Source: Candidatus Gastranaerophilales bacterium | GTDB lineage: Bacteria > Cyanobacteriota > Vampirovibrionia > Gastranaerophilales > Gastranaerophilaceae | Direction of reading: 5' to 3' | Assembly: GCA_944326605.1 (NCBI GenBank) | Contig: CALVEM010000010.1 | Span: 1-64,000 of the forward strand | Length of the DNA stretch: 64,000 nucleotides | In this document: piece by piece, positions 1 through 64,000 of the stretch | How positions within the stretch are numbered: position 1 is the stretch's first letter | Layout of the letters: every line of letters begins with the position of its first letter | The notes under the pieces: model-generated | Told to the model about the DNA's origin: nothing | Databases searched by the model: none | What the model saw: the letters and a program-made list of their open reading frames with translations, nothing else | Translations under genes and position numbers: made by a program

Positions 1-381
1 TCTAAATTTCTTACAAGTTCTGACCGCCGCTTAAAATACGTAGGCAAAGAAAGCACATCAGGTCTTGATAAAATCCGCCAGTTGAAAGTATTCAACTATA
101 CCTTCAAAAAGGATGAAAAGAAAACTCCTCATGTCGGCGTAATAGCACAGGATTTGCAAAAGGTCTTTCCTGATGCTGTGAAAAAAGGTGTTGACGGCTT
201 TTTAACAATCCGTTTTGAGGATATGTTCTTTGCAATGATAAATGCAATAAAAGAACTCGATACGCGTGTCACGACCCTGCAAAAAGAAAACCAACAATTG
301 ACAGAGATCCTGAAACAAGTTCAGGATGACAATAAGAAACTTGATGCACGCCTGAGAGTTCTTGAATCAAAGATAAAATAG
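1..381 (+). CDS. C-terminal end of an S74 (intramolecular chaperone) domain protein, 5' end outside window
   Basis: The reading frame is open from base 1, so the start lies upstream. The fragment carries the hallmarks of the Peptidase_S74 / tail-fibre chaperone domain: SDRRLK near fragment residues 7-12, then GLDKI, a GVIAQDLQKVFPDAV segment and NAIKEL. In this family the domain trimerises the protein in front of it and usually self-cleaves at the serine of the SDRRLK-like motif. The last 45 residues form a charged coiled coil. Part of that coil (ILKQVQDD) is encoded by a copy of the dispersed palindrome found elsewhere in the window. No phage genes are nearby, so it is more likely a cell-surface or pseudopilin-type protein than a prophage tail fibre; that is an inference. 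Confidence 0.8.
   Translation, partial: SKFLTSSDRRLKYVGKESTSGLDKIRQLKVFNYTFKKDEKKTPHVGVIAQDLQKVFPDAVKKGVDGFLTIRFEDMFFAMINAIKELDTRVTTLQKENQQLTEILKQVQDDNKKLDARLRVLESKIK
307..330. repeat. Dispersed palindrome A, in coding sequence
   Basis: The arms GATCCTGAA and TTCAGGATGAC surround a short ACAAG centre. This copy lies in frame in the S74 protein and encodes ILKQVQDD in its coiled coil. Seven similar copies occur in the window. Confidence 0.8.
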
Positions 382-434
382 ATTTGTTTATTAAACAAAC
401 AGCCACATACGCGGTCTGTTTGTATTCATTCCTT

Positions 435-464
435 CCCGCATTGAAAAATGCGGGTTTTCTTTTT
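435..464 (+). terminator. Rho-independent terminator
   Basis: The stem CCCGCATT / AATGCGGG has a GAAA loop and is followed by TTTTCTTTTT. It ends the S74-protein transcript. Confidence 0.85.
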
Positions 465-542
465 GTATAAGCTATCGAGCGTCGTTCATTCTGCGTCTCA
501 CCCGCAGGTTATGGCGAAGTATAGCCCAGATATATAATTCAA

Positions 543-1043
543 TTATCTGTAATTTGTAAACTGAAGCGGATAATCATACTTTTCTTCATTTGAACGAAGA
601 AGTTTTATAATATCCTGTAAATCGTCCTTATCTTTGCCGGAAACCCTTACCTGATCGCCTTGTATTGAGGCTTGAACTTTCTTTTTCGTTTCTTTTATGT
701 CTGCAACGATTTTTTTCGCAAGTTCCTGATTTAAGCCTTTTTTCAAGTTATAAATTTGTCTTACTTTACCGCCGAGAGCATTCTCAACAGGCTGAGGATC
801 AAGGATTTTTATGCTTAAATTTCTTTTTACAAGTTTTGATTGCAAAATATCGTAAATATTGCGCAATTTCATTTCATCACTCGTTGTAATTGTTATGGAT
901 TTGTCAGAATCCAGTTCAACGGTTGATCCTGAATCTTTTAAATCAAAACGGGATGCGACATCGCGTTTTACCTGATCAACAGCATTTACAAGTTCCTGTC
1001 TGTCAAATTCCGAAACAATATCAAAACTACAATCTTTTGCCAT
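543..1043 (-). CDS. yajQ: YajQ/UPF0234 family nucleotide-binding protein
   Basis: At 166 aa it matches the usual YajQ length of about 163 aa. The N-terminus MAKDCSFDIVSEFDRQELVNA and the segments FDLKDSGS, IKILDPQPVENALGGKVRQ, VQASIQGDQVRVSGK and DYPLQFTNYR are the conserved family blocks over the two ferredoxin-like lobes. Homologues bind nucleic acids, nucleotides or cyclic di-GMP; the cellular role is unsettled. The start is supported by an AAGGGGG ribosome-binding site a few bases upstream. It is monocistronic, behind the terminator of the gene at 1144-1566, and a TATAAT box lies near 1073-1078 on its strand. Confidence 0.93.
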   Translation of the reverse strand: MAKDCSFDIVSEFDRQELVNAVDQVKRDVASRFDLKDSGSTVELDSDKSITITTSDEMKLRNIYDILQSKLVKRNLSIKILDPQPVENALGGKVRQIYNLKKGLNQELAKKIVADIKETKKKVQASIQGDQVRVSGKDKDDLQDIIKLLRSNEEKYDYPLQFTNYR

Positions 1044-1083
1044 TTGAACCCCCTTCTTTTTGATATTTGTTATTATAACATGG

Positions 1084-1114
1084 AAAATGCAAGATAGAAA
1101 CTACCTTGCATTTT
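1084..1114 (-). terminator. Hairpin after the gene at 1144-1566
   Basis: A perfect 10-bp stem AAAATGCAAG / CTTGCATTTT with an 11-nt loop. The U-tract is short on the minus strand and better on the plus strand, where no gene needs it. Confidence 0.55.
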
Positions 1115-1143
1115 GTTTTGGATGGGGGATGGATAATTTATTA

Positions 1144-1566
1144 TTATGGAGTATTTGTTGGTTTTCTCTTAAAGAAATTTTTAAACTTTTGCCATAAAGT
1201 TGCTTTAGGTTTTTTATTACCTTTAACCCAGTTTACTAAATCGTTCCATTTGTTTACTAAATATTTACCTGTGCCGCCTGCAGATCTGATACCTTTACGT
1301 ATCCGCCCTAAACTGCCTATTGCAAGAATAATTGCAATAGCTGCACCCGCAATCTTAAGAGTTTTTTTACCTTCATTTTCTTTTTGTTTCATTGTCTGGA
1401 ATTTGTCATTATCAAGCTGCCGCGGGAGTTGAACTCCGCCAAGATACTGAGGATAACCTCCATATAGACCTGCTCCGTACATTCCCGGCATCATATTTAA
1501 AGGTCCCATTGTACTGTTTGCAAGATCCTGATACATTACAGGCGTCTCGAAATTACTACCGATCAT
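1144..1566 (-). CDS. Small Gly/Met/Tyr-rich membrane protein, unknown function
   Basis: About 140 aa. I recognise no family. The N-terminal 50 residues are rich in Gly, Met, Tyr and Pro (PGMYGAGLYGGYPQYLGG). One hydrophobic helix (KIAGAAIAIILAIGSLG) follows near residues 70-86, and the tail is Lys-rich with Trp (FVNKW-type amphipathic stretches ending in KFKNFFKRK). The layout suggests a short membrane-anchored protein with a basic cytoplasmic end. Two starts are possible. The ATG at 1566 is 9 nt from a GGAG site, while the ATG at 1572 is only 3 nt away, so I prefer 1566. A hairpin lies downstream. Confidence 0.65.
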   Translation of the reverse strand: MIGSNFETPVMYQDLANSTMGPLNMMPGMYGAGLYGGYPQYLGGVQLPRQLDNDKFQTMKQKENEGKKTLKIAGAAIAIILAIGSLGRIRKGIRSAGGTGKYLVNKWNDLVNWVKGNKKPKATLWQKFKNFFKRKPTNTP

Positions 1567-1650
1567 AACCATTTTCTCCAGATTAAAAACTAACCTATTT
1601 ATATAAAGTATTTTTCTCCGGAAAAATTTACTAAATTGTTAAGAAATATT

Positions 1651-1681
1651 AAAAACAGACCTTGATTAATTCAAGGTCTGT
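1651..1681 (-). terminator. Terminator of rpmI-rplT
   Basis: An 11-bp stem ACAGACCTTGA / TCAAGGTCTGT is followed on the minus strand by TTTTT. Confidence 0.85.
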
Positions 1682-1707
1682 TCATTTAAATATATTTTAA
1701 AAATAAC

Positions 1708-2058
1708 TTACTTAGCAGATTTTGCTGCTTCAAAAACAACAGAGAAAGCTTCTGGATCTCTGACTGCCATATCAGCAAGCATTTTTCTGTTAACAACGAT
1801 ATTAGCTTTTTTGCAAGCGTTAACAAATCTTGAATAGCTCATACCGCGTTCTCTAACAGCTGCGTTGATTCTTACAATCCACAAACGGCGCATATTGCGT
1901 TTTGTGGTTCTTCTGTCTCTGTAAGCATATTTTAAAGCCTTCATTACAGCGATATTAGCAACTTTAAATATTCTGCTTCTTGCGCCGATGAAGCCTTTAG
2001 CTAATTTTAATATTTTTTTATGTCTTTTACGTAATACATTACCGCGTTTTACTCTCAT
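1708..2058 (-). CDS. rplT: 50S ribosomal protein L20
   Basis: 116 aa, full length for L20. The basic N-terminus ([20 protein letters not shown]), [10 protein letters not shown], the [20 protein letters not shown] block and the C-terminal helix with [11 protein letters not shown] are all present. L20 binds 23S rRNA early in large-subunit assembly, and in several bacteria it represses its own operon through a leader RNA. It lies 10 nt downstream of rpmI and shares its promoter. The rare-codon start problem of infC does not arise here, because infC is not in this cluster, unlike the usual infC-rpmI-rplT order. Confidence 0.98.
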
Positions 2059-2068
2059 TTACTGCCTC

Positions 2069-2278
2069 CTATCTCGCATACTTTCTGTAAGGTAACTCTT
2101 TTGAAATCAATTTGAAATGTGATTTAGAAATTGAAATCGTTTTGAAAATTCTGCGTTTTCTTGAAGCAGATTTGTGTTGAAGCAAGTGGCCTATGCCTGC
2201 CTGTCTTCTTACAATTTTGCCTGTTGCTGTAACTTTATAGCGTTTTGCAGCAGACTTGTGTGTTTTCATTTTTGGCAT
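2069..2278 (-). CDS. rpmI: 50S ribosomal protein L35
   Basis: 69 aa. [20 protein letters not shown] is the classic L35 N-terminus, followed by KSASRKRRI and ending ELPYRKYAR; length and charge fit the family. An AAAGGAGGA site precedes the ATG. It is the first gene of a two-gene operon with rplT. A promoter (TTGCAA-N17-TATAAT) and a leader of about 110 nt with a hairpin near its 5' end lie upstream, a layout compatible with L20-type autogenous control. Confidence 0.97.
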
Positions 2279-2355
2279 TTTGTCCTCCTTTTTTGTAACC
2301 TCAAGACAAATAACCTCTATATATTTCAGCTTTGCCCGAGGTAAGTGTACTTAAA

Positions 2356-2388
2356 GAAATTTTTGGCATACCAAAGCCATAAAATTTC
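2356..2388 (-). promoter_or_regulatory. Hairpin in the rpmI-rplT leader
   Basis: The inverted arms GAAATTTTTGGC and GCCATAAAATTTC form a stem with one bulge, starting within a few nucleotides of the predicted transcription start. It may stabilise the mRNA or take part in L20 binding; the role is inferred from position only. Confidence 0.45.
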
Positions 2389-2397
2389 TGCATAACA

Positions 2398-2426
2398 ATT
2401 ATATTATGCAAAATTTCTATTTGCAA
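2398..2426 (-). promoter_or_regulatory. Promoter of rpmI-rplT
   Basis: On the minus strand, TTGCAA (2421-2426), a 17-nt spacer and a perfect TATAAT (2398-2403). The predicted start is near 2391. Confidence 0.75.
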
Positions 2427-2444
2427 GCACATTGTTTAAATATG

Positions 2445-3236
2445 TTAATCAAAAGTAAGCTTTAAGCCGGAATACACTTCTTTGACTTTTAAATATTCTG
2501 ATAACACAAGTTTTGAATTTAGATCACAGCAGTGACCGGGATAGAAATTTTTAATATTCAATGTCCTCAAATAAATTCCAAGTTCTCTTATTTTGTATTC
2601 GGTTTTGTCGCGAAGGAAAACTCCGCCTATAAGTGTATTAATTCGTTCTTCACGTGTGACTTTTTTTGCGTGTTCTATTATGTTTGGCAGTCCAATATGC
2701 GAACATCCTGCCATAATGACAAGTCCGTCAACTCCTTTATAAACAACCGCTGATTCATCCGTGTATTTGTAATCACTTTTATACTTAATAGGTATTTCGC
2801 CGAGGAAAACTAATTTAGAAGTTAACCATACCGGTTCATAAGATAATTCTATATCAAATACATCACATAAATCTCCTGCATTCCCCGGAAAACCGACATT
2901 ATGTTTTTGAGAATCCAATTTAGGCTCAAAAACGTCAGGGTGGGCATAAATACTTTTATGAGTAAGACTTATTCCGGCAGCAAGCATTTTTCTGTATAAA
3001 ATATCTAGTCTGATAAGCCCTGCGGTATGGTCATTGTGCCCGTGAGACAATATTATTTCTGTTACTTCAGTAAGGTCAAGACCCATTTTATACGCATTTT
3101 TTATAAAGATATCGCTGTAACCGCAGTCAAATAAAATTTTCTGGTAGTCATTTTCAAGCAGAAATGAAAGCCCCGGTTCGGCTAACATATTAAGATTACA
3201 TCCAGCATTGTTGTCAACTAATACCGTAAAATTCAT
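2445..3236 (-). CDS. MBL-fold metallo-hydrolase (COG1237-like)
   Basis: 263 aa. The metal-binding signature SHGHNDH sits at residues 64-70, with further ligands in AGCSH (176-180) and PGHC (233-236). The opening TVLVDNNAG and LLFDCG-like strand, and the GCSHIGLPNIIEHA segment, resemble the branch annotated as 7,8-dihydropterin-6-methyl-4-(beta-D-ribofuranosyl)-aminobenzene-5'-phosphate synthase-like proteins. In archaea that activity belongs to methanopterin synthesis, which is unlikely here, so the substrate is unknown. It lies upstream of rpmI in the same direction but is probably a separate transcript, because rpmI has its own promoter. Confidence 0.85.
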   Translation of the reverse strand: MNFTVLVDNNAGCNLNMLAEPGLSFLLENDYQKILFDCGYSDIFIKNAYKMGLDLTEVTEIILSHGHNDHTAGLIRLDILYRKMLAAGISLTHKSIYAHPDVFEPKLDSQKHNVGFPGNAGDLCDVFDIELSYEPVWLTSKLVFLGEIPIKYKSDYKYTDESAVVYKGVDGLVIMAGCSHIGLPNIIEHAKKVTREERINTLIGGVFLRDKTEYKIRELGIYLRTLNIKNFYPGHCCDLNSKLVLSEYLKVKEVYSGLKLTFD

Positions 3237-3299
3237 TAATTCCTCGCATACATATATATACCCATTATAACAATATTTTTCACGGATTGCAATATCATA

Positions 3300-4703
3300 T
3301 TAATAAAATTTTTGTACAACCGGAAGATTTACCCCATTGCAGAAAGAACGTTCGGTCAAACGTATTCCGAGACATCCCTGATGACGCTTAAACTGCATTC
3401 TGTAAATTTTGCAAACAACTTCATCAACTATTTTGGGGACATGCTTTTTGTAGATTTCTTCTATAGGAATGTTCTGTTCAACATACATTTCAATAATATC
3501 GTCAAGAACGGCATATTCAGGCAGTCTGTCCTGATCTTTCTGACCGGGGTGAAGTTCTGCTGAAGGAGCCTTATCTATGATTGCCTTAGGAATAACTTCT
3601 TTATCTTTATTTATAAAATTTGCCAGCTTATAAACGTTTGTTTTTGTCAGGTCGCATATCAAATTCAAGCCGCCTGCAAGATCACCGTAAAGGGTGCCAA
3701 ACCCCATTGCGCTTTCTGATTTGTTGCCGGTAGAGAGAAGAAGCCTGTTTTCTCTGTTTGAATAAAACATTAAAATTAAAGCTCTCAAACGTGCCTGTAA
3801 ATTTTCTTCAGCAAGATCATGAAGTCTTTCTCTGTTCTCCATAAAAGCTTCAAATAACGGAGTTATCGGCTCTTTAACTGTATTTATCCCGAGATTTTTT
3901 GCAAGTTCAAGGCTGTCTGTTATACTGCCTTCTGATGAAAACATACTCGGCATCAAAATCCCGAGAACATTTTCGGAACCTATCGCTCTAACTGCAAGAA
4001 CAGCGGTCAATGCACTGTCTATACCTCCTGACAAGCCCAGAACAACTTTTTTTAACCCTGTGTTTTCACAGTATTCTTTCAAAGCAAAAGTGGTTACTTT
4101 TAAAACCTGTTCTTCCATAGCTTCGTCCTTAAAATCAACAGGTTTAGAAAAGTCAATTTCTGTTATGCACTCATCACATACGGGAGCTTGTAATACAAGT
4201 TCATTTTTGTTATTTTTTGCAAAGCTTGCACCTGCATAGATATTTGAATCAGCCATACAAATGGCGTTGATATATATAAAGTTACTTTTTGTTTCAATAC
4301 TTCCAACAAAATCTTTATATGTGTTCATTGCAAAGTATCTGTTTTTCGCAAGAATATACAAATCGCATTCTACATTTTCAATAAATGTATCCGACACAAA
4401 CACTTTTTGTCCGCCGATATCAAAATAACCATCCTGAGACAGTTCAACTTCTCCGTTTCTAATCAAAACATCGCCAATCAGCAGTGCTGGTTTAAATTTT
4501 TTTGAGGCAATTTCATTATAAAAATCAATCTGGGCGTTTCTGCAGCTCTCATCAAGAATTAGATCTTTTCCGCCGAGATTTTCTATATCAGCACACGGAA
4601 AAATGATTAAATCCGCATTTTCTCTCACATTATCCGTAATATTTTTTAAATTAAAATTAAAATCACCTGTTTTTAATCGAGTTTGTGCTAATAAAATTTT
4701 CAT
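3300..4703 (-). CDS. nadE: NAD+ synthase with degenerate glutaminase domain
   Basis: 467 aa. The C-terminal synthetase half is intact: the PP-loop LSGGIDSALTAV (224-235), LSTGNKSE, and DKAPSAEL/DQDRLPEY. It adenylates and amidates nicotinic acid adenine dinucleotide. The N-terminal 190 residues are the remains of the nitrilase-type glutaminase domain, shorter than the usual 270 or so. The FPE glutamate is replaced (FPCAD, 35-39), the segment carrying the catalytic lysine is missing, and no ICEDLW-type cysteine is present (VFVSDTF instead). The enzyme may therefore use free ammonia or another amidotransferase. It starts 13 nt after ftsQ with a CAGGAG site, as the last gene of the murC operon. 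nadB and nadC lie at 30.5-32.9 kb. Confidence 0.93.
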   Translation of the reverse strand: MKILLAQTRLKTGDFNFNLKNITDNVRENADLIIFPCADIENLGGKDLILDESCRNAQIDFYNEIASKKFKPALLIGDVLIRNGEVELSQDGYFDIGGQKVFVSDTFIENVECDLYILAKNRYFAMNTYKDFVGSIETKSNFIYINAICMADSNIYAGASFAKNNKNELVLQAPVCDECITEIDFSKPVDFKDEAMEEQVLKVTTFALKEYCENTGLKKVVLGLSGGIDSALTAVLAVRAIGSENVLGILMPSMFSSEGSITDSLELAKNLGINTVKEPITPLFEAFMENRERLHDLAEENLQARLRALILMFYSNRENRLLLSTGNKSESAMGFGTLYGDLAGGLNLICDLTKTNVYKLANFINKDKEVIPKAIIDKAPSAELHPGQKDQDRLPEYAVLDDIIEMYVEQNIPIEEIYKKHVPKIVDEVVCKIYRMQFKRHQGCLGIRLTERSFCNGVNLPVVQKFY

Positions 4704-4716
4704 AAATCATCTCCTG

Positions 4717-5622
4717 CTATTGTAATTTCAAATAGTTAACCTTTTCCCAGCTCAAATCCAGATATTTGACTTTTGAATCCACGAGTTTAACCTGCGGTAA
4801 AATAGACGGAATTCTTTCTATTCGTTTGAATACATTTTCATCAAGCTTGCCCAGGCGTATATTAACTGTTTTAATTTTTACGAAAACATCTTCAGGATTG
4901 CGAAAATCTATGTATTCAACAGGTTCTTTAGAATAAGTTTCAACATATCCGGTAATTTTTTCAATTAGTTTTATCTTATTGATATCCCATTTTCTGTAGT
5001 CATCGCCCTTATTACCGTACGATAATACTTTAATTGTCTTATAATTAGATTTTAACGGCAGAAATTCTCTTCCGATAAGCTTGCCGTCTGTTGTGAAGAA
5101 TGCAACAGGAGCTACTTTGGCATCAGGTGAAATAGTAATTGCAGGAATACGTTCTCTTATTATAATTTGAATTCTGGCCGGAAAAGCGTAACGTCTTATG
5201 TAAACATTTTCAACAGGATCAAGCTTCATCAAATCTTTTTTTATTGCATCTGTTCTTGCCATATACAAAGGAACATTCGGAACATCATTGTTTTTTAGCA
5301 GTGCGAGTATTTTATGTGAAGGAACAATGTTGTTATTTATGATTTCAATAGAATTCCCGCCGATACGGTTGAATGCATTTTTCTCCATATACCAGCCACG
5401 GCATTTTGAGCAATATACAAGAAGGAATATAAAAAATACGGAAAGAAAAAAACGCATAAATGCACGGAAACGTTCCTGTTTAATGCGTCCTTTTCTTACA
5501 AGACGTTCTCGGCGTTTTTTCTTAACAAGATGCTTGCCATCATCTATGGGAGGCTGATTAATTATATCAGTCTCTTCTTCATATTGTTCTTGAATTGATT
5601 TTTCTGTTATTTCTTCATCCAT
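4717..5622 (-). CDS. ftsQ: Cell division protein FtsQ
   Basis: 301 aa. A charged cytoplasmic N-terminus of about 54 residues (KKKRRERLVRKGR) is followed by one membrane helix (55-71, FMRFFLSVFFIFLLVY) and then a periplasmic POTRA-type domain (GNSIEIINNNIVPSHKILALL, with FPARIQIIIRERIPA). The C-terminus ends in LDLSWEKVNYLKL. FtsQ scaffolds FtsB/FtsL in the divisome. Family members are poorly conserved, so gene order helps: it follows ddl directly, with stop and start sharing one base (TAATG), as in many bacteria. ftsA/ftsZ do not follow; nadE does. Confidence 0.88.
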   Translation of the reverse strand: MDEEITEKSIQEQYEEETDIINQPPIDDGKHLVKKKRRERLVRKGRIKQERFRAFMRFFLSVFFIFLLVYCSKCRGWYMEKNAFNRIGGNSIEIINNNIVPSHKILALLKNNDVPNVPLYMARTDAIKKDLMKLDPVENVYIRRYAFPARIQIIIRERIPAITISPDAKVAPVAFFTTDGKLIGREFLPLKSNYKTIKVLSYGNKGDDYRKWDINKIKLIEKITGYVETYSKEPVEYIDFRNPEDVFVKIKTVNIRLGKLDENVFKRIERIPSILPQVKLVDSKVKYLDLSWEKVNYLKLQ

Positions 5623-6572
5623 TATTTATTCAAGCCTGCACTATTCAATATTAACTGTACCAGATTATCGTAATTTATCCCCATAGCAGCTGATTGTGCA
5701 GGTAAATCACTTACAGTTGTCATTCCGGGGCTTGTATTGATTTCAAGCAGATAAGGAATATCGTCTTTCATCATAAAATCAATTCTTGAAACACCTCTAC
5801 AGCCGGCGGTTTCAAAGGCTTTGACCGCTGCATCTTTTACTTTTTTAGTAACATCATCAGAGAGTCTCGCAGGACAGATAAATTCCGACATTCCGCTGGT
5901 ATATTTTGCCTCGAAATCATACCATTCGGTTTTTGGTCTGATTTCTAAAATTTCGGTGGCAAACGGCTCACCCTCACAATCTAACACCCCGACAGTTACG
6001 AAAAAGCCGTCAATAAATTCTTCTATCAAAACATCATCGTTATATTTTAGTGCTGTTTCATAGGCGGATTTCAAGTTTTCTTTTTTGTCAACTTTTGTCA
6101 TCCCAAAGCTGGATCCCTCGCTTACAGGTTTTACAAAAAGAGGATAAGTTAAATCTTTTGTTTTCTCAAACAAATCATCACCTTTTTTTACAAAAGCTGA
6201 TTTTGCCATAACAATATCAGGGTTTGTTGATAAAATTCGTTTTGTGAATTCTTTATTCATACAAAGAGAACTTGCCATAACACCGCATCCTGTGTATGGA
6301 ATTCTTAAAATTTCCAAAATTCCTTGAATACAGCCGTCTTCTCCATATTTGCCGTGCAGTGCGTTAAAAGCATAATCATAATTGCCTTCTTTTAATTTCA
6401 AAGCAATATCTTTATCGACAACAACCATTTCGGAATTTTTATACCCTAGTCTTTGCAAAGCATCATAACAGCCTTTGCCTGATCTCATGGAAACCTCGGC
6501 TTCCGATGACATTCCTCCGCATAAAACCGCAATTTTTGATTTTTTATCTACAACAGATTTAATTTCCTGCAT
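5622..6572 (-). CDS. ddl: D-alanine--D-alanine ligase
   Basis: 316 aa, ATP-grasp fold. Visible motifs are VLCGGMSSEAEVSMRSG at the N-terminus, NALHGKYGEDGCIQGILE, IPYTGCGVMAS, PLFVKPVSEGSSFGM, EEFIDGFFVTVGVL and the metal-binding end YLLEINTSPGMT. It makes the D-Ala-D-Ala dipeptide for the peptidoglycan precursor. The start overlaps the end of murB by 25 nt and the stop shares a base with ftsQ, so translation is probably coupled along the operon. Confidence 0.97.
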   Translation of the reverse strand: MQEIKSVVDKKSKIAVLCGGMSSEAEVSMRSGKGCYDALQRLGYKNSEMVVVDKDIALKLKEGNYDYAFNALHGKYGEDGCIQGILEILRIPYTGCGVMASSLCMNKEFTKRILSTNPDIVMAKSAFVKKGDDLFEKTKDLTYPLFVKPVSEGSSFGMTKVDKKENLKSAYETALKYNDDVLIEEFIDGFFVTVGVLDCEGEPFATEILEIRPKTEWYDFEAKYTSGMSEFICPARLSDDVTKKVKDAAVKAFETAGCRGVSRIDFMMKDDIPYLLEINTSPGMTTVSDLPAQSAAMGINYDNLVQLILNSAGLNK

Positions 6573-7444
6573 AATTCAACCTCTTTTTCATTTTTCCCGC
6601 CGAGATATCTTACCTCTGGTTTTAATTCTACATTAAACTTTTCTTTTACACGCGAATACATTTCATACATTAATTCTAAAATATCTAAAGATGTTGCACT
6701 CCCGTCATTTATAATAAAGTTTGCGTGATTTTCCCAAACATGTGCACCGCCTATTTTAAGTCCTTTAACACCTGCCTCATCCAAAAGCCGCCCAGCAGAA
6801 TCACCTTCCGGATTTCTGAAGGTACTGCCGCAGTTAGGCAATGTTAATGACGGCTGCTTATTCTGTCTGAAAGATAAGTTTTCATTCATTTTTTCCTGAA
6901 TTTTATCTTGAGATGTTTCAGTAAGTTCAAATTCCGCTTCTAATACGGAATACGGTTTTCTCTGGCAAATTGAAGTCCTGTAGCTGAATTCCATATCAGA
7001 ATTGCTTAATGTTATGACACCTTTTTGCGGACAGTAAACTTTAGCAGATTTTAGAACATCAGCAATCATCTGCCCGTGCGCGCCTGCATTCATAAAGACT
7101 TCTCCGCCCACGGAGCCTGGGAATGCTATCATAAATTCAAGCCCGCTTAATCCGTTTTCAAGTGCGAGTTTTGATAATTTTGTACCTCTGACACCTGCGC
7201 CTGCAATAACTTTGCTGCCCTTAAAGTCTATTTTATCCATTTTTTTTGTCAGAATAAGGGCACCGTCGTATCCGTCAGATGATGCAAGTACATTGGACAG
7301 GTTGCCTGCTACAAAGGCGTCCGGTTCTTTTTCAATTGTCTTAACAAATTCTTCAATACTTTCAGGGAAATATGTTCTTGCAATTGCACCGCCGACTTTG
7401 AATGATGTTAAATTTTTTATTTCAAAATTTTCTTTATAATCCAA
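6548..7444 (-). CDS. murB: UDP-N-acetylenolpyruvoylglucosamine reductase
   Basis: 298 aa. FAD-binding segments are visible (FKVGGAIARTYFPES, AGAGVRGTKLSKLALENGLSGLEFMIAFPGSVGGEVFMNAGAHG), as are YRTSICQ, the proton-donor region PNCGSTFRNPEGDSAGRLLD and the late glutamate in LKPEVRYLG. It reduces UDP-GlcNAc-enolpyruvate to UDP-MurNAc. It overlaps murC by 11 nt at its start and ddl by 25 nt at its end. The murC-murB pairing matches Firmicutes and cyanobacterial gene orders. Confidence 0.97.
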   Translation of the reverse strand: MDYKENFEIKNLTSFKVGGAIARTYFPESIEEFVKTIEKEPDAFVAGNLSNVLASSDGYDGALILTKKMDKIDFKGSKVIAGAGVRGTKLSKLALENGLSGLEFMIAFPGSVGGEVFMNAGAHGQMIADVLKSAKVYCPQKGVITLSNSDMEFSYRTSICQRKPYSVLEAEFELTETSQDKIQEKMNENLSFRQNKQPSLTLPNCGSTFRNPEGDSAGRLLDEAGVKGLKIGGAHVWENHANFIINDGSATSLDILELMYEMYSRVKEKFNVELKPEVRYLGGKNEKEVELCRKLNLL

Positions 7445-8810
7445 TTTTTACACCTTCTTTATCTAGTGTTAAAAGCTCTTTGCCTAGATTTGTAATTGTA
7501 CCGGCGCCAAGTCCTATTACTACATCATTATTTTTCAATTCAGGATAAAGTTTTTTTGCAACATCACTGATAGATCCTGAAAGATATTCGCAGTTTACTT
7601 TTTGGGAAAGTTGTTCTGCAAATTTTTCAGAATTTATGCCTTCAATTGCATCCTCTGATGCGCTGTAAACATCTGTTACAATTACTTTATCGACATTATC
7701 AAAGGCGTTTAAAAATTCGTCCCATAAATTTTTTAATCTGGTATATCTGTGCGGTTGGAAAACTGCAATAATATTTTTACCGTGCATACCTTCAGCAGAT
7801 GACAGCGTCGCCTTAATTTCTGTCGGATGATGCGCATAATCATCATAAATAGTTACCCCGTCAAATTCTCCGACTTTCTGAAATCTCCTTCCCATGCCTG
7901 AAAAGGTTGCAAAATGCGGTTTAACAACACTAATATCAACTCCTGCCTGATGTAAGCTTGCAAGAACCGATAATGCGTTATAAACATTATGCCTTCCGCG
8001 CAGAATAATTTTTAAATCAGTTAAAAATTCACCTTTGTAGTAAATATCAAATGTTGTGCAATCAGGTTTATAGCTGATGTTTACGGCTTTATAATCAGCA
8101 TCGTTTTCAAGAGCGTATGTCATTGTTTTGTGCCCGTGCAGGCTCATAGTTGCTTTGCAGTCGGCATTTACCAGCACAAGTGAACTGTCAGGTATTTTTG
8201 AAATAAATTTATCAAATGTTGAAAGAATTGATTTCAAACCGTCTTTGTAAAAATCCAGATGATCAGGTTCAAGGTTGTTAATAACGCAAATATTAGGACA
8301 ATATTTAACTATAGTACCGTCGCTTTCGTCAAGTTCTGCAACGAAAAATTTCCCATCCTGCGAGTGTGCGTTAGTTTCAAGAGAAGGAATAATTCCTCCG
8401 ACTACGTAAGATGGTTTTAGCCCGGCTTTTTCAAGAACATAAGATGAAAGGCCGCTTGTCGTTGTTTTCCCGTGAGTTCCCGAGTACCCTAAGAAAAACT
8501 TGCCCCATCGTGAAATTTCGGCTAAAATATCAGATCTGTGATAAACTGTTAATCCAAGCTCTCTTGCTCTTATCATTTCGGGGTTATTTTCGCGGATTGC
8601 TGTGCTCGCAACAACTATGGCATCAGGCGGTACATTTTCAGCCCTTTGACCTATGTAAACTTTAGCACCTAAATCTCTTAATTTTTGAATATATTTACTG
8701 TCAACTATATCCGAGCCTGAAACATCGCATCCGTTTTCCAGCAGATACTTTGCCAGACCGCTCATTCCTACACCGCCTATTGCGATAAAATAATACTTTT
8801 TATTTTTCAA
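7434..8810 (-). CDS. murC: UDP-N-acetylmuramate--L-alanine ligase
   Basis: 458 aa. The N-terminal Rossmann segment is FIAIGGVGMSGLAKYLLENG, and the ATP-binding loop is YSGTHGKTTTSGL (about residue 110). Also present are the conserved LDESDGTIVKYCP, NLEPDHLDFY, and DDYAHHPTEIKATL with PHRYTRL in the C-terminal domain. It adds the first amino acid of the peptidoglycan stem and opens the operon murC-murB-ddl-ftsQ-nadE. The 160-nt gap upstream separates it from leuS and contains the leuS terminator. Confidence 0.98.
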   Translation of the reverse strand: MKNKKYYFIAIGGVGMSGLAKYLLENGCDVSGSDIVDSKYIQKLRDLGAKVYIGQRAENVPPDAIVVASTAIRENNPEMIRARELGLTVYHRSDILAEISRWGKFFLGYSGTHGKTTTSGLSSYVLEKAGLKPSYVVGGIIPSLETNAHSQDGKFFVAELDESDGTIVKYCPNICVINNLEPDHLDFYKDGLKSILSTFDKFISKIPDSSLVLVNADCKATMSLHGHKTMTYALENDADYKAVNISYKPDCTTFDIYYKGEFLTDLKIILRGRHNVYNALSVLASLHQAGVDISVVKPHFATFSGMGRRFQKVGEFDGVTIYDDYAHHPTEIKATLSSAEGMHGKNIIAVFQPHRYTRLKNLWDEFLNAFDNVDKVIVTDVYSASEDAIEGINSEKFAEQLSQKVNCEYLSGSISDVAKKLYPELKNNDVVIGLGAGTITNLGKELLTLDKEGVKIGL

Positions 8811-8915
8811 AACTCTATCCCTTATCTATATGTACATATATAATTATAATACATAAATCCTGATACGGGCGGAATTTTACTATTTGTAAATATTTTTATT
8901 TAAAAACTTAAAATA

Positions 8916-8951
8916 AATAATGACGGAAATATTATAATTCCCGTCATTATT
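8916..8951 (-). terminator. Terminator of leuS
   Basis: An 11-bp stem AATAATGACGG / CCGTCATTATT just past the leuS stop, followed on the minus strand by TATTTATTTT. Confidence 0.65.
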
Positions 8952-8970
8952 ATTTACTGATAAATTTAAA

Positions 8971-11460
8971 CTATTTAACAACTATATTCACAAGCTTTTT
9001 GGGTACAACAATTGTTTTTACAATTGTCTTGCCTGCAGTAAGTTCTTTTATTTTTTCGCTGTTCAGTGCAAGAGCTTTCAGTTCATCTTCAGATAAAGCT
9101 TCATCAGCCTCTATCTTATCTTTAAGTTTGCCGTTAATCTGAACAACAAGCGTGATTGAACTTGCTTTTGCAAGGTTTTCATCCCATTTCGGCCATTCAA
9201 CATCGTGAATTGATCCTTCTCCGCCAAGATCATGCCATGCTTCTTCGGTCAGGTGAACCGCAACAGGAGACATCAATTTGATTAATGTTACAATCGCAAA
9301 GCTCAAAATCGCCCTGTCTTCATCATCAAGCTCAGACTTTTTGCCTCTCCAGTCGTAAATTGCATTAACAAGTTCTCTGTATTTTGAAATTACCGTATTG
9401 AACTGGAAGTCATTTGAAATATCATTGGTAATTCCCTTGATTGCAATATGGACAAGACGGAGAAGATTGTCATTGTCTTTCTTTTTCAGAGATCCTGAAA
9501 CAAGTTCAGGATGACTAAAATCAATTAATTCCGCATTTGAAGAAATTAATCTCCAAACTCTGTTCAGGAATTTGTAACATCCTTCAACACCTGCATCCGA
9601 CCAGTCAAAATCACGCGCCGGAGGCGAGTCAGACAGAATAAACAATCTTGCGGTATCTGCGCCGTAATTTTCGAATATTTCGTCGGGGTCTACTGTGTTT
9701 CCTTTTGATTTAGACATTTTTGATCCGTCTTTCAAAACCATTCCCTGTGTCAACAGATTTTTGAAAGGTTCGTCAAAATCCAAAAGTCCCATATCTTTTA
9801 ATGCTTTTGTGAAAAATCTTGAATACAAAAGGTGCAAAATAGCATGTTCAATACCGCCGACATACTGATCAACAGGGAGCCATTTGTTTACTTTGTCTTT
9901 CGCAAACGGCATTTTGTCATTTTTTGCATCAGAATATCTGAGATAATACCAACTTGAGCAGACAAATGTATCCATTGTATCTGTTTCGCGCCTTGCAGAT
10001 CCGCCGCAGCACGGGCAGGTAGTATTTACGAAAGTCTTTGATGTTGTAATCGGAGATTTTCCGACAACGCTGAAATCTACATCTTTTGGGAGTAATACCG
10101 GCAACTGCTCTTCCGGAACCGGCTGAATACCGCATTTGTCGCAATATACAACAGGGATAGGAGCTCCCCAGTATCTCTGTCTTGAAACAAGCCAGTCTCT
10201 TAGTCTGTATTGTGTTTTAAATTCACCGAAACCGCCGTCAACAGCTTTTTGAGTAATTGCTTTTTTAGCTTCTTCATTACTCATACCGTCAAATTCGTTT
10301 GAATTTACAAGAACTCCCGGCTCTGTATAGGCTTCTGTAAGTTCTCTCGCTCCCTGTGGGAGAGGGTTAGGGGTTATAACAACTTTGATCGGTAGATTAT
10401 ATTTTTTTGCAAAATCGAAGTCTCTTGTATCATGCGCAGGAACAGCCATAACAGCACCTGTACCGTATTCTGCAAGTGCGTAATCTGCTGTCCACAGCGG
10501 GAATTTCTCGCCCGTAAACGGATTGATACAATGAGTTCCGAGTGGTACACCCGTTTTAATTCTGTCCGTTGAAAGTCTTTCAATTTCAGTCATTTTGCGG
10601 GCATTTGCACGATATGCTTCGACAGTCTCTTTATTTTCAGGAGTTGTCAATTTTTCTATATCTTTGTATTCAGGTGCAACAACAAGATAGGTTATACCGT
10701 GAACAGTATCAGGTCTTGTTGTATAAACTGGGACTTCCAAATCGTTTTCAACAACTTTAAATCTGAATATTGCACCTTCGGATTTTCCAATCCAGTTTGC
10801 CTGCATTGTTTTAACGTTTTCGCCCCAGCCTGTTAATTTGTCTAAATCTTCAAGAAGAACTTCCGCATAATCTGTAATTTTCAAAAACCACTGGGATAAA
10901 TATTTTTTCTCTACAACATGGTCGCATCTCCAGCATTTACCATCGATTACCTGTTCGTTTGCAAGCACTGTTCCGCATTCTTCACACCAGTTTACGGCAG
11001 CTTCTTTTTTGTAGGCAAGACCTTTTTTATACAATTGAAGGAACAACCACTGTGTCCATTTGTAATAATCAGGCTTGCAGGTTGTAACTTCTCTATCCCA
11101 ATCGTAAGAAAGCCCGAGCATTTTCAACTGTTTTGTCATATATGCAATATTCTCATCAGTCCACGTTTCAGGATTTGCGCCGTGTTTCATTGCGGCATTT
11201 TCGGCAGGAAGTCCGAAACTGTCCCAGCCCATCGGATGAAGCACATTATAACCATTCATCTTCTTAAACCGCGCAATAACATCTGTTATCGTATAATTTC
11301 TGACATGCCCCATGTGAAGCTTGCCTGACGGGTATGGAAACATAGACAAAGCATAATATTTCGGCTTGTCACTTGTATCGGGGGTTTTAAATACACCTTT
11401 TTCTTCCCAGATTTTCTGCCATTTTTTTTCTATTTCCTGCGGAAAATATGCGTCTTTCAT
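8971..11460 (-). CDS. leuS: Leucyl-tRNA synthetase
   Basis: 829 aa, class I synthetase. HMGH (the HIGH motif) occurs in PYPSGKLHMGHVRNYT, and KMSKS in KDGSKMSKSKGN. The editing (CP1) domain contains TTRPDTVHGITY and AVPAHDTRDFDFA, and zinc-type cysteines are present (CEECGTVLANEQ, CDKCG). Two family-variable loops are encoded by dispersed repeats. PLPQGAREL near residues 362-373 comes from a CCCTCTCCC-type repeat. HPELVSGS near 648-656 comes from palindrome A. Both keep the frame, so the enzyme is probably functional. An AGGAGAG site precedes the start, and it is divergent from the gene at 11529. Confidence 0.98.
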   Translation of the reverse strand: MKDAYFPQEIEKKWQKIWEEKGVFKTPDTSDKPKYYALSMFPYPSGKLHMGHVRNYTITDVIARFKKMNGYNVLHPMGWDSFGLPAENAAMKHGANPETWTDENIAYMTKQLKMLGLSYDWDREVTTCKPDYYKWTQWLFLQLYKKGLAYKKEAAVNWCEECGTVLANEQVIDGKCWRCDHVVEKKYLSQWFLKITDYAEVLLEDLDKLTGWGENVKTMQANWIGKSEGAIFRFKVVENDLEVPVYTTRPDTVHGITYLVVAPEYKDIEKLTTPENKETVEAYRANARKMTEIERLSTDRIKTGVPLGTHCINPFTGEKFPLWTADYALAEYGTGAVMAVPAHDTRDFDFAKKYNLPIKVVITPNPLPQGARELTEAYTEPGVLVNSNEFDGMSNEEAKKAITQKAVDGGFGEFKTQYRLRDWLVSRQRYWGAPIPVVYCDKCGIQPVPEEQLPVLLPKDVDFSVVGKSPITTSKTFVNTTCPCCGGSARRETDTMDTFVCSSWYYLRYSDAKNDKMPFAKDKVNKWLPVDQYVGGIEHAILHLLYSRFFTKALKDMGLLDFDEPFKNLLTQGMVLKDGSKMSKSKGNTVDPDEIFENYGADTARLFILSDSPPARDFDWSDAGVEGCYKFLNRVWRLISSNAELIDFSHPELVSGSLKKKDNDNLLRLVHIAIKGITNDISNDFQFNTVISKYRELVNAIYDWRGKKSELDDEDRAILSFAIVTLIKLMSPVAVHLTEEAWHDLGGEGSIHDVEWPKWDENLAKASSITLVVQINGKLKDKIEADEALSEDELKALALNSEKIKELTAGKTIVKTIVVPKKLVNIVVK
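9491..9515. repeat. Dispersed palindrome A inside leuS
   Basis: Arms GATCCTGAA and TTCAGGATGAC. Read on the leuS strand it encodes HPELVSGS in a surface linker before the anticodon-binding region. Confidence 0.85.
10343..10374. repeat. CCCTCTCCC-type dispersed repeat inside leuS
   Basis: Imperfect palindrome CTCGCTCCC / GGGAGAGGG, followed by TTAGGGGTT. It encodes PNPLPQGAREL in the LeuS editing-domain linker. Related arms occur at 27.9-28.2 kb. Confidence 0.7.
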
Positions 11461-11516
11461 CTTTTTCTTCTCTCCTAATCTACGTTAAAAATATTAGCAC
11501 AAAAAAAATTTTTATG

Positions 11517-11522
11517 TATAAT
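11517..11522 (+). promoter_or_regulatory. -10 box of a predicted leaderless transcript
   Basis: TATAAT ends 6 nt before the ATG at 11529, with no Shine-Dalgarno sequence between them. Confidence 0.6.
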
Positions 11523-11528
11523 AAAGAT

Positions 11529-12461
11529 ATGAAAAAGTTATCCGTTTTATTTATCGCAGCTTTATTATTATCCGGTAATGTTTATATACCATGTGAAGCA
11601 GGAATATTTTCGGCTCAAAAGGCTAAAATTGAGCAGAACAGAGTTAATAAGTCGATATTTAATGCTGTTAAAAATGTAATAGATCAGCAGTCTGTTTATA
11701 CAAACAAATATGATTTAGAAGGGTTAAAATCTCTTTATTCTCCGAATTTTGTTAATTCAGACGGTTTTACGAGAGATGTTTATTTTAAACTGATTGAAGA
11801 AACCTGGAAAGCTTATCCGGATATTGTTTATTATACGGATATAAAAAATATTGAATTTAGCGAGAATTATGCCTCTGTGTTGGTTGAGGAAGCTGCAGTC
11901 GCAACATCTCAGGAAAATATCGGCGACTTTATTGCAATAGGTGAGCTTTATTCTACTTCGAAATGTATTTACTACCTTGAAAAACAGGGTACAAAATGGT
12001 TAATAAGTTCTGAAAAAATTTTGGAAGAAACATCTTCTTTAAAATATGGTGATGCAAGATATGTAAATATGGAGCTCAGCGCCCCGAATCAAACAGGTGC
12101 GGGAAAGTATTATACAGCAACTTTAAAGGTTGATACTCCTAAAGATGCTGTAGTTGTTGCATCTATAAATAAAGAAGATATTATTTATCCGCAGGACAAA
12201 ACAGAAGAAGCTTTTAGAAAAGTCCCTGATAACAATATTCTGGAACGTTTTTTCTTGTCAAATAGTAAAAATGTGAATGAATATGCAGTTGCATCAGTCG
12301 GAATTACAAGGGCTGAAAATTATTCTCCTGATAAAGTAAGGGTTTATATGGGCGGGCTTGCATTTATAATGACAAGAGTTAATGTAATTCCTGAAAATAA
12401 ATATTTAAAATTTGATGCAGATCAGAATGACAAGGATAAAGATAATGGAAAAGGCAAGTAA
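11529..12461 (+). CDS. Exported protein with NTF2-like N-terminal half, unknown function
   Basis: 310 aa. I start it at the MKKLSVLFIAALLLSG signal peptide rather than at the in-frame codon at 11448, which lies inside the leuS coding region. The stretch from about residue 45 to 150 (helices with VIDQQSVYTNKYDLEGLKSLYS, then strands ending in LEKQGTKWLISSEKI) resembles a SnoaL/NTF2-like cone fold. The second half is beta-rich and unassigned. The C-terminus is a charged DQNDKDKDNGKGK tail. The tail codons overlap lspA by 17 nt, so the two are translationally linked. It is predicted to be leaderless (TATAAT, 6 nt, ATG). Confidence 0.75.
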   Translation: MKKLSVLFIAALLLSGNVYIPCEAGIFSAQKAKIEQNRVNKSIFNAVKNVIDQQSVYTNKYDLEGLKSLYSPNFVNSDGFTRDVYFKLIEETWKAYPDIVYYTDIKNIEFSENYASVLVEEAAVATSQENIGDFIAIGELYSTSKCIYYLEKQGTKWLISSEKILEETSSLKYGDARYVNMELSAPNQTGAGKYYTATLKVDTPKDAVVVASINKEDIIYPQDKTEEAFRKVPDNNILERFFLSNSKNVNEYAVASVGITRAENYSPDKVRVYMGGLAFIMTRVNVIPENKYLKFDADQNDKDKDNGKGK

Positions 12462-12906
12462 ATTTATATATTTTATAGTCTGTTACGTGTTTTTTATATT
12501 TACCGATCTTTATCTTTCAAATATAATGGTTGAACAGCTTACGTCCGGCTACAGGCTTTCAAATCCTGTGTTTTCGCTTAATTATATTAAAAATACCGGA
12601 GCTGCATTCAGTATTTTGCAGGATTCTCGTGAATTGCTCATAATACTTTCAATGATTGCACTTGTTTTGCTTGCCTTGTATGTTATCAAGCATATTAAAT
12701 CAATTTCACTTAAATCAATATTTTTTATTTCACTCTTATCGGCAGGTATTGCCGGAAATTTGCACGAAAGAATTGCGTACGGATATGTACGTGATTTTTT
12801 TCAGTTAAATTTTATAAATTTTCCTGTTTTTAATATTTCTGATATATTCATTAATATCGGAGTTATAGCTTTGATAATTTTGATACTATTAAAAAGAACA
12901 AAGTAG
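12445..12906 (+). CDS. lspA: Lipoprotein signal peptidase (divergent)
   Basis: 153 aa with four membrane helices. It cleaves the signal peptide of prolipoproteins in the inner membrane. Conserved motifs are YIKNTGAAFS and FPVFNISD. The catalytic aspartates expected in VxDF and in xxD after FN are both present (YVRDFF and FNISD). Two usually conserved sites differ: the GNxxDR aspartate is Glu (GNLHERI), and the first-helix DQxTK motif reads TDLYLS. The start at 12445 is preceded by AAGGAT. It is followed by an RluD-type gene, the common lspA-rluD neighbourhood. Confidence 0.85.
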   Translation: MEKASKFIYFIVCYVFFIFTDLYLSNIMVEQLTSGYRLSNPVFSLNYIKNTGAAFSILQDSRELLIILSMIALVLLALYVIKHIKSISLKSIFFISLLSAGIAGNLHERIAYGYVRDFFQLNFINFPVFNISDIFINIGVIALIILILLKRTK

Positions 12907-12913
12907 TAGGAGA

Positions 12914-12935
12914 GCCTGAAATAAATTCAGGATAA
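12914..12935. repeat. Dispersed palindrome A between lspA and rluD
   Basis: A diverged copy (GCCTGAA ... TTCAGGATAA). It separates an AGGAG sequence after lspA from the rluD ATG, and its own AGGAT end lies 6 nt from that ATG. Confidence 0.7.
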
Positions 12936-12939
12936 CAAA

Positions 12940-13845
12940 ATGATATTATTTACTGATGAAAATGACGAAAATAAAAGGCTGGACAGCTTCTTGTCAGAAA
13001 TAACGCCTGAATTGTCGCGTTCAAAAATTCAGTCACTGATAAAATCAGGTTCTGTAAAGGTCAACGGACAAGATAAAAAATCATCCTATTTATTGAAAGA
13101 AGGGGATAAAATAGAGTTTGAAGCTCCTCCGGAAGAAGATTTGACCATAAAACCGCAAAATATTCCGCTTGACGTCGTTTATGAGGATGAAAATATGCTT
13201 GTGGTAAATAAACCGTCCGGAATGCTTACCCATCCGACAGCACAAGAACGTGAGAACACACTTGTAAACGCACTCTTATACAAATACGGACAGAATTTAT
13301 CGGATATAAACGGAGAATTCAGACGCGGAATTTTACACAGGCTTGACAGAAATACATCAGGTCTTTTAATGATTGCAAAAAATAACAAAGCACATGAATA
13401 TCTCGCCGGACAGATTAAAAATCATACAGTTACCAAAAAATATCGCGCGATAGTGAAAGGTCTCATAAATGACGATGAATTTGAAATAAACGCCCCGATA
13501 GCAAGAAACCCGAACCAACCGCATAAAATGACAGTAAGAGATGACGGAAAACCAAGCAAAACTCTTGTTAAAGTTCTTGAAAGATTTAAGGATGCAACAT
13601 ATATAGAATTGACTTTAATTACCGGCAGAACCCATCAGATAAGAGTGCATATGAAAAGTATTAACCATCCTGTTTACAATGATACTTTATACGGCTCAGG
13701 ACAGGGAAAAGTTAAGACAGAAGAACAGGTTTTGCAATCTTATTATTTGAGGTTTACAAAACCCTTTGGAGATGAAATAATAGAGTTGGAAATTGAACCT
13801 GATGAAAAATTAAGGAAGGTTCTAAAATATTTGAGAGGCTTATAG
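12940..13845 (+). CDS. rluD: RluD-type 23S rRNA pseudouridine synthase
   Basis: 301 aa. An S4 RNA-binding domain covers residues 10-65 (RLDSFLSEITPELSRSKIQSLIKSG). The RluA-family catalytic domain follows, with VVNKPSGMLTHPT, the catalytic aspartate in GILHRLDRNTSGLL, and LITGRTHQIRVHM. It isomerises uridines in large-subunit rRNA; the exact site (RluD versus RluB/C-like) cannot be told from sequence alone. Its ribosome-binding region is occupied by palindrome A, so AGGAT from the repeat probably acts as the Shine-Dalgarno. The stop is directly followed by the next ATG. Confidence 0.93.
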   Translation: MILFTDENDENKRLDSFLSEITPELSRSKIQSLIKSGSVKVNGQDKKSSYLLKEGDKIEFEAPPEEDLTIKPQNIPLDVVYEDENMLVVNKPSGMLTHPTAQERENTLVNALLYKYGQNLSDINGEFRRGILHRLDRNTSGLLMIAKNNKAHEYLAGQIKNHTVTKKYRAIVKGLINDDEFEINAPIARNPNQPHKMTVRDDGKPSKTLVKVLERFKDATYIELTLITGRTHQIRVHMKSINHPVYNDTLYGSGQGKVKTEEQVLQSYYLRFTKPFGDEIIELEIEPDEKLRKVLKYLRGL

Positions 13846-14220
13846 ATGAAGATTATATCAATAATATCAATATTAATAGTTTGCGGTTTGCTTTTAATGA
13901 ACTATCAGGATACGGCAGGAATTACGCTTTTGAGCAGTAAGATTGCCCAATTTATACATATTGCGCCAAAATCAGTTACATTAAATATGTCTGTTTACAC
14001 TCTTTTAATATTTTTGCTCGGACAGATATCCGCAATATGTTTCTTTGCTCCGCTCTATTTTTCATTAAAAGAAAAATATAAAGCGTACAAACGCGAGCTC
14101 GAAAAAGATTCTATTTCAAACACTACAAATGAATCGAAAATAGCAGTTCTGGAGAATAAAATTACGGTTCTTGAGAAAGCTTTGGAAGATGCCTTAAAAC
14201 AACAAAAAAAGGACAATTAA
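13846..14220 (+). CDS. LapA-like (DUF1049) membrane protein
   Basis: 124 aa. Two hydrophobic helices (about 1-20 and 48-73) flank a short loop, and a coiled coil rich in Glu/Lys closes the protein (KIAVLENKITVLEKALEDALK). The NYQD segment after the first helix and the overall plan match the LapA domain seen in small envelope proteins. The start codon follows the rluD stop immediately (TAGATG), with GAGAGG upstream, so it is the last gene of the lspA-rluD transcript. A strong bidirectional terminator overlaps its stop. Confidence 0.65.
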   Translation: MKIISIISILIVCGLLLMNYQDTAGITLLSSKIAQFIHIAPKSVTLNMSVYTLLIFLLGQISAICFFAPLYFSLKEKYKAYKRELEKDSISNTTNESKIAVLENKITVLEKALEDALKQQKKDN

Positions 14221-14237
14221 TTTAATTGTCCTTTTTT
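14205..14237. terminator. Bidirectional terminator
   Basis: A perfect 14-bp stem AAAAAAGGACAATT / AATTGTCCTTTTTT with a 5-nt loop. It serves the LapA-like gene on the plus strand and the YtxH-like gene on the minus strand. Confidence 0.9.
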
Positions 14238-14255
14238 GTTATTTAGTTTTTTTAC

Positions 14256-14528
14256 TTACGCTTCCTGTTTTGTTTCCTTCTGCTGGTTAATAAGGTTTTG
14301 AAGTTTTTCTTTTATTTCATCGCCTTTTTTCTGCATATCAGAAACAACATCATCCGCTTTTGATTGAATTTGTTTAACTGTTTCATCGGCTCTTCTCATA
14401 GCATCTTTTGCTCCGTCTGCAAGCATTGCACGTGTTTCTTCACCTGATTTAGGTGCCAGAAGAACGCCTGCAATAGCTCCGATTGCGCCGCCGACTATAA
14501 AACCTGCTAAAAATTTAGTTGCTGACAT
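14256..14528 (-). CDS. YtxH-domain protein
   Basis: 90 aa. A glycine-rich membrane helix (FLAGFIVGGAIGAIAGVLLAPKSGEETR) is followed by a long amphipathic helix of Lys/Asp/Gln residues. GxxxGxxxGxLLAPxSGxExR is the YtxH signature. YtxH proteins are general-stress and envelope proteins with no defined activity. AAAGGAG lies 5 nt before the start. A second YtxH-like gene (14972-15289) and a DUF948-like gene lie just upstream on the same strand, a combination also seen as ytxG-ytxH in Bacillus. Confidence 0.85.
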   Translation of the reverse strand: MSATKFLAGFIVGGAIGAIAGVLLAPKSGEETRAMLADGAKDAMRRADETVKQIQSKADDVVSDMQKKGDEIKEKLQNLINQQKETKQEA

Positions 14529-14598
14529 AATGACTCCTTTTCTGTTTTTTCGTTATCATTTTAACTGTATCTGTTTAAATATTAATCACCGTAAACGG

Positions 14599-14955
14599 CT
14601 ATTTTTTAAATAGTTTGTAAGCTGTTACAAAACCGTTGAACAATCCGCCGATTAAACTTCCTGACACAGCTTTTGTTTTATCAATAATTTTTCCTACGGC
14701 AGTTTTAAAGTCTCCGACACCTTTATCAGTACTTTTTACTATTTCATTTATAGAGTTTAAAGTCGTATTTAATTCTTTTAAAGTCGGTTTTAATTCCGTA
14801 TTAACAATAATTGATGTTTCATTTAAATTTTTTGCCAGTGTTGACAGATCTATCAAGAGTTTTACCAGAAAACCGGCAACAACGATTAAGATTATACCTG
14901 TTGCCCAGGTTAAAAAGGTCAGCCCCTGATTTAACGCGATTTGTGACATCTCCAT
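14599..14955 (-). CDS. DUF948 (YtxG-like) membrane protein
   Basis: 118 aa. One N-terminal membrane helix (TWATGIILIVVAGFLVKLLIDL, residues 17-38) precedes a helical stretch with heptad-like Thr/Leu/Asn spacing (NETSIIVNTELKPTLKELN), then a short C-terminal hydrophobic patch. This matches DUF948, typically found next to YtxH as it is here. AAAGGA lies upstream of the ATG. It is probably co-transcribed with the flanking YtxH-like genes. Function is unknown; an envelope stress or membrane-organising role would be a guess. Confidence 0.75.
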   Translation of the reverse strand: MEMSQIALNQGLTFLTWATGIILIVVAGFLVKLLIDLSTLAKNLNETSIIVNTELKPTLKELNTTLNSINEIVKSTDKGVGDFKTAVGKIIDKTKAVSGSLIGGLFNGFVTAYKLFKK

Positions 14956-14971
14956 TTAAAATTTCCTTTAC

Positions 14972-15289
14972 TTAATTGTATTCAGTGTATTCATCGTCCA
15001 TTTCTTCAAGCTCTTTGGCTTTTTGAAGTTTCTTTGATTTTATCATGTTATTAAACTTTCTCAATTGCCTTTCAAGCTTATATTTCATTAAATCAATGTT
15101 TTCAAGAGCCTGCTTTTTGGCTTCTTTAATCGCCGGTGAATTCTTTTCGTACAATTCACACGCAGTTTCTTTAATCTGCTTTCTGGACTCTTCGCCTGAC
15201 TGCGGAGCATAGAGCACCCCGGCAATAAGTCCGCCGACAACACCTGCCAGCAAGCCCATTCCGAACATTAATGATTTGTTTTTACTCAT
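14972..15289 (-). CDS. Second YtxH-like protein
   Basis: 105 aa. The N-terminal helix LMFGMGLLAGVVGGLIAGVLYAPQSGEESRKQI carries the same GxxxG and APxSGEExR pattern as the protein at 14256-14528, so the two are paralogues. The rest is a basic helical region ending in an acidic tail (ELEEMDDEYTEYN). A GAGGT site precedes the ATG. It lies 16 nt upstream of the DUF948 gene and probably heads or continues the small operon. The cellular role is unknown. Confidence 0.78.
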   Translation of the reverse strand: MSKNKSLMFGMGLLAGVVGGLIAGVLYAPQSGEESRKQIKETACELYEKNSPAIKEAKKQALENIDLMKYKLERQLRKFNNMIKSKKLQKAKELEEMDDEYTEYN

Positions 15290-15344
15290 AACATAACCTC
15301 GTCTTTCATTTATTATTTTATCATATTTTTATTAAGATTACAAG

Positions 15345-15704
15345 CTAAATCAGAAAATTGCCCGCTATATCTTGAATTACGCCTGCTATATGGTATACGT
15401 TTGAATATTTTTTCGATTTTGCCCTGAATAAAAACAGAACAATATATATTCCGATAAGTATTAATAATTTATTGAAAATCTGTTTTCTTTTATGGCTTAC
15501 AAATGATACAAATTTATCAAAATTTTGCCGGAATGTTGTTGTGAGGCATCTTGCATACTGCAGGCAAGTCTCGGCAAGAGGATTGAAAGCCTCAACGCAG
15601 CAGTTCAAATCATTAACTTTTTTATCCAGTTTGACCAGAAAATTGATAACAGTTACTGCAATAATCAACTCTGCTATAAAAATTGTTGCGATAAATAAAT
15701 ACAT
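15345..15704 (-). CDS. Small two-helix membrane protein, unknown
   Basis: 119 aa. An N-terminal hydrophobic segment (FIATIFIAELIIAVTVINFLV) is followed by a short helical region with two cysteines (LNCCVEAFN), then a second hydrophobic segment (IFNKLLILIGIYIVLFLF). The plan resembles the neighbouring DUF948/YtxH proteins and it may belong to the same cluster, but I do not recognise a family. No Shine-Dalgarno sequence is visible before the ATG, so the start is uncertain. Confidence 0.6.
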   Translation of the reverse strand: MYLFIATIFIAELIIAVTVINFLVKLDKKVNDLNCCVEAFNPLAETCLQYARCLTTTFRQNFDKFVSFVSHKRKQIFNKLLILIGIYIVLFLFRAKSKKYSNVYHIAGVIQDIAGNFLI

Positions 15705-15787
15705 TTTTCTAATTCTTACTTTTGTATTATGATTATTTAAGGATAGAATAATTTAATCAAAATTAGAATACGTCTAAAGGACTATTT

Positions 15788-17113
15788 ATGATAAAAAAGA
15801 TAAAGTTTTACCTGTCATTAATAATTGCGAGATGTGCATATCTTGGGATAAAAATTTTGAATAAATCATCTGGCACCTCTTTTGTAGGAATGCTGGTTTT
15901 GAAAATATGCCCCGATTTTCTTAAATACTGCCCGAAATATATAAAAAAAAGAATTGTTACTATAACAGGCACAAACGGGAAATCAACCACTTCAGGAATT
16001 ATTGCCCATATTCTTGAAACAGCCCATCAAAATGTCATTCATAATCTAAAAGGCGCAAATATGCTTACCGGAGTGGCTAATGTATTTGCTCTATGTGTCA
16101 GACCGTTTATAAGATTTGATTATGCTGTTATTGAATCTGATGAAGCTTATTTGTCAAAGCTTTATGATTATATAAACGCCGATTATCTAGTTGTAACAAA
16201 TCTTTTTCGTGACCAGCTTGACAGATACGGCGAGCTTAATACGACAGCCGGATTTATAAAAAATGCAATTGATAAAAATCCGGATTTAAAGCTTATTTTG
16301 AATGCTGATGATCCGATTGTGGCAACATTCAACAGAACAAAATACGCAGTATATTACGGCTTTGAAAATGTTGAATACAAATGCAGCTACCAGCACACTT
16401 CAAATGCTCCGTCAGAAGTGTTTAATTGCTTCTGCGGGGAAGAATTAAGGTACTCAAAGCAGTTTTTTGCCCAGCAGGGACATTATTTTTGTCCGGCCTG
16501 CGGTTACAAACGCCCTGAATGTAACTATCCTGCAAATGTCGTTGTTTATGATGATTATTCAATAATAAATATACAAAATAGAGGAATTCCTTTTGAATTT
16601 AAGGTCGGGCTTGCAGGTTTGTATAATGCGTATAATGCTCTTGCAGCCATATCTTTTGCTTTTGAATGCGGGCTTAATCAGGAAGAAATTCAAAAAGCTC
16701 TTGACAGTTACCACGCGATTTTCGGCAGAACGGAAAAATGTGTTATAAACGGAAATCTGGCGATAATTCAGCTTATCAAAAATCCAACAGGAGCAAGCGA
16801 AGTTTTGAAAACTGTTGATTTAAAATCAAATATTGTAATTGCAATAAATGATAATTATGCAGACGGTCGTGATATTTCGTGGCTCTGGGACAGCGATTTT
16901 GAACAGCTTAAAAATGCGGAAAAGCTTGTCATCACATCAGGCACCCGTGCAAATGATATGGCAACAAGACTTAAGTATGCAGGAATTGCGCAGGAAAAGA
17001 TTATTGTTGAACCGAATATAAAAAAAGCAATAGATAAAGCGACACTGGCAGGTAAAACAACGATTTTGCCTTCTTATACAGCGCTTTTAAAACTGACTAA
17101 AGAAATACGATAA
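15788..17113 (+). CDS. murT: MurT-type Mur ligase family protein (lipid II amidation)
   Basis: 441 aa. The ATP loop ITGTNGKSTTSG (about residues 59-70), the NLFRDQLDRYGEL segment and a C-terminal DUF1727 domain (INDNYADGRDISWLWD) identify the MurT family. A zinc-ribbon insert with CFCG and CPACG cysteines lies near 215-245, as in MurT structures. MurT with the glutaminase GatD amidates the D-Glu of lipid II. No gatD is next to it; pdxJ follows instead. The partner may be elsewhere, or the protein may act with another glutaminase. AAAGGA precedes the start. Confidence 0.88.
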   Translation: MIKKIKFYLSLIIARCAYLGIKILNKSSGTSFVGMLVLKICPDFLKYCPKYIKKRIVTITGTNGKSTTSGIIAHILETAHQNVIHNLKGANMLTGVANVFALCVRPFIRFDYAVIESDEAYLSKLYDYINADYLVVTNLFRDQLDRYGELNTTAGFIKNAIDKNPDLKLILNADDPIVATFNRTKYAVYYGFENVEYKCSYQHTSNAPSEVFNCFCGEELRYSKQFFAQQGHYFCPACGYKRPECNYPANVVVYDDYSIINIQNRGIPFEFKVGLAGLYNAYNALAAISFAFECGLNQEEIQKALDSYHAIFGRTEKCVINGNLAIIQLIKNPTGASEVLKTVDLKSNIVIAINDNYADGRDISWLWDSDFEQLKNAEKLVITSGTRANDMATRLKYAGIAQEKIIVEPNIKKAIDKATLAGKTTILPSYTALLKLTKEIR

Positions 17114-17117
17114 AATG

Positions 17118-17142
17118 TCATTCTGAACTTGTTTCAGAATTT
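17118..17142. repeat. Dispersed palindrome A between murT and pdxJ
   Basis: Reverse-orientation copy (TCATTCTGAA ... TTTCAGAAT) in the 56-nt gap between the two genes. Confidence 0.75.
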
Positions 17143-17169
17143 CAAATATATAAAAGAAAAGAGGTAAAA

Positions 17170-17880
17170 ATGTTATTAGGTGTAAATATAGATCATATCG
17201 CAACATTAAGAAATGCCAGAGGCGGTGTAGAGCCGTCAGTTGAAAAAGCTGCCGAAATAGCCGAAGAAAACGGAGCATCATCAATTACAACACACTTAAG
17301 GGAAGACAGAAGACATATTAAAGACGAAGATGTTTATGCTTTGATTAATATGTTAAAAACACGTTTAAATCTTGAAATGGCTATGGCAGATGATATTCAA
17401 CAAATCGCACTTGATATAAAACCGTATTCCATCTGTCTTGTGCCTGAAAAACGTCAGGAAATTACAACCGAAGGCGGGCTTGATGTTGCGGGGCAGTTTG
17501 AAAAAGTCACTGAATTTATAAAACCGTTGCTTGATGCGGGCATAATTGTAAGTTTATTTATAGATCCCGATGAAGAACAGGTTAAAGCGTCAGCAAAAAC
17601 CGGTGCACAGTTTATTGAACTGCACACCGGAACATATTCTGAATGCTTCGGATACACGGAAGAAGAAGCTGAGTTTCAAAAACTTAAAAAATCAGCGGAA
17701 CTTGCGCAGAAGCTTGGTTTGAAAGTTAATGCGGGACATGGATTAAATTATGAGAATGTTCACAGAATGCACGAAATAGAAGGCCTTCACGAACTAAATA
17801 TCGGACACAGCATAATTTCACGCGCGGTATTTACAGGGTTGCCGGAAGCAGTGAATAAAATGAATACTCTTATAAAATAA
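17170..17880 (+). CDS. pdxJ: Pyridoxine 5'-phosphate synthase
   Basis: 236 aa, TIM barrel. LGVNIDHIATLRNARGG at the N-terminus, THLREDRRHI, EMAMADDI, CLVPEKRQEITTEGGLDV, IELHTGTYSE, GLKVNAGHGLNYENV and LNIGHSIISRAV are the conserved phosphate- and substrate-binding loops. It condenses 1-deoxyxylulose 5-phosphate with 3-amino-1-hydroxyacetone phosphate in the DXP-dependent vitamin B6 route, as in proteobacteria and cyanobacteria. An AGAGGT site lies 5 nt before the start. A palindrome A copy separates it from murT. Confidence 0.98.
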   Translation: MLLGVNIDHIATLRNARGGVEPSVEKAAEIAEENGASSITTHLREDRRHIKDEDVYALINMLKTRLNLEMAMADDIQQIALDIKPYSICLVPEKRQEITTEGGLDVAGQFEKVTEFIKPLLDAGIIVSLFIDPDEEQVKASAKTGAQFIELHTGTYSECFGYTEEEAEFQKLKKSAELAQKLGLKVNAGHGLNYENVHRMHEIEGLHELNIGHSIISRAVFTGLPEAVNKMNTLIK

Positions 17881-17935
17881 TTAGAGTATCCGCGTAAGCC
17901 GCGGGTACTATAAAATTGAAAGTTAAATATACTTT

Positions 17936-18049
17936 GCCTCCCTTGTAAAAGGGAAGGAAGCCGTGTAAGCGGTGTGTATAATAGAATTGAAATTTAAATT
18001 TAACCTCCCTTGTAAAGGGAGGGGGACCGCGTAAGCGGTGGAGGGATTT
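17936..18049. repeat. Two head-to-tail copies of a CCTCCCTTGTAAAGGGAGG repeat
   Basis: Two hairpin units (CTCCCTTGTAAAAGGGAAGG, then CCTCCCTTGTAAAGGGAGGG), each followed by a second palindrome of the CCGYGTAAGCGG type and joined by ATTGAAATTTAAAT-like sequence. A degenerate CCGCGTAAGCCGCGG lies just before, at 17890-17904. The last bases (GGAGGG) sit where the next gene needs its ribosome-binding site. Confidence 0.75.
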
Positions 18050-18364
18050 ATGAAATCAGAAAAAGAAATAGCCGAAGAAATGGCGCAGGTAGTTGAGCAG
18101 ATGCGTCTGGATGACATAGATGACAATCCTGATATAATAGATGAATATTTTGACTGTGATTGCTGCGGAGAAAATAAGTGCCTTGCAGGTTCTATAGAAT
18201 ATGACGGATACAGACTTTGCAACGACTGTGTTCTTTTGGCAGAAACAGGATTTGCGCTAAATAAAATAAAATCCGTGGCAGAGCTTATTGAAGCAATAGA
18301 AGACCGTCATCTAGAAGAACTTGTTAAATTTGTGCGTGATGAAGAAAAGCGTGAAAATAATTAG
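18050..18364 (+). CDS. Small acidic protein with Cys4-type zinc-binding motif, unknown
   Basis: 104 aa. I start it at the ATG at 18050, which has GGAGGG 5 nt upstream; an in-frame GTG at 18038 is less likely. Two cysteine clusters (CDCCGENKC and CNDC, about 20 residues apart) look like a zinc ribbon or treble clef. The flanking helices are acidic (EEMAQVVEQMRLDDIDDNPDIIDEYF). I cannot assign a family. The ribosome-binding site is part of the repeat that ends at 18049, so the gene depends on repeat sequence for expression. Confidence 0.7.
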   Translation: MKSEKEIAEEMAQVVEQMRLDDIDDNPDIIDEYFDCDCCGENKCLAGSIEYDGYRLCNDCVLLAETGFALNKIKSVAELIEAIEDRHLEELVKFVRDEEKRENN

Positions 18365-18402
18365 ACAGTCAATTTAATTAATCCAAAAGAGTGTAAAAAA
18401 TA

Positions 18403-18462
18403 AAAACTAATTCTTGAGAATTAGAAACATTTCTTTACATATAGTTATAAAGAATTAGTTTT
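18403..18462. promoter_or_regulatory. Overlapping, mutually exclusive inverted repeats
   Basis: CTAATTCT-TG-AGAATTAG (18407-18424) is a compact palindrome. Its left half, extended to AAAACTAATTCTT (18403-18415), also pairs perfectly over 13 bp with AAGAATTAGTTTT (18450-18462). The left arm can pair with only one partner at a time. Function unknown: an RNA switch or a multi-site operator are both possible. Confidence 0.4.
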
Positions 18463-18472
18463 GTGGTATATT

Positions 18473-18564
18473 ATATATATACGGAAGATATAGGGAGCGA
18501 AACTAACAATACATATATAATTCATAAGCGTGACGGGTTTGAATCGCAACCCCGTCATTTTTCT
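18473..18564 (+). ncRNA. Candidate small RNA upstream of rex
   Basis: A TGG-TATATT extended -10-like sequence at 18464-18472 precedes about 60 nt without a start codon plus ribosome-binding site. The stretch ends in a GC-rich hairpin followed by a U-tract. I recognise no RNA family. Support is only promoter-like plus terminator-like sequence. Confidence 0.3.
18531..18564 (+). terminator. Intergenic terminator
   Basis: TGACGGGTT pairs with AACCCCGTCA (one bulge), followed by TTTTTCTTT. No protein gene ends just before it. Confidence 0.65.
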
Positions 18565-18737
18565 TTATGACGTAAAATATGTTATTGGAAGACGCTAAGT
18601 CGATAAGACGTTAGGACGTTAAGTTCGTTTCGGCAGCGTGCCGCTAGCTAAACTAAATAAATTCGACCGTTAATGGAGCGAATAATTAATGTTAGCGAAA
18701 CAACGACAAAACGAGTGCTGTTTGAGCGGCAAAATCA

Positions 18738-18762
18738 GATCCTGAAACGAGTTCAGGATGAC
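18738..18762. repeat. Dispersed palindrome A upstream of rex
   Basis: Copy with arms GATCCTGAA and TTCAGGATGAC and centre ACGAG. Confidence 0.85.
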
Positions 18763-18841
18763 ATATATAGCGAGTTCACTCGTTTTAGGTTGAGCGTTAC
18801 AATTAATTAATGAGCGAAATGTCGGTCGAGAGTTTCTTTGC

Positions 18842-18871
18842 GGCACTTTCTTGTCGGTACAAGAAAGTGCC
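18842..18871. repeat. Perfect 13-bp hairpin repeat
   Basis: GGCACTTTCTTGT and ACAAGAAAGTGCC flank a CGGT loop. It is REP-like, with no U-tract in either direction. Confidence 0.65.
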
Positions 18872-18921
18872 AACAAGGTAACTTTACTAGGTTGTTTCAC
18901 TTCCGATAACATAGTTTATGT

Positions 18922-18927
18922 TATAAT
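18922..18927 (+). promoter_or_regulatory. -10 box of predicted leaderless rex transcript
   Basis: TATAAT ends 6 nt before the rex ATG at 18934, with no Shine-Dalgarno sequence. Confidence 0.6.
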
Positions 18928-18933
18928 CATATT

Positions 18934-19548
18934 ATGAACAGTAAAATTTCTGAAAAAGTAATTAACAGACTTACCCTTTATCATTGTATTCTTTCGGATT
19001 ATATAAATAAAGGCATAGAATTTATTTCAAGCAAACAAATTGCTACTCTTTTACATATAGACGATTCGCAGGTAAGGAAAGACATTAATATGCTGAATAA
19101 CTCTGGCAAAAGCAGGGTCGGATATATTGTAAAAGAGCTTAAAAGCTCTATAGAAAAAACTTTGGGCTTTAAAAAAACAAAAAAAGCTTTTATTATTGGT
19201 GCCGGAAACTTAGGTTCCGCAATTGCTAATTACGGCAATTTTACGGATTACGGTTTGAATATTCTTGCATTATTTGATAATGATCCTGCAAAAATCGGTA
19301 AAGTTGTTAACAATATGAAAATACAGGAAGTATCGCAACTCCCGCTGGCGGCAAAAGATGAAGACGTTGATATTGCAATTTTAACAGTCCCAGGAAAATT
19401 TGCACAGAGCACGGCGGATTTTCTGGTAAAGGCAAATATTAAATATATCTGGAATTTTACCCCTGTTGTTTTATCTGTTCCTGACGATGTTCAAGTTTGG
19501 AACGAAAACTTAATGGGAAACTTTTTGCAATTCACTTACAATATTTAA
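18934..19548 (+). CDS. rex: Redox-sensing transcriptional repressor Rex
   Basis: 204 aa. An N-terminal winged helix (ISEKVINRLTLYHCILSDYI ... SSKQIATLLHIDDSQVRKDI) is followed by a Rossmann domain with IIGAGNLGSAIANY (about residues 90-103), ILALFDNDPAKIG and a C-terminal swap helix. Rex senses the NADH/NAD+ ratio and represses fermentation and respiration genes. Likely targets in this window would include the alcohol dehydrogenase, but I see no canonical TTGTGAA-N4-TTCACAA site. It is predicted leaderless. Its 3' end overlaps the convergent coaX by 39 nt. Confidence 0.95.
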   Translation: MNSKISEKVINRLTLYHCILSDYINKGIEFISSKQIATLLHIDDSQVRKDINMLNNSGKSRVGYIVKELKSSIEKTLGFKKTKKAFIIGAGNLGSAIANYGNFTDYGLNILALFDNDPAKIGKVVNNMKIQEVSQLPLAAKDEDVDIAILTVPGKFAQSTADFLVKANIKYIWNFTPVVLSVPDDVQVWNENLMGNFLQFTYNI

Positions 19549-20298
19549 TTTGTTAATCTGATATAAATGCCTTAAACCTTCAAGTGTGAGAGTTGGATTA
19601 ATAAAGTCAAAAGGACGTGTAAGATAATTAGCGATTAAGCCCGAATAACCGCCTGTCGCAACTACAACCGCTTTTTGACCCAATTCTTTTTTACACTGTT
19701 CAACAAGCCCGTCAATCATTGATGCAGTTCCGCGTAAAACTCCTGAAAGTATTGCATCAGTCGTGTTATGTCCGATTGCTGCATTAGATAATGTTACATC
19801 AATTCTCGGCAGTTTCGAGGTGAATTTGTTTAAAGACTTTAATTGAAGATTGACACCGGGTGCGATAATCCCGCCGATAAATTCTCCTTTGGAATTAACG
19901 ATATCAAAGGTTGTTGCTGTGCCGAAATCGACGACAATCACAGGATGATTGTATAAGACATAAGCTCCCGCAGCATTTGCAATTCTGTCTGCACCTGCTT
20001 CTTTCGGATTATCCAGCGCTATTTTTACGCCGGTATTAATTTCCGTCGATAAAACAATTGCGTTGAGTTTAAAAGTGTTGTCAACAGCTGTTTTAAATTT
20101 TTTTGTAAGCTCTTCTACAACCGATGAAATTATTGCACCGTCAATTTTAAAATCTTTACAAAGAGATTTCAAAAGCACTTCGTATTCCTCAAGCGGCAAA
20201 TCTTTATCAGATGCAAGTCTATATTCTTCGACAAGTGCGTCTTCATCAAAAATTCCTAAAGTAATACTTGTATTCCCTATATCTGCGGCTAATAACAT
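19510..20298 (-). CDS. coaX: Type III pantothenate kinase
   Basis: 262 aa. The ASKHA-fold motifs are AADIGNTSITLGIF (phosphate 1), PKEAGADRIANAAGAY, VDFGTATTFDIVNSKGEFIGGIIAPGVNLQL and ATGGYSGLIANYL. It carries out the first step of CoA synthesis. Type III enzymes need a monovalent cation and are not feedback-inhibited by CoA. The ribosome-binding site AGAGGA is part of a 9-bp hairpin immediately before the ATG, and the 3' end overlaps rex. The upstream gene on the same strand is the 73-aa protein at 20358-20579. Confidence 0.97.
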   Translation of the reverse strand: MLLAADIGNTSITLGIFDEDALVEEYRLASDKDLPLEEYEVLLKSLCKDFKIDGAIISSVVEELTKKFKTAVDNTFKLNAIVLSTEINTGVKIALDNPKEAGADRIANAAGAYVLYNHPVIVVDFGTATTFDIVNSKGEFIGGIIAPGVNLQLKSLNKFTSKLPRIDVTLSNAAIGHNTTDAILSGVLRGTASMIDGLVEQCKKELGQKAVVVATGGYSGLIANYLTRPFDFINPTLTLEGLRHLYQINKLNIVSELQKVSH

Positions 20299-20300
20299 AA

Positions 20301-20328
20301 AAACTAGTCCTCTTTTGAAGACTAGTTT
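20301..20328 (-). terminator. Hairpin abutting the coaX start (terminator or translational switch)
   Basis: AAACTAGTC / GACTAGTTT form a 9-bp stem, followed on the minus strand by a T-run and then the coaX ATG. It fits a terminator for the gene at 20358-20579, but it also traps the coaX AGAGGA site in its loop and descending arm. Confidence 0.6.
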
Positions 20329-20357
20329 ATATCAAAGAAAAACTTTTTGCAAAAGTG

Positions 20358-20579
20358 TTATGCGCGGAAAGCACCTTCACTTTTTTCTCCGCCTTTTTCA
20401 ACGCCTACAGTAAAGGCACTGTTGAAGTTTTGCGGTATATTACCGAGATAGGAGACAGCTCCGTTGAGCATCTCGCCTATATTTTCCCATTGGTTTTTCT
20501 TTTTTATTTTAGTTGTATATGATCCTGATGATTTGTCATCTATTCCGATTGCGTCAATGCGTCCAGCGTTTAAGCCCAT
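20358..20579 (-). CDS. Small protein of unknown function
   Basis: 73 aa (MGLNAGRIDAIGID...). AAGGAG lies 9 nt before the ATG and a hairpin follows the stop, so it looks like a genuine expressed gene. It has no signal peptide or membrane helix. It contains Gly/Ser/Asn-rich segments and a short central amphipathic stretch (WENIGEMLNGAVSYLGNI). I recognise no family; it may be lineage-specific. Confidence 0.65.
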   Translation of the reverse strand: MGLNAGRIDAIGIDDKSSGSYTTKIKKKNQWENIGEMLNGAVSYLGNIPQNFNSAFTVGVEKGGEKSEGAFRA

Positions 20580-20690
20580 AGTTTTATCTCCTTAATATTT
20601 AATACTCATATCTCTTATATATATATTAAGGATATAATTTCAATAAAATTGTCAGTTTTTTAGAAATTATTTACAAAAGTTTACAATAAG

Positions 20691-21569
20691 TTATTTAAGA
20701 ATATTTTTTTCAAGTGCAAGTGCTGTTTTTGTTGCCGCAAGACCGCCTTTTGAACTTTCTTTTAATAGTGGGGACATTAATTGTCCGGTCTGCTCCATCG
20801 CGTCAACGATTTCATCAGCGGGGATTTTTGACATTATATCCGCCATTGCAAGTTCGCTTGCAGTAACAGCGTGGATTGCAAGAAACGGATTCCTCTTCAC
20901 ACACGGAATTTCAACCAGCCCGCACACCGGATCGCAGGTCAGTCCGAGAATATTTTTTAGCGCAAGTGCTGATGCATTAATTATCTGTTTTACCGTCCCG
21001 CCGCGCATTTGTGTCAGTGCAGCCGCAGCCATAGCTGATGCAACTCCGCATTCTGCCTGACAACCGCCGACGGCACCTGCCAGAGCCATTTTGTTTGAAA
21101 CAATTCTACCGACTTCGCCTGCTGTTATAAGTGCATTTATCTCGTCTTCTTCTTTAATTTTGTTTTCTTCAGCAAATGCAATCAAGACAGAAGGAACTAT
21201 TCCGCATGAGCCTGCTGTAGGACAGGCAGCGATAGTGCCCATTCTAAGATTTTGTTCGCTTGTTGCAAGTGCGTATATCATAATCTTTTCGGCAGTTAAT
21301 CCAAGTAGGGAATGAGTTTTGGCATAACGCTTTTTTAGTTTGTCGCACTCGTTCCCGCTCATTCCGCTAGGAGAAAGCTCTACCGAATTTATGCCTTCTT
21401 TTATTGCTTCTTTCATAGCATCAAGGCTTTTCTTAGCCTGTAATCTTACCTGATACTCAGAATAATCTCCTTTATCAACTTCATTTTCAAGTGCAATTTC
21501 AAAGATCGGTTTATTTTGTTCTTTGCAGGCATAGTATAATTGCCTGAATGTGGTTATTGAATATCTCAT
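20691..21569 (-). CDS. sdaAA: L-serine dehydratase, alpha chain
   Basis: 292 aa. Cysteines for the 4Fe-4S cluster are seen in AACPTAGSCGIVPSV, GGCQAECGVASAMA and LTCDPVCGLVEIPC. SPSGMSGNECDKL near the N-terminus and the GEVGRIVSNKMALAGAVGG segment are typical. With the beta chain it deaminates L-serine to pyruvate in an oxygen-sensitive reaction, consistent with an anaerobe. It begins 2 nt after sdaAB, so the two are one operon, as in Firmicutes-type two-subunit enzymes. Confidence 0.96.
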   Translation of the reverse strand: MRYSITTFRQLYYACKEQNKPIFEIALENEVDKGDYSEYQVRLQAKKSLDAMKEAIKEGINSVELSPSGMSGNECDKLKKRYAKTHSLLGLTAEKIMIYALATSEQNLRMGTIAACPTAGSCGIVPSVLIAFAEENKIKEEDEINALITAGEVGRIVSNKMALAGAVGGCQAECGVASAMAAAALTQMRGGTVKQIINASALALKNILGLTCDPVCGLVEIPCVKRNPFLAIHAVTASELAMADIMSKIPADEIVDAMEQTGQLMSPLLKESSKGGLAATKTALALEKNILK

Positions 21570-21571
21570 AA

Positions 21572-22240
21572 TTAACTTTCCAATTTTTTTATGTATCTCA
21601 CAATGTACATATCTTTAAGTTCGCTTATATCTTTAATACAGTTGCGTGAAAGTTCTCCATCCAGACAAATGCACATTGAAGCATCTTTGCCTTTGCCGCT
21701 TCTGTCGCAGTGAAGCGATGCTATATTTACATTGTCTTTTTGTATAATGCCGGTAACAGCCGAAATTACGCCGGGCATATCTTCATAAACAAGCAAAAGA
21801 GTATTATATTTACCATTTAGTTTTACAGAGAATTTATTAATATTAGTAATTTCAATTTCACCTGCGCCGATGGAATTTCCGGAGATAAGCATATTTAAAC
21901 CGCCTTCAATTACAAAATCAACAGCGTTGGGGTGCCTGTTAAAATCCTGAAGGTATTCAAATTCATAGTTAATTTCTTTAGCCTCCGGAGTGTCAAAGAC
22001 TGTTTTAATTCGTTTATCACAAACAGAAAAACCTAAAAATCCCGCGAGCAGACCTTTATCTGTTCCGTGTCCCTTGCCGGTCGATGCGTAAGAATTATAA
22101 AGCTTAAAAGTAATTTTATCGGGTTTTGCATTATAAATATTCCGTGCAAGAAGTCCTAACCTTACGGCACCTGCGGTGTGCGAACTTGAAGGTCCTGCCA
22201 TTACCGGGGAAATGATATCTATGATTGAAGATTGATACAT
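21572..22240 (-). CDS. sdaAB: L-serine dehydratase, beta chain
   Basis: 222 aa. ISPVMAGPSSSHTAGAVRLG at the N-terminus is the substrate-loop signature. GHGTDKGLLAGFLGF follows, and residues 150-222 form an ACT domain (LLLVYEDMPGVISAVTGIIQKDNVNIASLHC) that usually senses serine. It pairs with the alpha chain just downstream. Upstream on the minus strand are only the divergent small gene at 22379 and a shared intergenic region of 138 nt. Confidence 0.95.
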   Translation of the reverse strand: MYQSSIIDIISPVMAGPSSSHTAGAVRLGLLARNIYNAKPDKITFKLYNSYASTGKGHGTDKGLLAGFLGFSVCDKRIKTVFDTPEAKEINYEFEYLQDFNRHPNAVDFVIEGGLNMLISGNSIGAGEIEITNINKFSVKLNGKYNTLLLVYEDMPGVISAVTGIIQKDNVNIASLHCDRSGKGKDASMCICLDGELSRNCIKDISELKDMYIVRYIKKLES

Positions 22241-22378
22241 AATTTCCTCACCTGTAATTCAATTATAACATCACATTAAATATTGTAAATAATTTGTAAA
22301 TTTTTGACAATAAATTAAGATTTTATGTTTTTATATATATGTGTGTAAGTAAAATTTTTAGTGTAGCAAAGGAGTAAG

Positions 22379-22519
22379 ATGTTTAGTCCTGAATTTATGC
22401 GTTATTTGATTAACTATCAAAAATCTGAATTTACCCCGGAAGAAACAAAAAAAGAAATCAAGTTTAAGAACAACGGCGGCGGTAAGCTGGCAGAAGTTTT
22501 GGCTATTGTTAATAAGTAA
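22379..22519 (+). CDS. 46-residue protein with strong ribosome-binding site, unknown
   Basis: The frame begins MFSPEFMRYLINYQKSEF and ends LAEVLAIVNK, stop at 22517-22519. AAAGGAG lies 4 nt before the ATG. The peptide is amphipathic and mostly helical, with a central NGGG turn and Lys/Glu-rich middle. There is no signal peptide. Upstream is a TTGACA (22304-22309) followed by AT-rich sequence, but no ideally spaced -10. It stands alone before a repeat-rich gap. I recognise no family. Confidence 0.6.
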   Translation: MFSPEFMRYLINYQKSEFTPEETKKEIKFKNNGGGKLAEVLAIVNK

Positions 22520-22560
22520 TTTTACCTTCTCTAGTAATTTTCAGGGGGAGGACACAAGTT
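22520..22560. other. Short gap after the 46-aa gene
   Basis: Non-coding. No clear terminator hairpin is visible here. Confidence 0.4.
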
Positions 22561-22577
22561 GGTGTGATGGCTTTTGA

Positions 22578-22602
22578 GATCCCGAAACAAGTTCGGGATG
22601 AC
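22578..22602. repeat. Dispersed palindrome A (GC variant), copy in first tandem unit
   Basis: Arms GATCCCGAA and TTCGGGATGAC. Both arms carry the compensating change relative to the common form, so the pairing is preserved. Confidence 0.85.
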
Positions 22603-22777
22603 GTATCCGAGTGCGTTGACTTATAAAAGCTTTATAAAGAATATTTATAAAATATTTGAATATCTTTAAAAGCGCTTCATGCAAAATCGTAAGCTGTATC
22701 GGTTGGAGCGGCTACGCTTGATTTGTATGTGAAGTAAAACATTAAAAGCAAAACAGGTGCGAGGGATAAGTCTTTGA

Positions 22778-22802
22778 GATCCCGAAACAAGTTCGGGATG
22801 AC
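22778..22802. repeat. Dispersed palindrome A (GC variant), copy in second tandem unit
   Basis: Identical in this segment to the copy 200 bp upstream. Confidence 0.85.
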
Positions 22803-22925
22803 GTATCTGAGTGCATTGACTTATAAAAGCGCTATTAAGAATATTTACAAAATATTTGTATATCTTTAAAAGCGCCCCCATGCATAGTCGTAAGTTGTGT
22901 TGGGTGAAGCGGCTACGCGGGCTCG

Positions 22926-23316
22926 CGTTATACGGCACCGTTCGCAATTATAAGCGAAAACGCGGTTTCAAACGATTATAGTACGTGTTTCAAATTTTTA
23001 TCAAGTCTTGTTTAGACATTATGTGACTACGTGCGTAGCACAAAAAAAACGCCGCCTTCTTTCGAAAACGACGTTGGAATTCTTGAACAATTCCTCGTAA
23101 TAGTGTGAAGTGTAGTGTGCAATAAAACGCTTTTTTTGATTCCTCGTTTTATGCATTTCCTCGTGTCATATATATAAAAAATTTTTTGTATATATAATTG
23201 CTATATTTAGAATATCAAACTTATATTTTGTTACATATCTTTACATTACGGATTTTATTAATTCACGGGTTATAGTATTATTAATATAGAATTAGTTTGA
23301 ATTGAAAGGGAGGAAT
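22926..23316. other. Non-coding gap before surE
   Basis: No gene seen. It contains CTACG-TG-CGTAG with an A8 run near 23029, several CCTCGT-containing short motifs (ATTCCTCGT, GATTCCTCGT, ATTTCCTCGT at 23091-23165), and an AT-rich stretch of promoter character just before surE. Confidence 0.5.
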
Positions 23317-24111
23317 ATGAAAATATTAGTATCTAATGACGATGGTATTGCTGCAAACGGGATAAGATGTCTTACGGCAACTCTAGCCAAAGAACATGAT
23401 GTTTATGTTATTGCGCCTGACAGGGAAAGAAGTGCAGCCGGGCATTCACTCACTTTGCATACTCCATTGAGAGTTGAAGAAGTGGAGGCATACAACGGAG
23501 TTAAAAGAGCCTGGGTTACGACCGGAACTCCCGGAGATTGTGTAAAAATTGGTATAAATGCGATTTTAACACCGGAAGAACAGCCTGATCTGGTAATTTC
23601 CGGTATTAATCACGGACCCAATTTAGGGGCTGATATCTTATATTCAGGCACTGTAAGCTGTGCAATGGAAGGTGCAATGCTCGGGGTTCCAAGTATTGCT
23701 ATGTCTTTGGCAAGTATGAATTATGAGTACGAAAATTTTGAATACAGTGCTAAGTTTGTAAATCTTTTATTAAAAAAATTAAAAGGATTTAATTTCCCTA
23801 AGAAAAGTATTTTGAATATTAATGTTCCGGCGCTTGATGAGGATGATATTGCAGGAATTGCAATCACTGAACTCGGAAGAAAGATGTTTACAGATAATTA
23901 TGAAAAACGAATTGACCCGAGAGGAAAGGTTTATTACTGGATGGCAGGTGAACTTATTACAGAAGCAGAGGATTCAAATACTGATATTGCAGCCGTTAAA
24001 AATAATAAGATTTCAATAACGCCAGTGACTTATGAGATGACTAAAGAAGATGTTATGGCAAATCTGGATAATATCTTATGTAAAGGCGATTCGTGCAACT
24101 GGTTTAATTAG
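23317..24111 (+). CDS. surE: 5'/3'-nucleotidase SurE
   Basis: 264 aa. ILVSNDDGIAANGI carries the metal-binding Asp pair. Also present are APDRERSAAGHSLTL, WVTTGTPGDCVKIGI, VISGINHGPNLGADILYSGTVSCAMEGAMLG, and a C-terminal TDIAAVKNNKISITPVT. It dephosphorylates nucleoside 5'- and 3'-monophosphates. The ATG at 23317 has GGGAGG 4 nt upstream, which I prefer over the in-frame TTG at 23302. A bidirectional terminator follows. Confidence 0.97.
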   Translation: MKILVSNDDGIAANGIRCLTATLAKEHDVYVIAPDRERSAAGHSLTLHTPLRVEEVEAYNGVKRAWVTTGTPGDCVKIGINAILTPEEQPDLVISGINHGPNLGADILYSGTVSCAMEGAMLGVPSIAMSLASMNYEYENFEYSAKFVNLLLKKLKGFNFPKKSILNINVPALDEDDIAGIAITELGRKMFTDNYEKRIDPRGKVYYWMAGELITEAEDSNTDIAAVKNNKISITPVTYEMTKEDVMANLDNILCKGDSCNWFN

Positions 24112-24115
24112 TAAT

Positions 24116-24146
24116 AAAAAAGAGGCTTTTTTGAAGCCTCTTTTTT
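24116..24146. terminator. Bidirectional terminator
   Basis: AAAAAAGAGGCTT / AAGCCTCTTTTTT with a 5-nt loop lies between the convergent surE and SPOR-protein genes. Confidence 0.9.
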
Positions 24147-24164
24147 TTATATGTTATGTCAAAT

Positions 24165-24842
24165 TTATTCCATAATTATCCTTGCCGGATAATTATTCCT
24201 TAAAAGATCATTTACAACGCTCTGAGCTTTTTCCCGTGTAGTGTATGAGCCGACCTGAATAGTGTATGCTCCTCCGATACTTCTGACGAACGGAGAAATA
24301 TTCATGCCGGATTCAGCAATTATGCCTTTTGCGACTTCTGCCTGTTCTTTCGTTGCATAGTAGCCGACAACAACTTTTGCGGAAACATTTTGCTGAACCT
24401 GAGTGCTTTGCGGAGCAGGAGAGGCTGTTTCCTGAGGTTTGGGGTTAGCTTCAGCGTCCGGAAGTGTTACAGGTTCTTCCTCTTGAGAAGCTGTTTCCGG
24501 CTTATCCGAAGTCTTTTTATCTTCAGGAATGACGACTTTCTCTTCCAGTGCATCATTGAACATTTTGTCCTCTTGAGAGTTGTCTTCATCCTGTAATAAT
24601 TTTAATCTAGCATCAACGGATGATTTATACATGTCATCATCTTCTGCGGTTGTTTGTTGAGTTTCATCACCTATAGAAACATCAACTTCAGGTGATATCT
24701 GTTTGGCAATTCCCAGAAACAGAAGTAACAGAATGAAAAAAGCCGAAACAAATATAATTATCCCTTCATTCGGATTTTTTGTAACTTTTTTTTGATATTC
24801 TTTATAGCTGATATGTGAAGGTCTTCTTGAATCTTCTTCCAT
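24165..24842 (-). CDS. SPOR-domain membrane protein
   Basis: 225 aa. A short cytoplasmic N-terminus precedes one membrane helix (GIIIFVSAFFILLLLFLGIA, about 28-47). A long acidic, Pro/Glu/Gln-rich linker (50-150) leads to a C-terminal SPOR domain (VVVGYYATKEQAEVAKGIIAE ... AYTIQVGSYTTREKAQSVVNDLL). SPOR domains bind denuded peptidoglycan at division sites, so this is probably a septal envelope protein like FtsN or DedD. It abuts the DUF366 gene, sharing one base with its stop. Confidence 0.85.
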   Translation of the reverse strand: MEEDSRRPSHISYKEYQKKVTKNPNEGIIIFVSAFFILLLLFLGIAKQISPEVDVSIGDETQQTTAEDDDMYKSSVDARLKLLQDEDNSQEDKMFNDALEEKVVIPEDKKTSDKPETASQEEEPVTLPDAEANPKPQETASPAPQSTQVQQNVSAKVVVGYYATKEQAEVAKGIIAESGMNISPFVRSIGGAYTIQVGSYTTREKAQSVVNDLLRNNYPARIIME

Positions 24843-25396
24843 TATACACCTCTAACTTTTGTTGATGCCAGTATTATATCATCAATTTCCTGTGAATATT
24901 TGTCCATAATTTCTTTTGCAAAATTCTTTATATCAGAAATCCCAAGTTCGCTTGCCAGACCGCTTGCCTTAACAGGAGCACCCTGCGAATTAATATTTAT
25001 GCCTGTATGAATTAAGATTGAATTTACTGATTTAGTTGCAATTGATACAGTAAGTTTTTTATTGTCAAAAAATAAATCGTCTCCGTCTCTTTGGATTTTT
25101 ATTCCGCGTTTTTCCAGTGCTTCTTTGATTATACAGATTAAAAGCCGTTGTCTGAAAACACCTTCTACAAGCCCTACATTAAACTGTTCCGATATAAAAC
25201 TCAGCATGGATTTGCTGTAAATAGGTTCGTTGTTTATAACGTCTTCTATATCAACCATTTCGGAAAGTTTAACTTCACATTCGCCGACAAATGCTACTAT
25301 GGCATCCCCCTGCATTTTAAAATTTTTATAAATCCAGTGCGGGGAAAGCTGCCATCCTTCATATTTTATTTCATGCTCAATTAATTTTGTTTTCAA
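24842..25396 (-). CDS. DUF366 family protein
   Basis: 184 aa. The blocks MVDIEDV, QRLLICIIKEALE, RDGDDLFFDNKKLTVSIAT, HTGININSQGAPVKASGLASELGI and ILASTKVRG match what I recall of DUF366. Its function is not established. The stop shares one base with the SPOR gene and the start overlaps queC by 4 nt, so it is translated from the queC transcript. A role linked to the queuosine precursor pathway is possible from that context only. Confidence 0.8.
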   Translation of the reverse strand: MKTKLIEHEIKYEGWQLSPHWIYKNFKMQGDAIVAFVGECEVKLSEMVDIEDVINNEPIYSKSMLSFISEQFNVGLVEGVFRQRLLICIIKEALEKRGIKIQRDGDDLFFDNKKLTVSIATKSVNSILIHTGININSQGAPVKASGLASELGISDIKNFAKEIMDKYSQEIDDIILASTKVRGV

Positions 25397-26058
25397 AAAA
25401 GTTCCTTTATATAATAAGTGTCATGGTTGTACAACAGGGCATTTTTTAATCTCATGCAAGATTCACACTTTCCGCAATGTTTATCGCCGTCTGCGTAACA
25501 GCTTCTTACATATTCAAGCGGCAGTTTATTATCTAATGCCAGCTTTACTATATCATTTTTATCAGAATTTATCAAGGGCGCAATAACTTTTGGCTGTTTG
25601 CGTGTAGAAAATTTAAAAACGGCATTTATTTTTTCTATAAATTCCGCGGAATTATCAGGGAAAGTCTGACCTTCTTCTTTATTGGCACCTATTACAATAT
25701 AGTCGTAATCTTCTCCGTCAGCAAAACTTGCCGCAATGTTCAAAAAAAGACCGTTCCGGTTAGGCACCCAGACATTTTTGGCGGATTGTACAGGATTTTT
25801 TAGAGCTTCACCTGACGGGATGTTTGTATCTGCGACCAGTGCTGTATGTGTGATATTTTGGAGCCAATCAAGCTTAATTATTTCATGTTTCAGACCGTAA
25901 TATTTGCATATTTCAGAAGAAGCTTCAATTTCCTGCTTGACTGATTTTTGTCCGTAATCAAATGTTAAGGCAAGGCAAATACCGTATTTTTCTTTTCCTA
26001 ACCCCAAACTTACGAGCGAATCAAGACCGCCTGATAGAAGTACAATTCCTTTAGACAT
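25393..26058 (-). CDS. queC: 7-cyano-7-deazaguanine synthase
   Basis: 221 aa from the preferred start at 26058, which has GAAGGAG 9 nt upstream; an in-frame ATG at 26082 lies inside the HEAT gene. The PP-loop is VLLSGGLDSLVSLG, and the zinc site is SCYADGDKHCGKCESCMRLKNA at the C-terminus. WVPNRNGLFLNIAASFA and GQTFPDNSAEFIEKIN are typical. It converts carboxydeazaguanine to preQ0 using ammonia and ATP, for queuosine in tRNA. queD and queE are not adjacent. The start overlaps the HEAT gene stop (ATGTCTAA). Confidence 0.95.
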   Translation of the reverse strand: MSKGIVLLSGGLDSLVSLGLGKEKYGICLALTFDYGQKSVKQEIEASSEICKYYGLKHEIIKLDWLQNITHTALVADTNIPSGEALKNPVQSAKNVWVPNRNGLFLNIAASFADGEDYDYIVIGANKEEGQTFPDNSAEFIEKINAVFKFSTRKQPKVIAPLINSDKNDIVKLALDNKLPLEYVRSCYADGDKHCGKCESCMRLKNALLYNHDTYYIKELF

Positions 26059-27004
26059 TGTCATCAGCTCCTTCGTCTTCATATTCTGAAATCATAGAAA
26101 CAGCTTCCATTTTTAAAGAATCTGAGTAATCCGAACCGTTTGCCACTTCATCTAAAATTTCCCGCCCGATAAGGTTATAGAGTGCAATCAACGCGTTTTT
26201 CTTAACTTCTTCATCACTATCCTCAACAAGACAGGATTTTATTGTTTCTACTGCCTGAGGATTGTCACTGTCCATAATCGCTTCTATTGCATTAATCCTT
26301 ATTTGAGGCGATTCGTCAAGCAATGAATTTTTTAAGGCATTAAAAACTCTTTCGTTATTGTCGCATCTTAATTTGCCGAGAGCTTCAATAACCCGTTCTT
26401 TCAGAAATGTAAATTTATTCCATATACCTTTTTGAGCTTCAAGAATACTGACCAGAGGATCTACAGCCCTTATATCGCCGAGCATGCCAAGAGCTGATGC
26501 TGCTGATTCTCTAAGGTAAACAGATTTTTCATTCTCATCTTTGACAACCTCAATTAGTGGTGCAACCGCATATCTGTCTCCGATTTTACCCAGAGCGTCA
26601 GCACATGCAAGCCTTATCTTATAATTTTCGTCCTTATTATTCAGGCAGTATAAAAGCGGTGTTACAGCAGATGTATCTTTGAGATTTGCAATCGCTTTAG
26701 TACACATTACCCTGACGTTTATAAAAGCTTCTTTATTCCCGTCGATATTTTTCATCAAAAGCAGGTCAAGCAGCGGGCTTAAAGATGTTTTATCTCTAAA
26801 CCTGTCCATACATTGAATAACATGCATTAATATTTCAGGATTTTTAGAAACAGATAAAAAGTGATTATAAATTTTAACGAGATTATCGTGTTCGTAAAAT
26901 TCATCAAGGGTTGAAATTTTGTGGACAACAGAATTGATGTCGGATGCATCAAACAGGTTACAATCTTTAGCTATTGAGTCTAAATCCAGGTAATCTTTTC
27001 CCAC
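26051..27004 (-). CDS. HEAT-repeat protein
   Basis: 317 aa. At least six HEAT/PBS-lyase-type helical repeats can be seen, e.g. TSAVTPLLYCLNNKDENYKIR, LACADALGKIGDRYAVAPLI, ESAASALGMLGDIRAVDPLV and VIEALGKLRCDN, spaced by about 31 residues. Such proteins act as binding scaffolds; in cyanobacteria related ones are phycobilin lyases, but no phycobiliproteins are expected here. It overlaps queC by 8 nt, so HEAT-queC-DUF366-SPOR looks like one transcript. The partner is unknown. Confidence 0.8.
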   Translation of the reverse strand: MGKDYLDLDSIAKDCNLFDASDINSVVHKISTLDEFYEHDNLVKIYNHFLSVSKNPEILMHVIQCMDRFRDKTSLSPLLDLLLMKNIDGNKEAFINVRVMCTKAIANLKDTSAVTPLLYCLNNKDENYKIRLACADALGKIGDRYAVAPLIEVVKDENEKSVYLRESAASALGMLGDIRAVDPLVSILEAQKGIWNKFTFLKERVIEALGKLRCDNNERVFNALKNSLLDESPQIRINAIEAIMDSDNPQAVETIKSCLVEDSDEEVKKNALIALYNLIGREILDEVANGSDYSDSLKMEAVSMISEYEDEGADDNV

Positions 27005-27066
27005 GCATTCACCCCGTGTATACCTGCAATATACTATAAAATCTAAATAATTTCAAGTAAAATAGA

Positions 27067-27092
27067 ATTATTACTACATATTTAGTAATAAT
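27067..27092 (-). terminator. Hairpin after the prepilin-like gene
   Basis: A perfect 10-bp ATTATTACTA / TAGTAATAAT stem. AT-rich with a weak U-tract on the minus strand, so termination is uncertain. Confidence 0.35.
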
Positions 27093-27100
27093 TATCTATC

Positions 27101-28339
27101 TTAGTCCTCTTCTACTACGTTATTATACTTGAGCTTTCCACCTGTCAGTATGCTAAATAAGCTGTCAGCGCCGTATACATTCCAATAACCTTTCCCAACC
27201 CTGTCAGCAAATACTGATATACCAAACGCATCATAGCCAAATTTGTTCGGCCCTTTGGTACCATTCACGTCAAAATATATATTTCCGCATGTGTTGCGGG
27301 TATCTGTCCACATCGAAGGAGAGCCATCAGGATTATATATTATGTTGCCGTCACTATCAAGGTTTGCTCCGGTTTTAACAGTATCTACGCATTTACATTC
27401 ATTTAAAGTAATAAATATTACGCTGTTATCCGGTAAAACTATAGCAGGAGGCGCCACGCTTCCGTATTTATTTTTATAAGCAGAATACAATATTTTGTAC
27501 TTCAAATCCTTGCATAATTTATCTTTAGAACTTGACAAACACAGATTTCCGCCGGTTATATACTTTGAAAATGCCTTTGCTACATCATCTGATGTTTCCG
27601 CACCTGTGTATAAAATAGAATTATCTCCGGGGGTGCCTGCTTCAGCCTGCGCAAGCCTGAATGTTTGCATAATAAGTGAATAATCCTTTTTTGCTTTGGT
27701 TATAATCTCTTTTTCTTTGTAATCCGCAATTAAAGACGGTATTGTCAAAGCAGCTACAACACCTATAATGCCTAAGGTTATTAAAACTTCCGCCAGAGTA
27801 AACGCGGCTTTTTTGTGTAGTGAATAAGTAAATAAGTGAATAGGTGAATAAGTTCGTTTCGGGGAATTATTCTCGTCATGCTGAACGCCGGATTGACCTC
27901 CGTGTTTCAGAAGCCCATTTCCTTCTCCCCTTTGCGGGAGAAGGTGGCACTCTGTGCCGGATGAAGGGGAAGTAGAACCCTCACCCAAAATACTAACCTC
28001 ACTGCGTTCGTTAAGTATTTTTTCCCTCTCCCAGAGTGAGAGGGGGAACGTAGCCGTTCCATCCGACATATGAGTTTTGCATGATTCCTCACATTGTTTG
28101 GATGCCTGCTCTTCTCCCTCCCTGAATGGGGAGGGTTGGGGTAGTGTGCAGCCGAATGAACAGAGGTTCGGAGAGCCGGAAGGCTGGATATTTTCTGTTA
28201 AAGCTGTTTTTGTAAAATTGCTACAAAATATATTATTGATAACAGCTTTGCATCTATGCATCTTGGCATCTGTTAGCCATAACAGCCTATCCTCATACCT
28301 CCCTATCTTCTTATCCTCCAGATAAATATCGTCTGCCAT
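27101..28339 (-). CDS. Prepilin-like protein with repeat-derived N-terminal extension
   Basis: 412 aa if read from the ATG at 28339, which has AAGGAG 6 nt upstream. The C-terminal 230 residues are a type IV pilin/pseudopilin: KKAAFTLAEVLITLGIIGVV with the conserved Phe(+1) and Glu(+5) at about 180 and 184, then a globular region with paired cysteines (NECKCVD, NTCGNIYF). Instead of the usual 6-10 residue leader there are about 179 residues. The first 60 (MADDIYLEDKKIGRYEDRLL) are unfamiliar. Residues 65-160 are translated dispersed repeats (TLPQPSPFREGE, FPLSLWERE, HLLPQRGEG). There is no start codon close to KKAAFTL. It may be a fused gene or a long-leader prepilin. Confidence 0.6.
   Translation of the reverse strand: MADDIYLEDKKIGRYEDRLLWLTDAKMHRCKAVINNIFCSNFTKTALTENIQPSGSPNLCSFGCTLPQPSPFREGEEQASKQCEESCKTHMSDGTATFPLSLWEREKILNERSEVSILGEGSTSPSSGTECHLLPQRGEGNGLLKHGGQSGVQHDENNSPKRTYSPIHLFTYSLHKKAAFTLAEVLITLGIIGVVAALTIPSLIADYKEKEIITKAKKDYSLIMQTFRLAQAEAGTPGDNSILYTGAETSDDVAKAFSKYITGGNLCLSSSKDKLCKDLKYKILYSAYKNKYGSVAPPAIVLPDNSVIFITLNECKCVDTVKTGANLDSDGNIIYNPDGSPSMWTDTRNTCGNIYFDVNGTKGPNKFGYDAFGISVFADRVGKGYWNVYGADSLFSILTGGKLKYNNVVEED
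27830..28143. repeat. Cluster of CCCTCTCCC-type palindromes inside the prepilin-like frame
   Basis: Three imperfect palindromes: CTTCTCCCCTTTGCGGGAG (near 27921), CCCTCTCCCAGAGTGAGAGG (near 28024) and CTCCCTCCCTGAATGGGGAG (near 28115). A short TTCACTTATTCAC-like direct repeat lies at 27818-27850 (AGTGAATAAGTAAATAAGTG on the plus strand). Confidence 0.7.
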
Positions 28340-28435
28340 CTGCTTCTCCTTGTAAATAAAACGTGAATAATTTCTTATATTTATGAATAATATTCATGTT
28401 TATACAATATTTTTCATAATTTGTCAACACAAATG

Positions 28436-28441
28436 TATAAT
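28436..28441 (+). promoter_or_regulatory. -10 box of predicted leaderless transcript
   Basis: TATAAT ends 6 nt before the ATG at 28448. Confidence 0.6.
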
Positions 28442-28447
28442 ACTGTT

Positions 28448-28672
28448 ATGAATATCCGGGAAGAAGTTAAAATAATGCTTACATCAAAAGGTATGACAAT
28501 TACAGAACTTGCAAAACGTATGTCAGAGCTAAGCGGAAAAAATTATTCACAGAGCCTCATTTCGCATAAACTCGCAAGTGAATCTCTCAGATATTCCGAG
28601 ATGAAATTAATTTGTAAAATTTTAGGTTACAGAATTTATATAGATTTTGACGAAATAAGGCTCGGAAGATAA
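28448..28672 (+). CDS. Small XRE-like helix-turn-helix protein
   Basis: 74 aa starting at MNIREEVKIMLTSKGMTITE. Helices 2-3 (ITELAKRMSELSGKNYSQSLISHKL) fit a Cro/C1-type HTH, and the rest (EMKLICKILGYRIYIDFDEI) resembles the LLM-class short regulators. The ATG at 28448 lies 6 nt after TATAAT, with no ribosome-binding site; an in-frame ATG at 28421 would lie upstream of that promoter. It stands alone, divergent from the prepilin-like gene and convergent with the gene at 28707, with a terminator overlapping its last codons. The target is unknown; it may repress its own or the divergent promoter. Confidence 0.75.
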   Translation: MNIREEVKIMLTSKGMTITELAKRMSELSGKNYSQSLISHKLASESLRYSEMKLICKILGYRIYIDFDEIRLGR

Positions 28673-28700
28673 ACTTCGTCGAGCCTTGGTCTTGTTTTTT
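28657..28700 (+). terminator. Terminator of the HTH gene
   Basis: AAGGCTCG / CGAGCCTT with an inner GAAG/CTTC pairing, followed after a few bases by a T8 run. The stem starts inside the coding region. Confidence 0.8.
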
Positions 28701-28706
28701 TTATTT

Positions 28707-29549
28707 TTATGCCTTTGTATTTTCTTGTGCTTTTGCTTTTTTATGAGCAAGATATTTTTCACATAAGAAGTTAGCAGGTTTTGTTACAACAACCGGAACA
28801 AAGTAGCGGTATACAAAGCCGAATACAATCATTGCCCTTAGAGGTGACATACCTTTTACCTTTGTCATGAGAGTTTTTGCATCAGCTTCCGATGTTTTAA
28901 GCAATGTTTTGTAATAATTATGTTTTTCAACAAGCTTGCCTACTCTTGGCATTGATTTTAATTCAGGTTTAACGCCTTTAGCTTTTGCTTCTTTTATAAG
29001 TTTTTTATTTTCTTCTTTTATTGCTTGTTTTTGTTTTAGATAATTTTCATAGAATTTAGGATCGCTTACCAGATGGCCGGCAAATCTTGCAGTTACATTA
29101 TCCCACCATCCTTTTACATATTTATCAAGAGCGTAAGCTCCGATTGTTGATACTGCAAATGTCAGCCCCTGATTTACAGCAAGTGTATTTTTTCTGTCTT
29201 TATCAAGTTTGTCATTAGCAAGCGTCCTTTGCATATACAAACCGCTGGTGATTACAGAGCCTATTGTTAAACAATGCTGATAGAGATTATCACTGTCTTT
29301 AAATTTGTTTGCAAGCTTTGTAAGTGCTTCTGATTCAACGATTCTTGAAGTAAATTTATCTGCAATAAAGTCTGTAAATTGTTCGTATTTGTCGCTGAAG
29401 TATTTAAAAAATTGAGATTGTTCTTTTACAGCTTTATTTACAAGATCTTCCGCAGCCTGAGTTTTTGATGTAAATGCAGGCTGTTTATATTGGTAATTAA
29501 CTCTGTTGTTGTTATTTCTTGGAAGTGTACTATTAATCGTAATATTCAT
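28707..29549 (-). CDS. Lineage-specific membrane protein with FTSK-type N-terminal motif
   Basis: 280 aa. The N-terminus (MNITINSTLPRNNNN ... QPAFTSK) is disordered and ends in a FTSK motif near residue 26. Hydrophobic helices lie near 93-110, 124-140 and 238-258, between charged helical segments (KQAIKEENKKLIKEAKAKG). I recognise no named family. It shares its architecture with the gene directly upstream (SFTGK motif, central hydrophobic helices, charged loops), so the two look like paralogues. The start shares one base with the upstream stop and uses an AAAGGAGGTG site inside the upstream gene. Confidence 0.7.
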   Translation of the reverse strand: MNITINSTLPRNNNNRVNYQYKQPAFTSKTQAAEDLVNKAVKEQSQFFKYFSDKYEQFTDFIADKFTSRIVESEALTKLANKFKDSDNLYQHCLTIGSVITSGLYMQRTLANDKLDKDRKNTLAVNQGLTFAVSTIGAYALDKYVKGWWDNVTARFAGHLVSDPKFYENYLKQKQAIKEENKKLIKEAKAKGVKPELKSMPRVGKLVEKHNYYKTLLKTSEADAKTLMTKVKGMSPLRAMIVFGFVYRYFVPVVVTKPANFLCEKYLAHKKAKAQENTKA

Positions 29550-30349
29550 TACTTAACACCTCCTTTGAATTCTTCAAAAGCGGGTTTGTCTAAAAAGTCC
29601 ATTTTCGGGGTATCCGTATTATTAGTGTTAACATTTTTATTTTCTGCCGGTGCGGCTTTCTTTTTCTTTTCAACGCCGAACACGTATTTCAATATCGGCG
29701 GAATAAGTGCAATTGTAAGAATAGCTCTGGGAACACCAATTACCCAGTCAGGAATATTTTTAACAAGTGTATTCAGTGCTGATCTGCGTTTTGTCAGATT
29801 TTTTAATGTTTGTTTAGCTTCCTGTGTAATTGTTCCGGCATCTTTTTGTTTTGTGAGTTCTGCAATTTTATCATCAATTGCTTTAAATTTCTTACGTCTG
29901 AATTTTTTATCGTCAAATATTTTATGAATTGATTCATCAAAAGGGCTTGTTATTGCTGTTGAAACTACAAAACCGATAATCCCTGATGCAATAGCATGAC
30001 CTGCTGCGTATATTTTATCTTCTTTGTCTTCTTTACCGGGCAGCGAAAGAATTGTTGCAGGTCTCATAATACCGGCAAGAACAAGTGCGATAAGTGCACT
30101 TGCCGAAATATTATGTTCTTCCGCATATTTTGCTAGTTTGCCGAACCAGTTGCTTGCAAGAACCCTGTCAAAAACAGTTGTGGCAGGTTTACTCTTTCCC
30201 GTAAAACTGCCACAATATACATTATTATATCCTCTGTCTTTTTCATACAAGCCCGCGCTATTCTTCTCTCTATATTTATGAGATTCCGAATGGAGCCTTA
30301 TATTGTCCTGTTTGAAGGACGTATCATAAAGTATCGAATTTATTTTCAT
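29549..30349 (-). CDS. Lineage-specific membrane protein with FTGK-type N-terminal motif
   Basis: 266 aa. A polar N-terminus with CGSFTGK near 47-53 precedes hydrophobic segments (SALIALVLAGIMRPATIL; HAIASGIIGFVVSTAITS; VPRAILTIALIPPILKYVFG) and ends in an Asn/Lys-rich tail. No signal peptide is seen. It is co-transcribed with the similar protein downstream (1-nt overlap). Similar FxG-motif proteins appear, in my recollection, in gut Gastranaerophilales genomes, but no function is known to me. A weak GGTG precedes the start. Confidence 0.7.
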   Translation of the reverse strand: MKINSILYDTSFKQDNIRLHSESHKYREKNSAGLYEKDRGYNNVYCGSFTGKSKPATTVFDRVLASNWFGKLAKYAEEHNISASALIALVLAGIMRPATILSLPGKEDKEDKIYAAGHAIASGIIGFVVSTAITSPFDESIHKIFDDKKFRRKKFKAIDDKIAELTKQKDAGTITQEAKQTLKNLTKRRSALNTLVKNIPDWVIGVPRAILTIALIPPILKYVFGVEKKKKAAPAENKNVNTNNTDTPKMDFLDKPAFEEFKGGVK

Positions 30350-30500
30350 TTTTTCACCAAAAAAATTATGTCTTCTACATTCATTTTAAAACAAATAAAA
30401 AAATTTTTTGCTAGTATTTTTAAGAAACTTTACAATTTAATTGAGTGAATAGTAAAAAGTTAAGTGTGAAGGCTGTTTAGAGGATTTATTATATCACATA

Positions 30501-31331
30501 CTAAATATCAAGTGCTAAATCTAGAGTTGGTGCTTTTGCAACAATTGCGCTTGATGAGATTATATCAACACCCGTTGAGGCAATTTCGTTAACTGTTTCC
30601 AATCTTACATTGCCGCTTGCCTCTACAATTGCAGTGTGGTTAATGATTTTTACGGCTTCTTTCATCTTATTAACAGGCATGTTATCAAGCATAATAATAT
30701 CAGCATGTACACTGACTGCTTCTTTTACCTGTTCTAATGTGTCGCACTCAACCTCTATTTTATGGGCATGGGATAAATTTTTACGCAATTTTACGACAGC
30801 ATTTGTTATAGAGCCTGCAAGTCTTATGTGATTATCTTTAATCATGGCACAATCAGAAAGATTAAATCTGTGTAAAGCTCCGCCGCCTGTCTTTACGGCA
30901 TATTTTTCAAACATTCTGAAATTTGGCGTCGTTTTTCTTGTATCAACAATTTTTGCCGGATAAGGAGAAACTGCCGCTTGATATTTTGCTGTTTCTGTTG
31001 CAATTCCTGACATCCTCTGGATATAGTTCAATGCAACTCTTTCGCCCATAAGCAATTCTTTTGCCGGACCTGAAATGTCTGCAATTTTGTCTCCCTTTTT
31101 TATTTTGTCACCGTCTTTGAAGTGAAAATTAATTTTTATATTGTCCGAAAGAATGTGAAAAACAGTTTTAAAAACGTCGCATCCGCATAAAATACCTTCA
31201 CTTCTCGTATTCAATTCCGCTTTTAAATAGTCTTTTTCATCAGCAAGATTTTCTGTTGTGATATCTCCATATCCGATATCTTCTTTTAATGCGGCTTTAA
31301 TATGATCTTCCATATACAGTTTATTTAACAA
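30501..31331 (-). CDS. nadC: Quinolinate phosphoribosyltransferase (carboxylating)
   Basis: 276 aa. EDIGYGDITTENL, GERVALNYIQRMSGIATETA, VDTRKTTPNFRMFEKYAVKTGGG, HRFNLSDCAMIKDNH, KIEVECDTLEQ, IIMLDNMP and VEASGNV are the conserved blocks. It converts quinolinate to nicotinate mononucleotide in de novo NAD synthesis. The start overlaps the end of nadB by 11 nt. nadA is not adjacent; nadE is at 3.3 kb. Confidence 0.97.
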   Translation of the reverse strand: MLNKLYMEDHIKAALKEDIGYGDITTENLADEKDYLKAELNTRSEGILCGCDVFKTVFHILSDNIKINFHFKDGDKIKKGDKIADISGPAKELLMGERVALNYIQRMSGIATETAKYQAAVSPYPAKIVDTRKTTPNFRMFEKYAVKTGGGALHRFNLSDCAMIKDNHIRLAGSITNAVVKLRKNLSHAHKIEVECDTLEQVKEAVSVHADIIMLDNMPVNKMKEAVKIINHTAIVEASGNVRLETVNEIASTGVDIISSSAIVAKAPTLDLALDI

Positions 31332-32940
31332 AATCGGGTACTCCTTCTTCTCTTGTAATCAAGCTGTGGATAGCTTTTTCATTTGTTTGAGGGTAGTCAG
31401 TTCTAAAGTGTGCACCGCGGGATTCTTTTCGCAAAAGTGCACAATAAGATACAAGCAGTGATACAGTTAACATATTTTTAAACTCATATTCTTCCTTGCT
31501 CTGGCATTTATAATCCCGTAAAAATTTAGATTTCAACTCTTTAATTTGTTCAATCGCGTCAGCTAAAGTTTTTTCGTTTCTGAATATGCCGACATTATTC
31601 CACATTATTTCCTGAAGTTCCTTCTTTAATGATGGAATATCAACTTCATCAGGTATCATGTCTTCATCAGAATATTTGTCAATTAAAGATTTAATATCTT
31701 CGTCAATCTGTTTCGGTGTTTTCAACTCTAATGATTTAAGATATTTCGCAACGGAATAGGCACATACAACGCATTCTAATAATGAGTTGCTGGCAAGCCT
31801 GTTACCGCCATGAAGTCCTGTAGATGCCGTTTCCCCTATCGCATAGAGGCCTTTTAATGATGTTTCTCCGTTCAGGTTTGTTTTAATTCCGCCCATGAAG
31901 TAATGTGCGGCAGGTGCAACCGGAATAAAGTCATGTGAAATATCTATACCGTTTTCCATACATTTTTTTGAAATAGTCGGGAAACGTTTAAAAAGTTTTG
32001 TACTCTCTATACAAGTAGCATTTAAATATACATTATCGACATTATGTTCTGCCATTTCGCTGTAATTTGCACGTGTAACAATATCTCTGGGTGCTAATTC
32101 TCTGCGTTCGTCGTATTTTTGCATAAATTCAACTCCGTCTGCATCGCAAAGTTTTGCACCTTCGCCTCTTACGGCTTCTGATATTAAAAATCTGTTTTCT
32201 TCTCCGTCGATAGCAAGTGCTGTCGGGTGAAACTGGACAAATTCCATATCCTGCAAAACGGCTCCTGCCCTGTATGCAAGAGCAATCCCGTCACCGGTTG
32301 CTCCGGAGGGATTTGTAGTATATTTATATAACTGACCTATACCGCCGGTTGCAAGAATTACGGCTGAGGAATATATTGTTTCATATTCCTGTGTATCATC
32401 ATTAAATACAATAACACCTCTGCATTCGTCTATGGAATTTACTATAAGTTCTACCGCCGAGGTTTGTTCATATATATCAATATTTTCATTTTCTTGAACT
32501 TTTTGGCATAATGCAAGCTCAATCATTCTGCCTGTGGCGTCTCCGCCGCAGTGAAGGATCCTGCGTACGCTGTGCGCAGCTTCCCTTGTAAAACTCAGGT
32601 TATTATTTTCATCTCTGTCAAATTCAACGCCGAATTTTAGCAAATCTTTTATAACAGCATCAGAATTTTCAGATATATATTTTACGGTATTAAAGTCGCT
32701 TAATCCGGCACCTGCCTTAATAGTATCTGAAATATGCGAGGCTGTGGAATCGTTTTTATTCTCTTTCATAACACCGACAATACCGCCCTGTGCGTATAAA
32801 GAGTTACTTTCTCCGAATTTGGATTTTGTAACTATTAAAATACCGTCAGTGAGATTAATGTTCTGTTCAATTTTTAATGCGGCATACAAACCTGCAATAC
32901 CGCTGCCGATTATTACTGCCGAATATTTTGAATATTTCAT
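31321..32940 (-). CDS. nadB: L-aspartate oxidase
   Basis: 539 aa. The FAD-binding loop is VIIGSGIAGLYAALKI, with YAQGGIVGV, HCGGDATGRMIE, LATGGIGQLYKYTTNPSGATGDGIALAYRAGA, DMEFVQFHPTAL and GLHGGNRLASNSLLE. Family members use fumarate or oxygen to oxidise aspartate to iminoaspartate; in an anaerobe fumarate is likely. It is the first gene of nadB-nadC. A terminator at 33022-33050 belongs to the gene upstream. Confidence 0.97.
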   Translation of the reverse strand: MKYSKYSAVIIGSGIAGLYAALKIEQNINLTDGILIVTKSKFGESNSLYAQGGIVGVMKENKNDSTASHISDTIKAGAGLSDFNTVKYISENSDAVIKDLLKFGVEFDRDENNNLSFTREAAHSVRRILHCGGDATGRMIELALCQKVQENENIDIYEQTSAVELIVNSIDECRGVIVFNDDTQEYETIYSSAVILATGGIGQLYKYTTNPSGATGDGIALAYRAGAVLQDMEFVQFHPTALAIDGEENRFLISEAVRGEGAKLCDADGVEFMQKYDERRELAPRDIVTRANYSEMAEHNVDNVYLNATCIESTKLFKRFPTISKKCMENGIDISHDFIPVAPAAHYFMGGIKTNLNGETSLKGLYAIGETASTGLHGGNRLASNSLLECVVCAYSVAKYLKSLELKTPKQIDEDIKSLIDKYSDEDMIPDEVDIPSLKKELQEIMWNNVGIFRNEKTLADAIEQIKELKSKFLRDYKCQSKEEYEFKNMLTVSLLVSYCALLRKESRGAHFRTDYPQTNEKAIHSLITREEGVPDFVK

Positions 32941-33021
32941 AATACACCTTATGTATATTTACCATTTATATAATAGCTCAAAATAAAATATTTTGCCATT
33001 ATTAAATATTAAGATTTAATT

Positions 33022-33050
33022 AAAAAACCTCTTTTTTAAAGAGGTTTTTT
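33022..33050 (-). terminator. Terminator of the gene at 33056-33370
   Basis: Perfect AAAAAACCTC / GAGGTTTTTT stem with a 9-nt loop and a T-run on either strand. Confidence 0.88.
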
Positions 33051-33055
33051 AATTT

Positions 33056-33370
33056 TTATTTTTTTGCCTTTTCAGGAGCTTTTTTATCCGGATTGTGTTT
33101 TACGTGATGTTTTTTATACGGTTTTACTTTTTGATTTTTATAAGGACAATCCGGTGCAAATTCGCTTCCATAGTACATCGGTGCATCGTATCTTGGCATC
33201 GGCATCGGACATGAACATCTAACCGGTGTGCCGACAGATGCATAATATAAACACAGTGCAACAAGACATCCTACAAAAGATGCAAAAATTGTTGCTAAAA
33301 ATTTCTGAAAATCAGGACTTACTGCCCATCTGTCGTAATCTTGTTTTTTCTGGTTGTTCTCGTCGCTCAT
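33056..33370 (-). CDS. Small single-helix membrane protein, unknown
   Basis: 104 aa. A polar N-terminus precedes one membrane helix (FLATIFASFVGCLVALCLYYASV, about 24-46). A short Cys/Pro/Met-rich segment follows (CSCPMPMPRYDAPMYYG), then a basic tail ending in KKAPEKAKK. The CSCPMPMP segment could bind metal, but that is speculation. AAAGGAG lies upstream of the ATG and a strong terminator follows, so it is its own transcript. No family recognised. Confidence 0.65.
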   Translation of the reverse strand: MSDENNQKKQDYDRWAVSPDFQKFLATIFASFVGCLVALCLYYASVGTPVRCSCPMPMPRYDAPMYYGSEFAPDCPYKNQKVKPYKKHHVKHNPDKKAPEKAKK

Positions 33371-33601
33371 AAGCTCTCCTTTAAATTTTTGATCTGTACC
33401 TGCTAATTCAAATTATATTATACATTATTTTTTCAAAAAATAAACATCTTTTTAAAATTTATGTTAAAAAAAATTTTATTTCCCATCTAAATCCAAATAT
33501 TACTTATCAATCAGCGCTGCATAATATAATTCTCAAATCTTAACAATAATGGGATTAATTACAATAAAATAAATTTTATAAGTAATACAGGGAGAAAAAT
33601 T
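33371..33601. other. AT-rich divergent intergenic region
   Basis: It holds the promoters of two divergent genes. A TATAAG-type -10 near 33579 precedes the response regulator, which has a GGGAG ribosome-binding site. Nothing else is recognised. Confidence 0.4.
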
Positions 33602-34261
33602 ATGACAATAAATGTATTACTTGTTGAAGATCAAAAACTTATCAGAGTTGGTTTAAAATCTCTTTTTGAAGGACAGAATGATATTGAAGTAACAGCTGAA
33701 GCTCAAACCGGTAAGGAAGCTGTTGAAAAATTCCGTACAACTCATCCTGATGTTGTTGTGATGGATATAGGGCTTCCTGATATATCAGGTATTGAGGCCA
33801 CTAAACGAATTCTTGAAATAAATAGTAAAGCTAAAGTTATAATTCTGACATCCCACCTGAGCGAACAGGAAGTTATGGATGCGCTTCATGCAGGTGCCTG
33901 TGCTTATGCTATGAAAGATATAAGTACAGATATTTTAAAAATGGTTATAAAAACGGTGGATGAAGGTGCGATGTGGCTTGATCCTCAGGTAGTTCCGATA
34001 TTAAGGGAGAAAAACTGCGGAGTTATTCCTCCCCGTCAAATGTCGAGGGCAATGTTTAAAGAACAGCATGCAAATCTTACTCAGCGTGAATATGAAGTTT
34101 TGAAACTCGTTGTCGAAGGACTTTCCAATAACGAAATTGCTCAGGAATTAACAATTTCAGAGCACACGGCAAAGGCGCACGTATGTAATATCATTCAAAA
34201 ACTGGTGGTTGATGACAGGACGCAGGCTGCTGTTAAAGCTTTGAAGGAAGGGTTGGTTTAA
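33602..34261 (+). CDS. NarL/FixJ-family response regulator
   Basis: 219 aa. The receiver domain spans about 1-120 with the acid pair E9-D10, phosphoacceptor D55 in VVMDIGLPD, Thr/Ser in ILTSHLS and Lys in YAMKDIS. The LuxR-type HTH occupies about 155-219 (LTQREYEVLKLVVEGLSNNEIAQELTISEHTAKAHVCNIIQKL). A longer than usual linker (VPILREKNCGVIPPRQMSRAMF) joins them. No histidine kinase gene lies nearby, so it is an orphan in this window. Cyanobacterial NblR/RpaB-like roles cannot be inferred. Confidence 0.93.
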   Translation: MTINVLLVEDQKLIRVGLKSLFEGQNDIEVTAEAQTGKEAVEKFRTTHPDVVVMDIGLPDISGIEATKRILEINSKAKVIILTSHLSEQEVMDALHAGACAYAMKDISTDILKMVIKTVDEGAMWLDPQVVPILREKNCGVIPPRQMSRAMFKEQHANLTQREYEVLKLVVEGLSNNEIAQELTISEHTAKAHVCNIIQKLVVDDRTQAAVKALKEGLV

Positions 34262-34321
34262 TATTCTTGAAAAATTCGGCTGTTTCTGATATATTAGAAA
34301 AACCGTACAAGGATAAGCTAA

Positions 34322-35905
34322 ATGTTAAAAACTGATATATTTTCAAACGTTAAAGGTGATTTAACCGGCGGGATTACAGCCGGTATAATTGCGCTGCCGC
34401 TTGCTATAGCTTTTGGAGTTTCAAGCGGACTGGGCGCTGCTGCAGGAATTTACGGCGCAATAATTGTTGGTATGCTTGCCTCAATTTTTGGCGGTACACC
34501 TACTCAGATATCCGGTCCTACTGGTCCGTTGACGGTTGTAGCGGCATCCGTGGTCGCATTGCATTCTTCAAATCCGGAATTAATTTTCACTGCAATATTT
34601 TTATCAGGAATTTTTCAGATTATTCTTGGAATTTTTAAAGTAGGTAAACTTGTTAATTTTATTCCTTATCCTGTAATTTCAGGTTTTATGAGCGGTATAG
34701 GAGCAATTATAATCCTTTTGCAGATAAATCCTTTATTGGGGCTGAATTTTTCTGGAACTCCCGTAGAAGGTTTAATAAACGCTGTCAAATCTTTTCATAT
34801 CGTAGATTTACAAAGTATTATTCTTGGAGCTGTCGCGCTTGCTATAGTGTTTTTTACGCCTAAACGAATTTCCAAAATTGTTCCGCCACCTTTGATTGCA
34901 TTAATTGTAGGTACGGTTGCGGCAATTTTATTTAATTTTGAGGTTCAAACAATAGGTGAAATTCCAAGATATATTCCTTCTTTGATGCTGCCTGATTTCA
35001 GTTTTGATAATATTGAAACAATTATACCTATAGCTCTTACTATTGCGGTTTTGGGTTCTATTGATTCTCTTTTAACTTCTCTTGTTGCCGATTCTATGAC
35101 AAAAACAAAACACGATTCGAACAGAGAGTTGATTGGACAGGGTATAGGTAATATGGTTTCCTCATTGTTTGGCGGCCTTGTTTCCTGCGGAGCTACAATG
35201 CGCACTGCGGTAAATATCAAAAGCGGCGGAAAAACCCGGCTATCCGGTGTTATTCATTCTATATTTCTTATTATGATTGTTGCTTTCTTTGCCCCTCTTG
35301 CTGCAAAAATTCCTATGGCAGTCCTTGCCGGAATTTTGATTAAAGTCGGAGTTAGTATTGTTGATTATAAATTTATCAAATTATTAAAAGCTGCACCGCG
35401 AAATGATTTACTCGTAATGCTTTTAGTATTTTTAATTACAATTTTTGATGATTTAATGCTGGCAGTCGGTGTCGGTGTTGTGTTATCTTCTATTCTTTTT
35501 GCTGCAAATGTTGCCAGACAAACTGATGTTAAGCTTGTCGGGCTGACTAATTATACGGATGAAAATTTTATAGATGAAGATATAAAAAATGATACAATGA
35601 TTATGCATATAGACGGAACTCTGTTTTTCGGCTCCGCATCACAAATTGCAGCAAGAATGAATGAGGTTCTTGACTACAAAAATGTAATTATAGACTGTTC
35701 AAATTTAAAAAGTATGGATATTTCGGCTGTATTTGCTCTGGAGGATCTTGTTTTAACTCTTAAAAGTAAAAAAGCCAGGGTTATAATTATTTTTAATAAT
35801 CGTGAAATTGCAGCTTCTACTTTAAAATTGGGATTAAGAAAACTAATTAATCAGAATGATATTGCATTTTCTTCTCAGGAAGCTGTAGATAGTATACAAA
35901 ATTGA
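34322..35905 (+). CDS. SulP-family anion transporter with STAS domain
   Basis: 527 aa. The opening FSNVKGDLTGGITAGIIALPLAIAFGVSSG and the GGTPTQISGPTGPLTVV segment define SulP. About 12 membrane helices run to residue 400 or so, followed by a cytoplasmic STAS domain (MIMHIDGTLFFGSASQIAARM ... VIIDCSNLKSMDISAVFALE). SulP proteins carry sulfate, bicarbonate or other anions; the substrate cannot be told from sequence. AAGGAT lies 9 nt before the start. It is 60 nt from the response regulator and may be co-transcribed. Confidence 0.93.
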   Translation: MLKTDIFSNVKGDLTGGITAGIIALPLAIAFGVSSGLGAAAGIYGAIIVGMLASIFGGTPTQISGPTGPLTVVAASVVALHSSNPELIFTAIFLSGIFQIILGIFKVGKLVNFIPYPVISGFMSGIGAIIILLQINPLLGLNFSGTPVEGLINAVKSFHIVDLQSIILGAVALAIVFFTPKRISKIVPPPLIALIVGTVAAILFNFEVQTIGEIPRYIPSLMLPDFSFDNIETIIPIALTIAVLGSIDSLLTSLVADSMTKTKHDSNRELIGQGIGNMVSSLFGGLVSCGATMRTAVNIKSGGKTRLSGVIHSIFLIMIVAFFAPLAAKIPMAVLAGILIKVGVSIVDYKFIKLLKAAPRNDLLVMLLVFLITIFDDLMLAVGVGVVLSSILFAANVARQTDVKLVGLTNYTDENFIDEDIKNDTMIMHIDGTLFFGSASQIAARMNEVLDYKNVIIDCSNLKSMDISAVFALEDLVLTLKSKKARVIIIFNNREIAASTLKLGLRKLINQNDIAFSSQEAVDSIQN

Positions 35906-35944
35906 TGAAAAATGATATTATAATTTTATTAAGAAGGAGGGAAT

Positions 35945-36523
35945 ATGAAAAAAATTTTTGTATTATTGTGTATGCTTCTGGCAATGCAAACGGCAGTTTA
36001 TGCGGATGCAGAAACTGATATGCATCAGGCATATATAGCTAAAATTCAGGCTCAAGGCATAACTTACAACACATATAACTTTTTTGGAGCAATCAGCAAC
36101 GGTAATGTACAGCTTGTTGATTTGTTTTTAAAATCAGGAATGAGTCCTGAAGCTACATTTCTGAAGGCTCCGGCTATTTATGTAGCAATTTCAAGTAACC
36201 AGAACGAAATCGTAAAACTTCTGCTTGAAAACAAAGTAGATCCAAATAAAGAAATTGCTGGACTTTCTCCTTTAATTATGGCAATAAGAAACAAAGATGC
36301 GCAGATTGTCCAAACTCTGATTGAATACGGCGCTGATGTAAACAAAGAAGTAGGTTATACGAAACCTCTTGCTTATGCAATTCAGAAAAAACAGCCTAAA
36401 ATTGTTGAGTTACTCATAAATGCCGGTGCAAAACCTGATAATGAAATTTTAATAAAAGCATTAAAATCAGATGATAATTATATTAAAAATGCTGTTTTAA
36501 CAAAGTTTAAAACAATGGATTAA
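35945..36523 (+). CDS. Exported ankyrin-repeat protein
   Basis: 192 aa. The signal peptide is MKKIFVLLCMLLAMQTAVYA. Four ankyrin-like repeats then run from about residue 45 to 165 (NFFGAISNGNVQLVDLFLKSG, PAIYVAISSNQNEIVKLLLEN, SPLIMAIRNKDAQIVQTLIEYG, KPLAYAIQKKQPKIVELLINAG). It presumably works in the periplasm or outside as a binding protein. AAGGAGGG lies 4 nt before the ATG and a bidirectional terminator follows. Confidence 0.88.
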   Translation: MKKIFVLLCMLLAMQTAVYADAETDMHQAYIAKIQAQGITYNTYNFFGAISNGNVQLVDLFLKSGMSPEATFLKAPAIYVAISSNQNEIVKLLLENKVDPNKEIAGLSPLIMAIRNKDAQIVQTLIEYGADVNKEVGYTKPLAYAIQKKQPKIVELLINAGAKPDNEILIKALKSDDNYIKNAVLTKFKTMD

Positions 36524-36551
36524 AAAAAGAGGCTTTTAAAGCCTCTTTTTT
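36523..36551. terminator. Bidirectional terminator
   Basis: AAAAAAGAGGC / GCCTCTTTTTT lies between the ankyrin gene and the convergent LEA-like gene, overlapping the stop codon of the latter. Confidence 0.9.
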
Positions 36552-36789
36552 ATACATTTTTTTCTTTTTCGTGCTTTTTGTCTTTAGCTTCATCTATTTT
36601 TTCTGCGACTTTTTCTTTTACATTGTGCGCTTTTTCTTTTATATCTTCCTTTAATTCATGTGCTTTTTCTTTTGCATTATGTGCATCTGCTTTAACGTTT
36701 TCTTTAATTTCTTCAGCTTTCTCTTTTACCTTGTGTGCTGCATCATGCATTTTTTCTTTCATTGTTTCTTTGTTATTTTCATTTTTCAT
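36550..36789 (-). CDS. LEA-like amphipathic repeat protein
   Basis: 79 aa. It consists almost wholly of Lys/Glu/Ala/His with an 11-residue-like periodicity (AHKVKEKAEEIKENVKADAHNAKEKAHELKED...), resembling group 3 late-embryogenesis-abundant proteins and apolipoprotein-like helices. It has no hydrophobic segment and no cysteine. Such proteins are disordered in water and helical on membranes or on drying. The role here, perhaps stress protection, is inferred from composition only. Confidence 0.7.
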   Translation of the reverse strand: MKNENNKETMKEKMHDAAHKVKEKAEEIKENVKADAHNAKEKAHELKEDIKEKAHNVKEKVAEKIDEAKDKKHEKEKNV

Positions 36790-36939
36790 AAAATATTCCT
36801 TTCATTTTCCCTACAAATTTATTATTTACTCTGAAAGGATGAATTTTATGCGAAAAAAGTACTAGTTTATAAATATTTTTTCTTAGTATGTTATAATATA
36901 TTTGTTAATCTAATCATTATTATAGAGCGGATGTGAGAG

Positions 36940-38379
36940 ATGGAAGGAAGTATAAAGAAAAACTATTATCTGATTTTTAATAATATAATGACTTATCTTC
37001 CGTCAAGAATTTTAATTATTTTAAACTCTGTTATAATTGTTCCTCTCTTTGCTTACTTTCTGGACGAAAAGCAGATAAGTATTTATCTTATTGCCTTGCA
37101 AATATTGAATTTGATATGTACCTGTTCTTTTGATTGGATTACAAAAGCGGTGCTAAGGTTCTACGAAAAATATAATATAAAACAAGCTCTTTCAACATTT
37201 TTTTCAAGTATTTTCTGGCTTTCTGTTATTGTATATATATTTATAATTATATGTTATTTTGCCTTCAAGGGGTTGATTTTAGAACGATTTGCCGTTGATA
37301 ATATGTCTTTTTTATTTACGACGCTTCTTGTTATTCCCTGCGGTATCAGGCAATTTTTGTATCAGGTTTTAAGGGTAAGAAATCAGGCAAAATTATATAC
37401 ATTAAGTATACTTTTATACCAGCTTTCATTTATTGTATTATTTTTTGCTATTACGAGAATAGTCCCAAATGCCCATGCTGTATTGTTTGCGATGCTTGTT
37501 GCGATTATATTTATTGATATTTATATAATCCGTTCAATATATTTGAATTACAAAATTGAATACAGGATTGATACAAGAATTCTCAGTGAAGTTTTGAAGT
37601 ATGCACTGCCTTTAATTATTACTAATACCTCATACTGGGCAATATTAAATTATTCAAAATTAATATTCCAGAATATGCATGAATTCTTGAATACGGCAAT
37701 TACCGGTATTTCGTGGATGTTATCAGGGAATATTATTCAACCGCTTGTAACTGTATTTACTTTTGCAAGTTTTCCGGTGCTCATCAGAAAGTTTGAGTTA
37801 AAACGGCTTTATAAATCCTATTTTACAAATATTTTACAGCTGTATTGTTTTTTACTGCTTCCTATTTTATGTATATTCTGTTATTTTTCAAAAGAGATAG
37901 TTTATATAATGCTCCCGAAAAACTATGAAATGGTCTCTGTTATGCTTCCGTTTTTTGCCTTGGGAATATTTTTGCATGAGTTTATGAAACTTATTAACAT
38001 AAAGTATCACTTAAAGAATAGGACTTATATTGAGATGTTGTTTGGTGTTTCTATAGCCGTAGGTGCCTACTTATTAAATATAAAAATGATTATTTTATAT
38101 TCGGTTTTAGGTGCTGCTGTTGCTTTGTTTTTGAGCGAGGCATTACTTGTATTTATAAATTTAGTAGTAAAATTCAGAAGTTTTGATTATTTAAATTATA
38201 CAAAAATCTTAAAGACATTTTTATTGCTTGCCTTTATCGGAATTATTCTGCTCGGTGCAGTTCAATTTATTTTTATGCCGTTTACGGCAAATAAATATCT
38301 TTACATAACAAAAATATTTATTTATGTTATAAGTTATTATGCTGTATCTTACAGACTAAGAGATAAAATATTAGCTTAG
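36940..38379 (+). CDS. Polysaccharide flippase-like (MOP superfamily) membrane protein
   Basis: 479 aa with about 12-14 hydrophobic helices. The length, the helix pattern and the N-terminal region (YLPSRILIILNSVIIVPLFAYFLD) match Wzx/MATE-type oligosaccharide flippases. These move undecaprenyl-linked sugars across the inner membrane. No glycosyltransferase genes are adjacent here; some lie at 47-50 kb. The ribosome-binding site is weak (GTGAGAG). It overlaps the convergent gene at 38376 by 4 nt. Confidence 0.8.
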   Translation: MEGSIKKNYYLIFNNIMTYLPSRILIILNSVIIVPLFAYFLDEKQISIYLIALQILNLICTCSFDWITKAVLRFYEKYNIKQALSTFFSSIFWLSVIVYIFIIICYFAFKGLILERFAVDNMSFLFTTLLVIPCGIRQFLYQVLRVRNQAKLYTLSILLYQLSFIVLFFAITRIVPNAHAVLFAMLVAIIFIDIYIIRSIYLNYKIEYRIDTRILSEVLKYALPLIITNTSYWAILNYSKLIFQNMHEFLNTAITGISWMLSGNIIQPLVTVFTFASFPVLIRKFELKRLYKSYFTNILQLYCFLLLPILCIFCYFSKEIVYIMLPKNYEMVSVMLPFFALGIFLHEFMKLINIKYHLKNRTYIEMLFGVSIAVGAYLLNIKMIILYSVLGAAVALFLSEALLVFINLVVKFRSFDYLNYTKILKTFLLLAFIGIILLGAVQFIFMPFTANKYLYITKIFIYVISYYAVSYRLRDKILA

Positions 38380-40145
38380 GGGATAAAAACAAATTTGTGT
38401 TTTATTTTGAAATTCTTTTTATCATCCAACAGTGCTTTTCTTAATTTTTGATAATTTGCTTCCTGCGTTGACGTCGGATTATATCTGCACCAGACAGAGT
38501 ATTTGACTGCAACATGCGGAGTTTCTTTAGGTTTTAAAAGTTTGTATTTTACATCTGATAATTTATTGTCTTTTGCAAACTTTTTGAAATCTTTTATATT
38601 TTTTGTAAATTCATCGTATTTAATTCCCATTGTGTTTTGATCAAGCCAGTAGAGTGTTACTTTATGGTAGCCGGCATCCGTATAAACTTTATTGAATAAA
38701 GCAACATAAGAATTTAATTTATCTTTGTGAACTATATTTTCAAATATAGTTTTGTTAACTGTATTTTGTATTACGTCAAGATTGGGCGTTAAAATCAAGC
38801 CTCTGAATGCTGCAACTTCCGATTCATTTTTTAACAGGAACATTTTTTGAAGTTCAGCTGTTTGAAAATTTCTTAAAAAATCAACAACTTTCCTGTCTAT
38901 ATTCCCGCGTATCTCAAGTTCATCCAGACATTTAGTCATTGTATCATACATTACTTTAATTTTTCTTTCTTCTTCCAAAAGCAGGAAAAGCTGCGGAGAT
39001 TCTTGTATCAAATATATATTTACACATATATTTGAATATTCATTTAACAGTTGAATATCTTTATTAGACAGGTTGTCAAGTACTATGTCCGATATTTCTT
39101 TGTAAGTTTCATCCCCTATCACGGGAGAAATAATATCAGCGGTCTGCATTATTCTCTTCAGCATTTTTACAGGTCTGTCTTTTATAAGTCTCAGATTTGA
39201 TATTTCCTGCAAATGTCTTTTATAAGAGAACATTCTGTAATAAAGATAATCCTCATCATTTTTTATATATGAAAGATTATTCAAATAACCTGCAGAAGCA
39301 AGATCGACAAATGCAGTTGATGCAAAAAATCTTCTTGATAACTGAAGTCTTTCGCCTAAAAATGCTTCAGGAACAATTTCAACCGTTACACTTTTGTCTT
39401 TTGTTTTTAATTTAAGAAAAAATTCCGGTATTATTGATATAGTTCTCATATAACGGGGCATTTCACTGTTATATGAAACCTTATCGCTAAAAAGATTTAC
39501 GGGGGAATAATTTTCAATTAAAATTTCATTTGATTTGAGAAAGTACGGCAGTTCAACTTTTTTGCTGCCAGGAGTACCGTCCAGCGTTTTTTGAGTGTAT
39601 TTAACATAATCTTTTCCTTCTAATACGATCGGAATCGAAGATGTAATAGCTTTTACATTTTTTCTATGCAAGGAAGAATTATTCCCGAGAACCTGAAATG
39701 GATTTTGGTCAATATATAGAGATTGATCTCTCAATGTATTAATATAGGAATTAAAGAAATACTGGAAAGAATCCATTTTATCCACGACGGAATTTGCAAT
39801 ATCTTCTGCGTTTTCTCGGTCATAGTTGTATTCACCTAAATATACACCCACTGCGAAATCAAGATCATTCGGAATTGGATTATTTTTCAAAAATCCGGAG
39901 CCGTAAGCATTTTTGAAAACATATTTGTAGGAATTGCCTTCCAGTGCCGAATTAGTTTTAGCAAACTGTAGCGCTTTATCAATACTTTTTATTGTGCCTG
40001 AGATATTTGAAAATCCGTCAGTTTCTGTGTACGGATTAAGGTATAAAAAAGTAACTTCTTTGTTTGATACAAAATAATAACCTGCGGCTATAATGATTAT
40101 AGCAAGTGTAATAACAATAAATTTAATATTCTTAATTTTCAACAT
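38376..40145 (-). CDS. Large membrane-anchored protein of unknown function
   Basis: 589 aa. One N-terminal membrane helix (FIVITLAIIIIAAGYYFVS, about 9-27) anchors a large polar domain. It contains several helical segments (e.g. DIVLDNLSNKDIQLLNEYSN) and a C-terminal alpha/beta stretch (HVAVKYSVWCRYNPTSTQEANY). I recognise no family. No ribosome-binding site is visible; a TATAAT-like box lies 9 nt before the ATG, so a very short leader is likely. It overlaps the flippase gene tail to tail. Confidence 0.7.
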   Translation of the reverse strand: MLKIKNIKFIVITLAIIIIAAGYYFVSNKEVTFLYLNPYTETDGFSNISGTIKSIDKALQFAKTNSALEGNSYKYVFKNAYGSGFLKNNPIPNDLDFAVGVYLGEYNYDRENAEDIANSVVDKMDSFQYFFNSYINTLRDQSLYIDQNPFQVLGNNSSLHRKNVKAITSSIPIVLEGKDYVKYTQKTLDGTPGSKKVELPYFLKSNEILIENYSPVNLFSDKVSYNSEMPRYMRTISIIPEFFLKLKTKDKSVTVEIVPEAFLGERLQLSRRFFASTAFVDLASAGYLNNLSYIKNDEDYLYYRMFSYKRHLQEISNLRLIKDRPVKMLKRIMQTADIISPVIGDETYKEISDIVLDNLSNKDIQLLNEYSNICVNIYLIQESPQLFLLLEEERKIKVMYDTMTKCLDELEIRGNIDRKVVDFLRNFQTAELQKMFLLKNESEVAAFRGLILTPNLDVIQNTVNKTIFENIVHKDKLNSYVALFNKVYTDAGYHKVTLYWLDQNTMGIKYDEFTKNIKDFKKFAKDNKLSDVKYKLLKPKETPHVAVKYSVWCRYNPTSTQEANYQKLRKALLDDKKNFKIKHKFVFIP

Positions 40146-40204
40146 AATACTTTAATTATATATATTTATAAAAAATATGTCAATTTTTACAAAGTATTGT
40201 ATTT

Positions 40205-40234
40205 TTGTAAAATTAGGAGTAAAATTTATATATT
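40205..40234 (+). promoter_or_regulatory. Promoter of pckA
   Basis: TTGTAA, an 18-nt spacer and TATATT. The predicted start is about 10 nt before the ATG at 40251. Confidence 0.5.
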
Positions 40235-40250
40235 GCGAGGTGAATTATAT

Positions 40251-41843
40251 ATGGAAACATACGGGCTTGAGAAACTTGGAATTATTAATACTAAAGCCGT
40301 CTATAGAAATTTATGCCCGGCAGAATTAATAGAAGCTGCTATTCGTCGTGGTGAAGGTGTTTTGAGCGAAACAGGAGCACTTGTTGTTTCAACAGGAAAA
40401 TATACAGGCCGTTCGCCTAAAGATAAATTTATTGTTGACACTCCTGCAATACACGATGAAATCGCATGGGGTAAAGTAAACAAACCTATAAGCCGTGAGA
40501 AATTTAACTCTATAAAAGATAAAATGTCAGCATATCTGCAAAATAGAGAAGTTTTTATCTTTGACGGTTTTGCGGGTGCAGACAAAAATTACACGCAAAA
40601 ATTCCGTATTATTAATGAAATGGCAAGCCAGAATTTATTTATTCACCAGCTGTTGATACGCCCTTGTTCGCAGGATCTGATAAATTATGGCGATCCTGAT
40701 TATACAATTCTTTGTGTACCGGGGTTTAAATGTGAGCCTGAAATTGATGGTGTGCATTCGGAAGCAGCTATTATTATTGACTATGAAGCACATTTAATTT
40801 TAATTTGCGGCTCAGCTTATTCAGGAGAAATAAAAAAATCTGTATTTTCAACAATGAATTACATTATGACAAAGAAAAATGTCCTTCCGATGCACTGTTC
40901 GGCAAATATGGATCCGAAAACAAGAGAAACTGCAATTTTCTTCGGACTTTCAGGTACAGGGAAAACTACTCTTTCAGCAGACCCTAACAGAAAGCTTATA
41001 GGTGATGATGAACACGGCTGGTCTCCTGACGGTATTTTTAACTTTGAAGGCGGCTGTTACGCTAAATGTATTAATCTGTCCAAAGAACATGAACCTCAAA
41101 TTTATAATGCAATTAAATTCGGAACGCTCGTAGAAAATGTCATCATGAATTCTCAAACACGTGAAATAGACTTTAATGACGGAAGCATAACAGAAAATAC
41201 ACGTGCAGGATATCCGGTTGATTATATAGAAAATGCCCAAATACCTGGTACCGGCGGAATTCCTAAAGTTGTAATATTTTTAACTGCTGATGCATTCGGT
41301 GTTTTACCGCCGATATCAAAACTTGATAAAAATGCTGCAATGTACCATTTTGTAACAGGTTTTACATCAAAACTTGCAGGCACTGAACGCGGAATAACAG
41401 AACCGCAGCCTACATTTTCAACGTTATTTGGAGAACCTTTTATGCCTATGGATGCGTCAGTTTATGCAAAAATGCTCGGTGAAAAGCTTGACAAATACGG
41501 TACAAAAGTTTATCTTGTGAATACCGGTTGGACCGGCGGAAGTGCTTCCTCCGGCGCAAAACGTATAAAACTCGCGTATACCAGGGCAATGGTAACGGCA
41601 GCTTTAGACGGATTGCTTGACAATGTGGAATTTAAGCACCATGACATATTTAATGTTGATTATCCGCAGACCTGCCCCGGAGTTCCTGATGAAAATTTAG
41701 ATGCAAGGGAAATGTGGACGGATAAATCAGCTTATGACAAACAGGCAAACGCACTTGCTCAAATGTTTGTTGATAACTTTGCTGCCAAGTATCCAGACAT
41801 GCCGACAGAAATTGTAGCCGCCGGTCCAAAACCGAAAAATTAA
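40251..41843 (+). CDS. pckA: Phosphoenolpyruvate carboxykinase (ATP)
   Basis: 530 aa from the ATG at 40251, which has GAGGTG upstream; the in-frame codon at 40197 lies upstream of the promoter. Motifs: TGKYTGRSPKDKF, the kinase-1a P-loop FFGLSGTGKTTLSAD, the kinase-2 and metal region LIGDDEHGWS, EGGCYAK, RAGYPVDYI, and GWTGG near the C-terminus. It interconverts oxaloacetate and PEP with ATP. In anaerobes it often runs in the carboxylating direction to make fumarate or succinate. The guanidine riboswitch starts within about 10 nt of its stop. Confidence 0.97.
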   Translation: METYGLEKLGIINTKAVYRNLCPAELIEAAIRRGEGVLSETGALVVSTGKYTGRSPKDKFIVDTPAIHDEIAWGKVNKPISREKFNSIKDKMSAYLQNREVFIFDGFAGADKNYTQKFRIINEMASQNLFIHQLLIRPCSQDLINYGDPDYTILCVPGFKCEPEIDGVHSEAAIIIDYEAHLILICGSAYSGEIKKSVFSTMNYIMTKKNVLPMHCSANMDPKTRETAIFFGLSGTGKTTLSADPNRKLIGDDEHGWSPDGIFNFEGGCYAKCINLSKEHEPQIYNAIKFGTLVENVIMNSQTREIDFNDGSITENTRAGYPVDYIENAQIPGTGGIPKVVIFLTADAFGVLPPISKLDKNAAMYHFVTGFTSKLAGTERGITEPQPTFSTLFGEPFMPMDASVYAKMLGEKLDKYGTKVYLVNTGWTGGSASSGAKRIKLAYTRAMVTAALDGLLDNVEFKHHDIFNVDYPQTCPGVPDENLDAREMWTDKSAYDKQANALAQMFVDNFAAKYPDMPTEIVAAGPKPKN

Positions 41844-41849
41844 ATAAAA

Positions 41850-41946
41850 ATAGTTTTCTAGGGTTCCGCGGAAATTGTTCCGGGCAGGTCCGAGAGAAAA
41901 CGCAAAGGCAAAACCTTTGTACACGGAAGGATAAAAACCAGGGAGA
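41850..41946 (+). ncRNA. Guanidine-I (ykkC) riboswitch aptamer
   Basis: The hallmark segments occur in order: CTAGGGTTCCG (41859-41869), CAGGTCCGAGAGAAAACG (41885-41902), and ACACGGAAGGATAAAAACCAGGGAG ending near 41945, here given as ACACGGAAGGATAAAA plus ACCAGGGAG. These match the highly conserved core of the guanidine-I class. It lies upstream of an SMR transporter of the Gdx/SugE type, the classic target of this riboswitch. Confidence 0.93.
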
Positions 41947-41983
41947 TATTATTATATTAGTTAATATTAATATCTCCCTTATT
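41941..41983 (+). terminator. Expression-platform terminator of the guanidine riboswitch
   Basis: GGGAGATATTA pairs with TAATATCTCCC, followed by TTATTTTAT. Its left arm is the last part of the aptamer, so ligand binding should prevent terminator formation and switch the exporter on. Confidence 0.8.
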
Positions 41984-42011
41984 TTATATAAAAAAGAAAG
42001 GAATAAAATTT

Positions 42012-42329
42012 ATGGAATGGTTATATTTATTAATCGCCGGATTGTTTGAAATAAGCTGGGCGATCGGTTTAAAATATTCTCACGGATTTACAGTGATACT
42101 TCCTGCAATACTGACTGTTATCTGTATGATAGCAAGTTTTTATTTTCTTGCACTCGCACTTAAAAGTCTGCCGCTTGGAACAGCTTATGCAATATGGACG
42201 GGGATAGGTACATTAGGTACTGTAATTTTCGGGATTATTTTATTTAAAGAACCGGTAACCGCAATCAGGCTTTTCTGTATTGCGCTTATACTTTGCGGAA
42301 TAACAGGCTTAAAGCTAATTACAAGATAA
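42012..42329 (+). CDS. gdx: Guanidinium exporter (SMR family, Gdx/SugE type)
   Basis: 105 aa with four membrane helices. MEWLYLLIAGLFEISWAIGLKYSHGF contains the essential membrane-embedded Glu (E13 in FEISWAIGLKYS), the signature that separates Gdx from the multidrug EmrE branch. LPLGTAYAIWTGIGTLG is also conserved. It exchanges guanidinium for protons. AAAGGA lies upstream of the ATG. Control by the guanidine-I riboswitch directly upstream is strong functional support. Confidence 0.95.
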   Translation: MEWLYLLIAGLFEISWAIGLKYSHGFTVILPAILTVICMIASFYFLALALKSLPLGTAYAIWTGIGTLGTVIFGIILFKEPVTAIRLFCIALILCGITGLKLITR

Positions 42330-42631
42330 AATTAAAAATCTAAATATGTAATTGTGGGATATTCTAAAAAATTTTTTTACCCTGTCTGTAAATTCAATAT
42401 CGTTCTCAGGTGCTATTTCTATTTTTGTAAATACTTTTTTTAAGAAGTCCTGCTTAAACTGCTATTTAAGCAGCATTATTTAAAATAAAGGAGAAAAATT
42501 ATAAAATATTATTTTAAATACAAAGTTAATATAATCTAAAACGAAAAATATATTAAAGAAAATGTGCCGAAAAAATTAATTCTCACCTTTAATCTATGCA
42601 AGATGTTTACAATCTTGGAAAAAATATTTAA
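42330..42631. other. AT-rich gap between convergent gdx and LysR genes
   Basis: No gene. It holds one hairpin, CTGCTTAAA / TTTAAGCAG (42450-42473), followed by CATTATTT. It also holds an isolated AAAGGAG (about 42487-42493) with no start codon at the right distance, which may be a remnant of a lost gene. Confidence 0.45.
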
Positions 42632-43522
42632 TTATACAAATTTTTTATTAATTTTGTCTAAAAATATTTTTGCAGCAGGAGAAAATAACTGATATTTTTT
42701 CCATACAACATCCAGACCGGATTCAAGTTTGGGGGAAAGCGGGCGGAAACAAAGACTTGTATTTCCTGTTGTATTAACCAGTTTATCAAGAGTTATAGCA
42801 TACCCGATACCTTCCTGAACCATAATCGCAGCATTATAAATAAGATTGTATGTCGCAACTATATTTAGATTTTCAAAATCATTTCCAAACCAATCCAGAA
42901 AACCGCTTGCTGCAGAATATTTTTTAGACATCTGACGTGATGCAATAATAGGTCTGTCCTTTATCTCTTCAATTGTAATTGCTTCTTTTGAAGCTAAAGG
43001 ACTGTCATTACGCATAATTACACCCCATACATCCTTATGTGGGATTGTAATATTATCATACTTTGACAAATCAATTGGTTGAATGAGTATGCCAAAATCC
43101 AGAAGACCTTTATCTAGCTTCTCAGTAACATCTTCAGCATTCCCGCTGTAAATATGAAATTTTACAGCCGGATATTCATCCTGAAGTTCTTTCATAATTT
43201 GTGTAACGTATTTCATTGCCTCGGTTTCGCCGCATCCTATATAAATATCTCCGCCAACAATTTCATTGATTGACTTAAATTCAGCTTCTGTTTTTTCAAC
43301 CATATCAACAATTTCTTCGGCGCGTTTTCTAAGCATCATTCCTTCAGGTGTTAAAGTAATTTTAGATTTACTGCGGATTAAAAGTTTTTGCCCGAGTTCT
43401 TTTTCCAGTTCCTGAAGCTGGCGTGAAAGAGTAGGCTGCGTCAAATGCAGAGAATTTGCAGCACCGGTAATACTTGCTTCTCTCGCAACTGTTAAAAAAT
43501 ATCTTAAAACCCTGAACTCCAT
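42632..43522 (-). CDS. LysR-family transcriptional regulator
   Basis: 296 aa. The N-terminal winged HTH (MEFRVLRYFLTVAREASITGAANSLHLTQPTLSRQLQELEKELGQ) is followed by a periplasmic-binding-protein-like sensor domain (IYIGCGETEAMKYV ... ITIPHKDVWGVIMRNDSPLA). The sequence resembles the branch that, in Firmicutes, often sits near alcohol dehydrogenase, aldo-keto reductase or carboxymuconolactone-decarboxylase genes. It is divergent from the iron alcohol dehydrogenase. A GCATAAT-N11-ATTATGC dyad starts 5 nt before its own ATG and overlaps a TATTAT box placed 6 nt from the ATG, consistent with autorepression and a leaderless mRNA. Confidence 0.95.
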   Translation of the reverse strand: MEFRVLRYFLTVAREASITGAANSLHLTQPTLSRQLQELEKELGQKLLIRSKSKITLTPEGMMLRKRAEEIVDMVEKTEAEFKSINEIVGGDIYIGCGETEAMKYVTQIMKELQDEYPAVKFHIYSGNAEDVTEKLDKGLLDFGILIQPIDLSKYDNITIPHKDVWGVIMRNDSPLASKEAITIEEIKDRPIIASRQMSKKYSAASGFLDWFGNDFENLNIVATYNLIYNAAIMVQEGIGYAITLDKLVNTTGNTSLCFRPLSPKLESGLDVVWKKYQLFSPAAKIFLDKINKKFV

Positions 43523-43526
43523 ATAT

Positions 43527-43551
43527 GCATAATAATATGTTTAAATTATGC
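43527..43551. promoter_or_regulatory. LysR-type operator dyad
   Basis: GCATAAT-N11-ATTATGC is a perfect 7-bp dyad of the T-N11-A class in the divergent region. Two TATGTTTAA direct repeats, 23 nt apart (43537-43545 and 43560-43568), overlap and follow it. Confidence 0.65.
43529..43534 (-). promoter_or_regulatory. -10 box of the LysR gene, leaderless spacing
   Basis: TATTAT on the minus strand ends 6 nt before the ATG at 43522, inside the operator dyad. Confidence 0.45.
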
Positions 43552-43569
43552 CTGTCAAGTATGTTTAAC

Positions 43570-43595
43570 TATGTAATATAAGTATTTGCTATTTT
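43570..43595 (+). promoter_or_regulatory. Promoter element shared with the CMD-family gene
   Basis: TATG, T, then AATATAAGTATTTG, C and TATTTT. It differs at only two of 26 positions from 63088-63113. Confidence 0.6.
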
Positions 43596-43631
43596 TTAAA
43601 ATTTGTAAATAATAAAAATAGGAGGTAAATT

Positions 43632-44801
43632 ATGGAAATTTTAATGTACACACCCACAAAATTAATATTCGGTTCAGGCAGACTGAACGAACTTCATAAA
43701 CAGGAAATGCCTGGAAAGAAAGCTTTATTACTGATTTCATGCGGAAAATCAACAATTGCAAACGGCTCATTGGATAGAGTAAAAAAAGAACTTGAGCTTG
43801 CAAATGTTGAATATGTTATTTTTAATAAAGTTCAGGCTAACCCGTTAAAAGATACTGTAATGGAAGCAGCAGCATTCGCAAAGAAAAATAACTGCGACTT
43901 TATAGTTGCATTAGGCGGCGGAAGCGTACTTGATGCATCAAAAGCAATTGCATTTATGGCTACAAATCCCGGTGACTTATGGGATTATGTTGTCGGAGGT
44001 ACAGGTAAAGCGCAGCCTATGAAAAATACACCGCTGCCGATTGTAACAATAGCAACTACATCCGGAACAGGCTCTGAAGTCGATCCGTGGGGTGTTATAT
44101 CAAATCTTGAGACAAACGAAAAGATAGGATTTGGTATGGATGCATTATTCCCTAAACTGGCAATTGTTGATCCTAAATTAATGAAATCAATCCCGCCAAA
44201 GTATACTGCTTATCAGGGGTTTGATGCTTTATTTCATTGTACGGAAGCCTGCATTAGCAAATTTGTTAACCCTATGAGTGAAATGATGTGTTTAACCGCA
44301 ATAAAAAATATTGCAGAATATCTTCCAAAAGCTGTAAAAGACGGGAATGATCTTGAGGCAAGAGAACATGTTGCTTTTGCAAGTACAATGGCAGGACTTA
44401 TAATGGTATTGTCAAGCACGACAGCGCAACATTCGATGGAACATGCTATGAGTGCATTTCATCACAATTTGCCTCACGGTGCAGGTTTAATTATGATTTC
44501 AAAAGCGTTTAATGAATTTTTCGTTGAAAAACATGCCTGTGATGAACAGTATATCAAGATGGCGCGTGTTATGGGCATTAAAGATGCTGATAAGGCGGAA
44601 GATTTTATCACTGCTCTTGTTAATCTTCAAAAAGCCTGCGGTGTTGACAATTTGAAAATGTCTGATTACGGAATTATACCCGATGAATTTATGAAACTTG
44701 CCGTTAACGCCAGAGAAACTATGGGCGGTTTATTCCTCGCTAATCCTTGCGAACTGACAGATAAGGACTGTGCGGGTATTTTCGAAAAATCATATAAATA
44801 A
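43632..44801 (+). CDS. Iron-containing alcohol dehydrogenase
   Basis: 389 aa. The NAD-binding GGGSVLDASKAIA (about 97-109), TIATTSGTGSEVD, and iron ligands within GFDALFHCTEACIS, HSMEHAMSAFHHNLPHGAGL and related His residues identify group III dehydrogenases of the YqhD/BdhA type. Family members reduce aldehydes to alcohols, usually in fermentation or detoxification. AGGAGGT lies upstream of the ATG. It is transcribed divergently from the LysR gene, and the hydrolase gene follows after 13 nt. Confidence 0.95.
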   Translation: MEILMYTPTKLIFGSGRLNELHKQEMPGKKALLLISCGKSTIANGSLDRVKKELELANVEYVIFNKVQANPLKDTVMEAAAFAKKNNCDFIVALGGGSVLDASKAIAFMATNPGDLWDYVVGGTGKAQPMKNTPLPIVTIATTSGTGSEVDPWGVISNLETNEKIGFGMDALFPKLAIVDPKLMKSIPPKYTAYQGFDALFHCTEACISKFVNPMSEMMCLTAIKNIAEYLPKAVKDGNDLEAREHVAFASTMAGLIMVLSSTTAQHSMEHAMSAFHHNLPHGAGLIMISKAFNEFFVEKHACDEQYIKMARVMGIKDADKAEDFITALVNLQKACGVDNLKMSDYGIIPDEFMKLAVNARETMGGLFLANPCELTDKDCAGIFEKSYK

Positions 44802-44814
44802 GGATAAAAATAAT

Positions 44815-45693
44815 ATGGAAATAATTAGAGTAAACACCCCGCGCGGGTTAGAATTAAAAGGCGCAATGTGGGGTGATAATGGTATGGATACCGTTGTTAT
44901 CATGATGAGCGGAATATGCAGCAACGTATTTCAAAACGATTTGCTGCCGGCAACGGGTGATCTTTTGTGTGCAAATAATATTGCTTTTATCGCCGGTCAT
45001 GCTATGGATGCTTTTTCAATGATTGCATATTCCGATCTGAAAAACCATAAACAGGTTTATACAGGTGTCGTGTTTGACGATTTTAATCTCGTATATGAAG
45101 ATGTTGAAGCTTATGTAAAATACGCAAAAGAATTAGGTTTTAAAAATATTATTCTTGCGGGACATTCACTCGGATCAAACAAAATTATTGACTATTTAGG
45201 TAATACTCCTGATAATTTTGTAGATTATTTTATAGTAACAGCTCCTGTAGATCTGGGGTTCTGGTGGAAGGTTATGCCAAATCTTTACAAATGTCTTGAT
45301 GCAGCTAAACAATTTGTTGCGGAGGGTAGAAACAAGGAAATTGTACCTTATGTATTCGGCGGTTTTTCGCCAATGTCAGCAGAAACTGTTTTGAATTTTT
45401 ACAACGCATACCATCTTAAAAATTGTCCTGTAATCAGCGGGGAGGGTACAACGGATTCGCTTGCGTCAATAAAAATCAGCGGGGCATTTGTTATCGGAGG
45501 CAAAGACAGTATGGCAGACGGCGATCCTAAAGGATTTATGGAAAAGATAAATTCATATTGCAAACATCCTGAAAATAATAAGATAATTGTAGTTCCTGAT
45601 GCTTCCCATATTTTCTATAACAAACACAATGAATATGCTTCCACAATACTTGAATGCACGGAATTTGCTACAAAAATCTTAATTAATGAATAA
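44815..45693 (+). CDS. Alpha/beta hydrolase
   Basis: 292 aa from the ATG at 44815, which has AAGGAT upstream; the earlier in-frame ATG at 44770 lies inside the dehydrogenase gene. The nucleophile elbow is LAGHSLGS, with a late Asp (KDSMADGDP) and the catalytic His in VPDASHIFYNKHNEY. It resembles serine hydrolases of the DUF1749/esterase type; the substrate is unknown. The tight spacing to the alcohol dehydrogenase suggests ester hydrolysis coupled to alcohol/aldehyde conversion. Confidence 0.85.
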   Translation: MEIIRVNTPRGLELKGAMWGDNGMDTVVIMMSGICSNVFQNDLLPATGDLLCANNIAFIAGHAMDAFSMIAYSDLKNHKQVYTGVVFDDFNLVYEDVEAYVKYAKELGFKNIILAGHSLGSNKIIDYLGNTPDNFVDYFIVTAPVDLGFWWKVMPNLYKCLDAAKQFVAEGRNKEIVPYVFGGFSPMSAETVLNFYNAYHLKNCPVISGEGTTDSLASIKISGAFVIGGKDSMADGDPKGFMEKINSYCKHPENNKIIVVPDASHIFYNKHNEYASTILECTEFATKILINE

Positions 45694-45723
45694 AAAATTC
45701 CGCTTTGATAAGCGGAATTTTTT
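45692..45723. terminator. Bidirectional terminator
   Basis: AAAAAATTCCGCTT / AAGCGGAATTTTTT with a TGAT loop lies between convergent genes. Confidence 0.9.
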
Positions 45724-45734
45724 ATTATGATTTC

Positions 45735-47084
45735 TTATTTTATATTAATTAATTTATATTTTCTAACTCCTACGCCCAAATCTGCCGCAGCCTCAACAGT
45801 ATGAATTCCGTGCATCTGTTCCATCCGTTTGATAAGTGAAGCTTTACCGGGGTCTTTTGAAGCATAAACAAGATCTACACAAGCCTGATCAAGTGCGACT
45901 GGATCGTCTGAGGCTAATATACCTATATCCGCAATTTCAGGTTCTGCAGGGTTATTGTTACAGTCGCAATCTATTGACATTCTGCTCATAACATTTATAA
46001 ATGTAATATTGCCTTTCATATAATCCATAACTGATTTATCTGCATCAGCCATAGATTCAAGGAATTTGTCCTGTTCACATGTCCATATATTCTCCGGTTT
46101 TCCTGCCCCGTGAATATAAGCTTTTCCGTAAGATGATGCAACTCCGATTGAAAGATTTTTCAGCGCTCCGCCAAATCCGCCCATCTGGTGACCTTTAAAA
46201 TGCGAAAGAACAAGCATTGAATCGTAATTTTTCAAATGCGATCCGACATAATTAACTTTTATCTGTTTGCCTTCAGGTACAGGAAGTTCCATCTGCCCTT
46301 CAGAATCCATAATATCCACTTTCGCAATTTTGTCAAAACCGTGTTCCTGAATTGCTTTTATATGCTTCTCGGTTGTATTTCGTCGACCCTCATAAGCCGT
46401 ATTACATTCAACTATTGTTCCGTTTACATAATTTACAAGATCTTTCATAAATTCAGGCTGTAAAAAATTATGCCCGCCCGGTTCGCCTGAGTGTACCTTA
46501 ACTGCTACATTTCCTTTTAAATCTTTGCCGAGAGTTTTATAAATTTTTACAAGATTTTCTGAGGTTATATCGGGAGTAAAATAAACTACAGCTGTATCAG
46601 GATGTAGTTTTTTATAAATAAACCCGTATGCCTGAGCAGGACTCTGAGCATCTTTTGTCAATTTTTCAAACGGGCATAAATCGGTTTTGTCCTTATTTTG
46701 AATTTCAGCAACAACATTTTTTGCTTCATATTTAATATTGTTTTTATTCAAAATTTCAATTGCAGGCTTAGAAATTGTTTCGGCATAAACATATTCGGCA
46801 TTCCCGTACACATAAAGATAAGCTGCAGCTCTGCCGACAGTTCTGTCAAAAACCTGTGTACCTTTAAAATCATTATTGTCAAGATAAATCAAAAGCGGTT
46901 CAAGACCACGTTCGGTAAATTCTTTTGTTTCTCCGTTTTTATAAACAACAAGAGATGAACTATTTAATTTATTAATAAGCATTGCTTTAGTCTCATTTGA
47001 AAGTTTATGTTCACCGGCTAATGCAGGTGATATTACAAAAAATACTCCGATAATACATAATAAAAATTTTAAAAATCTTTTCAT
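45735..47084 (-). CDS. Exported DUF1893-DUF362 fusion protein
   Basis: 449 aa from the ATG at 47084 (GAGGGT upstream). The signal peptide is MKRFLKFLLCIIGVFFVISPALA. Residues about 30-140 match DUF1893 (SLVVYKNGETKEFTERGLEPLL, DRTVGRAAAYLYVYG, AETISKPAIEILNKN, CPFEKL). The rest is a DUF362 domain (KVHSGEPGGHNFLQPEFMKDL, VVECNTAY-like, SHFKGHQMGGFGGALKNLSIG, ADIGILASDDPVALDQACVDLV). DUF362 proteins often carry ferredoxin-type clusters, but no CxxCxxC motif is present here (only CDCNN). Its activity is unknown. Export makes it unusual. Confidence 0.8.
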   Translation of the reverse strand: MKRFLKFLLCIIGVFFVISPALAGEHKLSNETKAMLINKLNSSSLVVYKNGETKEFTERGLEPLLIYLDNNDFKGTQVFDRTVGRAAAYLYVYGNAEYVYAETISKPAIEILNKNNIKYEAKNVVAEIQNKDKTDLCPFEKLTKDAQSPAQAYGFIYKKLHPDTAVVYFTPDITSENLVKIYKTLGKDLKGNVAVKVHSGEPGGHNFLQPEFMKDLVNYVNGTIVECNTAYEGRRNTTEKHIKAIQEHGFDKIAKVDIMDSEGQMELPVPEGKQIKVNYVGSHLKNYDSMLVLSHFKGHQMGGFGGALKNLSIGVASSYGKAYIHGAGKPENIWTCEQDKFLESMADADKSVMDYMKGNITFINVMSRMSIDCDCNNNPAEPEIADIGILASDDPVALDQACVDLVYASKDPGKASLIKRMEQMHGIHTVEAAADLGVGVRKYKLINIK

Positions 47085-47193
47085 CAAATACCCTCTTTGT
47101 ATTAAAATAATACGGCTTTTTCTATATTTTGTCAAACAAACAAATCTCCACATTTACAAATACAATGTTTCATGCCAGAATTGAAATTGAAAT

Positions 47194-48828
47194 ATGAAAA
47201 AAGTTTCCGTTGTAATACCTTGTTATAATCAATCAAAGTATCTTCCCGATGCTGTTTTATCTGTCATTAATTCAACATATAAGAATATTGAAATTATTGT
47301 TGTAAATGACGGATCAACAGATATAACAGAAGAAAATTTGAAAAAGCTTTTGCCGGATAATGTTATATTGCTTAACCAGAAAAATTCAGGCGTCTGCACT
47401 GTAAGAAACAACGGGATTAATGCTTCAACAGGAGAATATATATTACCTCTGGATGCAGATGATAAAATAGCTCCCGAATATATTGAAAAAGCTGTAAAAA
47501 TTCTTGATGAAAATCCTGATACAGGTATAGTTTATTGTGAAGTACAATTTTTTGGATCAAAAAATGATAAATGGGATTTAAAACCGGCAACTGTAAAAAA
47601 TATGCTGATACAAAACAGAATATATCCGTCAGGCATGTTCAGGAAATCGACCTTTAAAGAAGTAAACGGTTATAATCCTTACATGAACATTGGCTGCGGC
47701 GACTGGGATTTCTGGTTATCTATTCTAGAAACAGGAGCTAAAGTATATCAAATTCCTGAAATTCTTTTTTACTACAGAAAATCTCAAAATCAGGCAACTC
47801 AGGTAGCTTTGAGAGTTAAAAACTATTTGACCATACGAAAAAATATAATTAAAAATCACAAAAAATTGTATTATACCCATCCTCAGGTATTTATTCCGCT
47901 TTGTTTTTTAATATGTAAAAATTTAGCATACAATATTTATAAAGTTCTGAAACCTGTAAAAAAGGTTTGCTCGCAGTGCAGTAAATCAATACCATACAGA
48001 TTTGGTCATAAATACGGTATAACAACAGAAAAAAGAAGTCCAAAACTTATTGTGTCGCTTACAACATTCAAAGAACGAATTAATGAAGTACACTTAGCGA
48101 TTAACACTCTTCTGCATCAAACATTAAAACCGGATGAAGTTATTTTATGGCTGGCAAAAGATGAATTTGAAAACAGAGAAAATGATCTTCCGGAGAGTTT
48201 AACAAGACTGATAAAATACGGGCTTACTATAAAATGGGTTGATAAAGATATAAAGTCTTACAAAAAGCTGCTTCCGGCACTCAATGAATATCCGGAAGAT
48301 ATAATTGTCTGCGCTGATGATGATATATATTACAGAAAAAACTGGCTTAAAACTCTTTATAATTCATATCTGCAGAATCCGGAGGCAATACACTGCCACA
48401 GGGCGCATAAAATAACTTTCGGAGACTGCGGTCAAATACTTCCTTATAATGACTGGGTAATGGCAATAAAAAGACAAGAAACGGGAAGCGTTATTTTACC
48501 GACTAGCGGAGCCGGATTATTAATACCGCCCGGAACATTATACAAAGATATTAATAACATTGATTTAATTCAACAGCTTGCACCTGATGCGGATGACTTG
48601 TGGATATGGACAATGATAAATTTAAATCATACAAAAATTTATCTTGTCAAAAATCACATTTCTTATCTCGTCTCTACTAATCCTTTAAGAGATTTCGGGT
48701 TTAGAAAGGGGTTCAGATTATGCAACACTAATTGTGAAGGCGGTAATGACAAACAATTGGATGCGATAATAAAGCATTATCCTGAACTTGTTACTATAAT
48801 CAATCAAATCCGCGGTAAGGAAGAATAA
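47194..48828 (+). CDS. Bidomain glycosyltransferase (GT2 plus second GT-like domain)
   Basis: 544 aa. The N-terminal GT-A domain spans about 1-220: VSVVIPCYNQSKYLPDAVLSV, the UDP-sugar motif VNDGSTD, LPLDADDKI and the acceptor region GDWDFWL. A second domain starts near residue 285 (SPKLIVSLTTFKERINEVHLAI) and contains CADDDIYYRKNWLKTL, whose DDD resembles a DxD metal site, so it may be a second transferase unit. It probably builds a surface glycan with the next gene, whose start overlaps its stop by one base. No clear ribosome-binding site precedes the ATG. Confidence 0.85.
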   Translation: MKKVSVVIPCYNQSKYLPDAVLSVINSTYKNIEIIVVNDGSTDITEENLKKLLPDNVILLNQKNSGVCTVRNNGINASTGEYILPLDADDKIAPEYIEKAVKILDENPDTGIVYCEVQFFGSKNDKWDLKPATVKNMLIQNRIYPSGMFRKSTFKEVNGYNPYMNIGCGDWDFWLSILETGAKVYQIPEILFYYRKSQNQATQVALRVKNYLTIRKNIIKNHKKLYYTHPQVFIPLCFLICKNLAYNIYKVLKPVKKVCSQCSKSIPYRFGHKYGITTEKRSPKLIVSLTTFKERINEVHLAINTLLHQTLKPDEVILWLAKDEFENRENDLPESLTRLIKYGLTIKWVDKDIKSYKKLLPALNEYPEDIIVCADDDIYYRKNWLKTLYNSYLQNPEAIHCHRAHKITFGDCGQILPYNDWVMAIKRQETGSVILPTSGAGLLIPPGTLYKDINNIDLIQQLAPDADDLWIWTMINLNHTKIYLVKNHISYLVSTNPLRDFGFRKGFRLCNTNCEGGNDKQLDAIIKHYPELVTIINQIRGKEE

Positions 48829-49829
48829 TGCCGGGAATAAGTATTGTAATGCCTGTATATAACAGCGAAAGCTATTTAAAAGATACTCTGGAGAGTTTAA
48901 GGCTGCAAACTTTTCATGATTATGAGCTAATCTGCGTTAATGACGGTTCAACAGACAAATCTTTGGAAATTTTAGAAGATTTTAATAAAAAATATAACAA
49001 TTTAATAAAAATAATTTCAACAGAAAATCAAGGCGCAGGTGCTGCCAGAAATTACGGATTTCAATTTGCTAAAGGAGAAACTACAATATTTCTCGACAGC
49101 GATGATTATTTTTATCCGAATTTTTTAGAAGAATTGTATAATCAGTACAAAAAAACAAATTCCGATATTGTAATTTGTAAATACGATGTAACTTTACCTG
49201 ACGGAAGTTTTTATCTTAAAAATCAGGGGATTAGGTTTGACACAATTTTACAGAAAGAAATATTTAACAAATATGATATCCCTGATTATATTTTCTGTTT
49301 CTGCAACTATTCTCCGTGGAATAAACTTTATAAAACCGAATTTATCAGAGAGTGTAATTTAAAATTTGATAAAATCCCGTACAATAATGATGTATTTTTT
49401 GTGATATCAAGTCTGTTCTTTGCAGATAAAATAACAACAGTAGATAAAATTCTGGTAAATTACAAATTTTTCAATCCTGCTTCTGCAACTTATAAAAGAA
49501 GACAATCAGGGAATTTACATCTTTGCCAAATTTTTGACAGATTAGGAAAAATATTTTTTGAAAATTCTGAAAATGAAATATTCAGAAAAAGTTTCAACAG
49601 TGCATATATGTTTGTTTTTATGTATTCTATAAAATTTTTAGACAACAAAGACAGAATACAGCTTGTGGAAATAGTTAAAAATAGATTTAAACAAATCCCT
49701 GAAAGCAAAGATTTTTGTAAACCTTATCTTTACCGAAATTTATTGCTTATAAAAATTTTCCCTGCACAGGTTTATGTTTTAATATACGAAGTTAAAAGCA
49801 TTATAACAAAAATGCTTAAATGTTTCTGA
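48828..49829 (+). CDS. Family 2 glycosyltransferase
   Basis: 333 aa. ISIVMPVYNSESYLKDTLESL, VNDGSTDKSLEILEDF, NQGAGAARNYGFQFAKGE and FLDSDDYFYPNFLEEL are typical of the GT2 (EpsJ/WcaA-like) family; NDVFFVISSLFFADKI is the acceptor-side helix. It presumably transfers a sugar from a nucleotide donor to a surface polysaccharide. It shares a base with the gene upstream (TAATG) and overlaps the convergent acetyltransferase gene by 14 nt. Confidence 0.92.
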   Translation: MPGISIVMPVYNSESYLKDTLESLRLQTFHDYELICVNDGSTDKSLEILEDFNKKYNNLIKIISTENQGAGAARNYGFQFAKGETTIFLDSDDYFYPNFLEELYNQYKKTNSDIVICKYDVTLPDGSFYLKNQGIRFDTILQKEIFNKYDIPDYIFCFCNYSPWNKLYKTEFIRECNLKFDKIPYNNDVFFVISSLFFADKITTVDKILVNYKFFNPASATYKRRQSGNLHLCQIFDRLGKIFFENSENEIFRKSFNSAYMFVFMYSIKFLDNKDRIQLVEIVKNRFKQIPESKDFCKPYLYRNLLLIKIFPAQVYVLIYEVKSIITKMLKCF

Positions 49830-50370
49830 TAACTTTACACGGGTTTCCGACAGCAAGAACATTTGACGGAATGTCTTTTGTTACAACACTTCCGGCTCCG
49901 ATTACCGTATTGTCGCCGATTGTTACACCCGGCAGCACGACAACATTACCGCCAAACCAGACATTGTTTCCGACTTTTATAGGTTTTGCATATTCAAGGC
50001 CGTTATTCCTTGTTTCTGCATCCATCGGGTGAAGAGGTGTATAAAATGCACAATTCGGTCCGATAAATACATTGTCGCCAAAAATAACCTTTGCCGGATC
50101 AAGAATAATCAAATTATGGTTTGAGTAGAAATTTTCGCCAATTTCAATATTGTAGCCGTAATCACACATAAATGGCTGTTCTATCAGAAAATTTTCTTTG
50201 GTCTTGCCTAAAATTTGTTTAAGAAGCTTTTTCCGTTCATCAGCTTTTACCGGTTGAAGATTATTATACTCATAACATAATGATTTGCACTGAGTTCTTT
50301 CTTCTATCAGGGATTTATCGAAATTTGCGTCATACAGCAAACCTTTAAGCATTTTTTCTTTTTCATTCAT
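49816..50370 (-). CDS. Sugar O-acetyltransferase (Maa/NodL type)
   Basis: 184 aa. An N-terminal helical Mac domain (EKMLKGLLYDANFDKSLIEERTQC) precedes a left-handed beta helix built of hexapeptide repeats (GDNVFIGPNCAFYTPLHPMDAETRNNGLEYAKPIKVGNNVWFGGNVVVLPGVTIGDNTVIGAGSVVTKDI). The His of TPLHPM is the expected catalytic base. It acetylates maltose, galactosides or similar sugars from acetyl-CoA. The start at 50370 is preferred over 50385, although its ribosome-binding site is weak (GTGGAT). Confidence 0.92.
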   Translation of the reverse strand: MNEKEKMLKGLLYDANFDKSLIEERTQCKSLCYEYNNLQPVKADERKKLLKQILGKTKENFLIEQPFMCDYGYNIEIGENFYSNHNLIILDPAKVIFGDNVFIGPNCAFYTPLHPMDAETRNNGLEYAKPIKVGNNVWFGGNVVVLPGVTIGDNTVIGAGSVVTKDIPSNVLAVGNPCKVIRNI

Positions 50371-50431
50371 AATTTTTATCCACATTTTATAATAATGTAA
50401 AGATATCTATCACATAATTATAGTCAAAAAA

Positions 50432-50456
50432 GATTCTGAAACAAGTTCAGAATGAC
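50432..50456. repeat. Dispersed palindrome A between acetyltransferase and SGNH genes
   Basis: GATTCTGAA and TTCAGAATGAC arms around ACAAG. Compensatory T/A changes keep the pairing. Confidence 0.85.
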
Positions 50457-50495
50457 AAGGTTAGATAAAATAATTTATTATTGTCAAATTTATGC

Positions 50496-50501
50496 TATAT
50501 T
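50496..50501 (+). promoter_or_regulatory. -10-like box before the SGNH hydrolase
   Basis: TATATT ends 7 nt before the ATG at 50509, with no Shine-Dalgarno sequence. Confidence 0.4.
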
Positions 50502-50508
50502 TTTAATT

Positions 50509-51105
50509 ATGAAAAAAATACTATGTTTCGGAGACAGCAACACATACGGATTTAACCCGAAAGACGGCTCAAGATATAATATAAATACAAGGTGGGCAGG
50601 CAGGCTAAAAAATGACTGCGAAGTAACGGAGGCCGGCTGCAATAACAGAACTGCATTCTCTGACAACCCTGCCGGAAATAATTTCATAGGGTATAAGATA
50701 CTGCCGGAATATTTAAAACAACACTTTGATTATATAATTGTGCAAATAGGTATCAATGATTTACAAAAAACATATAATGTCAATTTGACGGATTTTGAAA
50801 AAGGAATGAAGGAATTTTTCAATATTATAAAATATTATTCACCGTCTTCAAAAGTCATTATTCTGGCTCCCTGTGTTATAAGAGGAAATATTTTAGACAG
50901 TTATTTTAAATTGTTTTTTGATGAAAACTCAATAGAAAAATCAAAATTAATCTTTCCTGTATATAAAAAAATTGCCGAGCAGAACAATTACAGTCTTATT
51001 AATTTAAATGAAATAACAACAGTTTCAGACATTGACGGACTGCATTATACGCAAGACCAGCATGAAATCATATTTAATACTGTTAAAGAATTAATTAACT
51101 TATAA
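50509..51105 (+). CDS. SGNH/GDSL-family hydrolase
   Basis: 198 aa from MKKILCFGDSNTYGFNP. Block I is FGDSNTYG with the nucleophile serine, block III is VQIGINDLQ, and block V is DGLHYT with the catalytic Asp/His. The Gly in block II is near GCNNRTAF. Such enzymes are esterases or acylhydrolases; the substrate is unknown. The upstream in-frame codon at 50452 lies beyond the palindrome A repeat and lacks a ribosome-binding site, so I start at 50509. Predicted leaderless or nearly so. Confidence 0.88.
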   Translation: MKKILCFGDSNTYGFNPKDGSRYNINTRWAGRLKNDCEVTEAGCNNRTAFSDNPAGNNFIGYKILPEYLKQHFDYIIVQIGINDLQKTYNVNLTDFEKGMKEFFNIIKYYSPSSKVIILAPCVIRGNILDSYFKLFFDENSIEKSKLIFPVYKKIAEQNNYSLINLNEITTVSDIDGLHYTQDQHEIIFNTVKELINL

Positions 51106-51157
51106 AATTAATACATTGTGTAATGTTTCATTTCAAAAAACAATACAAAATTGTGGT

Positions 51158-51544
51158 ATGGATTTAACATGGTATAACACATTAAATAAACCCGCATTCA
51201 ATCCGCCGCCTGAGATTTTTGCTCCTGTATGGGCGGTTATGTATACGCTTATATTTATTTCTTTTGTAATTTTTTTAAATTCAAGAAAAACTGAAAACAA
51301 AACTGCAGGTTTTATCGCATTTATTATTCAAATACTCTTAAATTTCAGCTGGAGCCCTGCGTTTTTTCTCCTGCACAGCCTAGAATTAAGTTTTGTTATA
51401 ATCATTTTACTTTTAATTTCAATTGTTTTAACGATTATATTTTTCTATAAAGTTTCAAAACCCGCCGGGATAATTCTTCTTCCTTATCTTATCTGGACAG
51501 GTTTTGCAGCTTATTTAAATTATTCACTTATGTTGCTGAATTGA
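51158..51544 (+). CDS. tspO: TspO/MBR-family protein lacking the first helix
   Basis: 128 aa. LTWYNTLNKPAFNPPPEIFAPVWAVMYTLIF is the conserved TspO core, NFSWSPAFFLLHSLELSF the second, and WTGFAAYLNYSLMLLN the end. Family members bind porphyrins and have five helices and about 155 residues. Here the first helix (before WYxxLNKP) is absent, and only a short hydrophilic lead is possible upstream. No clear ribosome-binding site precedes the ATG. It abuts the convergent AsmA-like gene exactly. Confidence 0.82.
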   Translation: MDLTWYNTLNKPAFNPPPEIFAPVWAVMYTLIFISFVIFLNSRKTENKTAGFIAFIIQILLNFSWSPAFFLLHSLELSFVIIILLLISIVLTIIFFYKVSKPAGIILLPYLIWTGFAAYLNYSLMLLN

Positions 51545-54343
51545 TTACTTAATTTTTTTCAACGATGAAATAAAGTTGTTATGCTGTACATCGCCGTCGA
51601 CTTTTGTTAAAAATATCTGGCAGTCTTTTTCTTCAGCATCAATAGGCGGCAGCTGTGAAATTTCAGCAGCATAGTAGTTGCTGTCGTTTCTTGCACTCAG
51701 AGGAATTCTGTTTGCAAGACTGTTCAGTGATATGTTTCTTAAAAATCCGGCAAAACCTTTATTATTGTTACTGAACTTTGTATAAATTCTTAATGAAGCA
51801 TCCCCGGATTCAAGTTCATAACGACCTACAATAAAGGAACTTAATTGAGGAGCAGAAGATTTTATCATCATCTTTTCAACATTATTGTCTTTTAACTCAA
51901 GTGTTCCGTTTATGTTATCAAAATTTCCTTCCGGTATATTCACAAGATCTCCAAATGTGGAAGGACTAATCATTGCAAGCGGATTTCTGAACAATGCCGC
52001 AAATTTCAGGATATATTCAACCAGGCCGACTTTTTGAATTGTTCCGTCTTTTACATTAAACTTTATTGAACCGTTCATTTTCAACGAATCATCAGTATTT
52101 AAAGCAATAATTCCGCTCGCTTTACCGGTAATTTCTCTGGGCAAAGCAAGTAATGTTGTTGCAATTATATCGGAATTAACATCTTTTATCCCGAGAACTA
52201 GATTATATTTATGTTTTTTTAAATCACAATTAATCTTGGCAGATGAATGCCCTTCCGCTATCTCAAATCTGTTTGAATACATATTTAAAATACTGTTTTT
52301 ATCTAAGGATAAAGTAGCTTTTACATCGGCGAATTTAATATCTTTATAACCGCCGTTAAGAATATGCAAAACGCAGTCTTCTACGATAAAGTTTCCGATA
52401 TCAAATGTCGGCGTATTGTCGTCATCGTCTTTTGCTTCGCCTGAAGCTTTTACATCAAATTTTGTTTCCGTAACTGCTTTTGAACTCTGATTGTTTGCAG
52501 ACAACAGGAATTTTTCGATATCCACATCATCTACTGTTAAATTGACATTTTTTACAACAACAGGGAATTTAATTTCATTTATAAGACTGCCTGAAAAATC
52601 GTAAGCAGAGCGTCTGTATTTACCTTCTGCAGCAAGTTTCAAAAGCCCGTTTGATGTAGACATTTCACCGTGTTTTAAAAATACTCTCTGGGAAGGTATT
52701 CTAACCTCATCCATTGTTAGATTGCCTTTTAATGCAGGATATTTGGCAGTATTATTATATTCCATAATGCCTGCAATTTTCCCGCCTTTAAAAAGTTTTT
52801 GCCCGATTAAGACATTCAAAAATTCACTGGGCAGAGGATTTGGGATTTCAAAACCGAGATTTTTTACGTCGGGTATCGGCTTTCCGCAATCTATATTTCC
52901 AAAAACTCTGACAACAGGTTTAGCATTTTTCTTTTGTTCAATTGAAAAACTGTCAGGTACAATATAATAATCAACAGATTTAATACTCAAAAGATTATCT
53001 TCAAAATGAATATCACCTTTCAGCCCTCTTATGAACTTATTAGGCGTTAGAGAAGCTCCATCAATCAGAATATCCTGACCTGATTTCAAACCGAACAGCC
53101 AGACTAAATCAATTTTGTTGTTAATTGATTTTATGTCAACTCTGGTTTTTGTTGTACCGCCGGTGAGTTCAACAGGGATGCCAACCATTTTGGAAAAATA
53201 ATTCTTTGCAAAATCGTTTGTAACAACAGCTCTTGCCACAACATTTGTGTCAATTGATTTCAGGTAATCTTTAACAGTACCTTCCATCTCAATTTTATTT
53301 ACTTTTTTGTTATTATAATAACCGTCAAAATCCTTAAGAGTAATATCATTTTTTGTCATAAGGATTTTACCCTTATCAAGCATAACCGGAATATTGCTTA
53401 TAGGAACAATTTTGCAGGAAATCTTATTCAAATTTACAATACCGTTTACATCATTTTTTGTAAGTTTAATTTTAAAATTAAAACTTCCTTTTAAGTCCTT
53501 AAAAAATGCAAGCGGCTGATCAAGATTATTTTCAACAATGCCCGAATCAATCAATGCCAGAACATCCGCTATATCAATTTTATCAGTAAATATTTCAAGC
53601 CAATAACCAATTTTACGGCTGGCTTCGGCATTAAAAAATATTTTTGATTTATTCATAGTCAGATAGCAGTTTTTGATAAACAGTGTTTTATTCTGCGTAT
53701 AAACAGCGTTTCTGTCGGCAATATTGAAGTGGGTATTTTGACCGTCCTTTGTAATATCTGCTGTTATATTAAAATGAAGATATTTAACATCCTTTTGATT
53801 ATTATCAAGCTCCAGGTCATCAGCTTTAAGAGATATGTAGGTTTTAGGCTCTACTTTGTATAAAAACAGAGATTTTTTTACATATAAAAGAGAATCAAAA
53901 AGATCAATATTCCACTCACTTTTTTGCGGTTCTTTTTTTTCTGATTGCGGGAATGCAAGTTTTGTTAAATTGTTTATATCCGCAAAAATATAATCCGCGC
54001 CGAGCTTTCTGATGATTATGTTTTTGCTGAAAATTTCTTGGAAAGAAACTGTTGTATCAAAATTTTCAACGGCAAGAAGCTGCTCTTTTTTGTTGAACAG
54101 CGAAAGTTCATCAACTTTAAAAGATATAACCGGTGACAACTCCGTTTTTAAAACAGGATTTTTAATATTTAATTGCAAACCTGCAATGTCATATAAAGTC
54201 TTTTCAACAAGATTTATCACATGTTTATTTGAAACAGCTGCCGGAAGAACTTTTAAATAAATTCCGAACATTGCGCCAACCAAAACTACAACTGCCGATA
54301 CAGATATTAAAGTAATTTTTAACCTTTTTGACATATTAATCAT
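51545..54343 (-). CDS. AsmA-like envelope protein
   Basis: 932 aa. A signal anchor (LKITLISVSAVVVLVGAMFGIYLKVLP) is followed by a very long beta-rich repetitive region of the AsmA/TamB/YhdP type (bridge-like lipid transfer proteins), with LQLNIKNPVLKTELSPVISFKVDELSLF near the start and ITGKASGIIALNTDDSLKMNGSIKFNVKDGTI near the end. Such proteins span the periplasm and move phospholipids or help outer-membrane assembly, consistent with a diderm envelope. The start at 54343 has GGAGAGG 6 nt upstream. Confidence 0.82.
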   Translation of the reverse strand: MINMSKRLKITLISVSAVVVLVGAMFGIYLKVLPAAVSNKHVINLVEKTLYDIAGLQLNIKNPVLKTELSPVISFKVDELSLFNKKEQLLAVENFDTTVSFQEIFSKNIIIRKLGADYIFADINNLTKLAFPQSEKKEPQKSEWNIDLFDSLLYVKKSLFLYKVEPKTYISLKADDLELDNNQKDVKYLHFNITADITKDGQNTHFNIADRNAVYTQNKTLFIKNCYLTMNKSKIFFNAEASRKIGYWLEIFTDKIDIADVLALIDSGIVENNLDQPLAFFKDLKGSFNFKIKLTKNDVNGIVNLNKISCKIVPISNIPVMLDKGKILMTKNDITLKDFDGYYNNKKVNKIEMEGTVKDYLKSIDTNVVARAVVTNDFAKNYFSKMVGIPVELTGGTTKTRVDIKSINNKIDLVWLFGLKSGQDILIDGASLTPNKFIRGLKGDIHFEDNLLSIKSVDYYIVPDSFSIEQKKNAKPVVRVFGNIDCGKPIPDVKNLGFEIPNPLPSEFLNVLIGQKLFKGGKIAGIMEYNNTAKYPALKGNLTMDEVRIPSQRVFLKHGEMSTSNGLLKLAAEGKYRRSAYDFSGSLINEIKFPVVVKNVNLTVDDVDIEKFLLSANNQSSKAVTETKFDVKASGEAKDDDDNTPTFDIGNFIVEDCVLHILNGGYKDIKFADVKATLSLDKNSILNMYSNRFEIAEGHSSAKINCDLKKHKYNLVLGIKDVNSDIIATTLLALPREITGKASGIIALNTDDSLKMNGSIKFNVKDGTIQKVGLVEYILKFAALFRNPLAMISPSTFGDLVNIPEGNFDNINGTLELKDNNVEKMMIKSSAPQLSSFIVGRYELESGDASLRIYTKFSNNNKGFAGFLRNISLNSLANRIPLSARNDSNYYAAEISQLPPIDAEEKDCQIFLTKVDGDVQHNNFISSLKKIK

Positions 54344-54390
54344 CTTTTCCCTCTCCAAAAAAATTATAACACAAATTATGAATTTTATGT

Positions 54391-54396
54391 TATTAT
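54391..54396 (+). promoter_or_regulatory. -10 box of predicted leaderless transcript
   Basis: TATTAT ends 6 nt before the ATG at 54403. Confidence 0.5.
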
Positions 54397-54402
54397 ACAG
54401 GT

Positions 54403-55314
54403 ATGAAGAAATTTGTTACATTATTCGGGATAGTCTTATTATTAGGCAGTTGTGCAGTGGCGGAGGAAAGTGCCGTTCAGCCTTTAGAGGGCTCTGTTGT
54501 AAAAACAAAACTTACTGTTTTTTCTGATGAAGACAATAATTTTGGGCTGAAAGATGTTCAAGGAAATGTTATAGTTGAACCCGAATATAAAAAAATGATT
54601 AAACTCGGGGACGCTTGGATTGTTCAAAAAAAATCAAAATACGGTCTTATGGACAGTACAGGGAAATACCTTATAGAGCCGAAATACAGACATGTTGACA
54701 GAATTTTAGGCAAATACGTAAAACTCGGCAATGATAATGATTTCGGGATATATAATGATAAAGGCGAAACTGTTATTCCGCCTGAATACACATCAGTTGA
54801 CATCCTTTTCGGCGGAATGTTTTTGACCAAAAAAAATTATAAATACGGTGTTTGTGACAAAAACGGACGTGTAATTCTTGAAAACAAATTTGATGATATT
54901 TACATGCCAAAACCAAATGTTATGCGAATACAGTATAACGGGCAATGGTATGAAATTGAACAGGTTGCAGGCGGAGAATTTGTTCCGCCTGAGGATATTC
55001 AAAATATTAAAGATAACGGAGCTTTCAAAGTAACTGCGTTTGTAAAAGATCCTGTTGCTGCATCGGGTTATTCAGCTGTTACATTCACGGATTATTTTCT
55101 GAAAGTATTTTCATCAATTTCGCCTGCACATGAGCAGACAATTGACGATTTAATGTTGTCGCAGGGTGCTGATACTGTTAATATATTTATTAAATTTACA
55201 TGGCTTCCCAAATATCCTTTTACATTTGCCAAGAATTACTACCATAATTTGAGAACGCCGAATAACGGACCTCTTGCGGATGTTAAAACAGAACTTATTC
55301 AAAAAATGCAATAA
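54403..55314 (+). CDS. WG-repeat lipoprotein
   Basis: 303 aa. The signal peptide has a lipobox (VLLLGSC), so it is probably lipidated at Cys-17. Four WG-like beta repeats follow (NFGLKDVQGNVIVEPEYKKM, KYGLMDSTGKYLIEPKYRHV, DFGIYNDKGETVIPPEYTSV, KYGVCDKNGRVILENKFDDI). The C-terminal 120 residues are unassigned. Function unknown; WG repeats mediate binding. Predicted leaderless. The stop abuts the convergent ArsR gene. Confidence 0.85.
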   Translation: MKKFVTLFGIVLLLGSCAVAEESAVQPLEGSVVKTKLTVFSDEDNNFGLKDVQGNVIVEPEYKKMIKLGDAWIVQKKSKYGLMDSTGKYLIEPKYRHVDRILGKYVKLGNDNDFGIYNDKGETVIPPEYTSVDILFGGMFLTKKNYKYGVCDKNGRVILENKFDDIYMPKPNVMRIQYNGQWYEIEQVAGGEFVPPEDIQNIKDNGAFKVTAFVKDPVAASGYSAVTFTDYFLKVFSSISPAHEQTIDDLMLSQGADTVNIFIKFTWLPKYPFTFAKNYYHNLRTPNNGPLADVKTELIQKMQ

Positions 55315-55665
55315 TTATTCAACAGCATGCTCCAGTGCTTTTTCAAGAATAATTTTTACATGGTGATCATCCAGTGAATAAAATACATTTTTGCCGCGCT
55401 TTGTGGATTTTACAAGTTTTGCAATTCTCAGAATTTTTAACTGGTGAGAAACTGCAGATTTTGTCATGTCAAGAAGCACTGCAAGGTCATTCACACACAT
55501 TTCAGCTTCTTCCAATGCCCACAACAAGCGTATTCTTGTATTATCACCCATAACTTTAAAAAAGTCTGACAATTCATAAAGCACCTTCATCTCTGGCATA
55601 TCGGGCTTTATTTTATCAACAAGTTCAGGGTTTATTGCCTCGCAATCCGCTCTTTTAATTTCCAT
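55315..55665 (-). CDS. ArsR/SmtB-family metal-sensing repressor
   Basis: 116 aa from MEIKRADCEAINPELVD; the longer reading at 55752 would begin upstream of its own promoter. The winged helix is LSDFFKVMGDNTRIRLLWALEEAEMCVNDLAVLLDMTKSAVSHQLKILR. Candidate metal ligands are the alpha-5 set DDHH-N10-H-N2-E near the C-terminus (zinc type) and Cys in EMCVND. Derepression by zinc, cadmium or cobalt is likely. It is divergent from a P-type ATPase, with an operator in the shared region. TATAAT lies 6 nt before the ATG, so it is predicted leaderless. Confidence 0.93.
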   Translation of the reverse strand: MEIKRADCEAINPELVDKIKPDMPEMKVLYELSDFFKVMGDNTRIRLLWALEEAEMCVNDLAVLLDMTKSAVSHQLKILRIAKLVKSTKRGKNVFYSLDDHHVKIILEKALEHAVE

Positions 55666-55671
55666 AATTCT

Positions 55672-55701
55672 ATTATAGTTTAATAATTGTTCAATTGTCA
55701 A
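55672..55701 (-). promoter_or_regulatory. Promoter of the ArsR gene with operator-like spacer
   Basis: TTGACA (55696-55701), 18-nt spacer with ATTGAACAATTATTAAAC, then TATAAT (55672-55677), 6 nt from the ATG. The spacer resembles a degenerate copy of the operator in the opposing promoter. Confidence 0.8.
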
Positions 55702-55729
55702 ATTTTTGTAACAAAACAGGATTTTACAC

Positions 55730-55759
55730 TTGACAATTGAATAGTTATTCAATTATAAT
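55730..55759 (+). promoter_or_regulatory. P-type ATPase promoter overlapping a SmtB-type operator
   Basis: TTGACA, an 18-nt spacer that is wholly the near-perfect palindrome ATTGAATA-GT-TATTCAAT, then TATAAT. This matches the TGAAYA-N2-TRTTCA pattern of ArsR/SmtB sites, placed to block polymerase. Confidence 0.88.
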
Positions 55760-55806
55760 ACTAATATAACAGTTGAATATTCTTTCAATTATTTAGGAAA
55801 TAAATT

Positions 55807-57672
55807 ATGTGCGAACATCATCACCATCATAATGAAAAAACAGACAAACAGAAATTAATCAGAATTTTGATTTCTACAGTAATTCTTATTCCGGCATTTT
55901 TATGTCAAACATATTCAGGATTGAGAATTATATTATTTTTCGTGTCATACCTGATTGCCGGTTGGGATGTTATAATAACCGCTTTGAAAAACATTTTGAA
56001 AGGTGAAATATTTGATGAAAACTTTCTGATGACGCTGGCAACAATCGGGGCTCTCGCAATTGGCGAGTATCCGGAAGCAGTTATGGTAATGCTTTTATAT
56101 CAAATAGGAGAATTTTTTCAGAATAAAGCCGTTGAAAAGTCAAGAAAATCAATAATAGAACTTATGGACATAAGACCGGATTATGCTAATGTGGAAGAAA
56201 ACGGAAAACTTGTACACAAATCTCCTGAAGATATTGAAATAGGAACAATAATTACTGTTAAAACAGGTGAAAAAATTCCTCTTGACGGTGAAGTGGTAGA
56301 AGGCTGTGCGGCTGTTGACACATCCGCGTTAACGGGAGAATCTGTCCCGCGAAATTTAAATGTTGGTGATAAAGCTTTAAGCGGCTGTATTAATATAAAC
56401 GGACTTTTAAAAATTCGCACGGAAAAGGCTTTTAGAGAATCAACTGTATCCAAAATTCTTGAACTTGTTGAACATGCAAGCTCTAAAAAGGCAAAAGCGG
56501 AAAAATTTATAACAAAATTTGCCAGATATTATACTCCTGCAGTTGTTGCCGGTGCGGCACTTCTTGCTATTTTGCCGCCGCTTTTAATAGAAGGGGCGCA
56601 ATTTATGGTGTGGTTTCAAAGAGCTCTTACATTTCTTGTTATCTCTTGCCCGTGTGCACTTGTAATATCAATTCCTCTCGGATTTTTCAGCGGGATCGGC
56701 AGAGCCTCCGGAGACGGAATTTTAATCAAAGGGAGCAATTATATAGAAGCTCTTGCGAATACAAAAACTATAGCCTTTGATAAAACAGGAACATTAACTA
56801 AGGGAACCTTTAAAGTTGTTGAAATACATCCTTACGAAATCAGTGAAGATGAACTTCTTAAATATACGGCATCTGTGGAAAGCTGCTCAAATCACCCGAT
56901 TGCTTTATCAATAAAAGAAGCGTACGGTAAAGAAATTGATTCAAATAGTATAAAAGATGTTAAGGAGATAGCAGGACAAGGTTTAAAAGCAATCGTTAAC
57001 GGAGATGAAATTCTTGCCGGCAACAAAAAATTGATGAAATCAAATAATATAAAAATTCCCCAAATTGATATCTTTGGTACTGTTATATATGTTGCAAAAG
57101 ACAAAAAATTTATCGGCTATATGATTATTTCTGACGAAATTAAAGATGACGCAGTTCAAGCGATTGCTCAATTAAACAAGATGGGGATTAAATCTGTTAT
57201 GCTAACAGGAGATAATAAAAATACTGCTGAAAAAATAGCCGGCAAACTCGGTATGAGTGATTTTTTTGCGGAACTTTTTCCTGAACGGAAAGTTGAAAAG
57301 CTTGAAGAACTAATAAAAAACAAACCTCTAAAAACAAGTGTTATGTTTGCAGGTGACGGTATTAATGATGCTCCTGTATTAACAAGAGCGGATATAGGTG
57401 TTGCAATGGGCGGTTTAGGTTCAGATGCCGCAATTGAAGCTGCAGATGTTGTTATTATGGATGATAAGCCTTCTAAAATTTCAGAAGCAATACTCATTGC
57501 CAGAAAGACAATGAGTATTGTAAAACAAAATATTGTTTTTGCCCTGGGAGTTAAAGCTCTATTTTTAGTTCTTGGTGCATTAGGATTTGTCACAATGTGG
57601 GGCGCAGTATTTGCCGATACCGGCGTAGCACTGCTGGCTGTTCTAAACTCCCTCAGAGCATTAAAAGTCTAA
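55807..57672 (+). CDS. Heavy-metal P1B-type ATPase (Zn/Cd/Co/Pb exporter)
   Basis: 621 aa. The His-rich start MCEHHHHHNEK replaces the usual Cys-type metal-binding domain. LTGESVPRN, the metal-site helix CPC (VISCPCALVIS), the phosphorylation motif AFDKTGTLTKG, HP in SCSNHPIALS, and MLTGDNKNTAEK with GDGINDAPVL are all present. The CPC motif with the divergent ArsR/SmtB regulator points to zinc/cadmium export. AGGA lies 9 nt before the ATG. Its 3' end overlaps the next convergent gene by 4 nt. Confidence 0.96.
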   Translation: MCEHHHHHNEKTDKQKLIRILISTVILIPAFLCQTYSGLRIILFFVSYLIAGWDVIITALKNILKGEIFDENFLMTLATIGALAIGEYPEAVMVMLLYQIGEFFQNKAVEKSRKSIIELMDIRPDYANVEENGKLVHKSPEDIEIGTIITVKTGEKIPLDGEVVEGCAAVDTSALTGESVPRNLNVGDKALSGCININGLLKIRTEKAFRESTVSKILELVEHASSKKAKAEKFITKFARYYTPAVVAGAALLAILPPLLIEGAQFMVWFQRALTFLVISCPCALVISIPLGFFSGIGRASGDGILIKGSNYIEALANTKTIAFDKTGTLTKGTFKVVEIHPYEISEDELLKYTASVESCSNHPIALSIKEAYGKEIDSNSIKDVKEIAGQGLKAIVNGDEILAGNKKLMKSNNIKIPQIDIFGTVIYVAKDKKFIGYMIISDEIKDDAVQAIAQLNKMGIKSVMLTGDNKNTAEKIAGKLGMSDFFAELFPERKVEKLEELIKNKPLKTSVMFAGDGINDAPVLTRADIGVAMGGLGSDAAIEAADVVIMDDKPSKISEAILIARKTMSIVKQNIVFALGVKALFLVLGALGFVTMWGAVFADTGVALLAVLNSLRALKV

Positions 57673-58301
57673 CGAATAAAATTAGTCATAATTTTATCTT
57701 CTGTTTGAGGATGATTTATTCCGGCATTTTTGCCTGCTTCTATACATTTAAGAAGCCATGCCATATTTTGCCCGAGTACTCTCATAATCTGCATACCTTC
57801 CAGATCCTGCTCAGCTTGAGCCGGAGAATTTTGAGCACCGTGCGTCATACACCAGTAATTTGACGAAACAACAGGCATCTGATTAATCGTAAAATGTTTT
57901 GTAATCGCATCAAGCGAGGCAGTTGTTCCGGCACGTCTTGCGGAAACTACAGCAGCAGCCGGTTTAAAAGCAAGTGCACTGCTTCCTGCATAAAACAATC
58001 TGTCCATAAAAGATAAAAGTCTTCCGCTCGGATGAGCATAATAAACAGGCGAACCAAAAATAAACCCGTCAGCTTTTTTTGCTTTTTTTATAACTTCATT
58101 TACAATATCATCTGTAAATACACATTCCCCGCCGTTCTTGCGACAAGTTCCACATCCAATACAATCACGTATTGCATTTTTCCCTACCTGAATTATTTCA
58201 GTTTCAATTCCGTTTGCTTCAAGAGAAAAAGCAGACTCTTTTAATGCTCTGAAAGTACATCCATGTTCATTTGAACTTCCGTTAAATAACAAAACTTTCA
58301 T
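57669..58301 (-). CDS. Flavodoxin-family NADPH-dependent FMN reductase-like protein
   Basis: 210 aa. The flavin phosphate loop is LLFNGSSNEHGCTFRAL, followed by CIGCGTCRKNGGECV, a CxxCxxC-N5-C-type segment as in iron-sulfur flavoproteins, and FIFGSPVYYAHPSG. It probably transfers electrons or reduces quinones/nitro compounds, and may bind a 4Fe-4S cluster. AGGGGG lies upstream of the ATG. It overlaps the P-type ATPase gene tail to tail by 4 nt. Confidence 0.88.
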   Translation of the reverse strand: MKVLLFNGSSNEHGCTFRALKESAFSLEANGIETEIIQVGKNAIRDCIGCGTCRKNGGECVFTDDIVNEVIKKAKKADGFIFGSPVYYAHPSGRLLSFMDRLFYAGSSALAFKPAAAVVSARRAGTTASLDAITKHFTINQMPVVSSNYWCMTHGAQNSPAQAEQDLEGMQIMRVLGQNMAWLLKCIEAGKNAGINHPQTEDKIMTNFIR

Positions 58302-58477
58302 AAAAAATACCCCCTTTTTAAATTATAAGCCTATAATATCATGAATAATAATTTATAGCTGCTGCCGGTATATTTTTTTATTGTTAACAAATGTAACAAA
58401 ATAATCATTTATTGAAATCAGACTATTTTTAAATTGTTTATATAAGTAAGAGAACTAAAATAAGAGAGGCGAGAGCG

Positions 58478-58867
58478 ATGGCTATTTCAAACATTCATGA
58501 AACATTGTTACTGTACACAAAACAAAAATCTATGATTAATGACAAATTGTCTTCGGTTATGATGGATATGCTTAATTCCACAAAGCAGACTGCAGAAAAT
58601 CAGGCAAAATATAACGATCAAATTAATGATATTTATTACACCTACTATGAAGATGATCCTGAAACTTATGAATTGTTGACAGAACGCTGCGAACAGGAAC
58701 ATGAACTGGAACTTGCAAACATAAATTCCTGGGAACAAGAATTAGAGCTTGAAAAAAATAATCTGGAAACCCAGTTGAATGAGATTAATACATACGAAAG
58801 CTCCTGGACCAAACTCCTTCAAACAAACGTCAAAAACGACTTTTCGTACGGCGGTGCACAACAATAA
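58478..58867 (+). CDS. Small helical protein, lineage-specific, unknown
   Basis: 129 aa. It is almost entirely helical and acidic, with coiled-coil stretches (LLLYTKQKSMINDKLSSVMMDMLN; WEQELELEKNNLETQLNEIN) around a short turn with DDPETYELL. No signal peptide or membrane helix. It may be secreted without a signal, as many small coiled-coil proteins are; that is speculation. GAGAGGCGAGAG precedes the ATG and a hairpin terminator follows. Confidence 0.7.
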   Translation: MAISNIHETLLLYTKQKSMINDKLSSVMMDMLNSTKQTAENQAKYNDQINDIYYTYYEDDPETYELLTERCEQEHELELANINSWEQELELEKNNLETQLNEINTYESSWTKLLQTNVKNDFSYGGAQQ

Positions 58868-58890
58868 TAATAAAATAAAAGATATTTTTC

Positions 58891-58918
58891 AAAAAGGCAG
58901 TTTTGATACTGCTTTTTT
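58891..58918 (+). terminator. Terminator of the 129-aa gene
   Basis: AAAAAGGCAGT / ACTGCTTTTTT with one G-T pair and a 6-nt loop. It directly precedes the next promoter. Confidence 0.85.
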
Positions 58919-58922
58919 GTTG

Positions 58923-58928
58923 TATTAT
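58923..58928 (+). promoter_or_regulatory. -10 box of predicted leaderless transcript
   Basis: TATTAT ends 6 nt before the ATG at 58935, only 5 nt after the upstream terminator. Confidence 0.5.
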
Positions 58929-58934
58929 AAAATT

Positions 58935-59927
58935 ATGCTGCCAAACGGAGAAAAATTAGGTGCATTTATCGTCCCGACAGGTATCGGAGCATCAATCGGC
59001 GGATATGCCGGGGATGCAAGCCCTTATGCAAGAGAATTTACAAAAGTATCAAAACTCATTGTTAATCCCAATGTCGTTAATGCCGGCTGCTTTTCAGGAA
59101 TTACCGATAATATGCTCTATGTTGAAGGGTATTCACTGGATGAATTTTTTAAAGGTAATATAAATTTGTCTCCCTCGCAGTATAATAAAATCGGAGTTGT
59201 TTTTGACAAGGCAATACCTGATGACGTATTAAATGTTCATATAAATACTATTAATGCGGTAAAGGCCGTTTACGGAATTGATATAGCGGGTTATGAATTA
59301 ACAGAGGATGATGTAGGAGTTGAATTTACACTTGAAGACAACGGTATTTCTACAGGGTTAGTCAAAAATATTGAAACCTTAAAATCAGCCTGTCTGAAAC
59401 TTTTACAAAAAGGCTGTAATGCTCTTGCTCTTGTTTGTATGTTTGAAGATCCTGAAGATGACAATCCTGATTATGCAAATGGTATAGGAACAGATCCTGT
59501 TGGCGGTGTTGAAGCGATATTGTCACATTATATTTCAAAAGAATTAAATGTTCCCTGTGCACATTCACCTGCTTTTGCTGATTATCAGATATATTCGGAT
59601 TTGATAGACGGAAGAGCAGCTTCTGAATATATTACGCCTACATTCTTGCCGTGTATTTTAATCGGTCTGAATAATGCACCGCAACTTGTTAAAACCGGCG
59701 GTATAACCATTGATAATCTCGATTATCTTGTTATGCCTTATAACTCTCTCGGTTCAATTCCTGTTTTTGAATGTTTCAAACGCGGAATAAAAGTTTTTGC
59801 AGTAAAGGAAAATGTTACGGTATTAAATGTAACGCCTGATAAAATAAGTAATAAAATTATAGAAGTTCCTGATTATAAAACATGTTTAAATTATATTAAA
59901 GATTTACAATTTCAGGAAGCTCATTAA
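58935..59927 (+). CDS. DUF3326 family protein
   Basis: 330 aa from MLPNGEKLGAFIVPTGIGASIGGYAGDASP; the in-frame codon at 58779 lies inside the preceding gene. The VPTGIGASIGGYAGDA, PNVVNAG, YVEGYSLDEF, SPAFADY and VMPYNSLGSIPVFECFKRGIKVFAVKENVTVLNV segments match what I know of DUF3326, a family found in cyanobacteria and plastids with no known activity. Predicted leaderless. It overlaps the convergent murI by 32 nt. Confidence 0.85.
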   Translation: MLPNGEKLGAFIVPTGIGASIGGYAGDASPYAREFTKVSKLIVNPNVVNAGCFSGITDNMLYVEGYSLDEFFKGNINLSPSQYNKIGVVFDKAIPDDVLNVHINTINAVKAVYGIDIAGYELTEDDVGVEFTLEDNGISTGLVKNIETLKSACLKLLQKGCNALALVCMFEDPEDDNPDYANGIGTDPVGGVEAILSHYISKELNVPCAHSPAFADYQIYSDLIDGRAASEYITPTFLPCILIGLNNAPQLVKTGGITIDNLDYLVMPYNSLGSIPVFECFKRGIKVFAVKENVTVLNVTPDKISNKIIEVPDYKTCLNYIKDLQFQEAH

Positions 59928-60680
59928 GCTTGTAAAATAAGTCTGATGCAGCTTTAAAATTCTCAGGGTTTGAGCTGACATAAAATTTTTCGTACTCATA
60001 TTTGTTATTGAGCAAACCTGCTCTGGTCAAATCATCCTTGATATTTTGCGCAAAATATATTGCAGGGTCAATAAAAATTTCTTCCGGCATAAATTTTTTC
60101 AAAACACTCTTCAAATAAGGATAATGAGTACAGGCAAGTACAATTTTATCAGGTGCAAAATTCTTCATTATGTCTAGAATTTCTTCAACCTGCATAATAC
60201 TTTGCGGCTGAGTAATTCGGTGTTCTTCCACTATTCGAACCCAATTGGGAGCTGCTAATTCAAAAACCTGCATATTGTTATTATATTTTGCAATTTCTTT
60301 AGCATAGGCATGAGAATTGATTGTCGCAGGAGTTGCAATTATTCCTAAACGATTTACCCCCTTTATCCCCGCCAGAGTTGAGCAGACTGACTGAATAATA
60401 GGATAAATTTTAAAATCGTAATTATCTTTTAATTTTTCATATGTTATGGCTGATGTTGTATTGCAAGCCATTACAACTGCTTTTGCATTTTTACTTTCAA
60501 AAAATTTAAAAATTTTATCGGCAAATATTAATAGCTGTTCTTCGGTCTTTTCACCGTACGGCATATTTTTTGTATCGCCGAAATACAAATAATTTTCATC
60601 AGGCATAAGCCTTTTAACTTTTTCAAATACAGTCAATCCGCCGACACCCGAATCAAAAAATGCTATTGGTCTTTTATCAT
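59896..60680 (-). CDS. murI: Glutamate racemase, apparently frameshifted near its start
   Basis: About 260 aa if the frame is repaired. The main frame contains FFDSGVGGLTVFEKVKRL (catalytic Asp loop), YFGDTKNMPYG, the Cys in VMACNTTSA and the second Cys in LACTHYPYL. It makes D-Glu for peptidoglycan. The ATG at 60680 overlaps the amidase stop (ATGA), but its frame stops after five codons. One added A in the AAAA run at 60672-60675 would give MIKRPIAFFDSGVGG, the expected N-terminus. The main frame itself has no ATG, GTG or TTG upstream of this block. Either a sequencing/assembly error, a real frameshift, or an unusual start codon. Confidence 0.88.
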
Positions 60681-62530
60681 TTATATTGCTTAAAATAGTT
60701 TTGTACTCCGTCTGCTATTGCTTTAGCTGTAGCCTGTTTACGTTTTTCCCCTGTCAGCTGGCTTCTCTCGCTGCTGTTGGATATAAAACCTATTTCGACT
60801 AAAATCGCAGGGGATGTTGTATGATTTATAACATAAAATTTCGATTTAAACAATCCGCGGTTAGGAGATTGAACAGCACTTGCAAGTGATGAATGCACGG
60901 TTTGTGCAAGTGCTATACTTTCCTGATGATAATAATGTGTTTCAACTCCTGTTATTTCCGGTCTGACGCTTGAATTTACGTGAATACTTACAAATATATC
61001 AGGCTGATAATTTTCACTTATTGAAACTCTGTCCTGCAAAGAAACATAAGTGTCGTCATCCCGTGTCATCATAACACTATAACCTTTCTGCTTAAGCAGC
61101 TTTTCAATACGTTTTGCCACATCCAGCGTAATATCTTTTTCATTAATTCCTCCGCCTATGGCACCGACATCCTTGCCGCCATGTCCTGCATCTATTACAA
61201 CTTTCTTTGTCGCCTGATCGGTCGGAACAATCGGATTTAAAATAATTGAAGGAATTAGACTTTCCGCTTTTTTCTTTGATTCTTTTATTTTAACCTTTAA
61301 ACTTCTGCCATCAGCACCTAGATACGAACTAACCACAGCATCCTGTTCTATGGGAATAGTCAATTTTAAACCTATTTTCGGCATCAAATCAATATGGGCA
61401 TCTTCAAAAATGGTGTCCTTGTATGCTGTTTTAAAATTAACATCATTATATTTTGAAACATTATACAGGTAGAATATAATTTTGTCATTATATCTGTCAA
61501 GACCGTGTACCACCGGAGAATCAAATTTTAAAATCATAGATTCTGTCAAAGAATCAATTTTTTCTTTATTATAAGCTATTGCATTACTTGATGTGTTATA
61601 CAAAGTTGAATTATTTATTTTTTGATAATTCGCAATAATTAAAGATTGGTTGTCGCTTGAATATATAGGAATATAATCTTTTACTGCATCTGTCGTGATA
61701 ACAATTCTTGCTTTATTAACGGAAAATTGCCCGACTTTAACAGTTTCCGTTTCACTTATTCTGTATTCTTTATTCCTAATTTTCATATCAACAAGAGTAT
61801 TCGGAAGGTCATAAATAATTCTTGTCGGATTAGAAAGAATCATAGGTCTTTCCAGTGTTACCGAGCCAAAACCGTTTAACAATACCATATTCGGTTTAGG
61901 TGTAATATTATTCAAATAGTATTTTGTATTGAGTTTGAGCTCTTTTCTCTCAAAAAGCTGTTCAGCCTGCTCGTTAAAAGCTTCCTGAATCTGTCCTACA
62001 ATATTATCCCCTGATTGTTCAACAGGCATTGTAATAGTCATATATTCATAAAAGTCACTGGAGGATGAATGCTCATCTCTAAATGTATTATGAAAATATT
62101 CATTATCACACATTTCATCATTTTTAAGTTTTATTATTATATTATTTTTTAGCCTTAAAACATTTATATTATCAGGATTAAACCCGTTTTCATAATATAA
62201 AACCACCCTGACCGAATTCGGAGAGGTTGAAAACTGATTGATTTTGACCTCCTTAATAGGACCTGTTTTAAATCTCCAATCCTGTTTTGGAAAAGTTATT
62301 ATAGACGAGTCAATATCAAAATAAACTCTTGACGGATTTTGCATTTTAACAAGTTTAATATTCTGCATAACATTCCCCGATACAGTATCCTGTCCGGATA
62401 ATACTATAATAGAATTAGAAGTATCAAAATTCGCATCCGTAAACTTATACAACTGCTCTGCATAAGCTCTCTGAACAAAGGTAAATATAGCAATTAAAAA
62501 TATTGATAATAATATAAAAAATTTTTTCAT
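60677..62530 (-). CDS. N-acetylmuramoyl-L-alanine amidase with AMIN domains
   Basis: 617 aa from the ATG at 62530, just before the signal peptide KKFFILLSIFLIAIFTFVQRAYA; earlier in-frame starts lie upstream of the promoter. AMIN-like beta domains occupy about 30-400 (septum/peptidoglycan targeting). The C-terminal Amidase_3 domain follows: VIDAGHGGKDVGAIGG, NEKDITLDVAKRIEKLL, SIHVNSSV, and the glutamate in LVEIGFISN. It cleaves septal peptidoglycan. A perfect palindrome overlaps its promoter, and murI follows with an ATGA overlap. Confidence 0.92.
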   Translation of the reverse strand: MKKFFILLSIFLIAIFTFVQRAYAEQLYKFTDANFDTSNSIIVLSGQDTVSGNVMQNIKLVKMQNPSRVYFDIDSSIITFPKQDWRFKTGPIKEVKINQFSTSPNSVRVVLYYENGFNPDNINVLRLKNNIIIKLKNDEMCDNEYFHNTFRDEHSSSSDFYEYMTITMPVEQSGDNIVGQIQEAFNEQAEQLFERKELKLNTKYYLNNITPKPNMVLLNGFGSVTLERPMILSNPTRIIYDLPNTLVDMKIRNKEYRISETETVKVGQFSVNKARIVITTDAVKDYIPIYSSDNQSLIIANYQKINNSTLYNTSSNAIAYNKEKIDSLTESMILKFDSPVVHGLDRYNDKIIFYLYNVSKYNDVNFKTAYKDTIFEDAHIDLMPKIGLKLTIPIEQDAVVSSYLGADGRSLKVKIKESKKKAESLIPSIILNPIVPTDQATKKVVIDAGHGGKDVGAIGGGINEKDITLDVAKRIEKLLKQKGYSVMMTRDDDTYVSLQDRVSISENYQPDIFVSIHVNSSVRPEITGVETHYYHQESIALAQTVHSSLASAVQSPNRGLFKSKFYVINHTTSPAILVEIGFISNSSERSQLTGEKRKQATAKAIADGVQNYFKQYK

Positions 62531-62535
62531 AAATC

Positions 62536-62570
62536 TAATCTCACTCATTATTATATAACGAGTGAGATTA
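62536..62570. promoter_or_regulatory. Perfect 11-bp palindrome around the amidase -10
   Basis: TAATCTCACTC and GAGTGAGATTA separated by 13 nt. The minus-strand TATAAT (62550-62555) lies in the centre. It can act as an operator; as RNA it would form a hairpin in the leader of any longer transcript. Confidence 0.6.
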
Positions 62571-62589
62571 GCTATCAAATTGTAACAAT

Positions 62590-62790
62590 TTATTCATCGA
62601 GCATGTGGCAGGTAATTGCAATGTAAACAGCATTAGTCCTGTTTTTTGCCTCAAGTTTCCGGATAATAGAGCTTATATGAGCCTTGACAGTGTGCCTGCT
62701 TACAAAAATAATTTTGCTGATCTGTGAATAACCATAGCCTTGTGTAATAAGTTTCATAATAGTTTTTTCTCTTTGTGTTAATTTTTCCAT
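62590..62790 (-). CDS. Stand-alone LuxR/GerE-type HTH protein
   Basis: 66 aa. MEKLTQREKTIMKLITQGYGYSQISKIIFVSRHTVKAHISSIIRKLEAKNRTNAVYIAI is a complete LuxR HTH, with no receiver domain. It resembles the output domain of the response regulator at 33.6 kb. The ATG at 62790 has AGAGGT 6 nt upstream, preferred over 62805. It lies just upstream of the amidase gene, whose promoter bears a palindrome, so it is a candidate regulator of that gene. Confidence 0.88.
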   Translation of the reverse strand: MEKLTQREKTIMKLITQGYGYSQISKIIFVSRHTVKAHISSIIRKLEAKNRTNAVYIAITCHMLDE

Positions 62791-62874
62791 ATTTATACCT
62801 CTCATTCAGAGGATAACATATTTAATTTTTAATACATTAATTTTATTGCCGTTTTTAAAAAATTTTTAAAAAAC

Positions 62875-62902
62875 TTGAAAAAAAATCTTTTTTTGCTAAT
62901 AT
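62875..62902 (+). promoter_or_regulatory. Promoter of the tRNA gene
   Basis: TTGAAA, a 16-nt spacer and an extended TGC-TAATAT. The predicted start is about 20 nt before the tRNA. Confidence 0.55.
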
Positions 62903-62925
62903 ATAAGTTGCCAATAATTATTTAA

Positions 62926-62999
<74 letters not shown>

Positions 63000-63008
63000 A
63001 GGTTTAGA

Positions 63009-63048
63009 AAGTAAGTGTTTCAAAATGACTTGAAACACTTACTTTTTT
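63009..63048 (+). terminator. Terminator of tRNA-Arg
   Basis: A 14-bp perfect stem AAGTAAGTGTTTCA / TGAAACACTTACTT with an 8-nt loop, followed by TTTT. Confidence 0.92.
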
Positions 63049-63087
63049 AGATTTTAAAACGCATTTATTACTGAAAAGCATTAAACG

Positions 63088-63113
63088 TATGCAATATAAG
63101 TATTTGATATTTT
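63088..63113 (+). promoter_or_regulatory. Promoter element shared with the alcohol dehydrogenase
   Basis: TATG, C, then AATATAAGTATTTG, A and TATTTT. 24 of 26 positions match 43570-43595. Confidence 0.6.
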
Positions 63114-63173
63114 GTTAACTGTAATAAATAATTATGTGTGTGAAAAAATGTAATTACTACATTGAGGAGAAAA

Positions 63174-64000
63174 ATGTTAAAAAAGATATTAATTTTAAGT
63201 ATTGCATTTATGTTATTACAAATAAACTTTGGATTTGCAAAAACAATAACTCAAGGAGATAATAATATGACAAGAATAGATGTTTGTAAAAAGAATTATA
63301 AAAAATTATTTAGAGGTGAAGCCCTCAGCCAAGTAGGCGACGACCCGGAAATGCTTGCAATTCTTCAAAAATATATTTTTGGAGAAGTTTTCAGGGTCGG
63401 AGAACTTGATATGAAAACAAGAGAGATGATAACAGTGACCTCTCTTGCTGTTCAGCAGACTTTGCCGCAGCTTAAGGCGCATATTAATGCGGCATTGAAT
63501 GTTGGCGTTACCCCTGTTGAACTTAGAGAAGCAATATATCAGTGTGCTCCTTTTATAGGATTTCCGAAAACATTAAACGCTTTGACAGTGCTTAATGAAG
63601 TATTTAAAGAAAGAGGAATTACAACACCGTTAAAATCAACGGCAACAACAGAAGAGAATGACAGATATGCTAAAGGTGAGGCAATTCAGCAGCCTCTTTA
63701 TGGCAATGAAATACAAGAAAATATGAAAGGGCTTCCACAGGATATGGGCGCTGATGTTTCAAGATTTTTAACAGAAGTTTGTTTCGGTGATTTTTACACA
63801 AGAGAAGGGTTAGATTTGAAAACACGGGAACTGTTGGTTATAAGTATTCTTGTAACAACAGGAGATACTTCTGTTTTAAAAAGTCATATAAAAGGGAATT
63901 TAAAAGCTGGAAATTCTAAAGAAACAATAACTGCCGCAATTATTCAATGCCTGCCCTATGTAGGGTTTCCGAATACTCTGGCTGCACTAAAAACAGCAAA
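63174..64000 (+). CDS. Two-domain carboxymuconolactone decarboxylase-family protein, 3' end outside window
   Basis: At least 275 aa, running off the window. A signal peptide MLKKILILSIAFMLLQINFGFA precedes two AhpD/CMD-type helical domains (DMKTREMITVTSLAVQQTLPQLKAHINAALNVGVTPVELREAIYQ; LDLKTRELLVISILVTTGDTSVLKSHIKGNLKAGNSKETITAAIIQ). The CxxC of peroxidase members is absent. GAGGAG precedes the ATG at 63174. A second ATG at 63267, after the signal sequence, has its own AAGGAG at the right distance, so a cytosolic form is possible. The promoter resembles that of the alcohol dehydrogenase. Confidence 0.9.
   Translation, partial: MLKKILILSIAFMLLQINFGFAKTITQGDNNMTRIDVCKKNYKKLFRGEALSQVGDDPEMLAILQKYIFGEVFRVGELDMKTREMITVTSLAVQQTLPQLKAHINAALNVGVTPVELREAIYQCAPFIGFPKTLNALTVLNEVFKERGITTPLKSTATTEENDRYAKGEAIQQPLYGNEIQENMKGLPQDMGADVSRFLTEVCFGDFYTREGLDLKTRELLVISILVTTGDTSVLKSHIKGNLKAGNSKETITAAIIQCLPYVGFPNTLAALKTA

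Follow-up and report, generated by a model that had tools for sequence, protein, structure and literature searches.

The question raised by this locus is where a two-domain NAD+ synthetase (NadE) takes its nitrogen from when the catalytic residues of its glutaminase domain are gone. The window, meaning the whole stretch of 64,000 nucleotides analysed here, comes from a Candidatus Gastranaerophilales genome that is 99.91% complete. It carries nadE on the minus strand (3300..4703), and these coordinates, the strand and the length of the product were confirmed. The open reading frame encodes 467 residues, comprising a degenerate glutaminase domain and an intact NAD synthetase domain.

Loss of the glutaminase catalytic triad

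Pfam analysis of the window NadE returned a NAD_synthase match over residues 205-442 (E 2.2e-72). The CN_hydrolase family gave no match to this protein even at E<=1, and matched the intact relative L079 at E 5e-25. Similarly, the window protein reached 381 bits against the NF010588 equivalog model, short of the cut-off of 479 bits, and L079 reached 659 bits. It is the sole NadE of its genome; a second, weak PF02540 match belongs to a protein (L002) that reads as MnmA-like. Since the same open frame is present in all 33 genomes of the genus that were examined, chance or an assembly artefact is ruled out as the source of the short NadE. All 33 (the window's own and 32 others) carry the short form, at 70-86% identity, with the match in G029 beginning at residue 30.

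The first-pass annotation had claimed that all three glutaminase catalytic positions are lost, and alignment with 13 intact rows, of which 11 belong to further families of the order and two to records titled Bacteroidetes, bears this out. Measured against the E-K-C triad of type F, glutamine-dependent NadE, the window protein has cysteine in place of the FPE glutamate (F35-P36-C37; Cys37 codon at 4593..4595, minus strand). The segment that bears the catalytic lysine in intact relatives (K..LLP.YDVFDE.R.F) is deleted, with the junction lying approximately at residues 86-93 (4425..4448, minus strand), and the ICED segment with its catalytic cysteine is also absent, the junction here lying approximately at residues 104-105 (4389..4394, minus strand).

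A survey of homologues in the clade, which had been proposed at the outset as a check, showed that triad loss is common to the short forms. Both the Lys and the Cys segments are absent from 25 of 25 aligned short-form rows, and the triad is complete in 13 of 13 intact rows. These counts omit the partial or contig-cut rows L046, L075, L076 and L085 of the first subfamily, to which the short form belongs, together with the unaligned L119, and also L117, which gave no NadE match. Of the three losses, that of the glutamate is the least uniform, as 9 of the 25 short-form rows still have it. Within the window's genus, none of 30 aligned rows has glutamate at this position, which is occupied by Q (20 rows), C (seven), R (two) or S (one).

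The synthetase half and its C-terminal loop

The synthetase half had been described as intact, and the NAD_synthase match agrees with this, as does the presence of the SGGIDS, TGNKSE, YGD and KAPSAEL motifs in the PP-loop domain (residues 196-467; 3303..4118, minus strand). Moreover, the domain ends in an extended C-terminal loop (residues 438-467; 3303..3392, minus strand) that aligns to the ends of 5kha, 4f4h and 3n05, with the alignment reaching residue 464-466 of the window protein, and not to single-domain NadE. According to PMC3376133, a loop of this kind marks a synthetase in contact with a glutaminase domain. The loop is kept across the NadE forms compared here. Shared changes in the synthetase half were sought in the lost groups of both NadE subfamilies, and none passed the test in both.

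NAD is apparently made by way of NaAD, since two genes of the pathway lie in the window. These are nadB (L-aspartate oxidase, of the de novo NAD pathway that feeds NadE; 31321..32940, minus strand; TIGR00551 of NCBIfam over cut-off) and nadC (quinolinate phosphoribosyltransferase; 30501..31331, minus strand; TIGR00078 over cut-off).

Predicted fold of the remnant N-terminal domain

The N-terminal half of the window NadE (residues 1-190; 4134..4703, minus strand) is some 190 residues long, compared with about 270 in intact relatives, and NF010588 matches at E 4.8e-11. When residues 1-190 were modelled alone using AlphaFold2 (pLDDT 78.5, pTM 0.80), VIA-align placed the model on 4f4h with a Z-score of 17.6 (189 residues aligned, rmsd 2.8). 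Further NadE and nitrilase-fold proteins ranked next; the absence of a family from such a list is no evidence against that family. The model of the whole protein had a pTM of 0.78 and a mean pLDDT of 75.2, with values under 50 over residues 435-465, a stretch that takes in most of the C-terminal loop. It aligned end-to-end with two-domain NadE, giving Z-scores of 29.1 for 3n05 (438 residues, rmsd 3.1), 25.9 for 5kha and 25.5 for 4f4h. The alignments behind the models held 15 sequences, and the two intact relatives among them may lend the fold some support. As modelled, the N-terminal half keeps the nitrilase fold, and the earlier description of a retained but shortened nitrilase-type domain of about 190 residues is upheld.

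Selection on the dead domain and its new invariant residues

Selection on this dead domain is relaxed relative to the intact enzymes and is still purifying. Within the genus, where many pairs are close to saturation, the dead domain has a median dN/dS of about 0.20 and the synthetase half one of about 0.08. The ratio of N-terminal to synthetase rates rises from 1.5-1.7 for intact enzymes to 2.4 for the short form, and the other lost groups reach 2.8-3.8, L126, L129 and L132 being excluded from this comparison. The raised ratio, and the fact that the domain has been shortened in several lineages, are what would be expected of a neutral leftover heading to complete loss. Nevertheless, this fate is quite improbable given a dN/dS far below 1 and the derived invariants described below, and no single-domain derivative occurs among the aligned short-form rows, in which the shortest N-terminal part has 207 residues.

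Three derived residues never vary among the 25 short forms, namely Cys113 (4365..4367), Tyr123 (4335..4337) and Lys163 (4215..4217), all on the minus strand. Each differs from the usual residue of the intact rows, where the position of Y123 is proline in 13 of 13 and that of K163 is mostly Ile or Met. D114 is likewise invariant (25 of 25), and E178 is found in 24 of the 25 short forms and also in all 13 intact rows, where the catalytic glutamate is another residue. C113, Y123 and K163 suggest that the domain does more than drift, a point that counts against the explanation favoured below.

This pattern could in principle reflect a glutaminase rebuilt from other residues, for example C113-K163-E178, that still hydrolyses glutamine; conservation of these three leaves some small chance of the relocated E-K-C triad that the first-pass annotation had named as contrary to its reading. 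Such a site would explain why C113 and K163 never vary and E178 hardly does, but it is scarcely credible when both the nucleophile and the Lys segments have been deleted and when E178 is a residue that intact enzymes conserve in a non-catalytic place. Furthermore, judging from the alignment and the predicted strands, C113 would sit at the start of a strand, and it is the far end of that strand that aligns with the old active-site lining. There is a low but appreciable chance that the domain has been repurposed, with its new fixed residues serving a new essential job such as a different assembly or ligand sensing. If so, the glutaminase would have been lost repeatedly from an amidotransferase in one lineage and its shell drafted for new service.

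Nitrogen regulators, transporters and candidate partner proteins

Searches for PII found none in 25 of 25 short-form genomes. To our knowledge, PII is the one described protein regulator of this NadE type. Docking of PII on the dead domain was rejected for the short-form group on this ground. The ammonium transporter AmtB was also found in none of the 25, so ammonia uptake would need diffusion or other routes. Across 49 genomes of the family that were searched, PII and AmtB were both present only in G369 and G132, where their genes are adjacent on the contig. The absence of AmtB was considered as a correlate of a switch in nitrogen donor and rejected, because AmtB is also missing from most genomes of the family with an intact triad. 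G369 (genus g51, triad lost) still carries both genes, which is against a simple link.

These data bear on the possibility that the dead domain survives chiefly for regulation, for instance as the allosteric NAD+ or nitrogen-status site of dimeric glutamine-dependent NadE. In dimeric two-domain NadE, feedback inhibition by NAD+ at an allosteric site is relieved by PII, according to PMC7196632, and the new invariants C113, Y123 and K163 might be read in the same direction. A mainly regulatory role is nonetheless distinctly unlikely when PII is absent from every short-form genome searched and selection on the domain is weaker than in the intact enzymes.

A separate glutaminase or amidase subunit might instead dock on the dead domain and supply ammonia, which would turn the fused enzyme into a two-part one; two-subunit NadE is known from Thermus (PMC3376133). 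The window's genome encodes one intact-looking nitrilase-family protein (L003, 271 residues), which the NadE model matches over its glutaminase part (E 3e-20, below cut-off). That this stand-alone protein could in principle supply ammonia in trans counts against direct use of free ammonia by NadE. However, L003 does not adjoin nadE and scores best against deaminated-glutathione amidase (again below cut-off) rather than NadE. In addition, two near-complete short-form genomes of genus g20, G109 and G058, have no CN_hydrolase match at all, in a search that left the remnant domain unmatched in all 25 short-form genomes. That two of 25 genomes lack any CN_hydrolase protein argues against a general partner glutaminase of this class, and a docking subunit is highly unlikely. 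With PII in none of the genomes and a nitrilase-family protein missing from two, neither PII control nor a partner nitrilase offers a general explanation.

Lost glutamine synthesis was also rejected as a driver, glutamine synthetase being found in 63 of 64 genomes searched; the one without a match, G286, is 88% complete and has a lost-triad NadE. The window's genome has glutamine synthetase and, from a reading of the sequences, a CTP synthase and a GatD-type amidotransferase with active-site Cys motifs. Glutamine is apparently still used elsewhere in this genome, so that a shortage of it is not an obvious cause of the NadE loss.

Two side observations concern amidotransferases. The CTP synthase is the one PF00117 class-I amidotransferase found in the window's genome (G000), pointing to the absence of several amino acid and purine pathways. 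A MurT-like gene in the window (15788-17113) lies below its family cut-off and has no adjoining gatD, and a GatD-like gene with the Cys motif intact is located on another contig (L147, 1372-2106).

Distribution, gene order and intermediate forms

An order-wide search gave a full-length short-form match in 99 of 383 genomes, as counted from the listing, from 13 genera of one family. Named close relatives are mostly labelled Candidatus Gastranaerophilales or Melainabacteria. When 194 genomes of the phylum were searched, the NadE frames of 466-505 residues beyond that family, among the matches listed, were those of G388 and G412. Both were rejected as short forms from outside the order, the first (499 residues) being a single-domain enzyme preceded by a spurious frame and the second (482 residues) a contig-cut enzyme with its Lys and Cys segments intact.

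Partly decayed forms are found in two sister genera. In g33 the glutamate is kept in three of three rows, the Lys column reads E, E and A, and the Cys column is Gly. In g51 the glutamate is replaced by A, S or M in all three rows, a lysine still aligns and the Cys segment is gone; an in-frame TAG there is not an internal stop and is the ordinary stop at the gene's end. The cysteine is lost in every decayed row of the first subfamily, and in the short form it is the glutamate that drifts last. Intact E-K-C relatives of this subfamily are found in other families of the order, and a tree built from the synthetase half only joins the short form, g33 and g51 in one clade (SH-aLRT 85).

Among the short-form, g33 and g51 loci retrieved, every one whose upstream context could be read has the gene order murC-murB-ddl-ftsQ-nadE, which the intact first-subfamily loci do not show. 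In the window, the upstream neighbour of nadE is an ftsQ-like gene (4717..5622, minus strand), recognised by a Pfam POTRA_1 match barely over cut-off and by the conserved gene order. The conserved block continues with ddl, murB and murC (5622..8810, minus strand), which were assigned by NCBIfam and have the same order at other loci. On the downstream side, a metallo-beta-lactamase-fold protein (2445-3236), with no specific NCBIfam family over cut-off, accompanies nadE in many short-form loci. A 142-residue protein (1144-1572), with no family over cut-off, is conserved between rplT and yajQ in many loci. The Gastranaerophilales block was also seen, with a short NadE that is 68% identical, in a record titled uncultured Brachyspira sp. 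RUG745 (L041; ONYB01000006.1), which is probably mislabelled.

A further NadE subfamily with parallel losses

Most other genomes of the family have NadE of a second subfamily, which is more divergent and about 520-750 residues long. The 49 loci examined comprise 28 with E-K-C, 20 with at least one triad residue lost and one that was unscorable (L132); the loci were mostly chosen for short or unusual matches, and 20 of 49 is thus not a frequency. The losses differ in extent. In L106, L131, L133, L134 and L135 the cysteine has become glycine within a near-complete domain, L102 has lost the cysteine and kept the glutamate and lysine, and both segments have been removed in, for example, L091, L092, L094 and L100. 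Two genomes, G073 and G269, each hold one intact and one degenerate NadE copy. A 'type 1' (octameric) label for this subfamily was dropped, as the NCBIfam scores do not support it.

When the lost or kept state was placed on a 90-row tree of the synthetase half, from which L126, L129 and L132 were excluded and in which L098 belongs to no group, nine changes were required, at least five of which are imposed by branches with strong support. If losses are treated as irreversible, the best tree requires 10. These support values are those of a quickly built tree, and transfer is not distinguishable from descent on a gene tree. On this sequence evidence, related bacteria appear to have lost the triad on several occasions.

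Two further observations were made among these genomes. In genus g21 the species differ, G085 and G179 having a short degenerate NadE and G072 and G083 the intact second subfamily, which points to replacement or differential loss. In G282 (genus g34) the only NadE match, L129, is degenerate and has an in-frame TAG in its synthetase half, which may be a sequencing error, a pseudogene or a case of recoding.

A probable secondarily ammonia-dependent NAD+ synthetase

Overall, the likely explanation is that this NadE is a formerly glutamine-dependent enzyme that has become secondarily ammonia-dependent and keeps its dead domain because the synthetase packs on it. Use of free ammonia best fits a sole NadE whose Lys and Cys segments are gone in every aligned short form, together with the retained fold and C-terminal loop, the purifying selection and the parallel losses. 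The first-pass annotation had suggested a switch from glutamine to free ammonia with the dead domain kept as a structural or regulatory part. The switch is supported as the best-fitting reading, ammonia use being probable from the residues that were lost, and the regulatory role is the weaker part of the suggestion because PII was found in none of the 25 short-form genomes searched.

The ancestor would have been a two-domain glutamine-dependent enzyme of the 546-residue kind, to which the enzymes 4f4h and 5kha, from Burkholderia and Acinetobacter, are related. The present synthetase would adenylate NaAD and then take NH3 straight from solution, as single-domain NadE does. Published two-domain NadE proteins are also reported to accept free ammonia (PMC3376133, PMC6946656). 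A gut origin is described for this bacterial group (PMC3787301), and an ammonia-rich gut would make the glutaminase dispensable. The remnant domain would stay because the synthetase half evolved against it and needs it for packing and assembly.

If this is correct, a fused NadE can go back to using ammonia when its glutaminase is inactivated but left in place, a step that related gut bacteria have taken on several occasions and of which intermediate stages survive. These stages would form a natural series for testing roles of the glutaminase domain other than making ammonia, and neither the length nor the fold of the domain would predict the nitrogen donor.

Comparison with known NadE systems

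The published scheme of NadE evolution recognises fused, clustered, remote and none types, and attributes their mosaic distribution to gene loss and transfer, with no additional fusion or fission events (PMC3376133). The same source states that all characterised fused NadE use glutamine efficiently, and a fused enzyme whose glutaminase is dead falls into none of the classes of the scheme. No description of such an enzyme was found in the open-licence literature.

Dimeric NadE2-Gln (PRK13981/NF010588; 4f4h, 5kha) is among the best structural and sequence relatives of the window NadE, and shares with it the domain order, the nitrilase-fold half, the PP-loop half and the C-terminal loop. The window protein differs in lacking about 80 glutaminase residues and the E-K-C triad, and in scoring 381 bits, below the cut-off of 479 bits set for the model. 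The two-subunit enzymes (types C and R, for example that of Thermus thermophilus) share a synthetase with a loop for glutaminase contact, whereas the window NadE has its remnant still fused to it, and no glutaminase dedicated to it as a partner was found. NadE of the single-domain, ammonia-dependent class (type N; 1xng, 2e18) has chemistry like that predicted here (ATP, NaAD and free ammonia), but is without the remnant glutaminase domain and the C-terminal loop that the window NadE keeps from the fused form from which it derives. The window NadE therefore fits neither class, being set apart from the glutamine-dependent enzymes by its triad and its NF010588 score and from the single-domain enzymes by its possession of a glutaminase-derived domain, and most likely works like the latter.
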